A stretch of 56,799 nucleotides of DNA from Natrialba hulunbeirensis JCM 10989 (GTDB taxonomy: Archaea; Halobacteriota; Halobacteria; Halobacteriales; Natrialbaceae): NCBI RefSeq assembly GCF_000337575.1, contig NZ_AOIM01000031.1, positions 426-57,224 on the forward strand, read 5' to 3'. Under the pieces are notes generated by a model, which saw nothing but the letters and a program-made list of their open reading frames with translations, did not search any database and was not told the DNA's origin. This document shows positions 1-56,799 of the stretch, in pieces. Both the position numbers and the translations under genes were made by a program. The first letter of the stretch is position 1. Every line of letters starts with the position of its first letter.

Positions 1-542
1 CCTCCGTGCCGGAAACCGGCCAGAGGGAACGTGGCGGCGTGCGCCACGTCGTTCGCATTAATGACGAGGAGAGGGTGCATACATAAGGCCGTCGAACGAG
101 ACGCCCATCGGAATCCAGTACCATGAGAGGAGGTTCCACCTGTGAGTGAATTGCCGTGTACGTGAAATCCAGCTGGGCTGGCGGGTAGAACGGTTTTGAA
201 CGAGTGCATACTGGCATCGCTCAGTGCTCCTAGCAAGCAAGAGAACCACAGCAATTGGTGATCCGGAGAGACTCGACGAGGTAAAATAAATTACTCGCTG
301 ATCGTGTATCACTCGCTAATCGTAGTAGTCGTACAGACAAGCTGTTACGCGGGCGGAGGTCGGCTAGTCATCCCGTCCTCGTAGATACGGTCGAACCGAA
401 TGATACCCGCGTAGGTCGAGTTCAGTTGTGCGCGTGTAAGAAACTTACTTCTGGGAACGGGACGGCGAAAACCAACACTCGAGTAGTTCGCTGCGACGTG
501 CACCGATGCGAATAAACCGAAGGCGTTGCAAGTAACTGATGA
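1..542. other. non-coding leading stretch
   Basis: I see no convincing gene here. The short open frames on the minus strand have neither haloarchaeal codon bias nor a recognisable protein. An A/T-rich box at about 508-518 lies roughly 30 bases before the start codon at 543 and is the likely TATA element of the next gene. The window edge may cut off a neighbour whose flank this is. Confidence 0.5.
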
Positions 543-920
543 ATGGTCCGGGACCCGATCGGTTCGGAGTCAACACCGTCTGCAGCAGAAATCTGTGCTG
601 CACTCGACGACCCTGACTGCCGTGAGATCATCCGGAATCTCGAGGAACCCATGACGGCTTCTGAACTTACTAACCGGTGTGAGATACCCCAGTCGACGCT
701 GTATCGGAAACTCGAGTTGCTGACCGACTCGACGCTACTCGAGGAGACCACCGAGATTCGTCGCGACGGGCATCACGCGAGCAAGTACGCCGTCGCGTTC
801 GACGAAATCTCGATCGGGTTGGACGACGACCAGTCGTTGACGGTGCAGATCGATCGGCCGGCCCGAACGGCAGACGAGCGGCTCGCAGAACTTTGGTCCG
901 AGGTGCGAAAGGAAACATGA
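543..920 (+). CDS. winged helix-turn-helix transcriptional regulator
   Basis: This 125-residue protein is probably a DNA-binding regulator of the ArsR/TrmB-like winged-helix kind. Residues about 15-75 read as helix-turn-helix followed by a wing: 'EPMTASELTNRCEIPQSTLYRKLELL' is the recognition segment in outline, with the pattern TASEL-x-IPQSTLYRKL. The C-terminal third is acidic and beta-rich. The start at 543 is chosen because a TATA-like box sits at 508-518, which gives a nearly leaderless transcript. Its stop overlaps the start of the next gene (ATGA), so the two are translationally coupled. In haloarchaea this family often precedes a small membrane protein of the type found here; that is recalled knowledge. 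The target genes are unknown. Confidence 0.85.
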   Translation: MVRDPIGSESTPSAAEICAALDDPDCREIIRNLEEPMTASELTNRCEIPQSTLYRKLELLTDSTLLEETTEIRRDGHHASKYAVAFDEISIGLDDDQSLTVQIDRPARTADERLAELWSEVRKET

Positions 921-1213
921 GCCCGTACGCTTCTGGTGCATCGGAGATCGCGCTCGCACTCGCAATTGTAAAGACGCTCGTCTTGATCGTCGGTGGCTTC
1001 ATCACGTACTTTGCGTTCAAGGCCTATCGGCGGACGAGACAGCGTGCACTCGGGTATCTAACGCTTGGTTTCGGGCTGGTTACGCTCGGGCTCTTTCTGG
1101 CAGGGATGCTCTACGAACTGCTGAACGTCCATCTGGCGACGGGGATCTTGCTCGAGAGCCTGCTGGTACTCGCGGGCTTTCTCGTGATCGCGTATTCACT
1201 GTACGTGCAGTAG
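917..1213 (+). CDS. small membrane protein (DUF7521-like), partner of the upstream regulator
   Basis: A 98-residue protein with three predicted membrane helices at about 7-30, 43-66 and 73-96 and a short basic loop (YRRTRQR) between the first two. The frame remains open upstream to a TTG at 893, but the ATG at 917 overlaps the stop of the regulator by four bases and is the natural coupled start. I recall similar haloarchaeal proteins as DUF7521 family. The coupling suggests that it senses a membrane signal for the regulator or is its auto-regulated partner, but nothing in the sequence shows the mechanism. A T-run follows at 1226-1231. Confidence 0.75.
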   Translation: MSPYASGASEIALALAIVKTLVLIVGGFITYFAFKAYRRTRQRALGYLTLGFGLVTLGLFLAGMLYELLNVHLATGILLESLLVLAGFLVIAYSLYVQ

Positions 1214-1221
1214 TGAATGCG

Positions 1222-1231
1222 CCTCTTTTTT
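1222..1231 (+). terminator. T-rich terminator of the regulator/membrane-protein pair
   Basis: A run of six T residues preceded by CCTC lies 9-18 bases past the stop codon at 1213. Archaeal termination often uses such U-tracts without a hairpin. The gene on the other strand converges on this point. Confidence 0.5.
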
Positions 1232-1260
1232 AGTCCAGTTAGCTACCTTGATCGAACAGG

Positions 1261-1269
1261 AAAGAAAAA
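1261..1269 (-). terminator. T-rich terminator of the multicopper oxidase
   Basis: On the minus strand this reads as five T, one C and three T, about 15 bases beyond the stop codon of the oxidase. It mirrors the T-run of the convergent plus-strand gene. Confidence 0.45.
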
Positions 1270-1283
1270 CCGACTGGTTCCGG

Positions 1284-2459
1284 TCAGCCGTCGTATCCCG
1301 CGTCGTCCATAATCTCGCCGAACTCGTCAGAGTCCATCGCAGACTCGTAAACGATCGCAGTCGCCATCCCACCGGGATAGCGGCCTTCAGTCGTCACGTG
1401 GTGGACCTTGTGACAGTGTGCTGGATAGATACCCGGCTCAGCGTCGGCCGTGAACTCGAGTGTGTACCGTTCTGCGGGGGCGATGTTGAGCACGTCCTGT
1501 TCGTACCGCGCTGCGTCGGGGATGGGTGAGCCGTCCTTTTCGATGACTTCGAATCGGTGGCCGTGGGTGTGGAACGGGTGGGATTCGTAGCCGTTGTTGG
1601 CGATGTGGAGGTGGACGGTGTCGCCTTCGGAGACGATCAGCGGGGTGCCCAGTTCAGGGTGGAACGTAGTGGGGGCGCTGCGGCCGTTGAGGGTGTAGGC
1701 GTCCGACGAGCGCTCGACGGGGTCGTAGTCGGCGTCACCGCCCGCTTCGCGGTCGTGGAGACGCGTGTCCCAGTCGCGAAGCGTGAAGAAGTACTCCTGA
1801 TCCGGTGAGTCGTAGTCCTCCGGGTCGACGCGAAGGATGCCGTACATCCCCATGTCGAGGTGGTTGTGCGTCTGGTAGTGACAGTGGTAGACGTGTGTTC
1901 CCGGCACGTCGGCCTCGAGGGTGTAGGTGTGGCTCTCACCGGCGTCGACCTGATCGCGGTTCGTGACCGGGGCACCGTCGTCTTCCCAGGACTTGCTGAC
2001 GGCGTGGACGTGGACCGTGTGGGGCCGGTTGTGTTCGGTGTTGTCGTAGGTGAGTTCGAAGGTATCGCCTTCGGTCATCCGATACATGGGGCCGGGGACG
2101 GAGGGTGCGAGGTCGTCAGCCTGCCAGGCCCATACTTCGGGGAGTTCGACTGGACCGCCGCTGCCGTCCTCGGTGACGAGTGCGTGGCGTGCGGGGACGG
2201 TTCGAAGTGTCGATTCGTACCCCTGCTCAGCGATGTCGACGATCTGTGGCGGTGCAGTGTACTGGTAGTCCGTGAGCGGAGCGTCTTCGTCTGTCTCCCC
2301 CGAGCCATCACCATCGTCTGCGTCCGGGTCTCCCACAGACGCAGGTTCGTCGTCAGAAAAGACAGAGAGACAGCCGGCGAGTGCGCCCACTGCACCGACC
2401 CCGGCAGTCGAAAGAACCGTTCGTCGCCGCAGCGTGGAAGGACCATTGGATGCAGTCAT
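1284..2459 (-). CDS. Tat-exported multicopper oxidase lipoprotein
   Basis: A 391-residue exported copper protein with two cupredoxin domains. The N-terminus carries a twin-arginine signal (RRRTVL) and a lipobox ending at Cys30 (LAGC), so it should be lipid-anchored outside the cell. A low-complexity acidic linker follows. The first domain contains HVHA and HVYHCH with a later DMGM. The second contains HPFHTHGH and AHCHKVHH with a later GGMA. These are copper-ligand motifs of multicopper oxidases and laccases. The HCH motif occurs in both domains, whereas many two-domain enzymes keep a type 1 site in only one. The substrate could be a phenol, a metal ion such as Cu(I) or Mn(II), or another reductant; I cannot tell which. 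It stands alone, convergent with the upstream pair. Confidence 0.88.
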   Translation of the reverse strand: MTASNGPSTLRRRTVLSTAGVGAVGALAGCLSVFSDDEPASVGDPDADDGDGSGETDEDAPLTDYQYTAPPQIVDIAEQGYESTLRTVPARHALVTEDGSGGPVELPEVWAWQADDLAPSVPGPMYRMTEGDTFELTYDNTEHNRPHTVHVHAVSKSWEDDGAPVTNRDQVDAGESHTYTLEADVPGTHVYHCHYQTHNHLDMGMYGILRVDPEDYDSPDQEYFFTLRDWDTRLHDREAGGDADYDPVERSSDAYTLNGRSAPTTFHPELGTPLIVSEGDTVHLHIANNGYESHPFHTHGHRFEVIEKDGSPIPDAARYEQDVLNIAPAERYTLEFTADAEPGIYPAHCHKVHHVTTEGRYPGGMATAIVYESAMDSDEFGEIMDDAGYDG

Positions 2460-2718
2460 AGTACACCTGATCGTTGGGACGGCAACCTAAAGGAGAGTAG
2501 AGGGAGTTCCCACCGAATGGGAAGCCAACGGATCGGTTCGGACCAAATCTGGACAGTTTTCCCGGACGTAGCGACGGGTTCCCTGTCGACGACAGCAGTG
2601 GAAACTGGCCGCTAACAGACAGGAATCTACCACGGCAAGAGCCAGTTCGTCTCGAGTACTCCGCCGATTGTGCGTATGGGTGAGAGAGAAGGGGAGTGTG
2701 TGTGGGCTCGTTCGAGAT

Positions 2719-2795
2719 TGTGCACCGGTGCAGCGGTGCAGCGGTTCAGCGGTGCACGATGCAGCAGTCAACAGTGCAGCAGTTCAGCGATTCAA
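2719..2795. repeat. GTGCAGCG-type short tandem repeat tract
   Basis: A tract built from degenerate 7-10 base units of the form GTGCAGCG, GTTCAGCG and GTGCAGCAG. It begins in the spacer and runs about 12 bases into the 3' end of the E3 gene (stop at 2784). The inner block is bounded by GTGCAC on both sides. It may be slippage-prone DNA or form secondary structure downstream of the operon. The rest of the 2460-2783 spacer holds only the promoter side of the oxidase gene. Confidence 0.6.
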
Positions 2796-4259
2796 CGTGT
2801 GAATCGCGTGTCCAAGCGCGTTCTCTGCGGCCTCCATCACCGATTCGGAGAGCGTCGGATGCGCGTGGATCGTCGAGGCGACGTCCTCGAGTGTCGCGCC
2901 GAGCTCGATTGCGAGGCTGAGTTCGCCGACGAGTTCGGACGCCTCGGGACCGACGATGCTGGCACCGAGGACGTAGCCCTCGTCTTCTTCAGCGACAATC
3001 TTGACGAATCCGTCACTCTCGCCGGTGGTCAGCGCGCGACCGCTGGCGCGGAAGGGGAACTTCCCGATCACGGTGTCGAAGCCGGTGTCTTCGGCGTCGG
3101 TCTCGGACATCCCGACGGTCGCGATTTCGGGGGCAGTGAAGACGACCGCGGGCATCGCCTGGTAGTCGATGGCCGACGGCTCGCCGGCGATGACTTCGGC
3201 GGCGACTTCGCCCTCCATACTGCCTTTGTGTGCGAGCATCGGCTCGCCGGCCACGTCACCAACGGCGAAGATGTGGTCGACGTTTGTGCGTGCGCGCGAA
3301 TCGGTTTCGATGAAGCCCTTGTCGTTGGTCTCGACACCGGCCTCAGCGAGGTCGAGCGTGTCCGAGACGGGCTGGCGACCGACGGCGACGAGGACCTTCT
3401 CGGCGTCGAGGTCGAGCGAGTCTGCTTCCTCGGTTTCCTCCGCTGCAGCCCCGCCATCTGCGGCGACCGCCGCCGCGGGCTCTGCGATGACGCGAACGCC
3501 GTCGCCGTCCTCGCGCTCGTGCCACTCCGCGGCCGTGTAGCCGAACTCGAACTCGATGCCGAGGTCTTTCGCGTGCTGCTTGACCGGCCGTTTGAGGTCG
3601 TTGTCGTAGCCCGGCAAGATCTCGTCGAGCATCTCGACGACCGTCACATCGGTTCCCAGCTTGGCGAAGACGCTTGCCAGTTCCATCCCGATGTAGCCCG
3701 CGCCGACGACGACAAGCGAGTCAGGGACGGAGTCGAGCGAGAGCGCCTGGCGCGAGTTCAGGATTGGCTCGTCGCCGTAGGAGAAGTTCGGAATCTCGAT
3801 CGGACGCGAACCGGTCGCGACGATTGCGTGTTCGAACTCGAGTGTCTCCGAGCCCTGGCCCTCACCGTCGTGGGAGATGCGGACGGTGTTCTCGTCGGCG
3901 AACGTCGCCGTCCCCTCCATGAGGTTGACGCCGTTTGCCTTACAGAGCTTCTCGACGCCGCCGGTGAGCTGGTCGACGACGTCGTCTTTCCAGCTGACCA
4001 TGCCCGCGAGGTCGATGGCGGGATCGGCGTGGATCCCCATCTGTTCGGCGTTGCGGGCGTCGTGGGCGACGTCGGTCGCCGTGATCAGTGCTTTCGATGG
4101 GATACAGCCGTGGTTCAGGCAGGTACCGCCGTAGGCCTCCTTCTCGACGAGCGTGACGTCGAGATCGAGCTGGCCGGCTCGAATCGCGGCGACGTAGCCG
4201 GCGGGACCCGCGCCGATCACGAGGACATCGGTGCCGGTGGTGACGTCTCCGACGACCAT
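2784..4259 (-). CDS. lpdA: dihydrolipoyl dehydrogenase (E3)
   Basis: A 491-residue flavoprotein disulfide reductase that reoxidises dihydrolipoyl groups on E2 with NAD+. The FAD-binding GAGPAGY motif is near residue 16, the redox-active pair is in GGTCLNHGCIPSK, a second GAGYIG dinucleotide fold lies near residue 185, and the C-terminal HAHPTLSE carries the His-Glu dyad. A 30-residue acidic/alanine insertion around residues 275-295 is a haloarchaeal embellishment. Length is normal for the family. It is the last gene of the 2-oxoacid dehydrogenase cluster, 180 bases after E2. The start is supported by a GGAGGAG Shine-Dalgarno sequence seven bases before the ATG, which suggests translation from a longer mRNA. 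Confidence 0.97.
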   Translation of the reverse strand: MVVGDVTTGTDVLVIGAGPAGYVAAIRAGQLDLDVTLVEKEAYGGTCLNHGCIPSKALITATDVAHDARNAEQMGIHADPAIDLAGMVSWKDDVVDQLTGGVEKLCKANGVNLMEGTATFADENTVRISHDGEGQGSETLEFEHAIVATGSRPIEIPNFSYGDEPILNSRQALSLDSVPDSLVVVGAGYIGMELASVFAKLGTDVTVVEMLDEILPGYDNDLKRPVKQHAKDLGIEFEFGYTAAEWHEREDGDGVRVIAEPAAAVAADGGAAAEETEEADSLDLDAEKVLVAVGRQPVSDTLDLAEAGVETNDKGFIETDSRARTNVDHIFAVGDVAGEPMLAHKGSMEGEVAAEVIAGEPSAIDYQAMPAVVFTAPEIATVGMSETDAEDTGFDTVIGKFPFRASGRALTTGESDGFVKIVAEEDEGYVLGASIVGPEASELVGELSLAIELGATLEDVASTIHAHPTLSESVMEAAENALGHAIHTLNR

Positions 4260-4266
4260 TAGTTGA

Positions 4267-4273
4267 CTCCTCC
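4267..4273 (-). promoter_or_regulatory. Shine-Dalgarno sequence of lpdA
   Basis: GGAGGAG on the minus strand, seven bases from the ATG. It is complementary to the CCUCC end of 16S rRNA. Most genes in this window are leaderless, so this site marks lpdA as an internal cistron or a gene with a leader. Confidence 0.7.
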
Positions 4274-4439
4274 GTGCTGGGCCAGGATTGCGGTGCTCGT
4301 AGTCGGTACCGAACGGAACCGCACGTGCGTCGTATATGCGCTCATGTACATGCGTATGCTGGTGCGTATGGTGGGTAGCGTCTAACGTTTAGGGGTCGCG
4401 GTCGAACTCAGGGAGCGATGGAGGGAGATTCGGAGCCGG

Positions 4440-6086
4440 TTACTCGAGTAACAGCAGTTCCGGATTTTCGAGGTACTCCATCACCGTATTCGTAAACTGT
4501 GCGCCGACGGCGCCGTCGATCAGCCGGTGGTCGAACGACAGCGAGAGCGTCATCACGGATCGCGGCTCGATCGACTCCTCGCCGTTCTCGTCGGTGACGA
4601 CGCGTGGTTTGCGCTTGATCTCGCCGACAGCGAGGATGCCCGATTCGGGGTAGTTCAGGATTGGGGTTGCGTACTCGCCGCCGATGCCGCCGATGTTCGT
4701 GATCGTGAACGTCGAGCCCCGAAGTTCGTCCGGGCTGATCGAGCGCTCGCGGGCGCGCTGGACGAGTTCGTTCATCTCCGAGGAGAGCTGGAGCATGCCC
4801 TTCCCGTCGGCGTTGTCGACGACCGGGACCATCAGCCCCACGTCGGTCGCCGCTGCGACGCCGATGTTGTAGTAGTTGCGGTGGACGATCTCCTCGTTCG
4901 CCTCGTCGATGACCGCGTTCATCTCGGGGTACTCCTGCAGCGCCGCGACGACGGCCTTCATGATGAACGGCATGTACGTCAGGCGGATACCCTGCTCCTC
5001 GGCGTGGGGTTTGAGCCGTTTGCGGGCGTCGACGAGTTCGGTGACGTCGACCTCGTCGTGGTGGGTGACGTGCGGGGCCGAGAACTTCGACTCGACCATC
5101 GCGTCGGCGATCGTCTTGCGGACGCCGCGGAACGGTTCGCGCCGCTCGCGCTCGCCTTCGGCGAAGGCTTCGCCGGCTTCGATCGCTGCCGCGTCGGCCT
5201 CCTGGGCCTGCTGCTGAGCCTCGGCGTATTCCCGGACTGCCTCAGGCGTGACGAACGCCTCGCCGTCGCGCTCTTCGGTTGCGGGGACGGCGTCGAGGTC
5301 GACACCCTCCTCCTCGGCGATGCGCCGCGTTGCGGGTGCGGCGAGTGTGCGCTCGCGGTCGGCAGACTCGACCTGGGCCGGGGCCTGCGTCTGTGTCTGT
5401 GTCTGGGATGCCCCAGTCTGACCAGTCGACCCACCCGCCGTGGACTCATCGGTACTCGAGTCGGCTGCTGTAGCCGTGGTCGATTCGTCCGCAGTGGTTG
5501 CTGCAGTCGATCCCGAGCCACCGGTCTCACCGCTCTCAGCCTGTGTCTGTGCGTCGGCCGCTGGCGCGGTACCCGCTGCAGCCTGCACGTCGGCAGCCGT
5601 GATCCGGCCGCCGGGACCGCTTCCCTGGACCTGTGAGAGGTCGATACCTTCCTCGCGGGCCAGGCGTCGCACGCGTGGGGGCGCGAAGATTCGATCGTCT
5701 GGCGTCTCCGCGGGTTCGGTGTCATCGCCAGCACCCGTTGCGCCGGGGTCGCCGGCGGGACCGGCGTCTGCGTCTGCGTCTGCTGTGGCGTCGGATTCCG
5801 TCTCGACCTCACCAGCGTCTGCATCTGCTTCCGCTGTGTCTTCCTCGCCCTCCACGTCGAACGTGACGAACACGTCCCCGACGGGGATCACGTCGCCTTC
5901 CTCGAAGTGGAGTTCGCGAACGCTGCCGTTGACCGGGGCGGGGACCTCGACGAGCGCCTTGTCCGTCTCGACCTCCGCGACCGGCTGATCTTCGCTGACC
6001 TCGTCGCCCGGTTCGACGAACCAGGTGACGAGTTCTCCCTCTGCGACACCTTCACCGACGTCTGGAAGCTCGAATTCGCGGACCAT
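4440..6086 (-). CDS. pdhC: 2-oxoacid dehydrogenase E2 component (dihydrolipoamide acyltransferase)
   Basis: A 548-residue E2 that transfers the acyl group from E1 to CoA. Residues 1-78 form a lipoyl domain with the lipoylated lysine at Lys43 (TDKALVE). A peripheral-subunit-binding domain lies at about 133-170 (IFAPPRVRRLAREEG...GPGGRI). A second, similar element lies at about 248-290 (LAAPATRRIAEEEG). The linkers are Ala/Thr/Gln/Asp rich, including a QTQTQTQ run. The catalytic domain spans about 315-548 with the active-site DHRLIDG motif. The start at 6086 lies one base past the E1-beta stop; the longer upstream frame would overlap E1-beta and reads as arginine-rich out-of-frame sequence. The acyl substrate (pyruvate or another 2-oxoacid) cannot be read from sequence. 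Confidence 0.96.
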   Translation of the reverse strand: MVREFELPDVGEGVAEGELVTWFVEPGDEVSEDQPVAEVETDKALVEVPAPVNGSVRELHFEEGDVIPVGDVFVTFDVEGEEDTAEADADAGEVETESDATADADADAGPAGDPGATGAGDDTEPAETPDDRIFAPPRVRRLAREEGIDLSQVQGSGPGGRITAADVQAAAGTAPAADAQTQAESGETGGSGSTAATTADESTTATAADSSTDESTAGGSTGQTGASQTQTQTQAPAQVESADRERTLAAPATRRIAEEEGVDLDAVPATEERDGEAFVTPEAVREYAEAQQQAQEADAAAIEAGEAFAEGERERREPFRGVRKTIADAMVESKFSAPHVTHHDEVDVTELVDARKRLKPHAEEQGIRLTYMPFIMKAVVAALQEYPEMNAVIDEANEEIVHRNYYNIGVAAATDVGLMVPVVDNADGKGMLQLSSEMNELVQRARERSISPDELRGSTFTITNIGGIGGEYATPILNYPESGILAVGEIKRKPRVVTDENGEESIEPRSVMTLSLSFDHRLIDGAVGAQFTNTVMEYLENPELLLLE

Positions 6087-6087
6087 G

Positions 6088-7098
6088 TTAGAACCCCATT
6101 GCGTCGCGGATACCCGATTCGATGCGTTCTGCCTCGGGCAGGTAGTAGTCTTCGAGCGCGTACAGCGGGAACGGCGTGTCGAAGCCGGTGATGCGCTCGA
6201 CCGGTGCCTCCTGGTAGAGCAGCGCCTCCTCCTGGATCGTCGCGGCGATCTCTGCGCCGAGGCCGCCCGTCTGGGGAGCCTCGTGGACGACCGCTGCACG
6301 GCCGGTTTTCTTGAACGATTCGACGATCGTGTCCTCGTCGAGCGGCGAGAGCGTCCGGAGGTCGACGACTTCGACGTCGATCTCGCCTGCGAGGTTCTCC
6401 GCGGCCTCGATCGTCGGCCGGGTCATCGCACCCCACGTGAAGACGGAGATATCCGAGCCGTCGCGGCGGACGATGGCCTCGTCGAGTGGGACCTCGTACG
6501 ATTCTGCGGGGACTTCCTCGCGGAACGCCCGATAGATGAGCTTCGGTTCGAGGAAGAGCACCGGATCCGGCGAGCGGATCGCGCTCGTCAGCAGCCCCTT
6601 CGTGTCGTACGGCGTCGACGGAACGACGACCTTGAGTCCGGGCTGGTGGGCGAACATCGCCTCCGAGGACTCGGAGTGGTGTTCGGGCGCGCGAATGCCG
6701 CCACCGTACGGTGCGCGGATGACCAGCGGGCACGTAAAGCGGCCGCGCGAACGCGTCCGCAGTCGTGCTGCGTGTGAAACGATCTGGTCGAAGCCGGGGT
6801 AGATGAACCCGAGGAACTGCATCTCGGGGACCGGGCGCATCCCGTAGGCGGCCATCCCGATCGCGGTGCCGATGATACCCGACTCCGCGAGCGGCGTGTC
6901 GATGACGCGATTGTCGCCGAACTCCTCGTACAGTCCTTCGGTGGCGCGGAAGACGCCGCCGTTCTTGCCGACGTCCTCGCCCATGACGACGACGTCCTCG
7001 TCGCGTTCCATCTCGCTGTGGAGTCCGTCTCGGACTGCCTGTACCAGCGTCAGGTTGTCAGTTTCGGTGTCAGTGTCAGTGTGAGATTCTGCAGCCAT
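6088..7098 (-). CDS. pdhB: 2-oxoacid dehydrogenase E1 component, beta subunit
   Basis: A 336-residue transketolase-like beta subunit of thiamine-diphosphate E1. It has the conserved GEDVGKNGGVFRATEGL and TPLAESGIIGTAIGMA segments and a C-terminal transketolase domain (TGFDTPFPLY). With the alpha subunit it decarboxylates a 2-oxoacid and reductively acylates the lipoyl arm of E2. It starts three bases after the alpha-subunit stop and ends one base before the E2 start, so the three genes form one operon. The first 15 residues are a disordered Thr/Asp/Glu stretch. Confidence 0.95.
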   Translation of the reverse strand: MAAESHTDTDTETDNLTLVQAVRDGLHSEMERDEDVVVMGEDVGKNGGVFRATEGLYEEFGDNRVIDTPLAESGIIGTAIGMAAYGMRPVPEMQFLGFIYPGFDQIVSHAARLRTRSRGRFTCPLVIRAPYGGGIRAPEHHSESSEAMFAHQPGLKVVVPSTPYDTKGLLTSAIRSPDPVLFLEPKLIYRAFREEVPAESYEVPLDEAIVRRDGSDISVFTWGAMTRPTIEAAENLAGEIDVEVVDLRTLSPLDEDTIVESFKKTGRAAVVHEAPQTGGLGAEIAATIQEEALLYQEAPVERITGFDTPFPLYALEDYYLPEAERIESGIRDAMGF

Positions 7099-7101
7099 AG
7101 A

Positions 7102-8223
7102 TTATCCCTCCAGCAGCGCGTCGTCGCCGTGTTCCTCGCGAATCGATTCGAACCACTCGAGTTGCTCCTGCAGTCGCTTGGGCATGCCCTCGTAGACGTG
7201 GGCGAAGATTTCGGCGGGGTCTGGTCGTTCGACCGCCTCTGCGGCGTCGATTGCGTCTGCGACGTCACTCTCGATGCGCGACTCGATGGCGTCGACGCGC
7301 TCGTCGTCGAGCATGCCGTGGTTGCGCATGTACGTCTCGAGGCGCGGGATCGGATCCTTTTGCTTCCAGTGTTCGACTTCCTCGTCGTCGCGGTAGACGG
7401 AGGGGTCGTCGGCGGTGGTGTGGGCACCGAAGCGGTACTGAACGGCCTCGATCAGCGTCGGACGGAGTTCGTCCTCGCTGGGGTTTTTCGCTTTCTCGAC
7501 GGCGTCGCGGGTGACCTTGTAGACGGCGAGTGGGTCCATGCCGTCGACCTGGACGCCCTCGAAGCCGTAGGCGGTCGCCTTCTGGGCGAGCGTCGCGCTT
7601 GCAGTCTGGCGTTCGCGCGGGACCGAGATTGCCCACTGGTTGTTGTTACAGAAGAAGATGTTCGGCGTATCGAAGACGCCGGCGAAGTTGAGCCCTTCGT
7701 GGAAGTCGCCCTCCGAGGTCGCGCCATCGCCGAAGTAGCAGATGAACGCCTTCTCCTCGTCTTTGAGCTTCGAGGCCCAGGCAGCCCCCGTCGCGTGGGG
7801 AATCTGCGTTGCGATCGGGACGGCGACGGTGAAGATGTTCGCATCCTCGGGAATCTCGTTGCCCTGCTCGTGGCCCATCCAGTACAGCAGGGTGCGTTTG
7901 AGCGAGAGGCCACGAACCAGCCCGGCACCGTGTTCGCGATAGCTCGGGAACAGCCAGTCGTCCGTCCCGAGTGCGTGTGCGCTTGCGACCTGCGCACCTT
8001 CCTGCCCCGACAGCGGCGGGTACGTACCCATCCGTCCCTGTCGCTGGAGGCTCACGGCGCGCTCGTCGAAGTGACGAACCAACCGCATCTGCTCGTACAT
8101 CTCGAGCAGTTTGTCCTCGGCGATATCCGGCACCTCGACGCCCTCGCGGACGCGGCCGGCGTCGTCGAGAATCTGTACTCGTTCTCGGGGATCGCGCTGT
8201 ATCGTGCTCACGGAGAGTCCCAC
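7102..8223 (-). CDS. pdhA: 2-oxoacid dehydrogenase E1 component, alpha subunit
   Basis: A 373-residue alpha subunit holding the thiamine-diphosphate motif: [18 protein letters not shown] followed about 30 residues on by NNN, matching the GDG-x(26-30)-N signature. Family length is normal. Two in-frame GTG starts are possible, at 8223 and at 8211 (protein starting [12 protein letters not shown]); the second resembles the starts I recall for homologues. A minus-strand TATA-like CTTTAAC at 8254-8260 puts transcription start near 8230. It heads the E1-E2-E3 operon. Haloarchaea mainly oxidise pyruvate with ferredoxin oxidoreductases, so the true substrate of this complex is open. Confidence 0.95.
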
Positions 8224-8231
8224 CTGCGCAT
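8208..8231 (-). CDS. possible seven-codon leader ORF before pdhA
   Basis: An ATG at 8231 opens a seven-codon frame (MRRWDSP) whose TGA overlaps the GTG at 8211, the likely pdhA start, as GTGA. The TATA-like box at 8254-8260 predicts a transcript beginning almost at this ATG, so a leaderless ribosome could read it first and reinitiate on pdhA. It could equally be chance. There is no protein-level evidence. Confidence 0.2.
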
Positions 8232-8561
8232 ACTCTAACGAATTATCGCTTGTGTTAAAGGATTTTCGTAAATAGTTTACTATCAGAGGAATTCTTGCGA
8301 GACAGACCGTGGGACACAGTACGAGTAAGGACTAAATAATTCAAACGTTCACCAAGCCACATCGTTTTGTAATAGTTCCAGAAACAACGTCCCGGGTCGT
8401 GTGAACAGTGAACGGTTGGGCAACTCCCCGCTGCTCGTAGGGACACCAAACTTGGAGTGGCGACTGTGAAAGAACGACCGTACTCGAGTAGGGGCTGCGT
8501 TAGTCGGGACGAAACGGGCACCGAGAGGGAGACACCATACGGGTGTGCCAGCTTCGCTACC
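8224..8561. other. spacer between lipA and the pdh operon
   Basis: It holds the minus-strand pdh promoter (TATA-like element at 8254-8260) and otherwise shows no gene. Sequence around 8262-8282 is A/T-rich compared with its surroundings. The lipA stop at 8562 is followed by no clear terminator, so read-through into pdhA is possible. Confidence 0.5.
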
Positions 8562-9527
8562 TCACTCCGAGACGGAAACCGAAGTGTCTGCACGGCGGGC
8601 GCGCTGTCGCGCCTCGTCAACGCTCGTTCCTTCCCGGAGGACGGCGTCGACGAACAGCTCGCCGGCCTTGTAGGAGGATCGAACCATCGGGCCGCTCGCA
8701 CAGTAGAGGAAGTTCAGTTCGTCTTCGGCCACCTGTCGCCACGTCTCGTACTTGTGTGGATGGTCATAGCGCTGGACGTCGAGGTGGCTGCGCGAGGGCT
8801 GAAGGTACTGGCCGAGGGTGATGATATCGACACCGTGTTCGCGACAGTCGGCGAGCGTCTGGTAGACTTCGTGATCGTACTCGCCGTGGCCGAGCATGAT
8901 CGAGGTCTTGGTGTAGATGTCGGATTCGCGCTCGACCTGTTCGAGCACCGAGAGCGATTGTTCGTAGTTCGCGCGACGGTCACGAACGGGAAACTGGAGG
9001 CGTTCGACGGTTTCGACGTTGTGTGCGATCACGTCCGGGTCGGCGTCGATGATCTTGCGGACGAGCTCGGGTTCGCCCTGAAAGTCCGGAATGAGAACCT
9101 CGACGAGGATGCCAGGGTGGCGATCCTTGATTTCGCGAATCGTCTCGGCGAAGTGGCCCGCACCCTGATCCGGCAGGTCGTCACGGTCGACGGATGTGAG
9201 CACGACGTAGTCGAGACCGATCTCGGCGACGGCGTCGGCGACGTTGGCCGGTTCGTCCGGATCGAGTGGCTCCATGCCGCCTGTCGTGACGTCACAGAAG
9301 TTGCACGCACGGGAGCACCGGTCACCCATGAGCATGAACGTCGCTGTCCCTCCGTCGCCCCCGCCGGTGCCGGCCCCGCCGGACCAACACTCGCCGAGGT
9401 TCGGACAGTTGGCCTCCTCGCAGACGGTGTGGAGATTCCGCTCGCGGAGTGTCTCCCGGATATCGGTGAACTCCCGACCTGATGGCGGTCGCATCTTGAG
9501 CCAGTCGGGCTTCCGAGCGCTGCTCAT
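8562..9527 (-). CDS. lipA: lipoyl synthase
   Basis: A 321-residue radical-SAM enzyme that inserts two sulfur atoms into octanoyl groups on lipoyl domains. The auxiliary cluster cysteines are in CEEANCPNLGEC, the radical-SAM cluster is CSRACNFC, and the C-terminal RSSY motif that ligates the auxiliary cluster is present. The start at 9527 (protein beginning MSSARKPDWLK) is chosen because the upstream extension has no family similarity and a T-rich box lies at about 9545-9556. It lies directly upstream of the 2-oxoacid dehydrogenase genes whose E2 it should modify. No octanoyltransferase or lipoate ligase is in view. Confidence 0.96.
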   Translation of the reverse strand: MSSARKPDWLKMRPPSGREFTDIRETLRERNLHTVCEEANCPNLGECWSGGAGTGGGDGGTATFMLMGDRCSRACNFCDVTTGGMEPLDPDEPANVADAVAEIGLDYVVLTSVDRDDLPDQGAGHFAETIREIKDRHPGILVEVLIPDFQGEPELVRKIIDADPDVIAHNVETVERLQFPVRDRRANYEQSLSVLEQVERESDIYTKTSIMLGHGEYDHEVYQTLADCREHGVDIITLGQYLQPSRSHLDVQRYDHPHKYETWRQVAEDELNFLYCASGPMVRSSYKAGELFVDAVLREGTSVDEARQRARRADTSVSVSE

Positions 9528-9628
9528 ACCCGAACCGAAGCGGGCGGGTGGGAAAAATGGTGGTGGTCGGCTGTGCCAGCAGTGGCGTCCGTCAGTAGCC
9601 ACCGCGTCCCGTACTATCTTATAGCAAT

Positions 9629-9636
9629 GTTTATTT
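9629..9636 (+). promoter_or_regulatory. TATA box of the MATE gene
   Basis: GTTTATTT lies about 27-34 bases before the ATG at 9663. It argues against the in-frame ATG at 9627, which would fall inside the promoter. A second A/T-rich element lies at 9615-9622. Confidence 0.55.
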
Positions 9637-9662
9637 CCCCAACCAATCACCGTGGGAACGAG

Positions 9663-11063
9663 ATGCTCGATCTCGACCGAACGGAGATCACAACGGGGCC
9701 GATTCCCAGGGTGCTCGCACTGCTTGCGGCACCGCTGCTCGTTCAAAACCTCGTACAGGTTCTCCAGCAGGTCGTCGATACCCTCTGGCTTGGCCGACAC
9801 AGCCTCGAAGCGGTCGCCGCAGTCGGCCTCACGTTTCCGCTCACCGGTCTTCTCGCCGCCGTCTCGATTGGGGCCGGCGTCGGCACGCAGGTCCTCGTCT
9901 CACAGCGCGTCGGCGCTGAGGGGGACTGGCGTGCACGACGCGGCGCAGCAAACGGCATCGTCGTTGGCTTCGCCGCTGGTGGCCTCGCTGGCCTCATCGT
10001 TGCCTACTTCGCCGCCGACATCGTCTCGCTGTTCGGTGCGAGCGACCTCGTCACCCAGTACGCCGCCGCTTATCTCGCCGTCAGCGCGCTCCTCTTTCCC
10101 GCCCTGAGCACGAGCGAGGCACTCGAGTCGGGCTTCATCGGCTGGGGAGATACGCGCGCAGCGCTGTACATCAACGTGGTCGCAGTCGCCGTGAACATCG
10201 TCCTCGACCCGTTCCTCATCTTCGGCTGGTGGCTGTTCCCCGAACTGGGCGTCCAGGGCGCGGCGCTGGCGACCGGTATTGGCTACGCGCTCGGCTTCGC
10301 GTTTGGACTCGTACTGGCGTTGCGCGGCCGGAACGGGTTCGTCCTGTCGCGGGACGTACTCACGTTCTCCCGAACGGATTGTCGCGAGATTATCGACATC
10401 GGCTGGCCGACCGCAGGCCAGTACGTCTCGAGTCAGTCAGCCCGTGTTGGGATGGTCTGGCTCGTGGCGCTCGTCGGCGGGGACCCGGGACTCGCCGCGT
10501 ACACGATCGGGGCACGGGTCGCAGCAATCGCGTTCGTGCCGGCGATCGGGCTCCAACAGGCCGCACAGAGTATGATTGGACAGAATCTCGGGGCGGAGCT
10601 ACCGAAGCGGGCGCGGCGTACGACGTGGACCGGTGTGGTCATGGCGAGCGTTGGACTCACGGTCGTCGGCGTGATCCAGTGGCTGATTCCGGAGACGCTG
10701 TCGGTGCTGTTCGTTCCCGACGCGACGCCGACGGAGGTTGCAGTCGCCGCGGACTACCTGCGGATTCTCGCGTACAGCTACTGGGCGATCGGTGCGACGT
10801 ATCTCCTGCAGGCCGGGTTCAACGGGGCGCGGCGCACGCGGACGAGCCTGATCGCGACCTTGCTCCAGTACTGGATCGTCCGCATCCCGGTCGCGCTCGC
10901 CGCGGCGTATCTTCTGGAGATGGGAGTCAACGGCGTCTTCTGGGGCGTAACCATCTCGAACATCGTCGCCGCGCTCGGACTAGGCGTCTACTACTGGTAC
11001 GAGACGGCGACCGGGATGAACACACGGGCGGTCGAGGTGGCCCAGTCTGAAGCCGCCGATTAA
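9663..11063 (+). CDS. MATE family efflux transporter
   Basis: A 466-residue integral membrane protein with about twelve predicted helices in two homologous halves, typical of MATE (NorM/DinF-like) exporters that expel drugs or metabolites in exchange for Na+ or H+. Diagnostic segments are PLLVQNLVQVLQQVVDTLWLG near the start, ALESGFIGWGDTRAALYIN at about residue 155-175, and QQAAQSMIGQNLGA in the second half. The start is set by the TATA box at 9629-9636. No regulator or partner gene is adjacent, and the substrate is unknown. Confidence 0.93.
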   Translation: MLDLDRTEITTGPIPRVLALLAAPLLVQNLVQVLQQVVDTLWLGRHSLEAVAAVGLTFPLTGLLAAVSIGAGVGTQVLVSQRVGAEGDWRARRGAANGIVVGFAAGGLAGLIVAYFAADIVSLFGASDLVTQYAAAYLAVSALLFPALSTSEALESGFIGWGDTRAALYINVVAVAVNIVLDPFLIFGWWLFPELGVQGAALATGIGYALGFAFGLVLALRGRNGFVLSRDVLTFSRTDCREIIDIGWPTAGQYVSSQSARVGMVWLVALVGGDPGLAAYTIGARVAAIAFVPAIGLQQAAQSMIGQNLGAELPKRARRTTWTGVVMASVGLTVVGVIQWLIPETLSVLFVPDATPTEVAVAADYLRILAYSYWAIGATYLLQAGFNGARRTRTSLIATLLQYWIVRIPVALAAAYLLEMGVNGVFWGVTISNIVAALGLGVYYWYETATGMNTRAVEVAQSEAAD

Positions 11064-11134
11064 CCCGAAATACGCCGCGAGACACGAGAATACTCCGCGA
11101 TAGCTTTACGGAGCCGAACGAAGTAGACCGGAGT

Positions 11135-11647
11135 ATGTCACCGTCGACGCTGGACTGGCTTCACCTCTCGGACGACGAACGAGTCGTCTGGGAGAGCCGA
11201 CCGCATCCGATCACGATGGGAATCAGGGTGCCGATCGCGGTGGGACTGGTACTCGTCGGCTTCGTCCTCACAGGGTGGAGCGCATCCGACGGAATGGGAG
11301 CGCTCACCTACATCGGCATCGCGCTTGCACTCGGCGGTGCGATCGTCGCGCTCATCCAGTACGTCTTCTGGCGGAACACTCACTATGTGATTACGTCGGC
11401 AGAGTTGTACAAGAAACACGGCGTCGTCTCGCGAGACGTGACCCAGTTCCGCCTCGACCGCGTCCAGAACGCCAGCCTCCAGCAGACGATCGTCGGCCGC
11501 GTACTGGGCTACGGGACGCTGACTGTCTACACGGCCGGTTCCGGCGACCCCGAACTGACGTTCGAACGCGTTCCGCAGCCACAACGGGCGTCGGGAGTGC
11601 TCAGCGACGAGTTAGGCGAGATCGCACACAGCGGTTCGCCCGTCTGA
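11135..11647 (+). CDS. PH-domain (bPH2/DUF304) membrane protein
   Basis: A 170-residue protein with two membrane helices at about 28-47 and 55-76 followed by a bacterial-type PH domain (NTHYVITSAELYKKHGVVSRDVTQFRLDRVQN in outline; key pattern Y-x-IT-x-ELY then V-x-L-x-RVQ). Single-copy bPH2 proteins of this kind are widespread in archaea with no settled role, probably acting in membrane or envelope homeostasis. A TATA-like AGCTTTACG at about 11101-11109 supports the start. A short T-tract follows the stop. Confidence 0.85.
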   Translation: MSPSTLDWLHLSDDERVVWESRPHPITMGIRVPIAVGLVLVGFVLTGWSASDGMGALTYIGIALALGGAIVALIQYVFWRNTHYVITSAELYKKHGVVSRDVTQFRLDRVQNASLQQTIVGRVLGYGTLTVYTAGSGDPELTFERVPQPQRASGVLSDELGEIAHSGSPV

Positions 11648-11807
11648 AATCGACTTTTGGCGTTGGCTCACAGAGAAAAACGGCCGGAAATCACAGTGAG
11701 GACTCGAGTGCCACGCGAGAGTCCACGGCCCACGCTCGCCCCGGCACTACCGAAGACTCACCTGGAGAGTGGCGAAGAACCAGAGGGGCTGACGTGTATG
11801 CCAGTCG

Positions 11808-11830
11808 GCAACCCGGATTTAACAGGTTGC
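11808..11830. other. small hairpin in the spacer upstream of the 11897 gene
   Basis: GCAACC and GGTTGC are perfectly complementary six-base arms around an 11-base A/T-rich loop. It sits in a 249-base spacer without a gene, 67-89 bases before the next start codon and upstream of the TATA box at 11862-11872. It could be a protein-binding site or part of a transcript end for the preceding gene. Confidence 0.35.
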
Positions 11831-11861
11831 TAAGGCCGTATTGGAAAGCCTGAATCACAAA

Positions 11862-11872
11862 GTATATTATAC
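11862..11872 (+). promoter_or_regulatory. TATA box of the 11897 gene
   Basis: GTATATTATAC, a palindromic A/T-rich box in GC-rich DNA, centred about 30 bases before the ATG. It is one of the clearest promoters in the window. Confidence 0.65.
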
Positions 11873-11896
11873 GAACTCGACTGGGGAGCCAATGCG

Positions 11897-12493
11897 ATGG
11901 CCCAACAGTCACTGGCGACACCAGCGGAGTCGGTATCGCGCGGAGCGAGTATTGCAGCGAGCGCCGGACTCGGTGTCCTGGCCGCTATCGTCGGGTATCT
12001 GATCACCTACGTGATGGTCGTCGACCAGGTCCGCGAGGGCTTTGGCGACTACGTCGCCGAGTGGACCGGCGTCGCCTGGTACTACTACAACGCACACCTG
12101 GTCGATATCGAAGCGAGCGGTGGAATCGGCGGCTTCAGCGGCACCGATACCGTCGACTTCATCGCCCAGACCGACGCCACGAGCGCGACGGCGCTGTACG
12201 TCGTCCCGCCGCTCGTGCTCTTCGCGTTCGGCGCGGTGCTTGCGTATCAGCTCGACGCCCGCAACCTCGGCGAGGCGGTTATCGTCGGTGCACCGGTGAC
12301 AATCGGTTACGCCATCATCATGGCTCTCGGTGCCGTCGTCGCCGAATCGAGCACCGAGGCGTCGTTCCTCGGAATCGAGGCGACGGGCACGATGTCGCCA
12401 GAACTCGTGCCGGCGATCATCCTCGGCGGGATCATCTACCCCGTCGTCTTCGCGACGGCCGGTGCAGTGGTCGCGGCACTACTCCGGGCCTGA
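11897..12493 (+). CDS. four-helix membrane protein of unknown function
   Basis: A 198-residue protein with four predicted membrane helices at about 18-42, 94-114, 127-148 and 168-196. An extracellular-looking loop between the first two (about 45-90) is rich in Gly, Ser and Asp. I do not recognise a family with a known role; it looks like conserved haloarchaeal hypothetical membrane proteins. A strong TATA box lies at 11862-11872, so it has its own promoter and is not tied to either neighbour. Confidence 0.8.
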   Translation: MAQQSLATPAESVSRGASIAASAGLGVLAAIVGYLITYVMVVDQVREGFGDYVAEWTGVAWYYYNAHLVDIEASGGIGGFSGTDTVDFIAQTDATSATALYVVPPLVLFAFGAVLAYQLDARNLGEAVIVGAPVTIGYAIIMALGAVVAESSTEASFLGIEATGTMSPELVPAIILGGIIYPVVFATAGAVVAALLRA

Positions 12494-12628
12494 AGCGGTT
12501 TCGGAGCCACGATCCGACCACAACCGGTTACGAGACGACAATCGTCACGGGACAACATCCGGCCACGGAACAGCCACGAGACGATCCGAAGGAAACGCCT
12601 TTCACCACCCGCTCCCCGTTTTCGCGTG

Positions 12629-14986
12629 ATGGAGGTTGCCGAGGTTCTCCCCGAGTTCGCAGACGCCTTCGCGTTCGAGGAGTTCAACCGCATGCAACGC
12701 GAGGCCCTGCCCGCGTTACTCGAGCGCGAGGAAAACGTCGTCGCGAGCGCACCCACCGCGTCGGGCAAGACCGCCCTCGCCGAACTCGCGATCTGCAAAA
12801 CCCTGGCCGACGGCGGCACCGCACTGTTTATCGCGCCGCTACGCGCCCTGACGAACGAAAAGGAGGACGACTGGGACCGCTTCGAGGAACTCGGCTATAC
12901 CGTGTACGTCGTCACCGGCGAGCGCGAGTTGAACTCGAGACGCGCCCGTCACGCGGACATCCTCGTGATGACCCCCGAGAAGCTCGACTCGGCGACGCGC
13001 AAGCACGATTCCCGACGCTATGACTTCGTGACGGATATCGACGTCTGCGTGATCGACGAGGTTCACCTGCTGGATGCCGACCGCAGAGGGTCCGTCCTCG
13101 AGGTCACGATTTCACGACTGCGCCGACTCTGTGAGCCGCGCGTCGTCGCGCTCTCGGCGACCATGCCGAACGTCACCGACGTGGCGGCGTGGCTCGACGC
13201 GCCCGACGAGACCACCTTCGAGTTCGGCGACGAGTACCGCCCGGTCGACCTGAACGCCGGCGTCAAGACCTACACGCACGGCGAGAATTCCTTCGCGGAC
13301 AAGTACCGCCGACTCTACCGCGCGATAGACCTCGCCGAACCGCACCTGAACGAGGACGGCCAGGCGCTCGTCTTCGTCTCCTCGCGTCAGGACACCGTCC
13401 GAGCGGCCGAGAAGGCCCGCGACGAGATCGCCGAACGCGACATTCCGATGGGGGCGCGCGGTGACTACGACTTTCACACCGAATCGAAGGAACTCGAGAA
13501 CGACACGCTCAGAAAGTCGGTCCTCGACGGCGTCGCCTTCCACCACGCTGGGCTCTCGAAGAACGACCGCGACCTCGTCGAGGAGTGGTTCAAGGAGGGC
13601 ATCGTCGAACTGCTGTTCTCGACCTCGACGCTCGCCTGGGGGGTGAACCTCCCCGCCCGCTGTGTCGTGATCCGGGACACGAAACTGCACGACCCACTCG
13701 AGGGCGAGGTCGATATGAGCCCGCTCGACGTGCTCCAGATGCTCGGCCGTGCGGGCCGGCCGGGGTACGACGACGTGGGTTACGGCTGGGTCGTCTGTGA
13801 CGGTTCGGAGGCGGACAAGTATCGTCGCCTGCTGCGAGACGGCAAAGAGATCGAGTCCCGACTCGCCGAGAGCCTGGAAACGCATCTGAACGCCGAAATC
13901 GCGATGGGGACCATCACCGATCTGGACGACGTGATGGACTGGCTCGAGACGACCTTCTACTACGTCCGCGGCCAGTCCCGTCCAGAGGACTACGACTTCC
14001 CGAACCTCAGACAGCGCGTGCGGGACTGTCTCGAGAAACTCGTCGACCGCGGCTTCGTCGAAACCGGCGACGACCTCTCGATCGAGGCAACGCCACGGGG
14101 CGTGCTGGCCTCGAAGTACTACCTGCGCCTCGAGACCGCGGCCGAGTTCGCCGGCCTCTGTGATCGCGCCGCGGAACATGCAGGTGCACTCGAGATGGAC
14201 GACATTCTGACGGCCGTCGCGACCGCCGAAGAGTTCGACTCCGTCTCGTCCCGGCAGGACGAACGAGACGCGATCGATGCGGTGCTCGTCGGCGCGGACA
14301 CGGGCGATCTGGAAGCGGGAGAGCGGAAGGTGCTCGCCATCCTGCGCAGTGCTGCGAGCGGGACGACACCAGGTGCGTTACGAAGCGACGCCTGGGTCAT
14401 CAAGCGAAACGCGACACGACTCATCTCCGCACTCGGCGCGTTCCTCGACCGGTTCGTCGGGCCGCATGCGGCGAATCTCTCCCGCCGAACCGAGGCGCGC
14501 ATCGAGAACGGCGTCGCAGAGGATGCGGTTGGCCTGACGGCCATCGACGGTGTCGCCGCGGGTCGTGCAAGCAAACTTGCGAAAGAAGGGCTTTCGACCC
14601 CCGGCGACGTTATCGACGCCGATATCGACGGCCTCGTGGCGGCCGGTCTCTCGGAGGGCATCGCCGAACGAGTTTACGAGGGTGCACAGTCACTCCCCTC
14701 GATCGAGTTCGACTGGGGTACCTTCCCCGACGCCATCGGCACCGGCGAAAACGAGGTCTGTGAAGTCACGATCCGAAACGTCGGCGAACCGGCACGGGCC
14801 GGCGTCCGGGTCACCGTCAATGGTGTCGAGATGACCAGCACCAGCACCTACCTCCGCGATGTCGAGACTGTCCCGGTTGGGGTGTTCGGCGCAGATGCGG
14901 ATGTACTCGAGTACACTGTGAGTGTCGCCTTCCCCGAGGAGCCGCTGGTTCCGGTGGAGGCGAGCCGTGTAGTGGACGTCCAGTAG
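12629..14986 (+). CDS. Ski2-like (Hel308-related) DEAD/DEAH-box helicase
   Basis: A 785-residue superfamily 2 helicase. Motif I is APTASGKT (about residue 40), motif II is DEVH, motif III is SAT, and motif VI reads QMLGRAGRPGYD. The C-terminal part has a degenerate winged-helix/ratchet region and a helix-hairpin-helix segment at about 630-690 (GLTAIDGVAAGRASKL), then a beta-rich tail near 700-785 that may be a Sec63/immunoglobulin-like domain. Hel308 unwinds stalled forks; this protein differs enough in its C-terminus that it may be a second Ski2 paralogue acting on DNA or RNA. The ATG at 12629 is preferred over the adjacent GTG at 12626. A box near 12593-12603 fits as promoter. Confidence 0.92.
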   Translation: MEVAEVLPEFADAFAFEEFNRMQREALPALLEREENVVASAPTASGKTALAELAICKTLADGGTALFIAPLRALTNEKEDDWDRFEELGYTVYVVTGERELNSRRARHADILVMTPEKLDSATRKHDSRRYDFVTDIDVCVIDEVHLLDADRRGSVLEVTISRLRRLCEPRVVALSATMPNVTDVAAWLDAPDETTFEFGDEYRPVDLNAGVKTYTHGENSFADKYRRLYRAIDLAEPHLNEDGQALVFVSSRQDTVRAAEKARDEIAERDIPMGARGDYDFHTESKELENDTLRKSVLDGVAFHHAGLSKNDRDLVEEWFKEGIVELLFSTSTLAWGVNLPARCVVIRDTKLHDPLEGEVDMSPLDVLQMLGRAGRPGYDDVGYGWVVCDGSEADKYRRLLRDGKEIESRLAESLETHLNAEIAMGTITDLDDVMDWLETTFYYVRGQSRPEDYDFPNLRQRVRDCLEKLVDRGFVETGDDLSIEATPRGVLASKYYLRLETAAEFAGLCDRAAEHAGALEMDDILTAVATAEEFDSVSSRQDERDAIDAVLVGADTGDLEAGERKVLAILRSAASGTTPGALRSDAWVIKRNATRLISALGAFLDRFVGPHAANLSRRTEARIENGVAEDAVGLTAIDGVAAGRASKLAKEGLSTPGDVIDADIDGLVAAGLSEGIAERVYEGAQSLPSIEFDWGTFPDAIGTGENEVCEVTIRNVGEPARAGVRVTVNGVEMTSTSTYLRDVETVPVGVFGADADVLEYTVSVAFPEEPLVPVEASRVVDVQ

Positions 14987-15088
14987 CGGGTTTGTGGTAG
15001 TGAAGTTCGACGGAGGGCTCGATAAAGTATTGTCCTGCAGGTACTGAGGTGTACTCTGTCCCTCCCGTCCGACCGCCGTCTGTTTGCG

Positions 15089-15232
15089 ATGTGCCTTCTC
15101 GCCGCTGGAGCCGGCCTGCTCGGCTGGCGGGCGTTCGTCCCACACCAGAACGGCGGTGTCGTGCTCGTCCTTGCGATCGGCGTCCTCGCGATCCTGTTTT
15201 TCGTGGACGGGGTCGTCCAGCACCACGCGTGA
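15089..15232 (+). CDS. possible small hydrophobic protein
   Basis: A 47-residue frame beginning MCLLAAG. It contains two hydrophobic stretches, at about 1-11 and 23-38, separated by a short loop (WRAFVPHQNG), and it ends VVQHHA. Codon third positions are largely G/C, as in real genes here. A TATA-like ATAAAGTATT at 15023-15032 is farther from the ATG than usual for leaderless genes, so the start or the gene itself is uncertain. The remainder of the 14987-15428 spacer shows only the promoter of the next gene. Confidence 0.4.
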   Translation: MCLLAAGAGLLGWRAFVPHQNGGVVLVLAIGVLAILFFVDGVVQHHA

Positions 15233-15390
15233 GGTGTGGCTGGGTGAGTGAGCAGATTGGCAGAGAAATTGGTAGGTAGAGAGACGAACGGAGCTATCGA
15301 GTGGCGTTTGGATCGGTCAGCGATGGCAACCGATCCGCAGGCAGTAACACACGCTGAAACAGTTGTTGCGTGGACAAGAGAGCCATAGCG

Positions 15391-15401
15391 AACAGATAGT
15401 A
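15391..15401 (+). promoter_or_regulatory. TATA-like box of the beta-propeller gene
   Basis: An A/T-rich AGATAGTAA element about 30 bases before the ATG at 15429. It overlaps the upstream ATG at 15402 and so favours the later start. Confidence 0.4.
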
Positions 15402-15428
15402 ATGACGCTGGTCGGTCGTGCGCCGAGT

Positions 15429-17219
15429 ATGGAAGAGTGGCGCCGCCGTTCGGTACTGGCGACTGGTGTAGCACTGTCGATCGGAACCGGACTCGCTTCG
15501 GCGGGGGCTGGAGCTGATGAGGGCGAGGCTGACACCGAGACAGGGACCGAGAGCGACGCCGACGAGCTTCCGAACCCGAATCGCGATCCGGGACCGGACG
15601 AAGACTGGCCGTCACACCGGGGAGATCCCGGACACGCTAGACACATCGCGGACGGCCACGAGTTCGAGGGAGAGGGACTCGACGCCGTGTGGTCCGTCGA
15701 CGGGGCGGGCACGAGTTTCGTCGCTATCGCCGATGAGACGGTCTACGTTCCGACCGACGATGGGGTTCTCGCCCTCGATGAGACAGATGGCACCGTCGTC
15801 TGGGAGAAGACGGATATCGACGCGGGCACGCCGTCGGTCGACGGCGAGGCGGTCTACCTGAGCGGTGACGAGGTCGTCACGCTCGACCGGGCCGATGGGA
15901 GCGTCCGCTGGGAAACCGAATTCGAACCTGAAGAGGAAATCGTCTGGCAAACCGCCGCCTACGGCGGCGTCTACGTCGTGGTCGAGGGCACGCTGTACGC
16001 GCTCGATACCGACGACGGCTCGGTTCGGTGGGAAAAGGAGTCGATCACCACCGCAGCGCACGGTGACGAGGAGGACGAATACGAGTTCGTGACGGCACCC
16101 GCCGCGGCAAACGGCGTTATCTACAGCGTGACGGGAGCTGGGCCGATTGCGCTCGATCCCGAGACCGGGGCCGAAATCTGGCAGGAGGGAACACACGTCG
16201 GAACCCACGTCAGTACGACCTACGCGACATCGACAGGAATCGCGTACGACGGCGGAGCCTACGAGGAGTGGCCGCTGTACGACGCCCAGACGGGCGAATT
16301 TGCAACCATCGGACACGGAACTCGCGAAATCGCGTTCAGTGAGGAGATCTACGTCGGTGGCGGCACCGACCACGGCTACTCCGGTGGTTCGATTGTGGAT
16401 GACGAATACAACTGGGAGCTCGATATGACGTACACCTATGGGCAAGCCGTCATCAGCGGCGACACCGCGTACGCGTATTTCTATCTTGACGGGCACAATT
16501 ACGGAGACCGTGAGTACGACGAGGAACTCGTCGCCCTGAACAAGTACGACGGCTCCGAGAAGTGGACTATCAGTGTCGAGGACGCACCAGTCGGCCCCAT
16601 TCGTGCGATCAGCGGCGAGACGTTCTACGTCGAACACGACGGTGATCTCGTGGCACTCCGCGAACCGACCGACGAGGATGACCAGTCGGAGAACGGTGAA
16701 GATGGTTCGGAGGACGATCAGACAACCGACGACGAAGACGGTGACGGTGATGGTGATGGTGACAAAGATGATGGCAGTAACGCAGACGGAGATAGAGACG
16801 ATAACGCAGACGGAGACGAAGATGAAGACGATAACGCAGACGGTGACAGCAACGAGACTCAATCCGATGGTGGCGACGAGGCCAAAGAAGACAGCGGCGA
16901 CAAAGACAACGGAGACGGAGCCGACAACGATGACGGAACTGCGGTCGACACCGATGGCGGGAACGAGGATAACGCAGCGGCAGACACCGGCGAAAACACC
17001 ACAAACGGTGCCGACGGCGACGGCGATGGAGGCGACAACGACGCGTCGACCGTCGACGCTGCCGACGATGACACCGGTATCGACGGCACACCTGGCTTTA
17101 CGACCGGCGCAGGACTGCTTGGCGGCGCACTCGGACTCGAGTGGCTGCGCCGCCAGGCCGGCCTAAGCGAGCAGGCCGACCTGGATACGCACACCGATTC
17201 GGGCGAGCAAAGCGACTAA
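15429..17219 (+). CDS. Tat-exported PQQ-like beta-propeller protein with acidic tail and C-terminal PGF motif
   Basis: A 596-residue surface protein. A twin-arginine signal (WRRRSVLATG) opens the protein. Residues about 50-415 hold repeated blades of the PQQ-like type, seen as ALDxxDGxVxWE units. Residues about 418-545 are an extreme Asp/Asn/Gly low-complexity linker, encoded by GAC/GAT-GG repeats at about 16735-17060. The end has TPGFTTGAGLLGGALG, a hydrophobic stretch and RRQ, resembling PGF-CTERM archaeosortase signals but followed by some 25 more residues. It is probably anchored to the outside of the cell. Enzymatic function is not evident, as many such propellers are binding scaffolds. 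Confidence 0.88.
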   Translation: MEEWRRRSVLATGVALSIGTGLASAGAGADEGEADTETGTESDADELPNPNRDPGPDEDWPSHRGDPGHARHIADGHEFEGEGLDAVWSVDGAGTSFVAIADETVYVPTDDGVLALDETDGTVVWEKTDIDAGTPSVDGEAVYLSGDEVVTLDRADGSVRWETEFEPEEEIVWQTAAYGGVYVVVEGTLYALDTDDGSVRWEKESITTAAHGDEEDEYEFVTAPAAANGVIYSVTGAGPIALDPETGAEIWQEGTHVGTHVSTTYATSTGIAYDGGAYEEWPLYDAQTGEFATIGHGTREIAFSEEIYVGGGTDHGYSGGSIVDDEYNWELDMTYTYGQAVISGDTAYAYFYLDGHNYGDREYDEELVALNKYDGSEKWTISVEDAPVGPIRAISGETFYVEHDGDLVALREPTDEDDQSENGEDGSEDDQTTDDEDGDGDGDGDKDDGSNADGDRDDNADGDEDEDDNADGDSNETQSDGGDEAKEDSGDKDNGDGADNDDGTAVDTDGGNEDNAAADTGENTTNGADGDGDGGDNDASTVDAADDDTGIDGTPGFTTGAGLLGGALGLEWLRRQAGLSEQADLDTHTDSGEQSD

Positions 17220-17258
17220 CGGACCGCCTGAAGGCACCCGTGGAAGAGCGAACCCGCG

Positions 17259-17990
17259 TTAGTCGACGAGGTCGAGGACGATCTCTCGCACCTCTGTCGG
17301 CGAGTCAGCAACCCAGTCGGCCGGCGAATAGTCGATGTCCCCGTGGGCGTCGATTCGGTAGGCGATCACGACCGTCTCGGCTCGGTGGGCCGCTTCGATG
17401 CCGTTCGCCGAGTCTTCGACGACGACACACTTCTCCGGCGGGACACCGATTTCGTCCGCGGCGTACTCGAACACGTCGGGTTCCGGCTTGCTCGCCGCGT
17501 CGATATCGTCGGCGCTCACGATTTCGTCGAACGAGTCCTCGAGGTCGAACCGGTCGGTGACCCAGCCGATCCACTCGTGGGGCGAGGAGGAGACGATTGC
17601 CGTTTCGATTCCTCGGGCGTCGAGTTCGGCGAGCAGGTCGTGGAGTCCCTCGAGGAGTTCGACCCGTTCCGTGTAGAGTTCCTCGGCTGCCTCGGTAAAC
17701 CGGTCGGTGTACTCCTCGCGCGAGATCGCCGTGCCGTACTCGTCGTCGAGGTAGTCGTAGATCTCGCGGTAGTTCATCCCGGTGACCTCTGCGACGTCGA
17801 TGTCCTCGTCCGGGACCGCGGCGGGAAGGATCTCCTCGCGCTCGAACTCGACCCAGTAGTCCTCGCTGTTGACGATAACGCCGTCCATGTCGAACAGGAC
17901 TGCGTCGGCGGTCTCGCTCTGGGTGTCGGTCTGTCGGTCAGTCGTCTCCGCTGTCTCCGACGCAGTGGTCACCGTTTCGTCCATGTACAT
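17259..17990 (-). CDS. HAD-superfamily phosphatase (beta-phosphoglucomutase-like)
   Basis: A 243-residue soluble hydrolase of the haloacid dehalogenase superfamily. Motif I is FDMDGVI with the nucleophilic Asp, motif II is VSSSPHEW, motif III is the Lys in SKPEPDVF, and motif IV is VVEDSANGIEAA. The helical cap between motifs I and II matches the phosphoglucomutase/phosphoglycolate phosphatase subgroup. About 35 Thr/Glu-rich residues precede motif I. The start at 17990 fits a TATA box at 18010-18017; the frame open to 18065 would run through that promoter and into the next gene. The substrate is unknown. Confidence 0.9.
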   Translation of the reverse strand: MYMDETVTTASETAETTDRQTDTQSETADAVLFDMDGVIVNSEDYWVEFEREEILPAAVPDEDIDVAEVTGMNYREIYDYLDDEYGTAISREEYTDRFTEAAEELYTERVELLEGLHDLLAELDARGIETAIVSSSPHEWIGWVTDRFDLEDSFDEIVSADDIDAASKPEPDVFEYAADEIGVPPEKCVVVEDSANGIEAAHRAETVVIAYRIDAHGDIDYSPADWVADSPTEVREIVLDLVD

Positions 17991-18009
17991 CCGGCTACCC
18001 GATCGACCA

Positions 18010-18017
18010 GTATAGCC
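18010..18017 (-). promoter_or_regulatory. TATA box of the HAD phosphatase gene
   Basis: On the minus strand GGCTATACTGG lies 20-27 bases before the ATG at 17990, giving a leaderless transcript and fixing the start. Confidence 0.5.
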
Positions 18018-18048
18018 GTTTGGCCAGCGAGCAGTGTGGATCCTCCAG

Positions 18049-18645
18049 TCAGCCGAAGACCTCACCGCGACGCTCGTGGATCATCTCCTCGGCAACCTCG
18101 TCCGCAATGGATTCATCAAACTCGCGTTCGAGCAACCACAGCCCGAGATCGATTCCCGACGTAACCCCACCCGCGGTGAGCACGTCGCCGTCGTCGACCA
18201 CTCGCTCGTCCACCACGTTTGCGGCCGTCTCCTCGAGATCGTCCACCGCAGCAGGGTGAGTCGTCGCGGGTCGGCCCTCGAGTAGCCCCGCCTCAGCAAG
18301 AATCATCGCGCCGGTGCAGACGGAGGCAACCGTCGCGCCGTTCGTGTAGCACTCGTCGACTGCGGCCGGCAGGTCGCCCTCGTCGACGACGAGCCGGACG
18401 CCACCCGTCGAGGTCGTCCAGCCGCCGCCGGGGACGAGCAGCAGGTCGGGGTCACCCAGCGTGCCGTCGGGTTCGACCCGCAGGTCGTGACTGGCGGTCA
18501 CGATGTCGGTTTCCTCGAGTGTCACGAGATTTGTGTCGATCGATGCGCCGGCTTGCGCGCCGTTCTCGAGTACCTCGTAGGGACCGATCGCGTCGAGTTC
18601 GTCGAAGCCATCGAAAAGGACGATTTCAGCGGTAATGTCGACCAT
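18049..18645 (-). CDS. DJ-1/PfpI (ThiJ-type) family protein
   Basis: A 198-residue class-I glutamine-amidotransferase-like protein. The nucleophile elbow ASVCTGAMILAEAGLL carries the conserved Cys, the family glutamate is in the FDGFDELDAIGPYEVL segment, and LLVPGGG is the usual strand. Relatives include isonitrile hydratases, glyoxalase-III-like enzymes and the sensor halves of GlxA regulators; here there is no AraC DNA-binding domain. The start at 18645 is chosen because upstream sequence is not family-like. It is divergent from the MazG-like gene, with a 166-base shared spacer. Confidence 0.88.
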   Translation of the reverse strand: MVDITAEIVLFDGFDELDAIGPYEVLENGAQAGASIDTNLVTLEETDIVTASHDLRVEPDGTLGDPDLLLVPGGGWTTSTGGVRLVVDEGDLPAAVDECYTNGATVASVCTGAMILAEAGLLEGRPATTHPAAVDDLEETAANVVDERVVDDGDVLTAGGVTSGIDLGLWLLEREFDESIADEVAEEMIHERRGEVFG

Positions 18646-18811
18646 ATCCGAGTCGTCGCGGGCGCGGGAGAAACGTGTTTTGCCGGACGGTGACGCGTGT
18701 GGGATCGTCCTCGGAACCCTCCCACCCGGTCGCAATCCGCTTACCCGGTCAGGTGTGATAGTCATACCTGCTATCGAGTGTCTTTTCTCCCAACACGATC
18801 TGTACGCAGCT

Positions 18812-19141
18812 ATGGCAGACCAATCAGCCCAGGAACGCGTCGCCGAGTTCATCGCCACTCACGACCTCGAGACGCCGCCCGAGTTCAGACTGCTCGATCT
18901 CACTTCCGAGGTCGGCGAACTCGCGAAGGATGCGAACACGTCGACCGAGTACGGCACCAAGCCGGCCGCACTCGAGTTGTCGTCGGACGAGATTGGCGAC
19001 GTACTGTTCGCGCTGCTTGCGCTTGCAGAGTCGGTCGACGTGGACGCAGACGCGGCACTGGACGAAGCACTCGCGAAGTACGAGGAGAGGCTGGCAGCAG
19101 ACGGTGTGGAGTCGCCTGGGTCGGAAACCGGCGAGGAGTGA
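18812..19141 (+). CDS. MazG-like nucleotide pyrophosphohydrolase
   Basis: A 109-residue all-alpha protein. The metal-binding signature is split as LTSEVGELAKD and SDEIGDVLFALLAL, which are the ExxE and ExxD motifs of MazG/dUTPase-like enzymes that cleave NTPs to NMP and pyrophosphate. It is the short single-domain type. The start at 18812 follows a T-rich promoter box at about 18779-18787. Its role is probably house-cleaning of non-canonical nucleotides, by inference from family. Confidence 0.88.
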   Translation: MADQSAQERVAEFIATHDLETPPEFRLLDLTSEVGELAKDANTSTEYGTKPAALELSSDEIGDVLFALLALAESVDVDADAALDEALAKYEERLAADGVESPGSETGEE

Positions 19142-19258
19142 GGGAGAGCTACAGGTACAGATACAGGTTCAGATCAGATTCAGGACCAGGTGCAGATTTG
19201 GCCGCCGATTCAGCACCGATCACATACTCGCGGACCGAATACAGTCTGTGGGCCGCGC

Positions 19259-19504
19259 TCAGAGGTTGCCCTCACCTGGACTCGGCATCGTGTCCTCTTT
19301 CTGGCCCGCTGTTCCCGATTCACCAGAGGACTCCGAAGTCGGCTGGTCACGGTCGTGTTCGTTCCGACGGAGTGCAACGGCGAGGACGGCTACGGAGAAG
19401 ACGGCTAAGACAACCGACAGTGTTCCGACGCCGTTGACGACCACGAGTCCGAGTGCTGTGAGAAGGCCCACAGTGAAGAGCGCCCCGTGAAGTACCCCGC
19501 GCAC
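19259..19504 (-). CDS. small two-helix membrane protein next to the TnpB element
   Basis: An 81-residue protein with helices at about 5-24 and 28-46, then a charged Ser/Glu-rich cytosolic tail. I do not recognise it. It begins with GTG only 21 bases from the tnpB stop codon, and no in-frame start occurs between them. Insertion of the element may therefore have removed its original promoter or the true 5' end. It may still be expressed by read-through from tnpB, which lies on the same strand. Confidence 0.6.
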   Translation of the reverse strand: MRGVLHGALFTVGLLTALGLVVVNGVGTLSVVLAVFSVAVLAVALRRNEHDRDQPTSESSGESGTAGQKEDTMPSPGEGNL

Positions 19505-19525
19505 GGTGGCGTGGGGCGTCCATGT

Positions 19526-19690
19526 TTAGTCCTGCACTGCTGACGCAACGGACTTTAATTCCTCTCGCGCTCCCATCCCTGGTTGCACCGACGTCCCGTG
19601 TCGGTCAACACCCGAACACAAATCGTGTCCGTGAGAGTCGGGGCCTCCACCAGCCCCCGATGCCGCCCGTCTCACCGTCCGAACGTGTGG
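19526..19690 (-). ncRNA. putative omega RNA overlapping the 3' end of tnpB
   Basis: TnpB proteins use a guide RNA derived from the right end of the element, usually overlapping the end of the gene. Here the last 55 codons encode a Gly/His/Ser-rich tail unlike the protein core, and contain a GGGGC-loop-GCCCC hairpin at 19640-19657. The guide would be read from sequence just beyond the element, about 19500-19520. This is inferred from family behaviour and not shown directly. Confidence 0.3.
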
Positions 19691-20863
19691 AAGGGTTTCG
19701 AGAGACGGCACATTTCCATACTGTTCGTCTAACCAATTCTGCACAACGCATACCGCAGCCTTCCGATCAGCGTGGTCTTGGAACCCACACCGTTTGCATT
19801 TGAATCGCTTCTTCTGTCGATTCGCTCGGTCTGTGTGCTGGCACTCCGTCCGTGGGCATCGCTGACTCGTGTATTCGGGGTCAACCACATCTGAAGGAAC
19901 CCCTTCCCACGCAGCTTTGTACGATACCATCTCTTGGAGAGCTGCGAACGGCAGTGAGTGTAGCCGACGGTTCATTCGCGTTCCGTAGTCGATGGACTCT
20001 CGCATGTCTTTGAGGTCTTCAAAGACGATCACAGGGTCGGTAAATTGCGAGATCCATTCAGCTACTTCCCGCGATACTTTGTGCAAGCGATCGTGAACGT
20101 AGTCGCGTTCTTCAGTCTTCACGACCGTTTCAAACGCAGTCTGCCCGGCTTTCTGCATCCGCTTGCGTTTGGTGAAAAACTCGTGGCGTTGCTCTTTCAC
20201 AGATGGATACTCGAACACCACAGAGTCTTTCACTGCACCGCTCCGACTCATCGCTGCGAGGGCGATGCAGTCCTCGTTCACATCCAAACCAACAATTGTG
20301 TCTGCATTGTGTTTGCTGGCGACTCTGTGAGTTTCGTGTGTGACTGTGACGTGGAGTCGCCACTCGTTGTGCTTGTGTACGACCTCAGCAGTTCCAACCC
20401 GCCACTCTTTGTCGTTGAATGCAGTTTGGAGTCGGTCGAAGTGATCAGGGCTCCCTCGAAGGTCGCCTTTGACGTGGGTGCCTCTTGTGGCAGTGATACG
20501 GAATCGAACAGTCCCATCCTCTTCAGGGAACAGGCGGTAGCCTTCTCCGTGGTTCATCACCATCGGGTACGACTCGTCGATGTATGGGTGGGGTCGCCCC
20601 CACCCATCATCTTTGTTGTCGTGATACGTTTCGATTTCACCGAGTGCCTTATCAACGATGAGTTGGGTGGTGTTGTTGACATGGTCGGCGTTATCCACGA
20701 CGACCGATTTAATCTCGTTCCAATTCCAACCTTGGCGGTCGAGGCGGTTGGTTTCGTTGCGGATGCGGCGGGCCTCAAGACAGCCGGTTTGCAGATCGTC
20801 TCCACTCCCCGTGTGGATGTCTAGTCCAAACGACAGTGATTGGGTGAGTTTGGACGACTGCAC
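19526..20863 (-). CDS. tnpB: TnpB RNA-guided endonuclease (OrfB of IS200/IS605)
   Basis: A 445-residue TnpB, ancestor-type of Cas12. The RuvC acidic residues appear as Asp194 (GLDVNED), Glu282 (VFEDLKD) and Asp366 (DHADRKAA). A zinc ribbon uses Cys336, Cys341, Cys356 and Cys359. The usual Asn after the last Asp (ADxNAA) is Lys367+1 here, a mild deviation. It starts with GTG. All catalytic residues are present, so it could be active as a nuclease that keeps the element in place, although it cannot move without a TnpA supplied elsewhere. The codon use is less G/C-biased than in its neighbours, consistent with transfer. Confidence 0.93.
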   Translation of the reverse strand: MQSSKLTQSLSFGLDIHTGSGDDLQTGCLEARRIRNETNRLDRQGWNWNEIKSVVVDNADHVNNTTQLIVDKALGEIETYHDNKDDGWGRPHPYIDESYPMVMNHGEGYRLFPEEDGTVRFRITATRGTHVKGDLRGSPDHFDRLQTAFNDKEWRVGTAEVVHKHNEWRLHVTVTHETHRVASKHNADTIVGLDVNEDCIALAAMSRSGAVKDSVVFEYPSVKEQRHEFFTKRKRMQKAGQTAFETVVKTEERDYVHDRLHKVSREVAEWISQFTDPVIVFEDLKDMRESIDYGTRMNRRLHSLPFAALQEMVSYKAAWEGVPSDVVDPEYTSQRCPRTECQHTDRANRQKKRFKCKRCGFQDHADRKAAVCVVQNWLDEQYGNVPSLETLPHVRTVRRAASGAGGGPDSHGHDLCSGVDRHGTSVQPGMGAREELKSVASAVQD

Positions 20864-21143
20864 TGGATTCTAGTATGGTTTGAAACTTGTTAAAAGTTCG
20901 TGTTGTGACGCGCTTCACCCACGGCACGGTGGCCCGTGGTACTCGCGCTGCTATTCTTTATAGATGTTCAGTCGGGGAACGGCTGCGTTTGAACCTCCCA
21001 TAACGCACCATTTGTAGGAGATCTGTATAATTCTTGTTCGTCACACGCCAAATTCACCGATTATTTCGGCGATAACTCGAGAAGCCAACGTCTGCAGAAG
21101 AAAATGACCGATCCACAGGGAGTGATCGGGCTCTGCACCAAGA
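20864..21143. other. spacer with the left end of the TnpB element
   Basis: It contains the hairpin at 20919-20939 (CCACGG/CCGTGG) and an A/T-rich region at about 20950-21050. I see no gene. The sequence past about 20960 presumably predates the insertion. Confidence 0.45.
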
Positions 21144-22331
21144 CTACGGCGCAACGATTGCGTCCGTCTCGAGTACCGTCGCCGCTGCCGCCTGCACGTC
21201 GGCGAGCACTGGCTCCGGCGCGTAGACGCCGAGTCGCCAGGTTTCGCGGGCGCAGGCGTCGAGGCCGGCGACGAGCGAGGAGCGCTCCTCGAGTCGGCGG
21301 AGGTCGCCGTCGACGACGATTTTGGCGCGCGATTCGGGAGAACTCGGTTCCGATGGACTGTCGAGGATGACTGCAGCCGGGTCGACGTCTGCGACTTCGG
21401 CAATCTCTCGCTCGAGGCTGCGCGTGTGGTCGTACTCGAGTCCGACGAACTCGTCCGTCACGTCGCCGCGGCGCGCCCAGATCGCGCGCTTGTAGAGCGT
21501 TCGTTCACGAAGCCGGCGTTCCAGGTCGGCCGTCGGCTCGTGTTCGGCAAGCAACGAGAGCAGTTCTGAGTCGGTGAGGCGGGCGAACCTCTCAGGGGAA
21601 ATGACCTCGTCGCGCAGCACGCGCTCGCTCGCGCGGTCGAGCATCGCGCCCGCGATACGGGAGACGTGGTGGCCGTAGACGGTCGCGTTCATCAACGTCC
21701 GGGCGATCAGCGCGCTTTCGGCGGTCGCGACGTTGCCCGCCTCGAGTGCGAGTTCGCCGTCGACCGTCCGGAGCGCGTAGAGCAGCCGCGAGTGGTCGAT
21801 CGTGCCGTAGGGAACGCCCGTATGGTGGGCGTCCCGCACGAGGTAGTCCATCCGGTCGACATCAAGCGATCCGGAGACGAGTTCGCCGAGGGGGCCACGG
21901 CCGTCGACGGTGGCCGCGACGGCTTCGGGGTCGAGCCCCTGCTCCTCGAGGACGTCGCCGACTTCGCTGTCGGTGAGCAACCACTCGATCTCGTCGTGGT
22001 GGCGGCCGACGTGGCGTTCGATCGCGGCCTCGGTCTGGTGGCCGAAGGGGCCGTGGCCAACGTCGTGGACGAGCGCGGCGGCCCGGAGACGGTCCGCAAG
22101 CTGGTCATCGAGCTCGAGTTGGTCGACGGCACGGGATGCAAGGTGGTAGACGCCGAGGCTGTGCTCGAAGCGGGTGTGGTTCGCGGAAGGATAGACGAGC
22201 TGGACGGTGCTCAGTTGCCGAACGTAGCGCAGGCGCTGCATGGGCGCGGTGTCGAGCAGCGCCTCCGCGGTGGGACAGAGTTCGATATAGTCGTGAACGC
22301 TGTCCTTGATCGTCGTCGCCGTCGTGGTCAT
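21144..22331 (-). CDS. HD-domain phosphohydrolase (SAMHD1/dGTPase-like)
   Basis: A 395-residue metal-dependent phosphohydrolase. The HD signature is spread as HTRFEHSLGV, VHDVGHGPFGH and DVDRMDYLVRD, which matches the H...HD...D metal site of the dGTP triphosphohydrolase/SAMHD1 family. The N-terminus (IKDSVHDYIEL...MQRLRYVRQL) is also typical. The C-terminal third has low conservation. Relatives hydrolyse deoxynucleoside triphosphates; whether this archaeal member does so is untested here. A TATA-like TATCTAAGG at about 22357-22364 fits a leaderless start. Confidence 0.9.
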   Translation of the reverse strand: MTTTATTIKDSVHDYIELCPTAEALLDTAPMQRLRYVRQLSTVQLVYPSANHTRFEHSLGVYHLASRAVDQLELDDQLADRLRAAALVHDVGHGPFGHQTEAAIERHVGRHHDEIEWLLTDSEVGDVLEEQGLDPEAVAATVDGRGPLGELVSGSLDVDRMDYLVRDAHHTGVPYGTIDHSRLLYALRTVDGELALEAGNVATAESALIARTLMNATVYGHHVSRIAGAMLDRASERVLRDEVISPERFARLTDSELLSLLAEHEPTADLERRLRERTLYKRAIWARRGDVTDEFVGLEYDHTRSLEREIAEVADVDPAAVILDSPSEPSSPESRAKIVVDGDLRRLEERSSLVAGLDACARETWRLGVYAPEPVLADVQAAAATVLETDAIVAP

Positions 22332-22441
22332 ACCCCTACTCTGCAGCAGTGGTCCTTAGATACGATGATCCCACGTTCGTGTGGGGTATGTGAGAGTACG
22401 CCAGGAGAGGAACCGCTCGTGCGCCGTCAGGACACAGGCCC

Positions 22442-22942
22442 TCACAGCACGTGCTCGTCGATCTGTCGATAGGTCTCCTCGAGTGTCCCCGAGTTGTCGA
22501 CGACGACGTGGTCGCGCTCGATCGGGTCGAACGTCTCGCGCAACTGGAGGTGTTGTTCGAACTGCGCGTCGCTAATCGTGTCCGTGCGTTCCTCGATGCG
22601 CTGCTCGACGACATCGAGGTCGCAATCGACGTAGACGAACTCGTAGTCGACGCTGAGCACCTCGGCCATCGACGCGGCCTGCTCACGGTACGGCCGGGAC
22701 TGGAACGTCGCGTCGAGGACGACGTTCGAGCCGGACTCGAGTGCAGACCGGGCGCGCTCGAGCAGGGCGTCGTACGTCGCGTCGGTCTCGTCAGGCGTGT
22801 AGGAGGGGTCAGGAAAGAGCTGTTTGCGCACCTGGTCGGTTCGGTAGCGTTCCGCGTCGATCTGGTCGGCCGTATAGCCTGAGGCGGCCGATTTGCCGAC
22901 GCCAGGGAGTCCGCAGTAGACGATCAGCGTTGCGCGATGCAC
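22442..22942 (-). CDS. P-loop kinase-like ATPase
   Basis: A 166-residue small P-loop protein. The Walker A motif is GLPGVGKS at about residues 11-18. A DxD-like VYVDCD and an arginine-rich lid (QRIEERTD) follow, as in AAA_33/zeta-toxin-like and nucleotide or tRNA kinases. It could phosphorylate a small molecule, nucleotide or sugar. It lies 110 bases downstream of the HD phosphohydrolase's start on the same strand and ahead of it in transcription order. A box around 22963-22973 may be its promoter. Confidence 0.8.
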   Translation of the reverse strand: MHRATLIVYCGLPGVGKSAASGYTADQIDAERYRTDQVRKQLFPDPSYTPDETDATYDALLERARSALESGSNVVLDATFQSRPYREQAASMAEVLSVDYEFVYVDCDLDVVEQRIEERTDTISDAQFEQHLQLRETFDPIERDHVVVDNSGTLEETYRQIDEHVL

Positions 22943-22990
22943 GGGTGGGCATGGGTGAGAGTGCTACTAAACCGAACCGATTCGAAGGCG

Positions 22991-23147
22991 GTGATTGCTG
23001 GCCGTGTCACCGGGGCAGTGACTGCTAGCCGTGTCGCTGGGGGCAGTGTGCTGAGAGGCGGTACGGAACAAGACAGTGTGACGCGTCGCGTACAGCACTG
23101 TCACAGTGCAGTACAGTACGGAGTGCAGACAGCGCACAGTGCAGTAC
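22991..23147. repeat. two families of short direct repeats in the kinase/phnE spacer
   Basis: A unit of 27-28 bases (GTGAYTGCTRGCCGTGTC then a G-rich end) occurs at 22991-23017 and 23018-23045, with the start of a third unit at 23046. Farther on, the 13-mer CACAGTGCAGTAC occurs at 23102-23114 and 23135-23147, within a CAGTAC/GTGCAG-rich tract. No gene lies in 22943-23205. The tract resembles the one after lpdA at 2719-2795. Confidence 0.6.
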
Positions 23148-23205
23148 AACCACGTCGTCACAACGGCCAAAACCACCGACAGCGCAGAAAAGAGAGGGGA
23201 CGCGA

Positions 23206-24402
23206 TTACCGGAGCAGCGAATCGGCCATCCGGTTCGGGAACCCGGTGATGAGCTCTCGAATGCTCTGTTTCTCCTGGTCGGAGCGCAGTCGTGCACGCA
23301 GCCGCTGGCTGAAGAGCTCGACGACGAAGACGAGCACGAAGATGACGAACAGCGTCGCCATCATGTTCCCGAACATGAGTCGGCTCTCCTGGGTTGCAAC
23401 GACCGCACCGAGCCCGCCAGCGCCGATGACACCGACAGTCACGGCGGACCGGACGTTGATCTCGAGGATGTAAAGCGTCCAGGCGATGAACGACGTTCGC
23501 ACCTGGCTCAACATCCCGAAGAACACGACCTGTGGCTTGCTCGCACCCGTCGTTCGCATCGCCTCGATCGGCCCTTGCTCGAGTTCCTCGAGTTCCTCGA
23601 CGAACAGGCGACCGAGGTTCCCGATGGTGTTGAGCGCAATCGCGAGCGTCGCTGCGGCCGCACCGAGTCCGACCAGGGCGACGAAGATGAGTGCCCAGAC
23701 GATGGCCGGGATCGAGCGGATGAACGACATGACGGCGCGGAAGATCAGGTTGATCGGGAACGGCGTGACGCGTTCGGAGGCGAGCACGCTGAAGAGCAGT
23801 GCGAGCGGGAATCCGAGGATCGTTCCGACGACACCCATCGCGAGCGTCGTCCCGGCCTCTCCGAAGACGGTGAACATGCCGAGCTCCTCGAAGAAGAACG
23901 CGTAGTAGTCACCGAGATACGGCGGGAACTGGAAGATCAGTCGCCCAACCTCGGGATCGTAAATGAGCTCGTTGCTCATGATGAACTCCCAGTAGGAGCC
24001 GATGTCGAGGAACGGAATGCCCGCATCGAGACCCGGAATCTCGTTGGTCGTGACGGGGAAGTAATCCCCCATTCGATCGGCGAAGTGACTCCAAGTGAAC
24101 CGTGTTCGATCACTGAAGAATTCGGTCGCGACGAGCCCCTGGATTGTGACGAACGCGATCGACGCCGTGAGCACGACCCAGCCGATCGCCCGCTGCCGGC
24201 GCGTTTTCCGAATGTTTTCGAACTGTTCGTTTACACCCGCACTCGCCGATTCGAGTGGTTTCGATTCGTCGACGCCACCGTCCGGGTGCGGTTCGGGTTC
24301 AGTGTCGGGTTTTGGAGTGGGGTCAGTCTTTGGCTCCGTCTCCGACTCCGATCCTGGCCCCGACTCCGACTCCGACCGGTTCGTATCCTGCGAATCAGTC
24401 AC
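23206..24402 (-). CDS. phnE: PhnE-type ABC transporter permease
   Basis: A 398-residue permease of the phosphonate/phosphite/phosphate PhnE family. An acidic Ser/Pro/Glu-rich cytosolic extension of about 55 residues precedes the first helix. The transport domain has about six further helices, and the EAA-like loop that docks with the ATPase is seen as GPIEAMRTTGASKPQVVFFGML. It begins at the ATGA overlap with phnC, so the two are co-translated. Only one permease is present, which fits the homodimeric PhnE arrangement. A C-terminal helix run and basic tail end the protein. Confidence 0.92.
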   Translation of the reverse strand: MTDSQDTNRSESESGPGSESETEPKTDPTPKPDTEPEPHPDGGVDESKPLESASAGVNEQFENIRKTRRQRAIGWVVLTASIAFVTIQGLVATEFFSDRTRFTWSHFADRMGDYFPVTTNEIPGLDAGIPFLDIGSYWEFIMSNELIYDPEVGRLIFQFPPYLGDYYAFFFEELGMFTVFGEAGTTLAMGVVGTILGFPLALLFSVLASERVTPFPINLIFRAVMSFIRSIPAIVWALIFVALVGLGAAAATLAIALNTIGNLGRLFVEELEELEQGPIEAMRTTGASKPQVVFFGMLSQVRTSFIAWTLYILEINVRSAVTVGVIGAGGLGAVVATQESRLMFGNMMATLFVIFVLVFVVELFSQRLRARLRSDQEKQSIRELITGFPNRMADSLLR

Positions 24403-25208
24403 AGTGTCGCCCCCCGATTCGGGCTCGTCTGATTATCTGTCGATCCCCTGTTCGATTCGTTCTCCCCATGTGAAACAAACATTCCTTCAGTGTCGATATC
24501 GCCGTAGATCTCGTCAATGACGTCGAGAGTGAGGTCCTCACGATAGCCGTCGAAGACCTTCTCACCGTCGTGCAAGCCGATGAATCGCTGGCCGTACTTG
24601 CGAGCGATGTTGACCTGATGAAGACTGATAAACGTCGTCAGATCGCGTTCGTCCGCCGCGCGATTCAGGTACCCCATCACGTCCTGTGCACTGCCCGGGT
24701 CGAGACTCGCGACCGGTTCGTCAGCCAGTAACACTTCAGGTTCCTGTGTGAGTGCACGTGCGATACCGACGCGCTGTTGCTGTCCACCGCTCATCCGGCG
24801 AGACTTCTGTTCTGCCTCCTCGAGTAACCCAACCGTATCGAGTGCCTCGAGTGCCTGCTGTTTCTCGTCGTTGTCTTGCAACTGGAGGACGCTCTCGAGG
24901 AAGCTGCTCCGATTGATACCGCCGGAGAGTGCGTTCGAGTAGGCAGACATGTCGCCGATAATATTGTGCTGCTGGAAGATCATCGCGACCTCCGGCTTCG
25001 TACTCGTCATCGGTTCGCCGTCGATCAGCACCTGGCCGGCGGTTGGTTCCGTGAGTGCGGACATACATCGGAGAAGCGTGGATTTCCCCGATCCGGAGAC
25101 CCCGAGGATGATGACGAACTCACCTGCCGGAACCTCGAACGAGATATTATCGAGTGCGACAGTATCGCCGTATGTTTTTCTCAGATTGTCGACGACAATT
25201 TTGCTCAT
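24399..25208 (-). CDS. phnC: PhnC-type ABC transporter ATPase
   Basis: A 269-residue ABC ATPase. Walker A is GVSGSGKST, the Q-loop is FQQHNI, the signature is MSGGQQQR, Walker B is VLLADEP followed by the D-loop SLDP, and the switch His is in ISLHQ. The match to PhnC includes the LHQVNIARKYGQRFIGL segment. About 35 extra residues at the C-terminus look disordered. It follows phnD by 40 bases and overlaps phnE by four. It powers uptake of the PhnD ligand. Confidence 0.93.
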   Translation of the reverse strand: MSKIVVDNLRKTYGDTVALDNISFEVPAGEFVIILGVSGSGKSTLLRCMSALTEPTAGQVLIDGEPMTSTKPEVAMIFQQHNIIGDMSAYSNALSGGINRSSFLESVLQLQDNDEKQQALEALDTVGLLEEAEQKSRRMSGGQQQRVGIARALTQEPEVLLADEPVASLDPGSAQDVMGYLNRAADERDLTTFISLHQVNIARKYGQRFIGLHDGEKVFDGYREDLTLDVIDEIYGDIDTEGMFVSHGENESNRGSTDNQTSPNRGATL

Positions 25209-25248
25209 CGGTTGGTTACCCTTGGTTTGAAGTCGCGTTGTTTGAGGC

Positions 25249-26403
25249 TTACTCTATGTCGTCGAACGCAATGCCGAGGTCCTCGGCGAAGTCACGAACC
25301 GGCTCGTAGGCGTCGTGGTCGGCTTCGACGACACCGCTGAACCACAGCGTGTGGTCGTCGAAATCCTGCCAGTCTGCTTCCTGGTCCTCGTCCAGGTCGT
25401 AGTCGTCGGTGTCGAGCGTCCCCTCGTTGTACTCCTCGAGCATCTCGTCGGGCAGATCGAGACCGAGTTCGTCAGCCAGGTCGAAGGCGTCGTGCTGGAG
25501 CTCTTCGGCCTCGACGTTCTGCATGAACTCCTCGATGTCGTATCGGAGGTCGTCCTGCCAGCCAGCGTTGACGACGATCGGTGCGCGCGGGATCGCCGGC
25601 GAAACATCCAGCAGTCGCAGTTCGGGATCTCGCGTGCCGGCGATATCGACTTCCGGGGAAATCTCGTAGAGGTCCGGATACTCGTCCTCGATCTGTTCGA
25701 CCGGAACGTGTGGAACGGACGCGAACTCACCGGCACCGGCCGCTGCGATGGTGTCGTCGTTGATGAGTTCCTCGACGGCGAGGTCGTGCGAGACGCCGCT
25801 GCGCCACTCGAAGTCCTCGGCACCGCCGCCTTCGGCGACGTTTCCGATGTCGAGACCGGCTTCCTGAAGCATCCACAGCGGAGCCATACCACCCGAAACC
25901 GAGCCGACGTCAGCCATCGCGACTGCCTCTCCCTCGAGGTCCGACACCTCGGTGATCCCGCTGTCTGCCGTCGTCACGAGCGTCCCGAAGTAACGTTCGG
26001 CACCGAAGGCCTCCCGCATCCCGACGACATCGATTTCCTCGGGACCGAGCTGTGGCACTGCACCCGGGGACGTGTCAGCGAGAATCATGTCACCCTCACC
26101 TGCACGTTCGAGTTCCACCATCGTTCCGGAGTAACTCTGCGTTGGCAGTCCATCGATCTCGACATCGAACTCGTCTTCGATCAGCTCGAACAGCGGCTGA
26201 TACTGGACTTCGATGTCGATGGTATCCTCTGCTGGGTTCATTACCCAGGTGATGGTCTCTGTCTCACCGCCAGTAGAACCACCCTCTCCGTTCTCATCAT
26301 CACTTCTCCCCAGACACCCCGCCAGCGCGAGTGTCCCTACTGCACCAGTTGTAGTCAGGAAACGACGCCGTGAGTTGGTCGACATGCCGCTATCTTGGGA
26401 CAT
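25249..26403 (-). CDS. phnD: PhnD-type substrate-binding lipoprotein
   Basis: A 384-residue extracellular solute-binding protein. The Tat signal (SRRRFLTTTG) and lipobox (LAGC) are near residues 11-30, so the mature protein is lipid-anchored. The body follows the PhnD fold: WVMNPAEDT, the loop around LADTSPG and the SVSGGMAPLW segment that lines the ligand site. PhnD relatives bind phosphonates, phosphite or phosphate; the specificity of this one is not deducible. No C-P lyase, phosphonatase or phosphite dehydrogenase gene is adjacent. It is the first gene of the phnDCE operon. Confidence 0.92.
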   Translation of the reverse strand: MSQDSGMSTNSRRRFLTTTGAVGTLALAGCLGRSDDENGEGGSTGGETETITWVMNPAEDTIDIEVQYQPLFELIEDEFDVEIDGLPTQSYSGTMVELERAGEGDMILADTSPGAVPQLGPEEIDVVGMREAFGAERYFGTLVTTADSGITEVSDLEGEAVAMADVGSVSGGMAPLWMLQEAGLDIGNVAEGGGAEDFEWRSGVSHDLAVEELINDDTIAAAGAGEFASVPHVPVEQIEDEYPDLYEISPEVDIAGTRDPELRLLDVSPAIPRAPIVVNAGWQDDLRYDIEEFMQNVEAEELQHDAFDLADELGLDLPDEMLEEYNEGTLDTDDYDLDEDQEADWQDFDDHTLWFSGVVEADHDAYEPVRDFAEDLGIAFDDIE

Positions 26404-26429
26404 CTGCCAGTTGATAACTAGAGCACCAT

Positions 26430-26455
26430 CAAATAATTTCTGATTATAGTATATG
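26430..26455 (-). promoter_or_regulatory. promoter region of the phn operon
   Basis: Two A/T-rich boxes occur on the minus strand, ATACTATAATC at 26443-26453 and AAATTATTTG at 26431-26440. The second is at the spacing expected for a leaderless phnD transcript and the first for a short leader. The rest of 26456-26610 has no gene. Confidence 0.45.
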
Positions 26456-26610
26456 GCACATCACCCCTGTGAACGTTTGTCTCTCTACCGTTCCGGACCG
26501 CGACCCAGCTCCCCGCCGTCATCCGTAACCCAGTGACGGCAGCCCGATATATCAATCAGCCAACCCACTGGTTGTAGCCGATGGTATCGGATTGTAGTTG
26601 CATTCGACAC

Positions 26611-27519
26611 TCACTCGAGTCCGAGCTCACGCGCCCGCTGCAGATAGCAGTCTTTCGCGGCATCGGTCGCGGCGGCGAGATCAGCCTCGGGAGCATCCAC
26701 ACCGAGCCCATCGTGGTCGGACTCGAGTTCACCCGCCTCGTCGTGGAATCCCGGAAAGTGGATCGACAGTTCGTATCGGCCAACGTCAGTATCGGCGGCA
26801 TCGACCAGGCGCTCCTCCGCAGCAGTCACCTCGAGGTCGAACGCATTCTTGACAGCAGTGTGAAGCCGCGTTTCCGCGCGGGTGTAGCCCGGAAGCGTCT
26901 GCTTGACGGGCGCCGGAACGTCCGAGAGATAAGCTTCGCTGGCGTCGTGGAGCAGTCCCCAGCGCTGGGCCGACAGACTCCCGCCGCGGGCTTCGACCTC
27001 GCGGCTGACGTGGACCGCGTGGCGAGCGACGCTGTAGAACCGCTTTCCCTGCCCCGTGAAGCGACTGAGGTTCGAGAGCGCGTGTGCGATGTCCGCGAGG
27101 TTGATCGACTCCGGATCGGGATCGAGCGGCGTGATCGTCCCGCCAGACCGTCGGTTGATCACGCGGTGACCCCCGTCGAGCTCGGCCAGAACATCCTGCA
27201 GGCGGCCGACGACAGTTTCGAACTCGAGTCGAGTCGGCCGTACTCCCGTTTCCTGGCCGCCGTCACTTTCGAGTTCGTCACGCGGTGCCCCCTCGGACTG
27301 GCGGACGACAGCCTCGAGTCGAGACAGGTCGGACTCGAGTGTGTCGAACGCGTCGCGGACCGTTTGGGGGCCGACTTGCTGTTGCTGACCCTCGTTGGCT
27401 CGCTGTGTCTCGCTTGAGACAGCGCTCTCGTGTGACACGGAGCCGTCGCGTCCGTCTCGGTTGGCAACCGGCTCACCGTTGTTGTCGCTGCGGTCACCGA
27501 CACCCTCGTCGCTGGTCAT
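26611..27519 (-). CDS. HD-domain protein (YfbR-like 5'-nucleotidase type)
   Basis: A 302-residue protein. The first 115 residues are a disordered Glu/Gln/Asp-rich region. The HD domain at about 125-270 has ALSNLSRFTGQ, FYSVARHAVHVSR, and LLHDASEAYLSDVPAPVK, giving the H...HD...D metal site of YfbR/HDDC2-type enzymes that hydrolyse nucleoside monophosphates or related compounds. The start at 27519 (protein beginning MTSDEGVGD) is chosen because the longer frame overlaps the divergent gene at 27646 and is not protein-like. It is divergent from the zinc-cluster protein, with a 126-base spacer. Confidence 0.87.
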   Translation of the reverse strand: MTSDEGVGDRSDNNGEPVANRDGRDGSVSHESAVSSETQRANEGQQQQVGPQTVRDAFDTLESDLSRLEAVVRQSEGAPRDELESDGGQETGVRPTRLEFETVVGRLQDVLAELDGGHRVINRRSGGTITPLDPDPESINLADIAHALSNLSRFTGQGKRFYSVARHAVHVSREVEARGGSLSAQRWGLLHDASEAYLSDVPAPVKQTLPGYTRAETRLHTAVKNAFDLEVTAAEERLVDAADTDVGRYELSIHFPGFHDEAGELESDHDGLGVDAPEADLAAATDAAKDCYLQRARELGLE

Positions 27520-27615
27520 ATCCGAGTGAACCGAAGACCGGCGACAAAGGCGTATCGGCTCGCGATACGGTGGTGGTCGCCAGCAAGACTGCCACAGGAC
27601 AGCAGCCGTCCGCGA

Positions 27616-27625
27616 CTTTAAATAC
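27616..27625 (+). promoter_or_regulatory. TATA box of the NucS-N/zinc-cluster gene
   Basis: CTTTAAATAC, 21-30 bases before the ATG at 27646, typical for a leaderless haloarchaeal gene. Confidence 0.6.
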
Positions 27626-27645
27626 GATTCCGCATCACCTGCCCT

Positions 27646-28422
27646 ATGATCGACGACGCGATTCGCGTGCTCGCCGGCGACTGCACCGTCATCGCCGAAG
27701 GCACCGACCGCTCGGAGTACCGCGGACGGGTGACGACGATCGTCAAGCCCGATAACACCGTTCTCGTCCACGATATCGACGGCTACCAGCCCGTCGCCTG
27801 GCTCACCCGCGCCGACAGCGTCTCCAGCGACCGCACGGACGACTTCACGCTCGTCGCGAAGAAAGACACCCAGACGCTCCGGATCGCGGCCCACGACCAG
27901 GACGGCTTCGCAAACTACCCCGCCTCCGCGGCCGGCACACCGGTCGGCACCTGTCCGGACGACGACTGTACCGGATCGCTCGTCCGCTCGAAGGGCGTTC
28001 GCTGTGTCGACTGTGGAACGCGCTACGGCGTGCCGGCCGACGCGACGATCAAGGACGACCAGTCCCACTGCGAGTGTGGCCTCCCGCGGATGCGCGTCGA
28101 GCGCGGCCTCGCGTTCGACGTCTGTCTCGATCGGAACTGCGAGTCGCTCGACGAGGCCGTCCGGGAGGCGTTCGACCGCGAGTGGGGCTGCCCCGAATCA
28201 GGCTGTGATGGCGATCTCCGGATTCTCCGCCGTGGCGGCCTCATCGCCGGCTGCGAGCACTACCCGGAGTGTGACACCGGATTTGCCATGCCCGGCGGCG
28301 TCGTCGACGGCGAGTGTGCCTGTGGCCTCCCGACGTTCGAAACGCGCAGCGGTTCACGGTGTCTCGACGCGACGTGCGAGGGTCACCAGCGCAGACAGGC
28401 CGAAGCTACGAGTGACGACTGA
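27646..28422 (+). CDS. NucS N-terminal-domain protein with four zinc clusters, no nuclease domain
   Basis: A 258-residue protein. Residues 1-95 resemble the N-terminal DNA-binding half of the mismatch endonuclease NucS/EndoMS (DUF91): AGDCTVIAEG, GRVTTIVKPDNTVLVH and the following PVAW, which matches the family's IVIIKPDGT-LVH...PVNW. The nuclease half of NucS is missing. Instead there are four Cys4 clusters at residues 103/108/120/123, 142/144/160/165, 182/187/203/209 and 224/226/239/244, of the topoisomerase-I C4 kind. It may bind branched or damaged DNA, but that is inference. It starts with a good TATA box and is followed by endA after 175 bases. Confidence 0.85.
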   Translation: MIDDAIRVLAGDCTVIAEGTDRSEYRGRVTTIVKPDNTVLVHDIDGYQPVAWLTRADSVSSDRTDDFTLVAKKDTQTLRIAAHDQDGFANYPASAAGTPVGTCPDDDCTGSLVRSKGVRCVDCGTRYGVPADATIKDDQSHCECGLPRMRVERGLAFDVCLDRNCESLDEAVREAFDREWGCPESGCDGDLRILRRGGLIAGCEHYPECDTGFAMPGGVVDGECACGLPTFETRSGSRCLDATCEGHQRRQAEATSDD

Positions 28423-28453
28423 AGGCTACTACCAGTGTCAGTGCCCCCGTCAC

Positions 28454-28528
28454 CACCATCGCCACCACCAACCGACCACTGCTACCGCTATCGGCACCAT
28501 CGCCACCACCAACCGACCACCGCTACCG
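28454..28528. repeat. two 34-base direct repeats before endA
   Basis: A 34-base unit at 28454-28487 recurs at 28495-28528 with a single T/C difference; seven bases separate them. The unit is CCACCA-rich (starting CACCATCGCCACCACCAACC). The spacer 28423-28597 has no gene. It sits about 70-145 bases before the endA start and upstream of its TATA-like box at 28568-28576. Confidence 0.75.
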
Positions 28529-28597
28529 ACACCAGCACCACCACTCACGCCACCAGCACATCCACACGCACTTAATGCCCGCTCGCAAAACACGAGT

Positions 28598-29755
28598 ATG
28601 TCACTGGAGGGGCAATTCGACGACGACGCAGGCGTCGTCCACGTTGGCCACGACGCACGCCAGCGCTACCACGACTCGCGCGGCTACGGCTACCCACTCG
28701 AGGGCAACGAAATCGCGCTCGCACCGGTCGAAGCCGCACACCTGCTCTATCGCGGCGACCTCGACGCAGTCGTCGAGACGTCGACCGGCGACCGCCTCGA
28801 CTTTCAGGCCTTCGTCAGCCGCGAACCCGGCACCGACTTCGGCGTTCGATTCCTCGTCTACGCAGATCTGCGCGAACGCGGCTTCTACCTCTCGCCCGCG
28901 AGAGAGCCCTGGATCGACGAGTCACTTCTGGACGCAGAACACGAACGAATCGACTTCGCCGTCTTCCCCCGCGGCAAGGGCCCCGGCGACGGCGAACTCG
29001 AGTACGCGCTACGCGTCATCGGCGAGCGAACCGACATCCCCGCAGCTGAACTCGCCGACAGCGTCCTCGCCGTCGTCGACGAGGAGAGCGAAATTACGTA
29101 CTTCGACGTGAACGCGAGAAACCCAAGCGGCGAGACGGAGACCGACCTCCCGACCGGCGTCGAGGCGGCGCTACTCGAGGACCGGGTGGTTCTCTGGGAG
29201 CCGCCGATCGACCTCTACGAGGATGCGTTCTACGGCCAGCCACTCGAGGGCCGCGAGTACGAGCGGCCGACGCTGCAGTGTTCGCTGCTCGAGGCGGCCT
29301 ACCTCGCCGAGCGGGGTGTGATCGACCTCGCGGTCGAGACGGTCGTCGAGCGCGGTCGCGAGGTCGAAGGGGAACGGTTTGACCGGCGACTGCGGGTGTA
29401 TACGGAGCTTCGCGAGCGTGAGATTGTGCCCAAGACGGGCTACAAGTTCGGGGCGGACTTCCGGACGTACGCAAACGTCGAGTCCGTCTCGGAGTTGAGT
29501 CACTCCGAGTTGCTGGTGCGTGTCCATCCCGCTGGTTACATCTTCGAGCCGCGCGATCTGGCACTCGACGTGCGGTTGGCCCACGGCGTCCGGAAGACGA
29601 TGGTGTTCGCGCTCGTCGGCGAGTCGGACGAGGACGGGGAAGAGGCGACTGGTCTTACCGACGACAGCGACGATAGCAACGACAGCAACGACACCGACGC
29701 GAGCGACGACACTACCGACATCGAGTGGTGGTCACTCGAACGACTAACGCCCTGA
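28598..29755 (+). CDS. endA: tRNA-splicing endonuclease (fused two-repeat form)
   Basis: A 385-residue enzyme that cuts introns from pre-tRNAs at bulge-helix-bulge sites. It contains two endonuclease repeats; the N-terminal copy is degenerate and the C-terminal copy carries the catalytic triad: Tyr in GYKFG (near 281), His in SHSELLVRVHP (near 302) and Lys in GVRKTMVF (near 333). This fused form is known from haloarchaea and other euryarchaea. A disordered Asp/Ser tail of about 35 residues ends in a Trp-containing WWSLERL segment. The ATG at 28598 is chosen because upstream sequence is repeats and a TATA-like box lies at 28568-28576. Confidence 0.94.
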   Translation: MSLEGQFDDDAGVVHVGHDARQRYHDSRGYGYPLEGNEIALAPVEAAHLLYRGDLDAVVETSTGDRLDFQAFVSREPGTDFGVRFLVYADLRERGFYLSPAREPWIDESLLDAEHERIDFAVFPRGKGPGDGELEYALRVIGERTDIPAAELADSVLAVVDEESEITYFDVNARNPSGETETDLPTGVEAALLEDRVVLWEPPIDLYEDAFYGQPLEGREYERPTLQCSLLEAAYLAERGVIDLAVETVVERGREVEGERFDRRLRVYTELREREIVPKTGYKFGADFRTYANVESVSELSHSELLVRVHPAGYIFEPRDLALDVRLAHGVRKTMVFALVGESDEDGEEATGLTDDSDDSNDSNDTDASDDTTDIEWWSLERLTP

Positions 29756-29845
29756 CAACTATCACCACACAGACTTCTTGTCCGCGTCACGGCAGCGCTG
29801 TCTCAAACGGAACCATGAAAGTCCCGCCATACGATAGGTTCAGCC

Positions 29846-31015
29846 ATGCAACTCGAGGTGATCGGGATCGGTGGCGCGGGCTGTCGGATCGCCGACGCGA
29901 TCCACACTACGGAGTCGACGGCCCAGCCGTTTCTCTGCGATACGTTCGCGTTCGATACGGACACGCTCAGTCTGGAAGCACTCGAGTCGATTCCGGACGA
30001 GCACCGGCATCGATACGGGGCGGAGATCGAGAACGGACTCAACGGCAATCTCCAGCGCGGCGAAACCATCGGTGAGGAGCACGTCGACGAACTGAGTCGA
30101 CAGCTCGACGCGGGCACACCCTCGGCTGCGGACGCCTTCCTCGTCGCGGTCGGCCTCGGGGGTGCGACCGGCGGCGGAGCCGCACCCGCACTCGTCGCAA
30201 ACCTCCAGACGCTGTACGACGCGCCGGTGTACGTCCTCGCGACGCTGCCAGCGGACCGCGAACGTCTGCCCGACGGCGATCCGTCGGTTCCGAGTGACGA
30301 TACACGCGCGTCCGGTGCGGACGCCGACGGGGCGACGCGGCCGATGGCCGCACAGAACGCGGTACGGACGCTCTCGCGGCTCGACGGCCTCGCGAACGCA
30401 ATCTTCTGTTTCGACACCGAGCCGTGGCTTCGCACCGGCGAGGACCTGATCGACGGCCGCGACCGACTTAACCGTGAGATCGCCACGCGCACCGGCGCTT
30501 TCTTCGGCTCGACGGCACAGGCTGCAGACAGCACACCGAACGCTGAGAGCATCGTCGACGCGAACGACGTGGCGCGCATCCTCGGCGACGAAACCGCGCT
30601 CGTCTCGCTGGGCTACGGCGCACAGCAGGTCGACGCCGACGACTCGGGGCCGCTGCTCGGAATCGACCTCGGAATCGGTCCCTTCAGTTCGGCCGACGAA
30701 ATCGAAACCAGCGCCGCCGTCAGCGCCGTCGAAACGGCCGTCGCGAAGGCGATCCAGGGGAAGCTGACACTCGAGTGCGACCGACCGAACGTCGACCGGG
30801 CGCTGTTGATCGTCGGCGGCCCGCCGGCGTGGCTCAACCAGACGGCCGTCGCCGATGGACGGCGGCGACTCGAGTCAGTCACGGAGTCGACGGAGACACT
30901 TGGTGGGGACGCGCCGCGGCCGGGAAGCGACGAGGTGTTCGCGCTGGCGGTGCTTGCGGGGGTCGAACCGGTCGCGCGCATCGAGGCACTGCGAGAGGCA
31001 AGCGAGACGCACTGA
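29846..31015 (+). CDS. divergent FtsZ/tubulin-superfamily protein
   Basis: A 389-residue protein. The nucleotide-binding T1 loop reads GIGGAGCR at residues 7-14, and the tubulin signature reads GLGGATGGGAAP at about 103-114, a deviation from the canonical GGGTG[ST]G. The segment near residue 236 (VDANDVARIL) keeps the two aspartates of the T7 loop that drive GTP hydrolysis in FtsZ, although the Asn of NxDxxD appears to be lost. It is therefore neither a standard FtsZ1/FtsZ2 nor obviously CetZ. A role in cell shape or division is inference. The start lacks a clear TATA box at standard spacing. Confidence 0.8.
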   Translation: MQLEVIGIGGAGCRIADAIHTTESTAQPFLCDTFAFDTDTLSLEALESIPDEHRHRYGAEIENGLNGNLQRGETIGEEHVDELSRQLDAGTPSAADAFLVAVGLGGATGGGAAPALVANLQTLYDAPVYVLATLPADRERLPDGDPSVPSDDTRASGADADGATRPMAAQNAVRTLSRLDGLANAIFCFDTEPWLRTGEDLIDGRDRLNREIATRTGAFFGSTAQAADSTPNAESIVDANDVARILGDETALVSLGYGAQQVDADDSGPLLGIDLGIGPFSSADEIETSAAVSAVETAVAKAIQGKLTLECDRPNVDRALLIVGGPPAWLNQTAVADGRRRLESVTESTETLGGDAPRPGSDEVFALAVLAGVEPVARIEALREASETH

Positions 31016-31170
31016 GCAGACGGCAACCGAACACCGACAACGGAGTGGGCCGGCGGGGCACGGACAGTGCCCGAGTGAGGACGCCTTCGCAACCGTGGCG
31101 ATCTCCTGCTGGCGGCGGGCGAGAGAGAGCGTATGAAGATTTTGGCCGCCTGCATGTCATCTGACCATAC

Positions 31171-31180
31171 GTTTATAATC
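31171..31180 (+). promoter_or_regulatory. TATA box of the DUF4129 operon
   Basis: GTTTATAATC, centred about 40 bases before the ATG at 31217. It excludes the earlier in-frame ATG at 31133. The 31016-31170 stretch has no gene. Confidence 0.6.
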
Positions 31181-31216
31181 GCCGACTCAATATGTCACGT
31201 CGAACGGAACGTTTGG

Positions 31217-33742
31217 ATGGGGTCAGAATCGGCACGGGAGACGGACGAGTCGGCGAACGGTGAGGGAGAACCATCTACTACCGGAGACACAGAATCGACG
31301 CCAGCCGAGCGGCCGGACTGGGGGCAACTGCTCCTCGTCTCACTGGCCGTTCTGGCACTCTCGCTTGCTGCACTCACCGTTCCCGCACTCGGCGGTGTTG
31401 CGGGGACGCCGGGTGGTGGAGGCGGTAACGATCTGTTAGAGTCAACACTCGAGTCGGAACTACGCGAGGAGCCGGACGAAAGGGATGTGGATGATCCGAG
31501 CGCTGGAGAGGAAGGGAGTGATGACAGCGAAGAGTCGGAGGCGGATGAAGAGACGGAGGCGGAGGCGGATGCGAATACGGATGGCACTGACGAAGAGCCG
31601 GCAGAGCAGGACCAGGATCCAGAACAAGATTACGAGCCGGAGCAGGACGACGCATCCGATATCGATCCCGACAGCGAGGAGACCGACGAGTCGTTCGAAG
31701 ACGAGACGGAGCACGACGACGAGGGGAGCGACTCCGAAGCTGATGCTGACGAGACGGCTACCGAGGAGTCAGAGGCAGACGGCGAGACCGAAGCGGATGA
31801 CGACGCCGAACGTGACGAGGACGAGGACGGCGATCCCGAACAAGATGACACCGACGACGATCACACTGAGACTGACAGCGGCTACGACATCGCGTTCAAC
31901 GAGACGCCGACGCCCGGGAGCGTCGTCGAGGTAACCGTCACCGAAAACGAGGAGACGCAGGAGGGTGTGGACGTCGCCTTTAACAGCAACTCGATCGGCG
32001 AGACCGACGCCGATGGAACGGCAACGGGGACGGTCCCGTTCACGGACACACTGACGGTCACAGTCGATCCGGCGGACGCAGCTGCCGAATCGACGACCGA
32101 GCCGTCGATCCGTGGCCCGATTGGCGGTCCCACCGGCGCACCGCTTCACTTCTACGGCGGAAGCAACGCGGCGCCAGCGTCCGAGCACGACGAGACAGCT
32201 GCCACCGATGAGGACGAAGCCGAAGATGGCGATGAAACTGCCGAGCGCGATCCGAGCACCAAACGGACCGTCGAGATGGATGCCGAAACCGAGCTCTCGA
32301 TCGACCGAGAGGCACCGATGGAACACGAAGATGCCGTGCTCTCCGGGACGAACGCCACGGTGACGGCAACGGTCGCGGGGAATCCCATCCCGGATGGAAT
32401 AGTGCTGATCGACGGTGAGGAAGTCGGGACGACGGATGCGACCGGAACCGCACGGCTCACTGTTCCCGAAACGACCGAGGAGGTATCAGTCGCCGTCGAG
32501 CGTGATGACATCCGTGCCGAGCGGGACATCGCGGTTTACGGCCTCTCGGTGGACGTGTCCGAGCGGGTTCCGTTGCCCAGCCGAACCGTGACCGCCGACG
32601 TGTCCTATACAGGACCACCGTTAGCGGACGATCACAATGGTGATTCCGACGGAAACGAGAGCACAAGTACGAGTGAGACGCCCGACGAAGTCGCCAACGC
32701 GACGGTGTTCCTCGATGGCACCGCTATCGGCGAAACCGGAACTGACGGAACGGGTTCGGTAACGCTCCCCCTCGCGAACGAGGCCACACTCGGGGCGGCG
32801 GTCGGCGAATCCACGGCAGAAACGACCGTCAGCGGACTCTACCGAAACGCTGCGCTCGTTGCACTTGGTGTGCTCACTCTCGTAACCGCAGTTGGCTGGA
32901 TCCTCGTTCGTCGGTTCGGACTTTCGCGGGAGACGGTTCGATCGATCCCCTCGCTCATCCGGCGTGCAGTCCGCCGCGCAGGCACGCTGGCACAGCTGAT
33001 CGGCCGAAAGGGAGTCGAGGCGGTCGTCCGACTCGCACGCAGCCTCGAGCGAGCGGGAATCTGGCTCGTCGAGCGCGGCCGTGACGCGTTGGCGACAGCA
33101 CGTCGAGCGGGGCGCTGGCTGCTCGCACTGCCCGGCGAACTCGCAGAGCGAGGGCTCGCCGCGCTGGCGGCGGTACATCCCGCACGGCTTGTCGGCGCGC
33201 TCCTCGCATTGCTGCGATCGTTCGGTAAATCGTCCCGCGAACGGGTGGCATCGGTGACTGGATCGACACAGACAGACGCCCCAGCGAGTGATTCGGCCGC
33301 CAACACCGACCAGTCCGTGCGCACACTGCGAACGCTCTGGCACGAGTTCGTCAAGACGGTTCGCCCACCCCAAATTCGGACGAAAACGCCCGGCGAGATC
33401 GGACGCTACGCGGTCGACAGGGGATTCCCGGAGCCGCCAGTTCGGACCGTCATCGACGCGTTCCGGGATGCGGAGTACGGCGAGTCCCCACCCACGGAGA
33501 CACGACTCGAGTCGGTCGAGCACGCGGTCGGGTCGGTAACTGAACCAGCGGAGGACGAAAAATCGGACGGACAGTCGGCAACGGACGAGGATCTACTGCC
33601 GGGGCGGCAGACGGACTCCACGACGCAGACGGACACCACAACGCAAACAGACGCATCACAGGCGGATGGACAGCCGCCGGCGGCCGACGACACGTCAGCG
33701 GATGAAGCAGCGCCAACGGACACGGAGGACCACAATGAGTAA
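31217..33742 (+). CDS. DUF4129-domain membrane protein with acidic extracellular region
   Basis: An 841-residue protein. A membrane helix lies at about 39-61, followed by about 150 residues of Asp/Glu/Ser low complexity. Beta-rich domains with VTEN...GVDVAFNSNSIGETDADGTATGTV-like Ig/carboxypeptidase-regulatory features then run to about 530. A second helix lies at about 543-567, then an amphipathic alpha region and a DUF4129-like domain at about 700-755 (LWHEFVKTVRPPQ...PGEIGRYAVDRGFP). The tail is Thr/Asp/Gln-rich. DUF4129 proteins occur next to MoxR, DUF58 and transglutaminase-like genes. It overlaps the next gene by eight bases. Confidence 0.85.
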   Translation: MGSESARETDESANGEGEPSTTGDTESTPAERPDWGQLLLVSLAVLALSLAALTVPALGGVAGTPGGGGGNDLLESTLESELREEPDERDVDDPSAGEEGSDDSEESEADEETEAEADANTDGTDEEPAEQDQDPEQDYEPEQDDASDIDPDSEETDESFEDETEHDDEGSDSEADADETATEESEADGETEADDDAERDEDEDGDPEQDDTDDDHTETDSGYDIAFNETPTPGSVVEVTVTENEETQEGVDVAFNSNSIGETDADGTATGTVPFTDTLTVTVDPADAAAESTTEPSIRGPIGGPTGAPLHFYGGSNAAPASEHDETAATDEDEAEDGDETAERDPSTKRTVEMDAETELSIDREAPMEHEDAVLSGTNATVTATVAGNPIPDGIVLIDGEEVGTTDATGTARLTVPETTEEVSVAVERDDIRAERDIAVYGLSVDVSERVPLPSRTVTADVSYTGPPLADDHNGDSDGNESTSTSETPDEVANATVFLDGTAIGETGTDGTGSVTLPLANEATLGAAVGESTAETTVSGLYRNAALVALGVLTLVTAVGWILVRRFGLSRETVRSIPSLIRRAVRRAGTLAQLIGRKGVEAVVRLARSLERAGIWLVERGRDALATARRAGRWLLALPGELAERGLAALAAVHPARLVGALLALLRSFGKSSRERVASVTGSTQTDAPASDSAANTDQSVRTLRTLWHEFVKTVRPPQIRTKTPGEIGRYAVDRGFPEPPVRTVIDAFRDAEYGESPPTETRLESVEHAVGSVTEPAEDEKSDGQSATDEDLLPGRQTDSTTQTDTTTQTDASQADGQPPAADDTSADEAAPTDTEDHNE

Positions 33743-34724
33743 TCGATCGATCTGGAACGTTCTTCTCGGCCTGCTCGCGGCCTGCACACTCGTGTTTGGG
33801 GCCGTTCTCGCGATCACGCCGGAATCGCTTCCGACGCCGGTACTCGAGCAGATCACCGAAGTCGAGCAGGCGAGCAACCCACAGGACGTGATCATGGCCA
33901 TCAGCGGCGTCGTCGGACTGTTCGCACTCTGGCGGACGTACTTCTCGGGCGCGACAGATGCTGATTCGGCGGGCGATTCCAGCCCGATACACACGGACGA
34001 ACCGAACGCACATCGCACGGAAACGGGAACAGGCCGCTCGCGGATCCACTCGTCCCGGAATCGCCAGTCCGACTCCGAACCGCCAGTCGGTCGAATCGTC
34101 GGCGGCGAGACAACAGCGCGCGTCGAGGAGACACTCCACGCACTCAAACACGGTCACAAGCGACCCGAGCAGACGGCTGTCATCGTCGACGACCTCCGCC
34201 AGTCCGTTCGGACGATCGAAGCGGCACAGGGCTGTGGCGAGCAGGCTGACGAACGGATCCGGCGTGGTGAGTGGACCACCGATCGGATCGCGGCGACGTT
34301 CCTGGGCGACGCCTCGGCAGGCCGACTCTCGCTCTGGCACCGACTGCGTCGGTGGCTGTTCCCCGGCCGAACGTTCGAGCGACGACTCGAGCGAACTGTC
34401 GACGAAATCGAGCGACACGCACTCGAGTTCGATTCGAGCGAGGTGTCGCCAGTTGACGGTGCGGGTGGCGAGTACGGTGACGGTGGGGGAGCGGGTGACA
34501 GTGATGATACTGGTGCTAGTGCTAGTGCTGGTGCCGGTGATGGTGATGATGTTGGTGTTGGTGTTGGTGTTAGTGCTGGTACTGGTACTGCTGATGAGTC
34601 AGTAACAGAGGACAACACGAGCGGGACAGACGACAGAGATGCTACCGAGGGCGGGGAGAAGGACGGGAACCGGGACAGCGAGTCCGAGCCTGCCGCGGAA
34701 CGGACGGAGGTAACCCATGCATAG
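33735..34724 (+). CDS. two-helix membrane protein of the MoxR/DUF58 block (DUF7269-like)
   Basis: A 329-residue protein with helices at about 5-27 and 52-71. A soluble region follows with a helical core around ETLHALKHGHKRPEQTAVIVDDL (about 128-225). Residues about 254-288 are a Gly/Asp/Val/Ala-rich repeat encoded almost wholly by T-ending codons. I recall haloarchaeal homologues in this position as DUF7269. It overlaps both the DUF4129 gene (8 bases) and the DUF58 gene (8 bases), so all three are coupled. Function is unknown. Confidence 0.8.
   Translation: MSNRSIWNVLLGLLAACTLVFGAVLAITPESLPTPVLEQITEVEQASNPQDVIMAISGVVGLFALWRTYFSGATDADSAGDSSPIHTDEPNAHRTETGTGRSRIHSSRNRQSDSEPPVGRIVGGETTARVEETLHALKHGHKRPEQTAVIVDDLRQSVRTIEAAQGCGEQADERIRRGEWTTDRIAATFLGDASAGRLSLWHRLRRWLFPGRTFERRLERTVDEIERHALEFDSSEVSPVDGAGGEYGDGGGAGDSDDTGASASAGAGDGDDVGVGVGVSAGTGTADESVTEDNTSGTDDRDATEGGEKDGNRDSESEPAAERTEVTHA
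34494..34598 (+). repeat. GGTGTT/GGTGCT microsatellite inside the DUF7269-like gene
   Basis: Runs of GGT, GTT, GCT, AGT and GAT codons in a gene that otherwise ends codons in C or G. The pattern suggests recent triplet/hexanucleotide slippage. It encodes a flexible Gly-Ala/Val-Asp linker. Confidence 0.7.
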
Positions 34725-36186
34725 AGTCTCGCGCTGGCACTCCAGTGTGGTCGCCGCCATCGCACTCGTCGCCAGCGGCGTGCTGTTCGGCTTGGCCGCG
34801 CTCTTGCTCGCCGCAGTGGTTCCCGTGAGCTACCTCGGCTACGCCGCGCTCTCATCGGTTCCCGACCCGAACGACGTGCTCGCCGTCGAACGCGACTGTA
34901 CGCCTCGAACACCGCTCCCCGGTGAGCGCGTCGAGATAACACTCACCGTCCGCAACGAAGGCGAGCGGACGCTTCCCGACGTCCGACTCGTCGACCGGGT
35001 GCCGCCGGAACTCGACGTCGTCGACGGCAGCGCACAGACCGCGACGACGCTCCGCCCCGGTGAGGACACCGAACTCACCTACACGCTGCGTCCACGTCGC
35101 GGCAGCTACACCTTCGAGGGCTGTTGGGTTCGCCTCCGGAGTCTGAGCGCGACCGCAGTCGCGACCGCCGACGTGGACGCCGCTGGTGAGGCGGTACTCG
35201 AGTGCTCGGTGCCGCTCGATGGGGTGCCGATCCACCGCGAGACGATTCCGTTCGTCGGCGCGGTGGCGAGCGACAGCGGCGGCGCAGGCTACGAGTTTCA
35301 CTCGACGCGGGACTACCAGCAGGGAGATCCGCTGAGTCGGATCGACTGGCGGCGATACGCCCGGACGGGCGAGTTGGGGACAGTTCGATACCGCGAGCAG
35401 GAGTCGGCGAAGATCGTGCTCGTGCTCGACGGGCGGCCGGAGTCAGGCGTCGCGGCAGCCGAGGGACACCCCGACGGAGTCACGCTCGCGGCGTACGCGG
35501 GGATCGTCTCGACGGCGGCGCTGACCGAAGCCAATCACAGTGTTGGCATCGTCGGACTTGGCGTTCGAGCGGAGACGCCGGGCGTCTACACCGGTCCGCC
35601 GGCGTACGTCGAGCCCGGAACGGGGGCCGATGTGGGTGGTCGGATCGCGCGGGTCTGTGATACCGTCGCAGCACGCGGAACCGGTGGCTCAGTCTCGGCG
35701 GGTGCATCCGATGGTGGTGGAACGGACCCAGAGGCAGGGACAGGTGCACGGGGACAGGGACAGCAACAGGGGCAGAGCCAGCGACAGACGCGAGCAGACG
35801 GATACGGAGCCGCAGCGGGGGGTGAAACGGGGAGGGCGACAGGCGCAGCCAGCGGACCGACAGCCCCGAGCGGGCGGTCGCCGGCACAGGTCGCGGACCA
35901 CCTCGCAACGCTGCTCCCATCCGACGCCCAGCTCGTGGTCTGCACGCCGGCCGTCGACGACGAAATCGTCGAGATCGCGGCGGCGCTGCGCCGGCGCGAC
36001 TACCGGCTCTCGGTCGTCTCACCGGACGTGACGACGCGGGACGTGGTCGGCGCGCGGCTGGCGGCAGTCCGTCGCAGCGCACGCCTCGAGCGGCTCCGAC
36101 GGACTGACATCCCCGTCGCCGACTGGGATCCGGAACAACCGCTCATAGCGGCGCTCGGCCGCGCGTTCGACGAGGTGATCCGCTGA
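34717..36186 (+). CDS. DUF58 (vWA-like) membrane protein
   Basis: A 489-residue protein. Two N-terminal helices at about 10-43 are followed by a beta-rich (Ig-like) region and the DUF58 core at about 191-228, recognised by FHSTRDYQQGDPLSRIDWRRYART. The C-terminal half carries a Rossmann-like fold split by a Gly/Gln-rich insertion (about 318-385). DUF58 proteins contain a von Willebrand A-like fold and pair with MoxR AAA ATPases. The start overlaps the preceding gene by eight bases, and its stop overlaps the next start (TGATG). Confidence 0.9.
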   Translation: MHRVSRWHSSVVAAIALVASGVLFGLAALLLAAVVPVSYLGYAALSSVPDPNDVLAVERDCTPRTPLPGERVEITLTVRNEGERTLPDVRLVDRVPPELDVVDGSAQTATTLRPGEDTELTYTLRPRRGSYTFEGCWVRLRSLSATAVATADVDAAGEAVLECSVPLDGVPIHRETIPFVGAVASDSGGAGYEFHSTRDYQQGDPLSRIDWRRYARTGELGTVRYREQESAKIVLVLDGRPESGVAAAEGHPDGVTLAAYAGIVSTAALTEANHSVGIVGLGVRAETPGVYTGPPAYVEPGTGADVGGRIARVCDTVAARGTGGSVSAGASDGGGTDPEAGTGARGQGQQQGQSQRQTRADGYGAAAGGETGRATGAASGPTAPSGRSPAQVADHLATLLPSDAQLVVCTPAVDDEIVEIAAALRRRDYRLSVVSPDVTTRDVVGARLAAVRRSARLERLRRTDIPVADWDPEQPLIAALGRAFDEVIR

Positions 36187-38138
36187 TGGCGACCGAACGG
36201 CCACGCGAACATGAACACGAACGACGCGAGCGCCGACCGCCAGAGACCGGTACGATGAGCGCGACGGAGCCTGTCGGATCCATCCGGGAGAGCGAAACCG
36301 TCAGCGCACCGACGACATCAGCAGTCGCGATGGCAGCAGTCCTCGTCGGCTCGATCGTTCTCGCAGCCGAGATCGGCCTCGTCGGCCCGGCACTCCTCGC
36401 GATCGTCAGTGGCGCAATTCTGACGGCGACCGTGACCGCAACGAAGCGCCGAACGCCGGGCGGGCGCGCCGTCGGTAGCATCCTCGCCGTGTTCGCCGCA
36501 CTCGGGCTCGCGGGTGCACTCGGGCTCACCCTCGCAACGAGCGGCGATCCGATGGCACTCGAGACGCGCTATCGTGCTGGCATCATCCTCTCGATTGCGG
36601 CGGCCGCCTTCGGCGCCACAGCGACGGCGACGGGCGCGGTCGGTAACAGAGCCGTCCGGTCGACGCTGCCGGTCGTCCTGGTCACGCCGTTCCCGCTTGC
36701 ACTCGTCGCAGCCGCGTACTTCGACCCGCTGCGAGCGTTCCTTCCCGGCGTCCCCGAAGTAGGGGAGGGGTGGTCGAGCACGGCGGTACTCGACTCGCTC
36801 CTCTGGCCGGACGAACTGGCTGCGGGCGTGTTGAGCTTCGCTGCATTGCTCATCGGACTGCTGTGGCTGACGACGTTCATCGTGCCGCGGCTGCCGATCG
36901 TCGAGTTGCTGCCGCGTGATCGGCGAGCGGCCGCAGAACAGAGAATCGACCGACTCGCGTCGTGGACCGGCATGGGCGGCTTCTTGCTGTTGATGGGAAC
37001 GGTCATCGCGAGCGGAATCGCTCTCCACGCACGGGAGGAAGAGGCGGCATATGCCGTCGAGGCGTACGGTTATCTCGAGGCGACTGTCATTCCGGTCGCC
37101 ATGCACCCGGTCGCTCGGTTCGTCGTCCTCGGCGGAATCGCAGCCCTCTGTGTGGCTGCGCTCCTCTCCCGGCTCCCCGACCTCCACCGGCTCCGTCGCA
37201 GCCGCGTGCTCCGACTGGTCCCGGTGTTCACCGGTGGCGTACTGGTCGCAGCGCTCGTCGCGCTCGGCTATCCGTCGGTGTTCGACCGCTGGATTCGACC
37301 GGTACTCGAGTCCATGGCTGCAGCGGGCGATGGAGTCCCGCTGCCGGGAGGGATGGGAACGATCCCGCCGGACGAACTGCTCAGTGTGGGCTCGCCGCCG
37401 GAGGGTGTCGCGATCGCTGCCGTCGCGATGATCGGCGTCATCGGCACGATCAGCGCGCTGGCGTGTTGCATCTGGCTGCTCGGGTCCCTGCAGTTGCTCT
37501 CGGACCGTGGCGCACCCGGCACACTCGCAGCGAGCGCGCTCGTCGCGGGTGCGATTCTCGCAGCGCTCACCGGTGCCTCGACGCTCGTAGTTGGGGGTGT
37601 CGTCGTCTGCGCGATCGTCGCCTGGGACGCCAGCCTCTACGGCGTCTCGGTGACCGAGGAACTCGGCCGGGGTGTCGACGCCCGTCGGCCCGCACTCACG
37701 CACGCGATCGGGACGGCACTGGTCGGTGCGATTGGAATCGGTATCGCGCTCGGCCTCGCCGAACTGGGGAGTCGGCTCACGATCCAGAGTGGTGTGACGA
37801 TCGTCGTCACACTCGTCGTTGCGCTGCTCGCAACGTTCATCGTACTCAAGCGCCGCGCAGTGGCCTCGGCGTCGAGTTCGAGCGCGAGCGAGATTTCCCG
37901 ACTACCTATCGCAGCGGGGACGATGCCCGGCGTCGACCCTGATGAGGCTCGTGCGCTCAAGTCCGCCGGCTTCGAGACGATTGGAGACGTACAGACCGCA
38001 ACGCGGGCGGAACTCGCCGACATCGACGGACTGGACGGCGAGACAGTGGAGGCGCTGACAGGCGATCTAAGCGCCGCTGGCGTCACCAGCGCCAACAACA
38101 GCAGCGACAGCAATGGCCGAGAACAGCAGCAACACTGA
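36186..38138 (+). CDS. polytopic membrane protein with C-terminal helix-hairpin-helix (DUF7519-like)
   Basis: A 650-residue protein with about twelve to fourteen hydrophobic helices between residues 35 and 560. The C-terminal soluble tail at about 580-628 reads as a helix-hairpin-helix pair (GVDPDEARALKSAGFETIGD then ELADIDGLDGETVEAL), a fold usually found in DNA-binding proteins. In position it matches haloarchaeal proteins I recall as DUF7519. The start overlaps the DUF58 stop by one base. It is the last gene of the four-gene set and converges on moxR 37 bases away. Confidence 0.82.
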   Translation: MATERPREHEHERRERRPPETGTMSATEPVGSIRESETVSAPTTSAVAMAAVLVGSIVLAAEIGLVGPALLAIVSGAILTATVTATKRRTPGGRAVGSILAVFAALGLAGALGLTLATSGDPMALETRYRAGIILSIAAAAFGATATATGAVGNRAVRSTLPVVLVTPFPLALVAAAYFDPLRAFLPGVPEVGEGWSSTAVLDSLLWPDELAAGVLSFAALLIGLLWLTTFIVPRLPIVELLPRDRRAAAEQRIDRLASWTGMGGFLLLMGTVIASGIALHAREEEAAYAVEAYGYLEATVIPVAMHPVARFVVLGGIAALCVAALLSRLPDLHRLRRSRVLRLVPVFTGGVLVAALVALGYPSVFDRWIRPVLESMAAAGDGVPLPGGMGTIPPDELLSVGSPPEGVAIAAVAMIGVIGTISALACCIWLLGSLQLLSDRGAPGTLAASALVAGAILAALTGASTLVVGGVVVCAIVAWDASLYGVSVTEELGRGVDARRPALTHAIGTALVGAIGIGIALGLAELGSRLTIQSGVTIVVTLVVALLATFIVLKRRAVASASSSSASEISRLPIAAGTMPGVDPDEARALKSAGFETIGDVQTATRAELADIDGLDGETVEALTGDLSAAGVTSANNSSDSNGREQQQH

Positions 38139-38175
38139 TAGCCGAGAATAGCAACGCCGGCGAAACACCACCCGG

Positions 38176-39141
38176 CTACGGCTCGACCGCCGGCACCTCG
38201 ACGCGATCGAGCACGCTCTGTACCACCGTCGCCCCGTCGACACCCTCGATCTGTGCATCCGTCGTCAGCACGAGCCGATGTTGCATCACCGGCTCCGCGA
38301 TCCGCTTGACGTCGTCCGGTGCGACGTACTCGCGGCCCGAAATCGCCGCTCTCGCGCGGGCCGCCTCGAAGTACCGCTGAATCCCGCGCGGCGAAATCCC
38401 GATCTTCACCCGGTCGTCCCGTCTCGTTTCTCGCGCCAGATCGACGAGGTAGCCACGCACCGCCTCGCCCATCGAAATCCGTTCTGGAACCTGCTGTAAG
38501 CGCGTAACACCAGCCGTATCGAGCACCGGCTCGATCGTCGGCATCTTCGTCTCGCGAGCGCTCCGGCGCTCGATCAACTCGAGTTCCCCGTCCCGATCTG
38601 GATACCCGATCGAGGTCTTGATCATGAAGCGGTCGCGCTGGGCCTCCGGCAGTTCGAAGGTCCCCTCCTGCTCGACCGGGTTCTGCGTCGCGATGACGAG
38701 GAACGGGTCCGGCAGGTCGCGGGTTTCGCCGTCGACGGTAACCTGGCCCTCGTCCATCGCCTCGAGCAGCGCAGCCTGGGTCTTCGGCGGCGCGCGGTTG
38801 ATCTCGTCCGCGAGGACGACGTTCGCGAACACCGGTCCCTTCGTGAACTCGAACTCGCCGCGCTGTTCGTTGAAGACGTGCGAGCCGGTGATATCGTTCG
38901 GCAGCAGGTCAGGGGTGAACTGAATGCGGGAGAACTCGAGTCCCAGTGCCTGCGCGAACGCGAGCGCGGTGAGCGTCTTGCCGGTGCCGGGAACGTCCTC
39001 CAGAAGGACGTGGCCGCGTGCGAGGGACGCTGTGAGCACTTGCTCGAGGAACTCGCGGTCGGTGATCACTGCATCGCCGATGCGGGAGATGACTTCGGTG
39101 CAGGTTTCGCTCGTCGAGACGGCTGAGACGTCGTCTGCCAT
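38176..39141 (-). CDS. MoxR-family AAA+ ATPase
   Basis: A 321-residue MoxR ATPase, thought to act as a chaperone that matures or remodels partner proteins, often with vWA-domain proteins. Walker A is DVPGTGKT, Walker B is LADEINRAPPKTQ, sensor 1 is ATQNP, and the C-terminal lid has GISPRG. The MoxR pattern (LEDVPGTGKT...EINRAPPKTQAALLEAM) is complete. It is convergent with the four-gene membrane set whose DUF58 member would be its usual partner, so it has its own promoter. Nothing in the sequence names the client. Confidence 0.94.
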   Translation of the reverse strand: MADDVSAVSTSETCTEVISRIGDAVITDREFLEQVLTASLARGHVLLEDVPGTGKTLTALAFAQALGLEFSRIQFTPDLLPNDITGSHVFNEQRGEFEFTKGPVFANVVLADEINRAPPKTQAALLEAMDEGQVTVDGETRDLPDPFLVIATQNPVEQEGTFELPEAQRDRFMIKTSIGYPDRDGELELIERRSARETKMPTIEPVLDTAGVTRLQQVPERISMGEAVRGYLVDLARETRRDDRVKIGISPRGIQRYFEAARARAAISGREYVAPDDVKRIAEPVMQHRLVLTTDAQIEGVDGATVVQSVLDRVEVPAVEP

Positions 39142-39225
39142 CGGTTGGCGTTGTCGACGCGGTCACATGAAGATACTGGCAGCCGAACAGACGCTACTCG
39201 GCGGACAGGGTGGAGCAGAAGCGAA

Positions 39226-39233
39226 GGCTTTTG
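39226..39233 (+). promoter_or_regulatory. TATA-like box of trpS
   Basis: GGCTTTTGC, about 27-34 bases before the ATG at 39260. It argues for the 39260 start over the in-frame ATG at 39167. Confidence 0.45.
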
Positions 39234-39259
39234 CGCGCCGGCGCGCCAAAACGGTGATA

Positions 39260-40945
39260 ATGACCGGAGACGACCCACGCGAGGAGCGGGGACCGGAGTT
39301 CGATGTCGATTCCGATTCCGATCTCGAGGACGAAGGCGAAGGCAAAGACAAACGCGCAGGCCTTCGAACCGATGGTGGCGCAGCAGGCGCAGACAGCGAG
39401 GGGGCGCAGACCCCTCGAGCAGACGGCGGTGCCGTCGATGACGTCGCGCTCGACCCCTGGGGCTCCTCGACCGTCTCCGACTACCGCAAACTGTTCGAGG
39501 AGTTCGGCATCGAGGAGTTCGACGACGTGCTGCCGGAGGTTCCTCACCCACACTACCTGATGCGCCGGGGCGTCATCTTCGGCCAGCGCGACTACCGACC
39601 CGTCGTCGAAGCACTCCAGAACGACGAGCCCGCGGCCGTCCTCTCCGGGTTCATGCCGACCGGCGACCCGCACATCGGCCACAAACTCGTCTTCGACGAG
39701 ATCATCTGGCACCAGCAACAGGGTGCAGACGCCTACGCGCTGATCGCCGATCTGGAGGCGAACTCGGCCCGGGGAATGTCCTGGGAGGAGATCGACGAAC
39801 ACGCCCGCAGCTACCTGCTCTCCCTGCTCGCGCTCGGCTTCGACCCCGAAGACGGCGACCTCTACCGCCAGTCGACCAACCGCGACGTGCAGGACCTCGC
39901 GTTCGATCTCGGCGCAGAAGCCAACTTCTCCGAGTTCCAGGCGATCTACGGCTTCGACGGCGAAACCGATGCCTCGCACATGCAGTCGGTCGTCACCCAG
40001 ATGGCGGACATCCTCTACCCGCAACTCGAGGAGCCCAAGCCGACCGTGATCCCCGTCGGTCCCGACCAGGACCCCCACGTCCGGCTGGCGCGAGACCTCG
40101 CCGAGCGGATGCGCTTCTTCAAGGTCTCGACGGCCTATGCCAGCTTCGAACTCGACGACGAGGAGCGCGACCTCGTCGCCCGGTTCCACGAGGAACTCGA
40201 TCCCGCCGACTTCGACGACGACCAGCTCCGGTGTGTCCACGTCGCCGAGACGCTGGAGGAGACGCCGCTCGCCGAACTCGCAATCGACGCTGAGGTCCTC
40301 GATTCCGTCCTGACGAAGCTGAACGAGGCCGGGATGGAACCGCTTCGCCCGCGTATTCGCTTCTCCGACCGGCGGGCGACCGAGGACGCCTTCGACGCCC
40401 TCATCGACGCCATCGAAGGCGAGAAGCGCGTCTACGAGAATCACATCGACGCCTTCGAGATCGACCGCGCCGACGCTGAGGAACTGGCACGCGAGATCGA
40501 AGTCGACAACGGCGGGTATGGCTTCCAGCCGCCGTCGTCGATCTACCACCGCTTCATGACCGGCCTGACGGGCGGCAAGATGTCTTCTTCGGTGCCGGCC
40601 TCGCACATCTCGCTGCTCGACGATCCCGAAGACGGCTACAACAAGGTCAAGTCGGCGACAACGGGCGGGCGCGAAACCGCCGGGGAACAGCGCGAGAAGG
40701 GCGGCAAAGCCGACGAGTGTCCGGTCTACGAGCTGTACGCCTACCTGCTTGCCGGCGACGACGACGAGTTTGCAAAGCGCGTCTACGACGAGTGTGTCGG
40801 CGGCGAGCGCCTCTGTGGTGACTGCAAGGAGCAGGCCGCCCAGCTGATGAAAGAATTCCTCGCGGAGCATCAGGAGAAACGCGCCGAAGTCGAGGAGCTA
40901 CTCGAGCAGGCGGACATCGAACTCGAGTCGCCGCGGCGTCGATAG
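39260..40945 (+). CDS. trpS: tryptophan--tRNA ligase
   Basis: A 561-residue class I synthetase that charges tRNA-Trp. An acidic disordered extension of about 60 residues precedes the catalytic core. The HIGH-like motif is PTGDPHIGHK at about 132-141, and the KMSSS loop is GGKMSSS at about 437-443, which matches the archaeal/eukaryotic TrpRS type. The tRNA-binding helical domain follows. The later part has RLCGDCKEQAA and ends with a Glu-rich coil. The start is set by the TATA-like box at 39226-39233 and avoids overlap with the divergent moxR region. Confidence 0.95.
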   Translation: MTGDDPREERGPEFDVDSDSDLEDEGEGKDKRAGLRTDGGAAGADSEGAQTPRADGGAVDDVALDPWGSSTVSDYRKLFEEFGIEEFDDVLPEVPHPHYLMRRGVIFGQRDYRPVVEALQNDEPAAVLSGFMPTGDPHIGHKLVFDEIIWHQQQGADAYALIADLEANSARGMSWEEIDEHARSYLLSLLALGFDPEDGDLYRQSTNRDVQDLAFDLGAEANFSEFQAIYGFDGETDASHMQSVVTQMADILYPQLEEPKPTVIPVGPDQDPHVRLARDLAERMRFFKVSTAYASFELDDEERDLVARFHEELDPADFDDDQLRCVHVAETLEETPLAELAIDAEVLDSVLTKLNEAGMEPLRPRIRFSDRRATEDAFDALIDAIEGEKRVYENHIDAFEIDRADAEELAREIEVDNGGYGFQPPSSIYHRFMTGLTGGKMSSSVPASHISLLDDPEDGYNKVKSATTGGRETAGEQREKGGKADECPVYELYAYLLAGDDDEFAKRVYDECVGGERLCGDCKEQAAQLMKEFLAEHQEKRAEVEELLEQADIELESPRRR

Positions 40946-41080
40946 CGCGTACTGGCCTCGTTGCGGTCGATCATTACCGCGTTCAAGATCGAGATACGAA
41001 GGCTGCTGACTACCCGGCTATCGAACTGACATTCATCTGTTTCTCCCGACAGCGAAGTTATGTTTTGGCGTCTGACGAAG

Positions 41081-41088
41081 ATATATAG
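41081..41088 (+). promoter_or_regulatory. TATA box of the 41116 gene
   Basis: ATATATAG, a strong A/T-only box 28-35 bases before the ATG. The spacer 40946-41080 has no gene. Confidence 0.65.
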
Positions 41089-41115
41089 GCCCGTTCGTAA
41101 AAACACCGCCAACAG

Positions 41116-42711
41116 ATGCCCGCCTCTCGCCCTCCCTTCGGGTCCGACGCCGATGACGCTGCAGACGACCTACTGCGGTGTGCGGACGTGCTCGGCTCGT
41201 TCGGCGTCACGGCGGCCGAGATCCGCTCGTCGCGCCACGCTGGCGGCGAGACCAGCGAGGCCAGCGAGGTCAACGAGAACCACAAGGACGACGACCTCGC
41301 GAGCGCGCTAGCCACCGAACTCGAGTCCGGTCGAAATCGAACGGCCGTGCTCCGCCAGCTAATTACCGAGAGCGAGCGCGGGCTCACCTGTTCAGCGCGC
41401 TACGCACAGGACGCCCTGGAGCGCGAACTCGTCGCCGTCTTCGACGCCATCGGCTGGTCGTTCCACTGCGAACAGCTCACCGCAGCGCTTCGGTCGGCCG
41501 ACCGGCTTCACCTCCAGGCGACCGACTACCGGGGCCGGCAACGCGAGACGACAGTTGAGTACCCCAGCACGCCGCTCGGCACCGACAACCTGCCGGCCAT
41601 CCTGCAGGCGATCAACGCCTCGATTCTGGCTGGCACCGACGCGCAGTTCGTCCTTCTCTCGACCGGCGTCGACCGCTGGCGCGCCGCACTCGTGAAGGCG
41701 AGTGCACTCGAGTCCCTTCGTGACCGGTACGGTGAGCGGATCGACATCGGTGTGGATGGCGAGCCACTGCTGCCCGAGCACGGGGTGGCGGCGTACGTGC
41801 CCGACGAATCGGGAGGGGACTCGAGTACCGTTCCCGATGGCGAGGGACCGTGGCCCGACTGGGCGGAGGGTCGCGAACGAGAACGGGGGCGGAAGCGGGG
41901 ACAGGAGCAGGGTCGTGGGCAGGGGCAGAGACGCGGACAACAGCGTGGCCAAGACGGCGGCCGAAGCCAGGACAGAGACAGTGTCCAACCAACGCTGGAC
42001 GAGTTCGGGTCGCTGGTCGAGGAGGCGGAGGGAGACGACGAGGGTGCCAAGGTGGGTGACGTGTCATCGACCTCATCGGCGTCCACTCAGTCCGCTAGCG
42101 ATTCGTCGGCGAAGGCGACCGGGACGACAGCGGCCAGTGGCGAGTTCGAACTCCGCGGCTCGCCGAGTGTGTCGCGGGTGAGCGACGGGAGGGACCAGAG
42201 TGACGGAAGTGGCGGAAGTGGCGGAAGTGGCGGGAGTACCGAAAGTGACGGGAGCGACAAGGAGGGCAGCGCACGAAATCAAGGAGCCGAAACGAGCGCT
42301 GGAACTGCACTCGAGAGGTTCGGTCGTCCATCGGGGAAGGAAGTGGAGGAGACGGCGGACAGCACTGCAACGGCCACCGACGACTTCGGCTCGCTCTCTG
42401 GCACCAGCACCACGGCACGCGTCTCGAACGACTCTTTCGGCAGCGACGTCGAGTGGGAGACCGAAGACGACCGGTATCGTGCGCTGGGGGCAGCCCTCGG
42501 CGCAGGTGGCGCTGTGTCAGTTCGGGGCCTACTCGAGGACGACGAGTTCCTCCCGGAACTCCCGGCAGCCGAGAAGGCGGAGACGCGCATCGAGTTCGCG
42601 GACGCGTTCGATCCAGCAGCAGTAACGCGAGCGAAGTCGGCGGCCGAGCAGTCGGGGTTCGTCTGGGTCGAGTCGGGATCGCTGGAGACGACGCGGGTGT
42701 CGAACTCGTAG
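41116..42711 (+). CDS. unrecognised protein with long disordered middle
   Basis: A 531-residue protein that I do not recognise. A folded N-terminal part of about 230 residues (SARYAQDALERELVAVFDAIGW, then FVLLSTGVDRWRAALVKASALESLRD) is followed by 230 residues of low complexity: an Arg/Gly/Gln/Glu segment around 252-296, Ser/Thr runs, and a GSGGSGGSGGS tract encoded by nine-base repeats near 42203-42235. A short folded C-terminus (WETEDDRYRALGAALGAGGAVSVRGLLE to FVWVESGSLET) closes it. The RG-rich part suggests nucleic-acid binding, as inference only. It has its own strong promoter between trpS and pheS. Confidence 0.75.
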   Translation: MPASRPPFGSDADDAADDLLRCADVLGSFGVTAAEIRSSRHAGGETSEASEVNENHKDDDLASALATELESGRNRTAVLRQLITESERGLTCSARYAQDALERELVAVFDAIGWSFHCEQLTAALRSADRLHLQATDYRGRQRETTVEYPSTPLGTDNLPAILQAINASILAGTDAQFVLLSTGVDRWRAALVKASALESLRDRYGERIDIGVDGEPLLPEHGVAAYVPDESGGDSSTVPDGEGPWPDWAEGRERERGRKRGQEQGRGQGQRRGQQRGQDGGRSQDRDSVQPTLDEFGSLVEEAEGDDEGAKVGDVSSTSSASTQSASDSSAKATGTTAASGEFELRGSPSVSRVSDGRDQSDGSGGSGGSGGSTESDGSDKEGSARNQGAETSAGTALERFGRPSGKEVEETADSTATATDDFGSLSGTSTTARVSNDSFGSDVEWETEDDRYRALGAALGAGGAVSVRGLLEDDEFLPELPAAEKAETRIEFADAFDPAAVTRAKSAAEQSGFVWVESGSLETTRVSNS

Positions 42712-42802
42712 ACGGCGAGGAGTCCGATCAGCGGAGTAAGGCGATGGAAGACGAGAAGCGATTGCCGAACATCGCGTGCGATCACTGTCACCGTCCCGCA
42801 AC

Positions 42803-42812
42803 GCTTTTGAAT
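42803..42812 (+). promoter_or_regulatory. TATA-like box in the pheST leader
   Basis: GCTTTTGAAT at the standard distance before the ATG at 42834. It could start a transcript that runs through the small ORF into pheST. Confidence 0.4.
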
Positions 42813-42833
42813 CGCGCATCGTATCCAACGCGT

Positions 42834-42920
42834 ATGGCACCCGAATCCACCGCCTGTGCCAGCGTCGTGCGAAAGCCACAGCTCTCGTGTTCAGGATTCG
42901 GGTTCGTTTTTGCGGACTGA
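42834..42920 (+). CDS. possible 28-residue leader ORF upstream of pheST
   Basis: A short frame (start MAPESTACAS, end GFGFVFAD) with three Phe codons among its last eight residues. A TATA-like box lies 22-31 bases before its ATG. It ends 177 bases before pheS. Archaeal attenuation by a leader peptide is not established, and the Phe enrichment may be accidental. Confidence 0.25.
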   Translation: MAPESTACASVVRKPQLSCSGFGFVFAD

Positions 42921-43097
42921 GGGAGTCGGCGGACCCGCGGGGACCCACACCGGGTTGACGCGGCGAAACCGGCCGCAGGCGCACCGTTCGGCGTCGTGAG
43001 GGACATCACCAGCTCCTCGACCTCGAACCGCGCCACTGCAGTATCGGTCCGAGTCGGAACCGCTAACTGACCACCACGCAGCCATCTATACAAGCGA

Positions 43098-44606
43098 ATG
43101 CAACTACCAGCAGCACAGGTCGCGGTCTTGGAGGCCGCGAGCGCGGACGAAGCAACGTCCGTCGACGCCCTCGCCGAGGCGACCGACCTGCCCCCAGAGA
43201 CCGTTACCGGCGCGGTCTTCGAACTCGAAGCGGAGGGGCTCGTCACCGTCTCGGAACGCGTCGACGAAACGATCACACTCACCGACGAAGGACGCGAGTA
43301 CGCCGAGAGCGAACTGCCCGAAATAAGCCTCTACGAGGCCGCACTCGAGGCCGGTGCCGACGACGACCCCGTCTCGATGGGACAGGTCATCGGCGCGTCC
43401 GGACTCGAGGGCAGCGCCGTCGACATCGCGCTCTCGAACTACGCGCGCAAGGGGTACGGACAGATCGACAGCGGTGAGATCACCGCGGACTCAGACGCCG
43501 ATCCGACCAGCGACGAGGAGGCGAGTGCACTCGAGTCCCTCGCTACAGGCGACGGACTCGACGACGCCGAAGTTCGCGATCAACTCGAGCGGCGTGGGTT
43601 GCTCGAAATTAGCGAGACGACGGTCCGCGAGGTCACGCTCACTGACGACGGCGTGACGGAGCTGATGGCGGGACTCGAGACGGCCGAGACGGTCGGCCAG
43701 GTCACCCCAGACCTCTTGACCGGCGGCGACTGGGAAGACGTTGAGTTCGCCGAGTACAACGTCGAAGCGGACGCAGAGCAGTTCGAGGGCGGCCGCGTGC
43801 ACATCCTGCGCCAGACGGCCGACCGCGTAAAGGACGTCCTCGTCGGCATGGGCTTTCAGGAGATGGAAGGCCCGCACGTCGACGCGGACTTCTGGATCAA
43901 CGACTGTCTGTTCATGCCCCAGGACCACCCGGCGCGCACGCACTGGGACCGGTTCGCGCTGGAGCAGCCGACGCACATCGACGACCTCCCCGAGGACCTC
44001 GTCGCAGACGTCGAGCGCGCACACAAGGAAGGCGTCGGCCCGGACGGTGAGGGCTATCACTCGCCGTGGGACGAGGACTTCGCCCGCGCACTCGCGCTTC
44101 GCGGCCACACGACCTCACTCTCGACGCGCTATCTCTCCGGCGAGGAAATCGGCGAAATCGAACCGCCAGCGCGCTTCTTCAGCGTCGAGAAGGTCTACCG
44201 CAACGACACCCTCGATCCAACGCACCTGCTGGAGTTCTTCCAGATCGAGGGCTGGGTGATGGCCGAGGACCTCTCGGTCCGTGACCTGATGGGGACCTTC
44301 GAGGAGTTCTACGCCCAGTTCGGTATCGAGGACATCCAGTTCAAACCCCACTACAACCCCTACACCGAGCCGTCGTTCGAACTGTTCGGGACCCACCCGA
44401 CGACGGGCGAACTCGTCGAGATCGGCAACTCCGGCATCTTCCGCGAGGAGATGTTAGAGCCACTTGGTGTCGAGTGCGACGTGATGGCCTGGGGGCTTGC
44501 CCTCGAACGGCTACTCATGCTGATGTACGGCTTCGAGGACATCCGAGACATCCACGGCACGCTGTGTGACCTGGAACTGCTGCGCGAGACGGAGGTGACC
44601 TACTGA
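43098..44606 (+). CDS. pheS: phenylalanine--tRNA ligase alpha subunit
   Basis: A 502-residue class II catalytic subunit that, with the beta subunit, charges tRNA-Phe. The N-terminal 200 residues are winged-helix DNA/RNA-binding-like repeats (VAVLEAASADEATSVDALAEATDLP...), as in archaeal PheS. The catalytic part has MGFQEMEGPHVDADFWINDCLF, the FFSVEKVYRNDTLDPTHLLEFFQIEGW region and the motif 3 GLALERLLMLMYG. The pheT start overlaps its stop by one base, so the subunits are co-translated. Confidence 0.96.
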   Translation: MQLPAAQVAVLEAASADEATSVDALAEATDLPPETVTGAVFELEAEGLVTVSERVDETITLTDEGREYAESELPEISLYEAALEAGADDDPVSMGQVIGASGLEGSAVDIALSNYARKGYGQIDSGEITADSDADPTSDEEASALESLATGDGLDDAEVRDQLERRGLLEISETTVREVTLTDDGVTELMAGLETAETVGQVTPDLLTGGDWEDVEFAEYNVEADAEQFEGGRVHILRQTADRVKDVLVGMGFQEMEGPHVDADFWINDCLFMPQDHPARTHWDRFALEQPTHIDDLPEDLVADVERAHKEGVGPDGEGYHSPWDEDFARALALRGHTTSLSTRYLSGEEIGEIEPPARFFSVEKVYRNDTLDPTHLLEFFQIEGWVMAEDLSVRDLMGTFEEFYAQFGIEDIQFKPHYNPYTEPSFELFGTHPTTGELVEIGNSGIFREEMLEPLGVECDVMAWGLALERLLMLMYGFEDIRDIHGTLCDLELLRETEVTY

Positions 44607-46324
44607 TGCCAACGGTCGATATCGACCCCGACGAACTGCGCGACCTGACCGGCCACGACGACGTGGGCGACGAGGAACTCAAAGACGACCTGTTCGGCCT
44701 CGGACTCGAGTTCGAGGGCCACACCGAGGACGGCGCGTTCGAACTCGAGTTCGCGCCGGATCGCCTCGACCGCCTTTCGGTCGAGGGTGTAGCGCGCTCG
44801 CTTCGCTACCAGTACGGCGACGCCCGCGGCGTGCACGTTCCCTCGACGAACTCGGCGGAGTGGTCGATCACAGTCGACGACTCCGTGCCGGACGAGCGCC
44901 CGTACGTGACTGGCGCGGTGATCCGCGACGTGAGTCTGGACGAGGATGGACTGGACTCGCTCATCCAGTTGCAGGAGAAACTCCACGCGACGATGGGGCG
45001 AAAGCGCGCGAAGGGTGCGATCGGGATTCACGACCTGACCATGCTGAAAGGCGCGTCGGCTACCGACACCGATACCCCAACCATTGAGTACGTCGGCGTC
45101 GAACCCGACGAGGACCGCTTCGTCCCGCTCGATTCGGACGCCGAACTGACGCCCGCCGAAGTCCTGGAGGAGCACGACACGGGCCGCACCTACGCGGATC
45201 TCGTCAGCGAGTACGAACGCTACCCAGCGATTTACGACGACATCGGCCTGTTCTCGTTCCCGCCCGTCATCAACGGCCGCCGGACCGAAGTGTCGACGGA
45301 GTCCCGAGACCTGTTCGTCGAGATGACCGGCACCGACCAGTGGACGATCGACAAGATGCTCAACATCGTCTGCTACGCGCTCGCGGCCCGCGGGGCGACG
45401 ATCGAGGATGTGACGGTCCAGTATCCTGATCATGAACTCGTTCGTCCGGATCTCTCGACGAAAACGAAATCCGTCCCGCACAAGCGCATCGAGACGATTC
45501 TGGGAATTAACCTCGATCCTAACGAAGTGGTCGACCTGGCAGAACGATCCGGACTCGAAGCCACAAAAGAAGACAGCGAAGACGCCGACGAACTCGTCTA
45601 CGAGTTCACCATCCCACCCTACCGCGTCGACGTCCTCCACCCGCTCGACGTCATCGACGACCTCGGGCGCGCTTACGGCTTCAACGAACTCGAGCCGGAA
45701 TACCCCGACGTGGGCACCGTCGGTGGCCGCCACGAGCGCTCCCGACTCGAGGACGCCGCGCGAACGCAACTCGTTGGCCTCGGCTTCGAGGACCTGCTCA
45801 ACTTCCACATGATCAGCGAGGCGGAGAACTACGAGCGCCTCGGCGTGTCTCCCAACGCGGACGCCTACGGCGCTGGCGAGGCCGCGACGATCAAGGAACC
45901 CTACAGCGAGGACTTCACAATGTTGCGGACGTGGGTCATGCCGTCGCTTCTGATGGTCTTAGAGCGCAACACCCACCGCGCGTACCCACAGCACCTCGCA
46001 GAGATCGGCTTCACCGCCGCCGTCGATAAGTCCGAGAACACCGGCGTCACCGAGCAGCGCCACGTCGGTGCCGTGCTCGCGAACCACGACGCTGGCTACG
46101 AGGACGCCAAGGCGCGCCTGCAGGCGCTGGCACGACGGTTCGACGTGGAACTCGAGACGCCGCCGACCGAGCACCCGACCTTTATCTCTGGTCGGACGGC
46201 TGCCGTCGTCATCGACGGTGAGGAGGTCGGCGTCATCGGCGAAGTCCACCCGAAGGTGCTCGTCGAACACGACCTCGAGGTGCCGGTTGCGGCGTTCGAG
46301 TTCGAGCTGGCGGCGCTACAGTAG
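44606..46324 (+). CDS. pheT: phenylalanine--tRNA ligase beta subunit
   Basis: A 572-residue beta subunit of the archaeal type, without the bacterial C-terminal anticodon-binding ferredoxin fold. It shows the B3/B4 editing region (PYVTGAVIRDV...LIQLQEKLHATMGRKRAKGAIGIHD), the B5 segment (KRIETILGINLDPNEVVDLAERSG), and the catalytic-like core (EPYSEDFTMLRTWVMPSLL). Length is normal for archaea. It ends 24 bases before the convergent carboxypeptidase gene, with a T-tract (CTCTTTTCG) between. Confidence 0.96.
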   Translation: MPTVDIDPDELRDLTGHDDVGDEELKDDLFGLGLEFEGHTEDGAFELEFAPDRLDRLSVEGVARSLRYQYGDARGVHVPSTNSAEWSITVDDSVPDERPYVTGAVIRDVSLDEDGLDSLIQLQEKLHATMGRKRAKGAIGIHDLTMLKGASATDTDTPTIEYVGVEPDEDRFVPLDSDAELTPAEVLEEHDTGRTYADLVSEYERYPAIYDDIGLFSFPPVINGRRTEVSTESRDLFVEMTGTDQWTIDKMLNIVCYALAARGATIEDVTVQYPDHELVRPDLSTKTKSVPHKRIETILGINLDPNEVVDLAERSGLEATKEDSEDADELVYEFTIPPYRVDVLHPLDVIDDLGRAYGFNELEPEYPDVGTVGGRHERSRLEDAARTQLVGLGFEDLLNFHMISEAENYERLGVSPNADAYGAGEAATIKEPYSEDFTMLRTWVMPSLLMVLERNTHRAYPQHLAEIGFTAAVDKSENTGVTEQRHVGAVLANHDAGYEDAKARLQALARRFDVELETPPTEHPTFISGRTAAVVIDGEEVGVIGEVHPKVLVEHDLEVPVAAFEFELAALQ

Positions 46325-46347
46325 TCGCGGCTCTCTTTTCGTGGTGG

Positions 46348-49300
46348 CTACCTGACCTCGCCGTACGTTCGCACCAGTTCTCCGTCAGCGTAGCGGCGCT
46401 GCTCGAAGCCGAGTGCGTTACACAGCAGGGTGTGACCCATGAACGACACCGCGTAGTCCGCCATCCCGAACGGATGGAGTTCGGTCTGCTGGGCCGGCGG
46501 GAGCACCGAGCCGACGACGGCGATTTCGCCAGCATCTCCGTTTCCGGCTGCGGGAAGCAGCCCCGCAGCGACACCCGACTCGAGTTGGGTCGATTCGCCG
46601 TCTTGCAGTGCGGCCGTGGTGAACGACCCGGCGACGGAACCGCCAGCCGCCTCGAAGGCGTCCGCATCGACGATGGTCGCGGGCTGGTCGACACCGGTCG
46701 TGTAGCCGAGCTGTGACCCCTTCCAGATCTCCTGCTGGCGGGTTCTGATGCCGGCCAGCAGCGGGTGCTCGAAGTCCCGATCCTCGAGGTTGGCGAACGG
46801 CACGAGGATGTTCGCGATATTGTCGTCCGTGATGGCTGTGGCCGCACCGGTCTCGAGTACCGCGAGCAGGTTGACACCCGAGTCCGTGAGGACGAGGTCG
46901 CCGCCAGCCTCGACGAAGTCCTCGAGTGCACCGACGTAGTCGGGGTCGTCGATACCGTCGTCGTGGGAGACGACGACCTTGTCGTAATGGCGCATGCCGG
47001 AGTTCCCGCGGAGGAGTCGGCCGACGCTGACGTGGTGGACGCTCATGCCGTCCATGTTGCCGTCGACGACGTCGTCGTCGAGATCCGCGAAGAACTCCAT
47101 CGGGTTGACCGAGTACTCGCGCTGTTCGTAGCCGAGTACCTCCACTGGGTCCGGGATCTCCTCGTCGTCCGCCACGTCGACGACCGTCGTGAGGACGTTG
47201 AGTTCGGCGTCGCTCTCCGCCTCGATGGTCCACTGGCCGGCCTCGGGCCGGCGCACGAAGACCTCCTCAAAGTCGTGCGTTCGCGCGGCCTGATTTCGTG
47301 GGTCAGCCTTCGCGTCGATGTCGATTTCGTGGACGACGGTGCCGTCGGGGTTTCGGACGCGAACGGTCCCCTCGGTCGCGTTGCCGACGCCCTCGAGGTC
47401 GACGAACAGCGAGTGGGAGTCCGCGGTCGTCTCGGCGCTGAGTTGGGACTGGGTGCCGGGACCCGGCTGGACGACCTCGTGGCTGCGCTGGACCGACGTT
47501 GCGCGGTCCTGTCCCTGCCCGCGGCCCCGTCCGGGGCCGCCACGACCAGGACCACCTCGTCCGGGCTGGTCGTCGGTGTGTGGCAGATCCGCCGAGGTTC
47601 GCGTCAGTTCGTCCGTCGTGACGTACGCAGTGTCCTGGCCACCGGTTTCGACGGTCGCGTGCGTCTCGCGAGCCGTCATCGCGGCATACTCGCGCATCGA
47701 GATCCGGTAGGCCTCCTCGTAGTGGCGTGTCCAGTAGGGCTTCCACTCCTTCTGTGCGGCGGTGTAGTGGTTCGAGAGGATGATCTCCGGTGCAACGGTG
47801 ATCGCACCGAGCCCGCCGAACTCCTCGGGCTGGCCGGCCCAGCCGAGGAAGCCGCCGGTGATCTGGTAGGACAGCGAGTCGTAGATCGTTCCCCAGTCGA
47901 ACAGGCCGTTGTAGCTGTCGCCGTCCGGCACGAACGGTGAGCCGTACATCTCCTCGCCGGCCGTGGCGATGTCGTCCGCGATCGCGTCGATATCGCCCCA
48001 GAACTCCTGCATCCCTTCGCCGATCTGGATGTTAACCTCGTCTAAATCGTGCGTGCCGTCGTGGTCGAACGGCGCGTTCGTCTCGAGGTTGAACACCATG
48101 TGATCCGCGGTGTACATCCCGTGGTAGTCACAGAGGAACGCCACGTTGTCGTACTCGCGGAAGTGCTCGACGATGGCGAGCGAATCAGGCACGAGGTCGT
48201 GGAACTCCTCAGGCGCACCCTCCGGCTCCGCCGGCCGGAAGCTCGGATTCGTCCAGCCCATCGTCGGATACTGGCGATTGGTGTCGACCGGCTGCCCCTC
48301 GAACGTGCTCGCGTTGCCGCGCTGGAAGTTGGTGTTGTGGTCGGCAACCCACGGAATCTCGGTCTGGGGCTTGCGCGAAACCCAGCCGTCCGGGTTCGTG
48401 AACAGGAACAGCAAGACGATATCGTCGAGCAGGTACTCGAAATCGTCCGCCTCGCCGCGTGCGATTTCTTCGATCAGCCGACAGCCGGCCTCCGTTCCCG
48501 CCCGCTCGTCGCCGTGGATGTTGAGCGAATAGACGACCTTCTCCTTCGCGGCGAACGAGGAATCGTCCTGCACGTCGTTCGTCACCTCAGCCACGTAGAT
48601 ATCCCGCGGGTCGGCGTCCTCGCCAGTGTACAGGTTCGCCCACCCAGGTGACTCGCCGATCGACTGCACGCGAACGCGGTCCGAGTGCGTGTCCTCGATG
48701 TACTCGAGTGCCTGGACCGTCTCCTCGTAGGCGATGTACTCGCGCGCCTCCTCGATCGGTGGGAAGACGCCGTCCGCGTAGGGTGCCTCGAGTGTCCACC
48801 AGGGGTTGGCACCGGGTGCGAAGTTCATTGCGTCGATACCATCACCGTCGTCGCCATCACCCAGCGCGAGCACGTCCTCGACCTCCGACGCCGTGAGGTG
48901 TGCGTGTGCGGATAGCGTCGGCGACTCGCGGGTGACAGCCTTCGGTGCGCGCGAGAGTTCCGGATCTGGGTCCTCCTCGTACTCGTCTGCGAACGCGTTG
49001 AAGGTGTCCTGGTCGGTGAAGACGATGCTGGTCGCAGCCTCGTACTCCTCGGGCGTGTGATTGATGACGTACTCGAGTTCGTCGCTGAGGACGTCGTCGC
49101 TCACGTCGGCGGTAGCGCTCCCGGGGAGTGCGAGGGCGGCACCGGTTGCAGCAGAGAGGGAGAGGAACGTCCGTCGGTCGATGCGAGAGTCGGTCTCGAA
49201 GGTGTCTGTTGGTGTGCCTGTCGGTGTGTCTGGAGAGGCTGCATCTGGGGAGGCCGTTTCTGTGGCGGCTAGGTCGGATCCAGGTACAGGCCGTGAGTGA

Positions 49301-49392
49301 CCGTCGGTCGACTGGTGAGAACGGTCGTCTTCGTCGGTTGGCTCGTCAGCGGTACGCTGCGGGTCAGTCTCGTTGTCTGCATTATGTGACAT
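46348..49392 (-). CDS. Tat-exported M14 zinc carboxypeptidase
   Basis: A 1014-residue secreted peptidase. A 70-residue disordered leader precedes the Tat motif (DRRTFLSLSAATGAALALPG), so translocation is expected although the signal is unusually far from the N-terminus. The catalytic domain at about 225-570 has the zinc site NIHGDERAG (His and Glu near 290-293) and the second His in DYHGMYTAD (near 421), with the substrate-binding DTNRQYP. A Pro/Gly/Arg linker (PGRGG repeats) at about 615-635 leads to beta-rich C-terminal domains and a Rossmann-like segment with a HDDGIDDPDYVGALEDFVEAGG pattern. The palindrome at 49431-49453 sits before its promoter. Confidence 0.9.
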   Translation of the reverse strand: MSHNADNETDPQRTADEPTDEDDRSHQSTDGHSRPVPGSDLAATETASPDAASPDTPTGTPTDTFETDSRIDRRTFLSLSAATGAALALPGSATADVSDDVLSDELEYVINHTPEEYEAATSIVFTDQDTFNAFADEYEEDPDPELSRAPKAVTRESPTLSAHAHLTASEVEDVLALGDGDDGDGIDAMNFAPGANPWWTLEAPYADGVFPPIEEAREYIAYEETVQALEYIEDTHSDRVRVQSIGESPGWANLYTGEDADPRDIYVAEVTNDVQDDSSFAAKEKVVYSLNIHGDERAGTEAGCRLIEEIARGEADDFEYLLDDIVLLFLFTNPDGWVSRKPQTEIPWVADHNTNFQRGNASTFEGQPVDTNRQYPTMGWTNPSFRPAEPEGAPEEFHDLVPDSLAIVEHFREYDNVAFLCDYHGMYTADHMVFNLETNAPFDHDGTHDLDEVNIQIGEGMQEFWGDIDAIADDIATAGEEMYGSPFVPDGDSYNGLFDWGTIYDSLSYQITGGFLGWAGQPEEFGGLGAITVAPEIILSNHYTAAQKEWKPYWTRHYEEAYRISMREYAAMTARETHATVETGGQDTAYVTTDELTRTSADLPHTDDQPGRGGPGRGGPGRGRGQGQDRATSVQRSHEVVQPGPGTQSQLSAETTADSHSLFVDLEGVGNATEGTVRVRNPDGTVVHEIDIDAKADPRNQAARTHDFEEVFVRRPEAGQWTIEAESDAELNVLTTVVDVADDEEIPDPVEVLGYEQREYSVNPMEFFADLDDDVVDGNMDGMSVHHVSVGRLLRGNSGMRHYDKVVVSHDDGIDDPDYVGALEDFVEAGGDLVLTDSGVNLLAVLETGAATAITDDNIANILVPFANLEDRDFEHPLLAGIRTRQQEIWKGSQLGYTTGVDQPATIVDADAFEAAGGSVAGSFTTAALQDGESTQLESGVAAGLLPAAGNGDAGEIAVVGSVLPPAQQTELHPFGMADYAVSFMGHTLLCNALGFEQRRYADGELVRTYGEVR

Positions 49393-49417
49393 TCTCGCTC
49401 ACGTGGTTGTTACCCAC

Positions 49418-49425
49418 GGAAATAG
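49418..49425 (-). promoter_or_regulatory. TATA-like box of the carboxypeptidase gene
   Basis: CTATTTCC on the minus strand, 26-33 bases before the ATG, giving a leaderless transcript. Confidence 0.45.
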
Positions 49426-49430
49426 TCGAC

Positions 49431-49453
49431 CACAATACGATACAAGTATTGTG
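49431..49453. promoter_or_regulatory. palindromic operator candidate upstream of the carboxypeptidase gene
   Basis: CACAATAC and GTATTGTG are perfect eight-base inverted arms separated by seven bases. The site lies immediately upstream of the TATA/BRE region, where archaeal activators typically bind. The adjacent stretch to 49743 has no gene. Confidence 0.55.
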
Positions 49454-49743
49454 TGAAAGGAGCGACAGTCACTGGAATACATATGTTTACAACAACGGAC
49501 GTTGTGGAATCGAAGTCTGGCCGAACGGGCGTAGTGAGAGCGAAGAGAGCAGCCCATACAGCGGGTCAGAAACGTAGTTACCGGAGTCCGGCTACGGTGG
49601 CCACAGCACAGCGCGGCCGCTCACGGAACATGGGTGGCGCGCATCGGAACGTTCAGCGATAACCGGTCAGCGACGACGCGGTGAACGGCGATGCGTGCGT
49701 GAGATAGTCAGAATCGATACGACAGACGGTGGTGACCGGACAG
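49454..49743. other. gene-poor spacer
   Basis: I see no supported gene. A plus-strand frame at about 49453-49662 is basic and compositionally unlike haloarchaeal proteins. No RNA gene was recognised. Confidence 0.4.
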
Positions 49744-49941
49744 CTAGAACTCGTGTTCGACGTCGTCCTCGTCGGCCTTCTGGATGATGATTTTTCCGTC
49801 CCGGACTCGGACGAAGACTTCGTCGCCGATATCCATCCCCGCGACTGCGAGTTCGTCCTCGTGGAGATTGAGGTGGACGTTGTGATAGTTGCCGTCTTCG
49901 TCTTTCGCACCGCTTGGACTCAGCTTCTTTTTCCGTACCAT
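49744..49941 (-). CDS. AbrB/SpoVT-like small DNA-binding protein
   Basis: A 65-residue protein of the swapped-hairpin AbrB type: a basic start (MVRKKKLSP), then NVHLNLHEDELAVAGMDIGDEVFVRVRDGKIIIQKA, with the diagnostic DxV-x-V-x(3)-KIIIQ pattern. Such proteins act as dimeric transition-state regulators or antitoxins. There is no toxin gene beside it. A TATA-like AGTATATCC on the minus strand lies at about 49972-49982. It is divergent from the MC1 gene. Confidence 0.8.
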   Translation of the reverse strand: MVRKKKLSPSGAKDEDGNYHNVHLNLHEDELAVAGMDIGDEVFVRVRDGKIIIQKADEDDVEHEF

Positions 49942-49971
49942 CGCGGGATTCTATGACGAACTTCGCCGTAG

Positions 49972-49982
49972 GATATACTTAA
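49972..49982 (-). promoter_or_regulatory. TATA-like box of the AbrB-like gene
   Basis: AAGTATATCC on the minus strand, about 30-40 bases before the ATG. The MC1 promoter lies on the other strand 150 bases away; the 49983-50129 stretch shows nothing else. Confidence 0.45.
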
Positions 49983-50129
49983 GTGTTTTCGACGCCTCGG
50001 CGAATGACCGTCTCACACACCGATTGGGCACCCAATCGAGTGAGGGAACGGACGATAGCGGCCGATAGTGCGGAAACGTCGCTGACGTACGCACTTAAAG
50101 ATACCGGCGCAGTCGGTCGATTTTCGGGG

Positions 50130-50138
50130 ATATATTTA
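50130..50138 (+). promoter_or_regulatory. TATA box of the MC1 gene
   Basis: ATATATTTA, 38-46 bases before the ATG. It predicts a short leader rather than a leaderless mRNA. Confidence 0.55.
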
Positions 50139-50175
50139 TGTCGGACCGTGTGCTGGTTTCGCACGGAGCAAAACC

Positions 50176-50484
50176 ATGGTACGAGAAGACGGTAAGCGAA
50201 ACTTTGCGCTGCGGTCGTCGAACGGTGAAGAAGAAAGTGTGTTCTCTGGGAACACACCACGCCAGGCCGCCCTCAAGGCAGCCCGGCGACTCGACCCTGG
50301 CTCGAGTGAGGACGAAGCCGATCGAACCGAGCTTCGACTGCGTGAGAAGGGAACGGACAAGGTCCATATCTACGACGGCTGGGCCTGGGAGGAGACGGCA
50401 CCCGATGACAAACCTGACTGGATGCCTGACGAGATCACGGAGGCCAACGTCTCCAAGAAAGGGATCGACCACCTCGAAGAATAA
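50176..50484 (+). CDS. chromosomal protein MC1
   Basis: A 102-residue non-histone DNA-architectural protein that bends and compacts DNA. The MC1 core is complete: KRNFALRSSNGEEESVFSGNTPRQAALKAARRL in outline, with RNFALR, GNTPRQAALKAA and ELRLREKGTDKVHIYDGW. The C-terminus (DKPDWMPDEITEANVSKKGIDHLEE) is a haloarchaeal extension. Family members are abundant in Methanosarcina and haloarchaea. It stands alone with a strong TATA box. Confidence 0.93.
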   Translation: MVREDGKRNFALRSSNGEEESVFSGNTPRQAALKAARRLDPGSSEDEADRTELRLREKGTDKVHIYDGWAWEETAPDDKPDWMPDEITEANVSKKGIDHLEE

Positions 50485-50542
50485 CGCTTTTGTCGACGAT
50501 TTCGTGTGAACGGCTCCAGAGTGGTCACACTGTCCGGCGGGG

Positions 50543-51313
50543 CTAATCCGCGTGTTCCGCTCGGTCCGTTGGCCTGCCTGGCCCATCCGAACCGCCCTCT
50601 CCCCCACTGTAGTCCGACTCGCGGTCGGTTCCAAGCGAGAGCAGTCTGGTCGTCGAAGCGGTCTGTGAGAGCGCTCGGCGGCTTCGGACGACGATGCCAC
50701 CAAACCCGAGGATCAAGATCATCTCGACGTAGATCACGACGAGTTGGCCGACGAAGTCGTCGGCGAGACCGGCTCCTTCGGACATGAGTCCGGTTGCAAC
50801 CAGTCCGACCCAGCCGAGAACGATGAGATACTTGAGTTTGGTAAACAGCAGTCGCCGCTCGGACTCGAGTGCCTCGGCGGCGCGGCTGAAGGGACCAAAC
50901 AGGAGGTACAGGCCAAGCCCCAGCGCTGCAAACGTCCCGAGGGTCGCGACGAGCGCGAGAGCGCCGTCGATGAACCAGCTTCCGAGGGTAATCCAGACAC
51001 GACCGAGAACTGCAGCGAACAAGAGCAGCGTCAGCCGTCGCCCGACGCCGGCAATCGCACAGATGACGAGGACGATTGCGATCCACATGAACGTGTAGCC
51101 GACGAAGCGAAGCACGTCGGTTTCGGCGCCAAAGAGACCACTCGCGAGCGCCATCAGCAGGTACGCGAGCCCCATCGCGCTGGCGGCGACGGCTGCAGCG
51201 TAGCCGTAGCGGTGGGGGCCGGACGGCAGCGATCGTGCGTAGCCGCCGAAGATTGCAGCGGCTGCGAGCAACACGGCACTCGAGACGGCGAGCATCGGTG
51301 TCGTGTCGATCAC
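50543..51313 (-). CDS. bacteriorhodopsin-fold membrane protein lacking the retinal lysine
   Basis: A 256-residue protein with seven predicted helices. It aligns to bacteriorhodopsin with few gaps: helix B (AMGLAYLLMAL), helix C around Arg69 (bR Arg82), helix E (LYLLFGPFSRAAEAL versus LYVLFFGFTSKAES), and a gap-free 28-residue match from SEGAG in the F-G loop to GFG in helix G. By that alignment the Schiff-base Lys216 is Ile201, Asp212 is Glu197, Asp85 is Gly72 and Asp96 is Val83. It therefore cannot bind retinal covalently. The GTG start is supported by GGAGGGA seven bases upstream; the longer open frame has no such site. Confidence 0.82.
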   Translation of the reverse strand: MIDTTPMLAVSSAVLLAAAAIFGGYARSLPSGPHRYGYAAAVAASAMGLAYLLMALASGLFGAETDVLRFVGYTFMWIAIVLVICAIAGVGRRLTLLLFAAVLGRVWITLGSWFIDGALALVATLGTFAALGLGLYLLFGPFSRAAEALESERRLLFTKLKYLIVLGWVGLVATGLMSEGAGLADDFVGQLVVIYVEMILILGFGGIVVRSRRALSQTASTTRLLSLGTDRESDYSGGEGGSDGPGRPTDRAEHAD

Positions 51314-51320
51314 GAGAATC

Positions 51321-51327
51321 TCCCTCC
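51321..51327 (-). promoter_or_regulatory. Shine-Dalgarno sequence of the opsin-like gene
   Basis: GGAGGGA on the minus strand, seven bases before the GTG at 51313. It decides the start among several possible ones and implies a leadered mRNA. Confidence 0.6.
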
Positions 51328-51571
51328 GAGCGAACGGACGATCGGTAGTCGGGTGCGATTCGACGGCTGTCGATCCGGTGTGAGCTGCGGTCGTCTCATC
51401 TGTAGTCGTCTCCGGAGGGAGTGTGGAAGCGGGATGTGCAGACGACTGTCTCGATACCGGATAACTGTTATCGCCGATTTGGGTGGTACCGGCGCAGAGA
51501 ACGGGGTTGACTTCCACGGATCGAAGAGTGAGTATCCTTCACAATGACTGCCCTGGGGTGAGAAGCCAAGC

Positions 51572-51695
51572 TATAGTAACAACTGCAACTAGTTACACAC
51601 TGATCGCACTTCCGCAGTTCTCGCTCGCTCCATTCGCTCCGAACCGCGCTGCCGCCGTGCGATCAGGTATGCAGTGACTTGCAGTGGCTACTATA
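51572..51695. mobile_element. MITE-like element with imperfect terminal inverted repeats
   Basis: The left 38 bases (beginning TATAGTAACAACTGCAACT) and the reverse complement of the right 39 bases (beginning TATAGTAGCCACTGCAAGT) match at roughly three quarters of positions and both end CTGATCGCAC. The 47-base interior has no coding capacity. No clear target duplication is visible at the ends. It is probably the remnant or non-autonomous form of a haloarchaeal insertion sequence; I cannot name the parent. Confidence 0.6.
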
Positions 51696-51727
51696 CGACA
51701 CCGGCAATCGTCAGTTCGAACCCCGGG

Positions 51728-51735
51728 TATTTTGA
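51728..51735 (+). promoter_or_regulatory. TATA box of pheA
   Basis: TATTTTGA, 25-32 bases before the ATG at 51760. It lies 33 bases beyond the MITE-like element, so that insertion did not disrupt it. Confidence 0.55.
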
Positions 51736-51759
51736 CCGTCTCTCGGCAAACAGAAGGCG

Positions 51760-52578
51760 ATGACTGCAGTAACTCTCGGCCCCGAAGGGACCTACTCTCA
51801 CCGGGCGGCTCAGGCGATCGCCGACGCGGACGCGATCGACTTTCGCCAGTCCGTCACCTCGATCGTCGACGCCGTCGCGACCGGCGAGTACGACCGCGGC
51901 GTGATCCCCATCGAAAACAGTATCGAGGGCAGCGTCACGGAAAGCCTCGACGCGCTCGCCGAGTACGACGTCGCCGTCGTCCGCGAGATCGTCACCCCGA
52001 TCAAGCACGCACTCCTCGCGCAGGGGCCGGGCTTCGAAACGATCGCCAGCCACTCCCAGGCGCTCGCCCAGTGTCGCGCCTACCTCGAGCGTGAGTACCC
52101 CGACGCCACGCTCGAAGCCGTCGCGAGCACGGCCCAGGGCGTCGAGTTCGCCCGCGACGATCCAACCATCGCCGGCATCGGCCATCCCGCCAACGCCGAC
52201 ACCGGCACCGAACTCGAAGTCCTCGCCGAAGACATTCAGGATCAGGACTCCAACGCGACGCGATTCTTCGCCGTCGCGCCCGCCGAGGACCGTTCGAAAG
52301 GCGGCGGCAAGACGACGCTGGTCGTCTACCCGAACGCGAACTATCCCGGCCTGCTACTCGAACTCCTCCAGCCGTTTGCCGACCGGGATATCAACCTGAC
52401 TCGCGTCGAGTCCCGACCGAGCGGCCAGCGGCTGGGAGATTACGTCTTCCACGTCGATATCGAGGCGGGGCTCTACGAGGCACGGACGAACGAGGCGATT
52501 GCCGAGTTAGAGGAACTCGCCGAAAACGGCTGGGTCCGCCGACTGGGCTCGTACGATCTCGAGCACGTGGTCGAGTAA
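51760..52578 (+). CDS. pheA: prephenate dehydratase
   Basis: A 272-residue enzyme that converts prephenate to phenylpyruvate in phenylalanine synthesis. The catalytic domain opens with TLGPEGTYSHRAA and contains GVIPIENSIEGSV and the active-site region SNATRFFAVAP, where Thr precedes Arg-Phe-Phe. A C-terminal ACT domain at about 185-265 (KTTLVVYPNANYPGLLLELLQPFADRDINLTRVESRP) includes the ESRP motif that binds phenylalanine for feedback control. It stands alone with its own promoter. Confidence 0.95.
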   Translation: MTAVTLGPEGTYSHRAAQAIADADAIDFRQSVTSIVDAVATGEYDRGVIPIENSIEGSVTESLDALAEYDVAVVREIVTPIKHALLAQGPGFETIASHSQALAQCRAYLEREYPDATLEAVASTAQGVEFARDDPTIAGIGHPANADTGTELEVLAEDIQDQDSNATRFFAVAPAEDRSKGGGKTTLVVYPNANYPGLLLELLQPFADRDINLTRVESRPSGQRLGDYVFHVDIEAGLYEARTNEAIAELEELAENGWVRRLGSYDLEHVVE

Positions 52579-52651
52579 CCCGAGTAGCGGGAGAGCGACC
52601 CCGCACTGTTGGCAAGATTTCTTTTATGTCACTACCTCCTCGCTCAGCGTG

Positions 52652-53044
52652 ATGACAACAGCGAGCAGCCTCCCGGACCCGAATGAGTACGAGTGGGACT
52701 TCGAAACGCGCGGTCGCGTCGGCATCTGGTTCATGAAGGGCTGGCAGGGCTTCGCCGACGAAGACCTCGACGCAGCCAGTGATCACTACCGAGAACGCGG
52801 CAAGCGAGCCGACATCGACGCGACGCTTGCGGTCTTCGGCGACGAAACGAACCTCCCCAAAGAAACGCAGGAGTATATGGGCGAGGAGTGGTCCGCCAAC
52901 GGCGCGTACACCGGCGTCGACAAGATCGGCTTCGTCTCCGAGGGAACCACGGCCCTGGCGGTGAAGTCACGGGTCGACGTCGACGATGCGAGCGTAGAGA
53001 GCTTCAGCGATCTGGAGACGGCACTCGAGTGGGCACAAGCGTAA
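52652..53044 (+). CDS. uncharacterised cytosolic protein (possible SpoIIAA-like fold)
   Basis: A 130-residue protein. It has a mixed alpha/beta pattern: WDFETRGRVGIWFMKGWQGFADEDL, then ATLAVFGDE, YTGVDKIGFVSEGTTALAVKSRV and a final SFSDLETALEWAQA helix. The last segment resembles the end of SpoIIAA/STAS-SEC14-like domains, but I am not sure. It has no signal peptide. The ATG at 52652 is chosen over the GTG at 52649; a T-rich TTTCTTTTATG lies at about 52618-52628. Confidence 0.75.
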   Translation: MTTASSLPDPNEYEWDFETRGRVGIWFMKGWQGFADEDLDAASDHYRERGKRADIDATLAVFGDETNLPKETQEYMGEEWSANGAYTGVDKIGFVSEGTTALAVKSRVDVDDASVESFSDLETALEWAQA

Positions 53045-53129
53045 GTTTCGTTTCGCTGCGATCGGGCACCGGCCAGTACCAGTCAGGCGCACCGAAACGC
53101 GTTTCCGCGCCATCGCAGTACGACCGGAC

Positions 53130-53585
53130 ATGCCACTCGAGACAGGCGACGACGCACCCGACGTGAGCGCACCGAATCAGGACGGCGAGGCAGTCTCGCC
53201 TGCGTTCGACGAGCCGACGGTCCTCTACTTCTACCCGCGCGACGACACTCCCGGCTGTACGACCGAGGCCACCCAGTTCCAGCGCGAGCAAGAGACCTAC
53301 CGCGAGGCCGGCGTCGACGTCTACGGCGTCTCGACCGACGACGTGGAGTCCCACCAGTCGTTTGCCGAGGCGGAGGGGCTCGAGTTCGACCTGCTCGCGG
53401 ATCCGGATGGCCAGGTTGCCGACGCCTTTGGCGTCGAGGTCGAGGGCGGCGCGGCCGCGCGAACGACGTTTCTGCTCGCCGACAGCGAAGTGCAGGCGGT
53501 CTACGAGGATGTCGATCCGGACGGTCACGCGCGCGATGTGTTGCTCGATGCGATGGACGAGGGGCTGGTGACGCTGCCGGAGTGA
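53130..53585 (+). CDS. peroxiredoxin (BCP/PrxQ type)
   Basis: A 151-residue thiol peroxidase that reduces hydroperoxides. The peroxidatic Cys is in PRDDTPGCTTEATQF, and the family segments YFYPRDDTPG, VYGVSTDDVESHQSFAE and FDLLADPDG are present. The position five residues after the active Cys is a Gln rather than Cys, and no second Cys is seen, so it should work as a 1-Cys enzyme or with an external partner. The start follows a CGAAACG-GTTTCC promoter-like region at about 53098-53106. Confidence 0.92.
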   Translation: MPLETGDDAPDVSAPNQDGEAVSPAFDEPTVLYFYPRDDTPGCTTEATQFQREQETYREAGVDVYGVSTDDVESHQSFAEAEGLEFDLLADPDGQVADAFGVEVEGGAAARTTFLLADSEVQAVYEDVDPDGHARDVLLDAMDEGLVTLPE

Positions 53586-53648
53586 GCGGCGCACGGGCCA
53601 CCGCACCCGAAAACGAAGGCGATGGTTCTGTTGTTCATCCGCGGGCAG

Positions 53649-53656
53649 AATTTATC
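53649..53656 (+). promoter_or_regulatory. TATA box of the Hsp20 gene
   Basis: AATTTATC, 25-32 bases before the ATG at 53681, typical leaderless spacing. Confidence 0.6.
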
Positions 53657-53680
53657 CCCGTCGAACACCTATGAACAGGT

Positions 53681-54103
53681 ATGCGACGAAACCCGTTCGA
53701 CGAACTCGAGGACATGCTCGACCGCGTCAGCAAGCAGGTTGAGGAGGGAATGGCCGGCGGCGGCCTGCAGGTACCCGGCTCCGTCCCGGTGGACGTCGCC
53801 GATCGCCACGACGAGTACGTGGTGACGGCCGACCTCCCGGGCTACGACGTCGAGGATATCGACCTCACGCTCTCGGACGGGACGCTCCGTCTCGAGGCAA
53901 CCCGTGCAGACGAAGAGGAAGAATACGTCGAGGGACGGTACCTCCGACGCGAGCGGACGCGAAAGTCGGCGAACCGCCAGATTCGACTGCCGGATCCGGT
54001 CGACGAGGACGCGGTCGACGCCGGCTACGAGAACGGCGTGTTGACCGTTCGGCTTCCGAAGGAGTCGACTGACGAGGAGTCAAAGCAGATCGACATCGAG
54101 TGA
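53681..54103 (+). CDS. Hsp20/alpha-crystallin family small heat shock protein
   Basis: A 140-residue ATP-independent chaperone. The alpha-crystallin domain runs from about residue 35 (VPVDVADRHDEYVVTADLPGYDVEDIDLTL) to about 128, with the A-x-x-x-n-G-x-L motif seen as AGYENGVLTVRLPK. The N-terminal arm is short (FDELEDMLDRVSKQVEEGM). A C-terminal I-x-I tail is seen as QIDIE. Heat control is likely but the sequence shows only a plain TATA box. Confidence 0.93.
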   Translation: MRRNPFDELEDMLDRVSKQVEEGMAGGGLQVPGSVPVDVADRHDEYVVTADLPGYDVEDIDLTLSDGTLRLEATRADEEEEYVEGRYLRRERTRKSANRQIRLPDPVDEDAVDAGYENGVLTVRLPKESTDEESKQIDIE

Positions 54104-54104
54104 A

Positions 54105-54140
54105 CGAGTACTCGAGTACCCGAACAATCGAGTACTCGAG
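54105..54140. repeat. pair of 12-base palindromic repeats after hsp20
   Basis: Two copies 24 bases apart of CGAGTACTCGAG, a palindromic core followed by GAG, just after the hsp20 stop at 54103. It could help end the hsp20 transcript or bind a regulator. Confidence 0.55.
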
Positions 54141-54349
54141 AGGACCCCGCGGCGGACACAGCACCGCAACGGCTGTTTTTCGGTTCGGTGGATCCCAATG
54201 CCCGAGTCGGAGCACGCTGGCCGAGTCAGTAGCGCCGGACACGCACCGGGTGACCGGATGGTCGCTCGAATACACGAACTGGCCCGGATTCGAACGGAGG
54301 GGGCGAGGAAACGGACGAAGACGGCGTCGAGCGCCGGCAAGTGATGGAA

Positions 54350-54358
54350 AGTTATACA
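54350..54358 (+). promoter_or_regulatory. TATA-like box of leuS
   Basis: GTTATACAG, about 31-39 bases before the leuS ATG. A second A/T-rich CTATATAAG at 54378-54386 is too close to the ATG to be its TATA box. Confidence 0.45.
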
Positions 54359-54388
54359 GCCTCGACGCTCTCAGAGCTATATAAGCAA

Positions 54389-56799
54389 ATGAGCGACGCG
54401 GGATACGACCACGCAGCAGTCGAGCAACGCTGGCAGGCCGCGTGGGACGACGCGGACGCGTATCGGACATCGGACGACGTCGACGATCCGACGTACGTCC
54501 TCGGGATGTATCCGTACCCGTCCGGGAAACTCCACATGGGCCACGTCCGAAACTACACGATCACGGACGCCTACGCCCGATACCGACGGATGTGCGGCGA
54601 CGACGTCCTCCACCCGATGGGCTGGGACGCCTTCGGCCTCCCCGCCGAGAACGCGGCCAAGGATCGCGACACCAACCCGCGCGACTGGACGTTCGACTGC
54701 ATCGACACGATGCGCGATCAGATGCGCGCGATGGGCTTTGGCTACGACTGGGATCGGGAAATCGCGACCTGTACGCCTGAGTACTACCAGTGGAACCAGT
54801 GGCTCTTCTCCCGGTTCCACGAGGAAGACCTCGTCGAGCGCCGCGACGCCGAAGTGAACTGGTGTCCCGAGTGTGAAACCGTCCTCGCCGACGAACAGGT
54901 CGAGGGCGAGGCCGAACTCTGCTGGCGCTGTGACACCCCCGTCGAGCAGCGCGAACTCGAGCAGTGGTTCCTGAAGATCACCGAGTACGCGGACGAGTTG
55001 CTGGAGGATATCGACGATCTCGAGGGGTGGCCGAACTCGGTCCGCCAGATGCAACGCAACTGGATTGGCCGTCAGTACGGTTCCGAAGTGGAGTTCGAAA
55101 TCGGCGGTCACGGCTCTGTTACCGCCTTTACGACCCGTCTTGACACCATCCACGGTGCGACGTTCTTCGCGCTCGCGCCGGACCACCCGATCAGCGAGCA
55201 GGCTGCCGAGGAGGACGAGGAGGTCCGCCACTTCATCGAGCACGAGGCAGACCCTGAGGGCGACGAGCCAAACGGCGTCGCGACCGACCTGACGGCAACG
55301 AACCCCGTGACGGGCGAGGAGATTCCCGTCTACGTCGCGGACTTCGTCCTCTCGGATGTCGGAACGGGCGCGCTGATGGCCGTTCCCGGTCACGACGAGC
55401 GCGACCACGCCTTCGCCGAGAAGATGGGCGAGGAAATCGTCCCCGTCATCGCACCCGAACCCGAGGAGGGCGAAGAGGGCGAGGAACCGGAGATTCCGGA
55501 CGTTAGCGAGGGAGCGTTCACCGAGGACGGAGTGCTGGTCAACTCGGGTGAGTACGACGGACTGGACAGCGAAACAGCCCGCGAGCGCCTGACCGAGGAC
55601 ATCGAGAGCGCCGAGCACACCACACAGTACCAGCTGCGCGACTGGGGGATTTCCCGCCAGCGCTACTGGGGAACGCCGATTCCGGTCGTCCACTGTCACG
55701 ACGGCTGTGGCTCGGTCGTCGTCCCCGACGAAAACCTGCCCGTCGAGTTGCCCGAGTTCATCAACACCACCGGCAACCCGCTGGACGCCGCCGAGGAGTG
55801 GAAGCAGACGACCTGTCCCGACTGTGGCGGCGACGCCACCCGCGAGACGGACACGATGGACACCTTCGTCGACTCCTCGTGGTACTTCCTGCGGTACGTC
55901 TCACCCGACCTGGAGGAGGCACCGTTCGACCTGGCGCGTGCGAACGACTGGATGCCGGTCGACCAGTACGTCGGCGGTATCGAACACGCCGTGATGCACC
56001 TGCTGTACTCGCGATTCTTCACCAAAGTCCTCGCAGACCACGAGGACTTAGAACACCGCGAGCCGTTCACGAACCTGCTCGCCCAGGGAATGGTCCAGCT
56101 GGAGGGCGAGAAGATGTCCAAGTCGAAAGGGAACACGGTCTCGCCCCAGCGGATCGTCGAGGAGTACGGGGCCGACACCGCGCGCCTGTTCATGATGCAG
56201 GCCGCCCAGCCCGAGCGCGACTTCGACTGGAGCGAGGAGGGCGTGCGCTCGACGAACGCCTTCCTGACGCGGCTGAAGGAGATGGTCGAGGAGTTCGCCG
56301 CAGAACGGCCAGACGGCGAGGATGACGCCATCGCCCGCTACGTTGCAAACGAGATCGACGCGACGGTCGCCATCGCCGGCGGCGAGTACGACGACCTGAC
56401 GTTCAACCGTGCACTCCGCGAGACCCAGGACCTCGTTCGCACGCTGCGCCAGTATGCGGCGTACACCGAACCCCACACAGAAACCTACGAGCGTGGCCTC
56501 TCTGCGGTCGTGCGCCTGCTCGCGCCCGTCGCACCGCATCTGGCAGAGGAGCTGTACGCCGAACTCGGCACCGACGAGGACGAGGACGAGGGCGCGTTCG
56601 TCGTCGACGCACCGTGGCCGACCGCGACCGTCGATCGCGAGTACGTCACGAAGCGCCGCCAGCTCGTCGAAAACACCCGCGAGGACGTCCGCGACATCAT
56701 CGACGTCGCCGGCATCAAGGACCCGCAGGCGATCGACGTCGTCGTCGCACCCGACTGGAAGTACGATGCACTCGAGATCGCCATCGAAAGCGACGCACC
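54389..56799 (+). CDS. leuS: leucine--tRNA ligase (5' part, cut by window end)
   Basis: The first 803 codons of a class I synthetase; the gene continues past the window. The HIGH motif is MYPYPSGKLHMGHVRNY near residue 36-52, zinc-type Cys pairs appear in WCPECETV and CWRCD, the CP1 editing domain has the conserved Thr-rich segment TTRLDTIHGATF near residue 245-260, and the KMSKS loop is GEKMSKSKGNTV near 575. The architecture is the bacterial-type order of CP1 editing, as found in haloarchaea. Its start precedes a TATA-like box at the usual distance. The long minus-strand frame opposite is a shadow of this gene. Confidence 0.95.
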   Translation, partial: MSDAGYDHAAVEQRWQAAWDDADAYRTSDDVDDPTYVLGMYPYPSGKLHMGHVRNYTITDAYARYRRMCGDDVLHPMGWDAFGLPAENAAKDRDTNPRDWTFDCIDTMRDQMRAMGFGYDWDREIATCTPEYYQWNQWLFSRFHEEDLVERRDAEVNWCPECETVLADEQVEGEAELCWRCDTPVEQRELEQWFLKITEYADELLEDIDDLEGWPNSVRQMQRNWIGRQYGSEVEFEIGGHGSVTAFTTRLDTIHGATFFALAPDHPISEQAAEEDEEVRHFIEHEADPEGDEPNGVATDLTATNPVTGEEIPVYVADFVLSDVGTGALMAVPGHDERDHAFAEKMGEEIVPVIAPEPEEGEEGEEPEIPDVSEGAFTEDGVLVNSGEYDGLDSETARERLTEDIESAEHTTQYQLRDWGISRQRYWGTPIPVVHCHDGCGSVVVPDENLPVELPEFINTTGNPLDAAEEWKQTTCPDCGGDATRETDTMDTFVDSSWYFLRYVSPDLEEAPFDLARANDWMPVDQYVGGIEHAVMHLLYSRFFTKVLADHEDLEHREPFTNLLAQGMVQLEGEKMSKSKGNTVSPQRIVEEYGADTARLFMMQAAQPERDFDWSEEGVRSTNAFLTRLKEMVEEFAAERPDGEDDAIARYVANEIDATVAIAGGEYDDLTFNRALRETQDLVRTLRQYAAYTEPHTETYERGLSAVVRLLAPVAPHLAEELYAELGTDEDEDEGAFVVDAPWPTATVDREYVTKRRQLVENTREDVRDIIDVAGIKDPQAIDVVVAPDWKYDALEIAIESDA

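What the first reader, a model, noticed from the sequence alone, without database searches (positions are those of the whole stretch)
27646..28422. NucS N-terminal domain joined to four zinc clusters without a nuclease domain
Residues 1-95 carry the NucS/EndoMS DNA-binding pattern (IVKPDNTVLVH...PVAW), but the catalytic half is replaced by sixteen cysteines in four C4 clusters like topoisomerase I tails. It could be a structure-specific DNA binder, a competitor or a cofactor of NucS. It sits next to endA and has its own promoter.
Basis: partly seen in the sequence, partly recalled or inferred. Interest (0 to 1): 0.6.

Follow-up and report, generated by a model that had tools for sequence, protein, structure and literature searches.

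The report
Detached DNA/RNA-binding module of a helicase
Nearly every salt-loving archaeon carries a small protein that joins the DNA-reading half of a mismatch-repair enzyme to four zinc clusters; gene fusions and gene order show it is most likely the separate targeting subunit of a helicase related to eukaryotic Brr2 and ASCC3, not a partner of the mismatch enzyme.

Summary
Window 27646-28422 (+) encodes a 258-aa protein with a NucS_N PH-like domain (Pfam above cut-off; Foldseek best match EndoMS) and sixteen cysteines in four C4 clusters. There is no nuclease domain. It is conserved in 142 of 145 sampled haloarchaeal genomes.

The NucS interpretation does not hold. Nine genomes without any canonical NucS keep the protein, and the NucS base-pocket residues are mostly replaced. 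The evidence points to another partner, a Ski2-type helicase also in this window (12626-14986, +). In other lineages of the phylum this helicase carries either a NucS_N domain (plus HRDC) or the same four-zinc tail at its C-terminus, where the haloarchaeal helicase stops. In haloarchaea the 258-aa gene never occurs without the helicase (142/142). The helicase lies upstream on the same strand within 1 kb in 52 genomes and within 3 kb in 81.

The helicase is not Hel308. Its model matches one cassette of eukaryotic Brr2/ASCC3 over its full length.

Best reading: a detached nucleic-acid-binding targeting subunit of a Brr2/ASCC3-like helicase, at a locus also holding endA and trpS. Partnership is well supported. 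Direct binding, substrate (DNA or RNA) and pathway are inferred. I found no description in the papers I could search.

The parts
27646..28422 (+). NucS_N + four-zinc-cluster protein, 258 aa (the finding)
   Evidence: ORF; Pfam NucS_N; 53 orthologues; 142/145 genomes
27646..27930 (+). NucS_N PH-like domain, residues 1-95; invariant core TVLVHDxDGYQPVAWxTR
27952..28014 (+). C4 cluster 1 (C103, C108, C120, C123); lost in 4 of 77 orthologues
28069..28140 (+). C4 cluster 2 (C142, C144, C160, C165); invariant
28189..28272 (+). C4 cluster 3 (C182, C187, C203, C209); invariant, topoisomerase-I-like
28315..28377 (+). C4 cluster 4 (C224, C226, C239, C244); invariant
27617..27624 (+). TATA-like box (TTTAAATA) at -29, leaderless-type spacing
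   Evidence: similar box in 42 of 46 Natrialbaceae loci, 3 of 30 other loci
12626..14986 (+). Partner: Ski2-type helicase, 786 aa, single Brr2/ASCC3-like cassette ending in an Ig/FN3-like domain
28601..29755 (+). endA, tRNA intron endonuclease; downstream neighbour in most relatives
   Evidence: (PF01974 E 2.1e-31)
39188..40945 (+). trpS, tryptophanyl-tRNA synthetase (start approximate); follows endA in relatives
   Evidence: (PF00579 E 7.3e-46)
17259..18065 (-). HAD-family phosphatase; a HAD gene lies between helicase and the zinc protein in many haloarchaea

Best explanation
The protein is the detached C-terminal accessory module of a Ski2-family helicase whose gene is at 12626-14986 in the same window. 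Shown: two lineages outside the haloarchaea carry helicases of this family with either the NucS_N domain or the four-zinc tail as C-terminal extension; the haloarchaeal helicase ends just before that point; the two genes always co-occur and are often adjacent and co-directional. Inferred: the protein binds the helicase (most likely through its Ig/FN3-like C-terminal domain, where the extensions attach) and supplies nucleic-acid contacts. In this picture the PH-like NucS_N domain reads a junction or an unpaired base with its invariant Trp and GYQPVAW loop, the zinc clusters hold single strand, and the helicase uses ATP to unwind or strip the bound structure.
For: Fusion of the zinc tail to the helicase in genus g59 (978-979 aa; profile match E 1e-38 to 1e-41; 38% identity over 150 aa). 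Fusion of NucS_N plus HRDC to the same helicase in f18 genomes (Pfam NucS_N E 7.8e-7 and 2.1e-7; BLASTP E 2e-11; hhalign E 9e-17). Haloarchaeal helicase 46% identical to the g59 fusion protein over residues 6-739 only. Co-occurrence: 142 of 142 genomes with the protein have the helicase, and one genome lacks both. Linkage: helicase upstream on the same strand at <=100 bp in 18, <=1 kb in 52, <=3 kb in 81, <=30 kb in 113 genomes; the <=1 kb cases come from at least six families. In several genomes the fused f18 protein aligns through the helicase stop codon into the downstream gene. In g59 the fused gene also sits by endA and trpS, so the locus is the same.
Against: No single protein carrying helicase, NucS_N and the zinc tail together was seen, so each half is linked by a different lineage. 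Two genomes (G002, G129) have the helicase without the protein, so it is not strictly required. In the window itself the genes are 12.7 kb apart and the protein has its own TATA-like box. endA linkage is at least as tight as helicase linkage. No interaction or nucleic-acid binding has been shown. These are acidic haloarchaeal proteins, so a nucleic-acid-binding face cannot be read from charge.
Confidence: 0.68

Rival explanations
1. RNA-processing factor for EndA: the protein binds pre-tRNA or pre-rRNA bulge-helix-bulge sites or introns and works with the neighbouring tRNA splicing endonuclease, with or without the helicase.
For: endA lies downstream on the same strand in 75 of 80 loci, mostly as next gene, and trpS usually follows. 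The block is also next to the fused helicase in g59. The helicase resembles RNA helicases Brr2, Slh1 and ASCC3.
Against: endA and trpS are housekeeping genes and are not fused to the protein. In the f18 genome L103 the NucS_N-helicase fusion has no endA within the stretch fetched. NucS_N and HRDC are known mainly from DNA enzymes. endA has its own TATA-like sequence in the window.
Confidence: 0.15
2. NucS cofactor or competitor: it occupies mismatched or branched DNA or heterodimerises with NucS.
For: Shared N-terminal domain; canonical NucS present in this genome.
Against: Nine of 11 genomes lacking NucS keep the protein. One genome (G129) has NucS without it. Pocket residues other than W77 are replaced. 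No linkage to nucS in this genome.
Confidence: 0.05
3. Stand-alone single-strand DNA binding or topoisomerase-like repair factor that happens to lie in a conserved gene block; the fusions reflect shuffling of promiscuous modules.
For: The last two zinc clusters weakly match topoisomerase I tails. Zinc ribbons are promiscuous. A NucS_N plus HRDC protein without helicase exists.
Against: Matches to other large proteins of topoisomerase size cover only the last part at about 1e-7, while the helicase fusion covers all four clusters at 1e-37 or better. Two different fusions to the same helicase at the same point, plus perfect co-occurrence, are hard to explain by shuffling.
Confidence: 0.12

Closest known systems
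EndoMS/NucS mismatch endonuclease (Pfam NucS_N + NucS_C)
   Same: N-terminal PH-like domain, invariant Cys (C37 in Tko), KPD..LVH core and the base-stacking Trp (W77 = W52 here)
   Different: No PD-(D/E)XK domain; N76 to Ala, R72 to Tyr, R44 not kept, Y41 to Ala/Thr in Natrialbaceae and Phe elsewhere; four zinc clusters instead
Brr2, ASCC3 and Slh1 (eukaryotic Ski2-like helicases) for the partner helicase
   Same: RecA1, RecA2, winged helix, Sec63-type unit with HhH and Ig/FN3-like domain; Foldseek E 3e-44 over the full length
   Different: One cassette, not two; NucS_N/zinc module attached in other lineages; substrate unknown
Archaeal Hel308
   Same: Ski2-like core fold and family
   Different: The genome has a separate canonical Hel308 (L118) that scores 514 bits to Hel308 structures; the partner scores only 225, 245.7 vs an NCBIfam cut-off of 1200, and has an extra C-terminal Ig/FN3-like domain
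C4 zinc tails of archaeal DNA topoisomerase I
   Same: Spacing of cluster 3 and part of cluster 4
   Different: No topoisomerase domains; similarity below the Pfam cut-off; four clusters arranged as two similar pairs
ASC-1/TRIP4 (Rqt4), zinc-containing subunit bound to ASCC3/Slh1 (ASCC3-ASC1 structure 8alz appears; zinc finger from own knowledge)
   Same: Small zinc protein working beside a Brr2/ASCC3-type helicase
   Different: No homology shown; analogy only

Membership tests
EndoMS/NucS endonuclease | N-terminal NucS_N PH-like domain | tested here: met
EndoMS/NucS endonuclease | C-terminal PD-(D/E)XK nuclease domain (PF01939) | tested here: not met
   no match; the only NucS_C in the genome is on another contig
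EndoMS/NucS endonuclease | Flipped-base pocket (Y41, R44, R72, N76, W77) | tested here: not met
   only W77 invariant; N76 is Ala and R72 is Tyr in 77/77 (residues from PMC6829318)
EndoMS/NucS endonuclease | PCNA-stimulated cleavage of mismatched DNA | not testable with these tools
   needs biochemistry
DNA topoisomerase IA | Toprim and topoisomerase catalytic domains | tested here: not met
DNA topoisomerase IA | C4 zinc ribbons of the tail | tested here: inconclusive
   13.5 bits, cut-off 32; NCBIfam topoisomerase I E 7.3e-4
Accessory module of a Ski2-like helicase | Fused to the helicase in other lineages | tested here: met
   (each half in a different lineage)
Accessory module of a Ski2-like helicase | Co-occurs with and is linked to the helicase gene | tested here: met
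   142/142 co-occurrence; 81 within 3 kb, same strand, downstream of the helicase
Accessory module of a Ski2-like helicase | Physical complex and effect on activity | not testable with these tools
   needs pull-down and helicase assays
Partner helicase as Hel308 | Hel308 equivalog score | tested here: not met
   245.7 bits vs cut-off 1200; separate Hel308 in the genome
Partner helicase as Brr2/ASCC3 type | Cassette with Sec63 unit ending in an Ig/FN3-like domain | tested here: met
   Pfam Sec63 9.7e-14 and SNRNP200_wHTH 1.4e-9; Foldseek top 50 all Brr2 or ASCC3, full length
Partner helicase as Brr2/ASCC3 type | Two tandem cassettes | tested here: not met
   786 aa, one cassette
Partner helicase as ASH-Ski2 | Orthology to Thermococcales ASH-Ski2 | not tested
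   paper not held; no reference sequence at hand

The most novel reading that the evidence does not exclude
Haloarchaea run a two-piece, single-cassette relative of Brr2/ASCC3 that remodels structured RNA or collided ribosomes (the tRNA-splicing neighbourhood being a clue), with a mismatch-enzyme domain re-used as its RNA reader; it would be an archaeal relative of the eukaryotic spliceosome and ribosome-rescue helicases.
Probability: 0.15. Interest if true: 0.88.

Novelty: new variant of a known kind. Interest (0 to 1): 0.62.

Why it matters
A protein that would pass as a NucS fragment or a topoisomerase zinc-finger protein turns out to be almost universal in haloarchaea and tied to a helicase of the Brr2/ASCC3 architecture, distinct from Hel308. 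It gives a testable pair (knockouts and pull-downs are routine in Haloferax volcanii). It shows that the mismatch-reading domain of NucS has been re-used as a helicase module. It also points to a single-cassette archaeal relative of Brr2/ASCC3 whose substrate would bear on how those eukaryotic machines arose.

Tried and rejected
NucS partnership: rejected by genomes that keep the protein without NucS. Topoisomerase-I fragment: matches cover only the last clusters, below cut-off. Hidden nuclease: no Pfam or NCBIfam hit. Divergent upstream gene (26611-27519) as partner: no Pfam hit and not conserved in most relatives. Phosphonate-type transporter and CetZ gene as partners: lineage-specific. Equating the helicase with Hel308: rejected with the genome's own Hel308 as control. 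The summed PDB E-values for Brr2/ASCC3 are inflated because two cassettes each match; per cassette the lead over Hel308 is only 8-35 bits, so the claim rests on architecture and the structure match. The ASH-Ski2 paper (PMC7144898) was not held, so whether the partner belongs to ASH-Ski2 stays open. Paper searches for the protein or the combination found nothing on it.

Full report
What is there. Window 27646-28422 (+) encodes 258 aa. Residues 5-84 pass the Pfam cut-off for NucS_N (26.4 vs 23.9 bits, E 6.7e-6). The family profile (A1, 53 orthologues) finds EndoMS and NucS in the PDB, and the predicted structure (pLDDT 85.5) has EndoMS as best Foldseek match, E 6.2e-7. Residues 99-245 hold sixteen cysteines in four C4 clusters; clusters 2-4 are invariant in 77 sequences, cluster 1 is lost in four. 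The most conserved stretch is in the N domain: TVLVHDxDGYQPVAWxTR. No nuclease domain was found. The closest named relative of the window protein is in Natrialba sp. SSL1 (98%).

Distribution. In 145 haloarchaeal genomes spread over 58 genera, 142 carry the protein (full length, or in a few cases matched in two pieces); G002, G021 and G129 do not. NucS_C is absent from 11 of the 145 (G001, G002, G007, G021, G043, G044, G068, G071, G073, G093, G101), nine of which carry the protein. So its conserved role does not depend on NucS. The EndoMS pocket residues named in PMC6829318 (Y41, R44, R72, N76, W77) map to A/F17, variable 20, Y47, A51 and W52. Only the Trp is kept in all; an aromatic at the Tyr position is usual outside Natrialbaceae. 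A G/T-specific flipped-base reader is therefore unlikely, while stacking on one unpaired base remains possible (inference).

Fusions outside haloarchaea. A phylum-wide search with the profile (393 genomes) gave two unexpected sets. In genus g59 (seven genomes) profile positions of about 97-243, i.e. all four zinc clusters, match the C-terminus of large proteins (about 980 aa) at E 1e-37 to 1e-41. In f18 genomes the N-terminal half matches proteins of 997 and 1013 aa. These are helicases: DEAD, Helicase_C, winged helix, Sec63-type domain and HhH, then either the zinc tail (L100, L102) or NucS_N plus HRDC (L103, L104). The zinc tail of L102 is 38% identical to the window protein over 150 aa (E 6e-31). 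The NucS_N domains are alike at BLASTP E 2e-11 and hhalign E 9e-17. The genome's own NucS gives 34 bits over 49 residues. In g59 the fused gene is next to endA and trpS, the same block that follows the haloarchaeal gene, so the locus is shared.

The partner in haloarchaea. Searching with the g59 helicase in the window's genome finds its orthologue in the window itself, 12626-14986 (+), 786 aa, 46% identical over residues 6-739 and ending where the fused extensions begin. It is present in 144 of 145 genomes. Combining: all 142 genomes with the protein have the helicase and one genome (G021) lacks both. The helicase is upstream on the same strand with a gap of at most 100 bp in 18 genomes, 1 kb in 52, 3 kb in 81, 30 kb in 113. 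The cases within 1 kb come from families f2, f3, f4, f7, f8 and f9, so this is not one lineage. In several genomes (e.g. G010, G035, G067, G075) the fused f18 protein aligns through the helicase stop into the downstream NucS_N. Elsewhere a HAD phosphatase on the opposite strand separates the two. In the window the gap is 12.7 kb, filled by other genes including a phosphonate-type transporter and a TnpB-like gene.

What the helicase is. It is not Hel308: 245.7 bits against an NCBIfam cut-off of 1200, and the genome has a separate Hel308 (L118) that scores 514 bits to Hel308 structures, where the partner scores 225. Per cassette the partner scores 245-260 bits to ASCC3, 243-248 to Slh1 and 233-246 to Brr2, a modest lead; whole-protein E-values are inflated by double cassettes. 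Its model (pLDDT 81.4) matches Brr2 over its full length including the C-terminal beta-sandwich (Foldseek E 3.2e-44, 830 columns); the top 50 are Brr2 and ASCC3 entries only. It is thus a single-cassette helicase of Brr2/ASCC3 architecture. Whether it equals the ASH-Ski2 group could not be tested (paper not held).

Mechanism proposed. Shown: domain content, co-occurrence, linkage, fusions, loss of NucS-specific residues. Inferred: the protein docks on the Ig/FN3-like end of the helicase, because both extension types attach there; the NucS_N domain and zinc clusters hold the substrate; the helicase unwinds or strips it. DNA or RNA is open. For DNA: NucS_N, HRDC and topoisomerase-like zinc are DNA modules, and XPB with a DUF790 (Bax1-type, own knowledge) gene neighbours the fused gene in g59. 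For RNA: endA and trpS adjacency and the Brr2/Slh1/ASCC3 resemblance. I do not choose a pathway.

Promoter. A TATA-like box at -29 is seen in the window and in 42 of 46 Natrialbaceae loci but in only 3 of 30 others, in line with separate transcription where the helicase has drifted away and operon-like spacing elsewhere (inference).

Limits. The genome sample is one genome per species and unnamed. Only the phylum of the window was searched for fusions. No protein with all three parts was found, so whether the ancestral state was fused or separate is not resolved. The count of endA neighbours (75 of 80, on the same strand within the flank) was made on named contigs with 6 kb flanks, some truncated. 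Co-occurrence counts genomes, not independent events.

Noticed in passing
window 29846-31015 (+): A CetZ-family tubulin-like gene (CetZ_C E 1.2e-33) sits between endA and trpS; at this place it was found only in Natrialbaceae relatives.
   Followed up: partly
window 19526-20863 (-): TnpB-like protein (Cas12f1-like_TNB), probably part of an insertion sequence in the stretch that separates helicase and zinc protein.
   Followed up: no
window 23206-26403 (-): Phosphonate-type ABC transporter genes lie between the helicase and the zinc protein; a similar cassette lies nearby in either orientation in several relatives.
   Followed up: no
L001:997-1839 (+), the genome's canonical NucS, and L001:2540-3292 (-): The canonical nucS gene lies close to a gene whose translation looks like the end of MutS, so the two mismatch-repair systems may be neighbours here.
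   Followed up: no
L105:3880-4689 (+): A 269-aa protein with NucS_N plus HRDC and no helicase: another stand-alone form of the module, in genus g66.
   Followed up: partly
L100:4635-7548 (-): XPB helicase and DUF790 (Bax1-type) genes directly beside the fused helicase-zinc gene in g59.
   Followed up: partly
L072, L075, L076, L068 (Halobellus, Halomarina halobia): The cysteines of zinc cluster 1 are replaced while the region is kept, so that cluster is dispensable in these genera.
   Followed up: no
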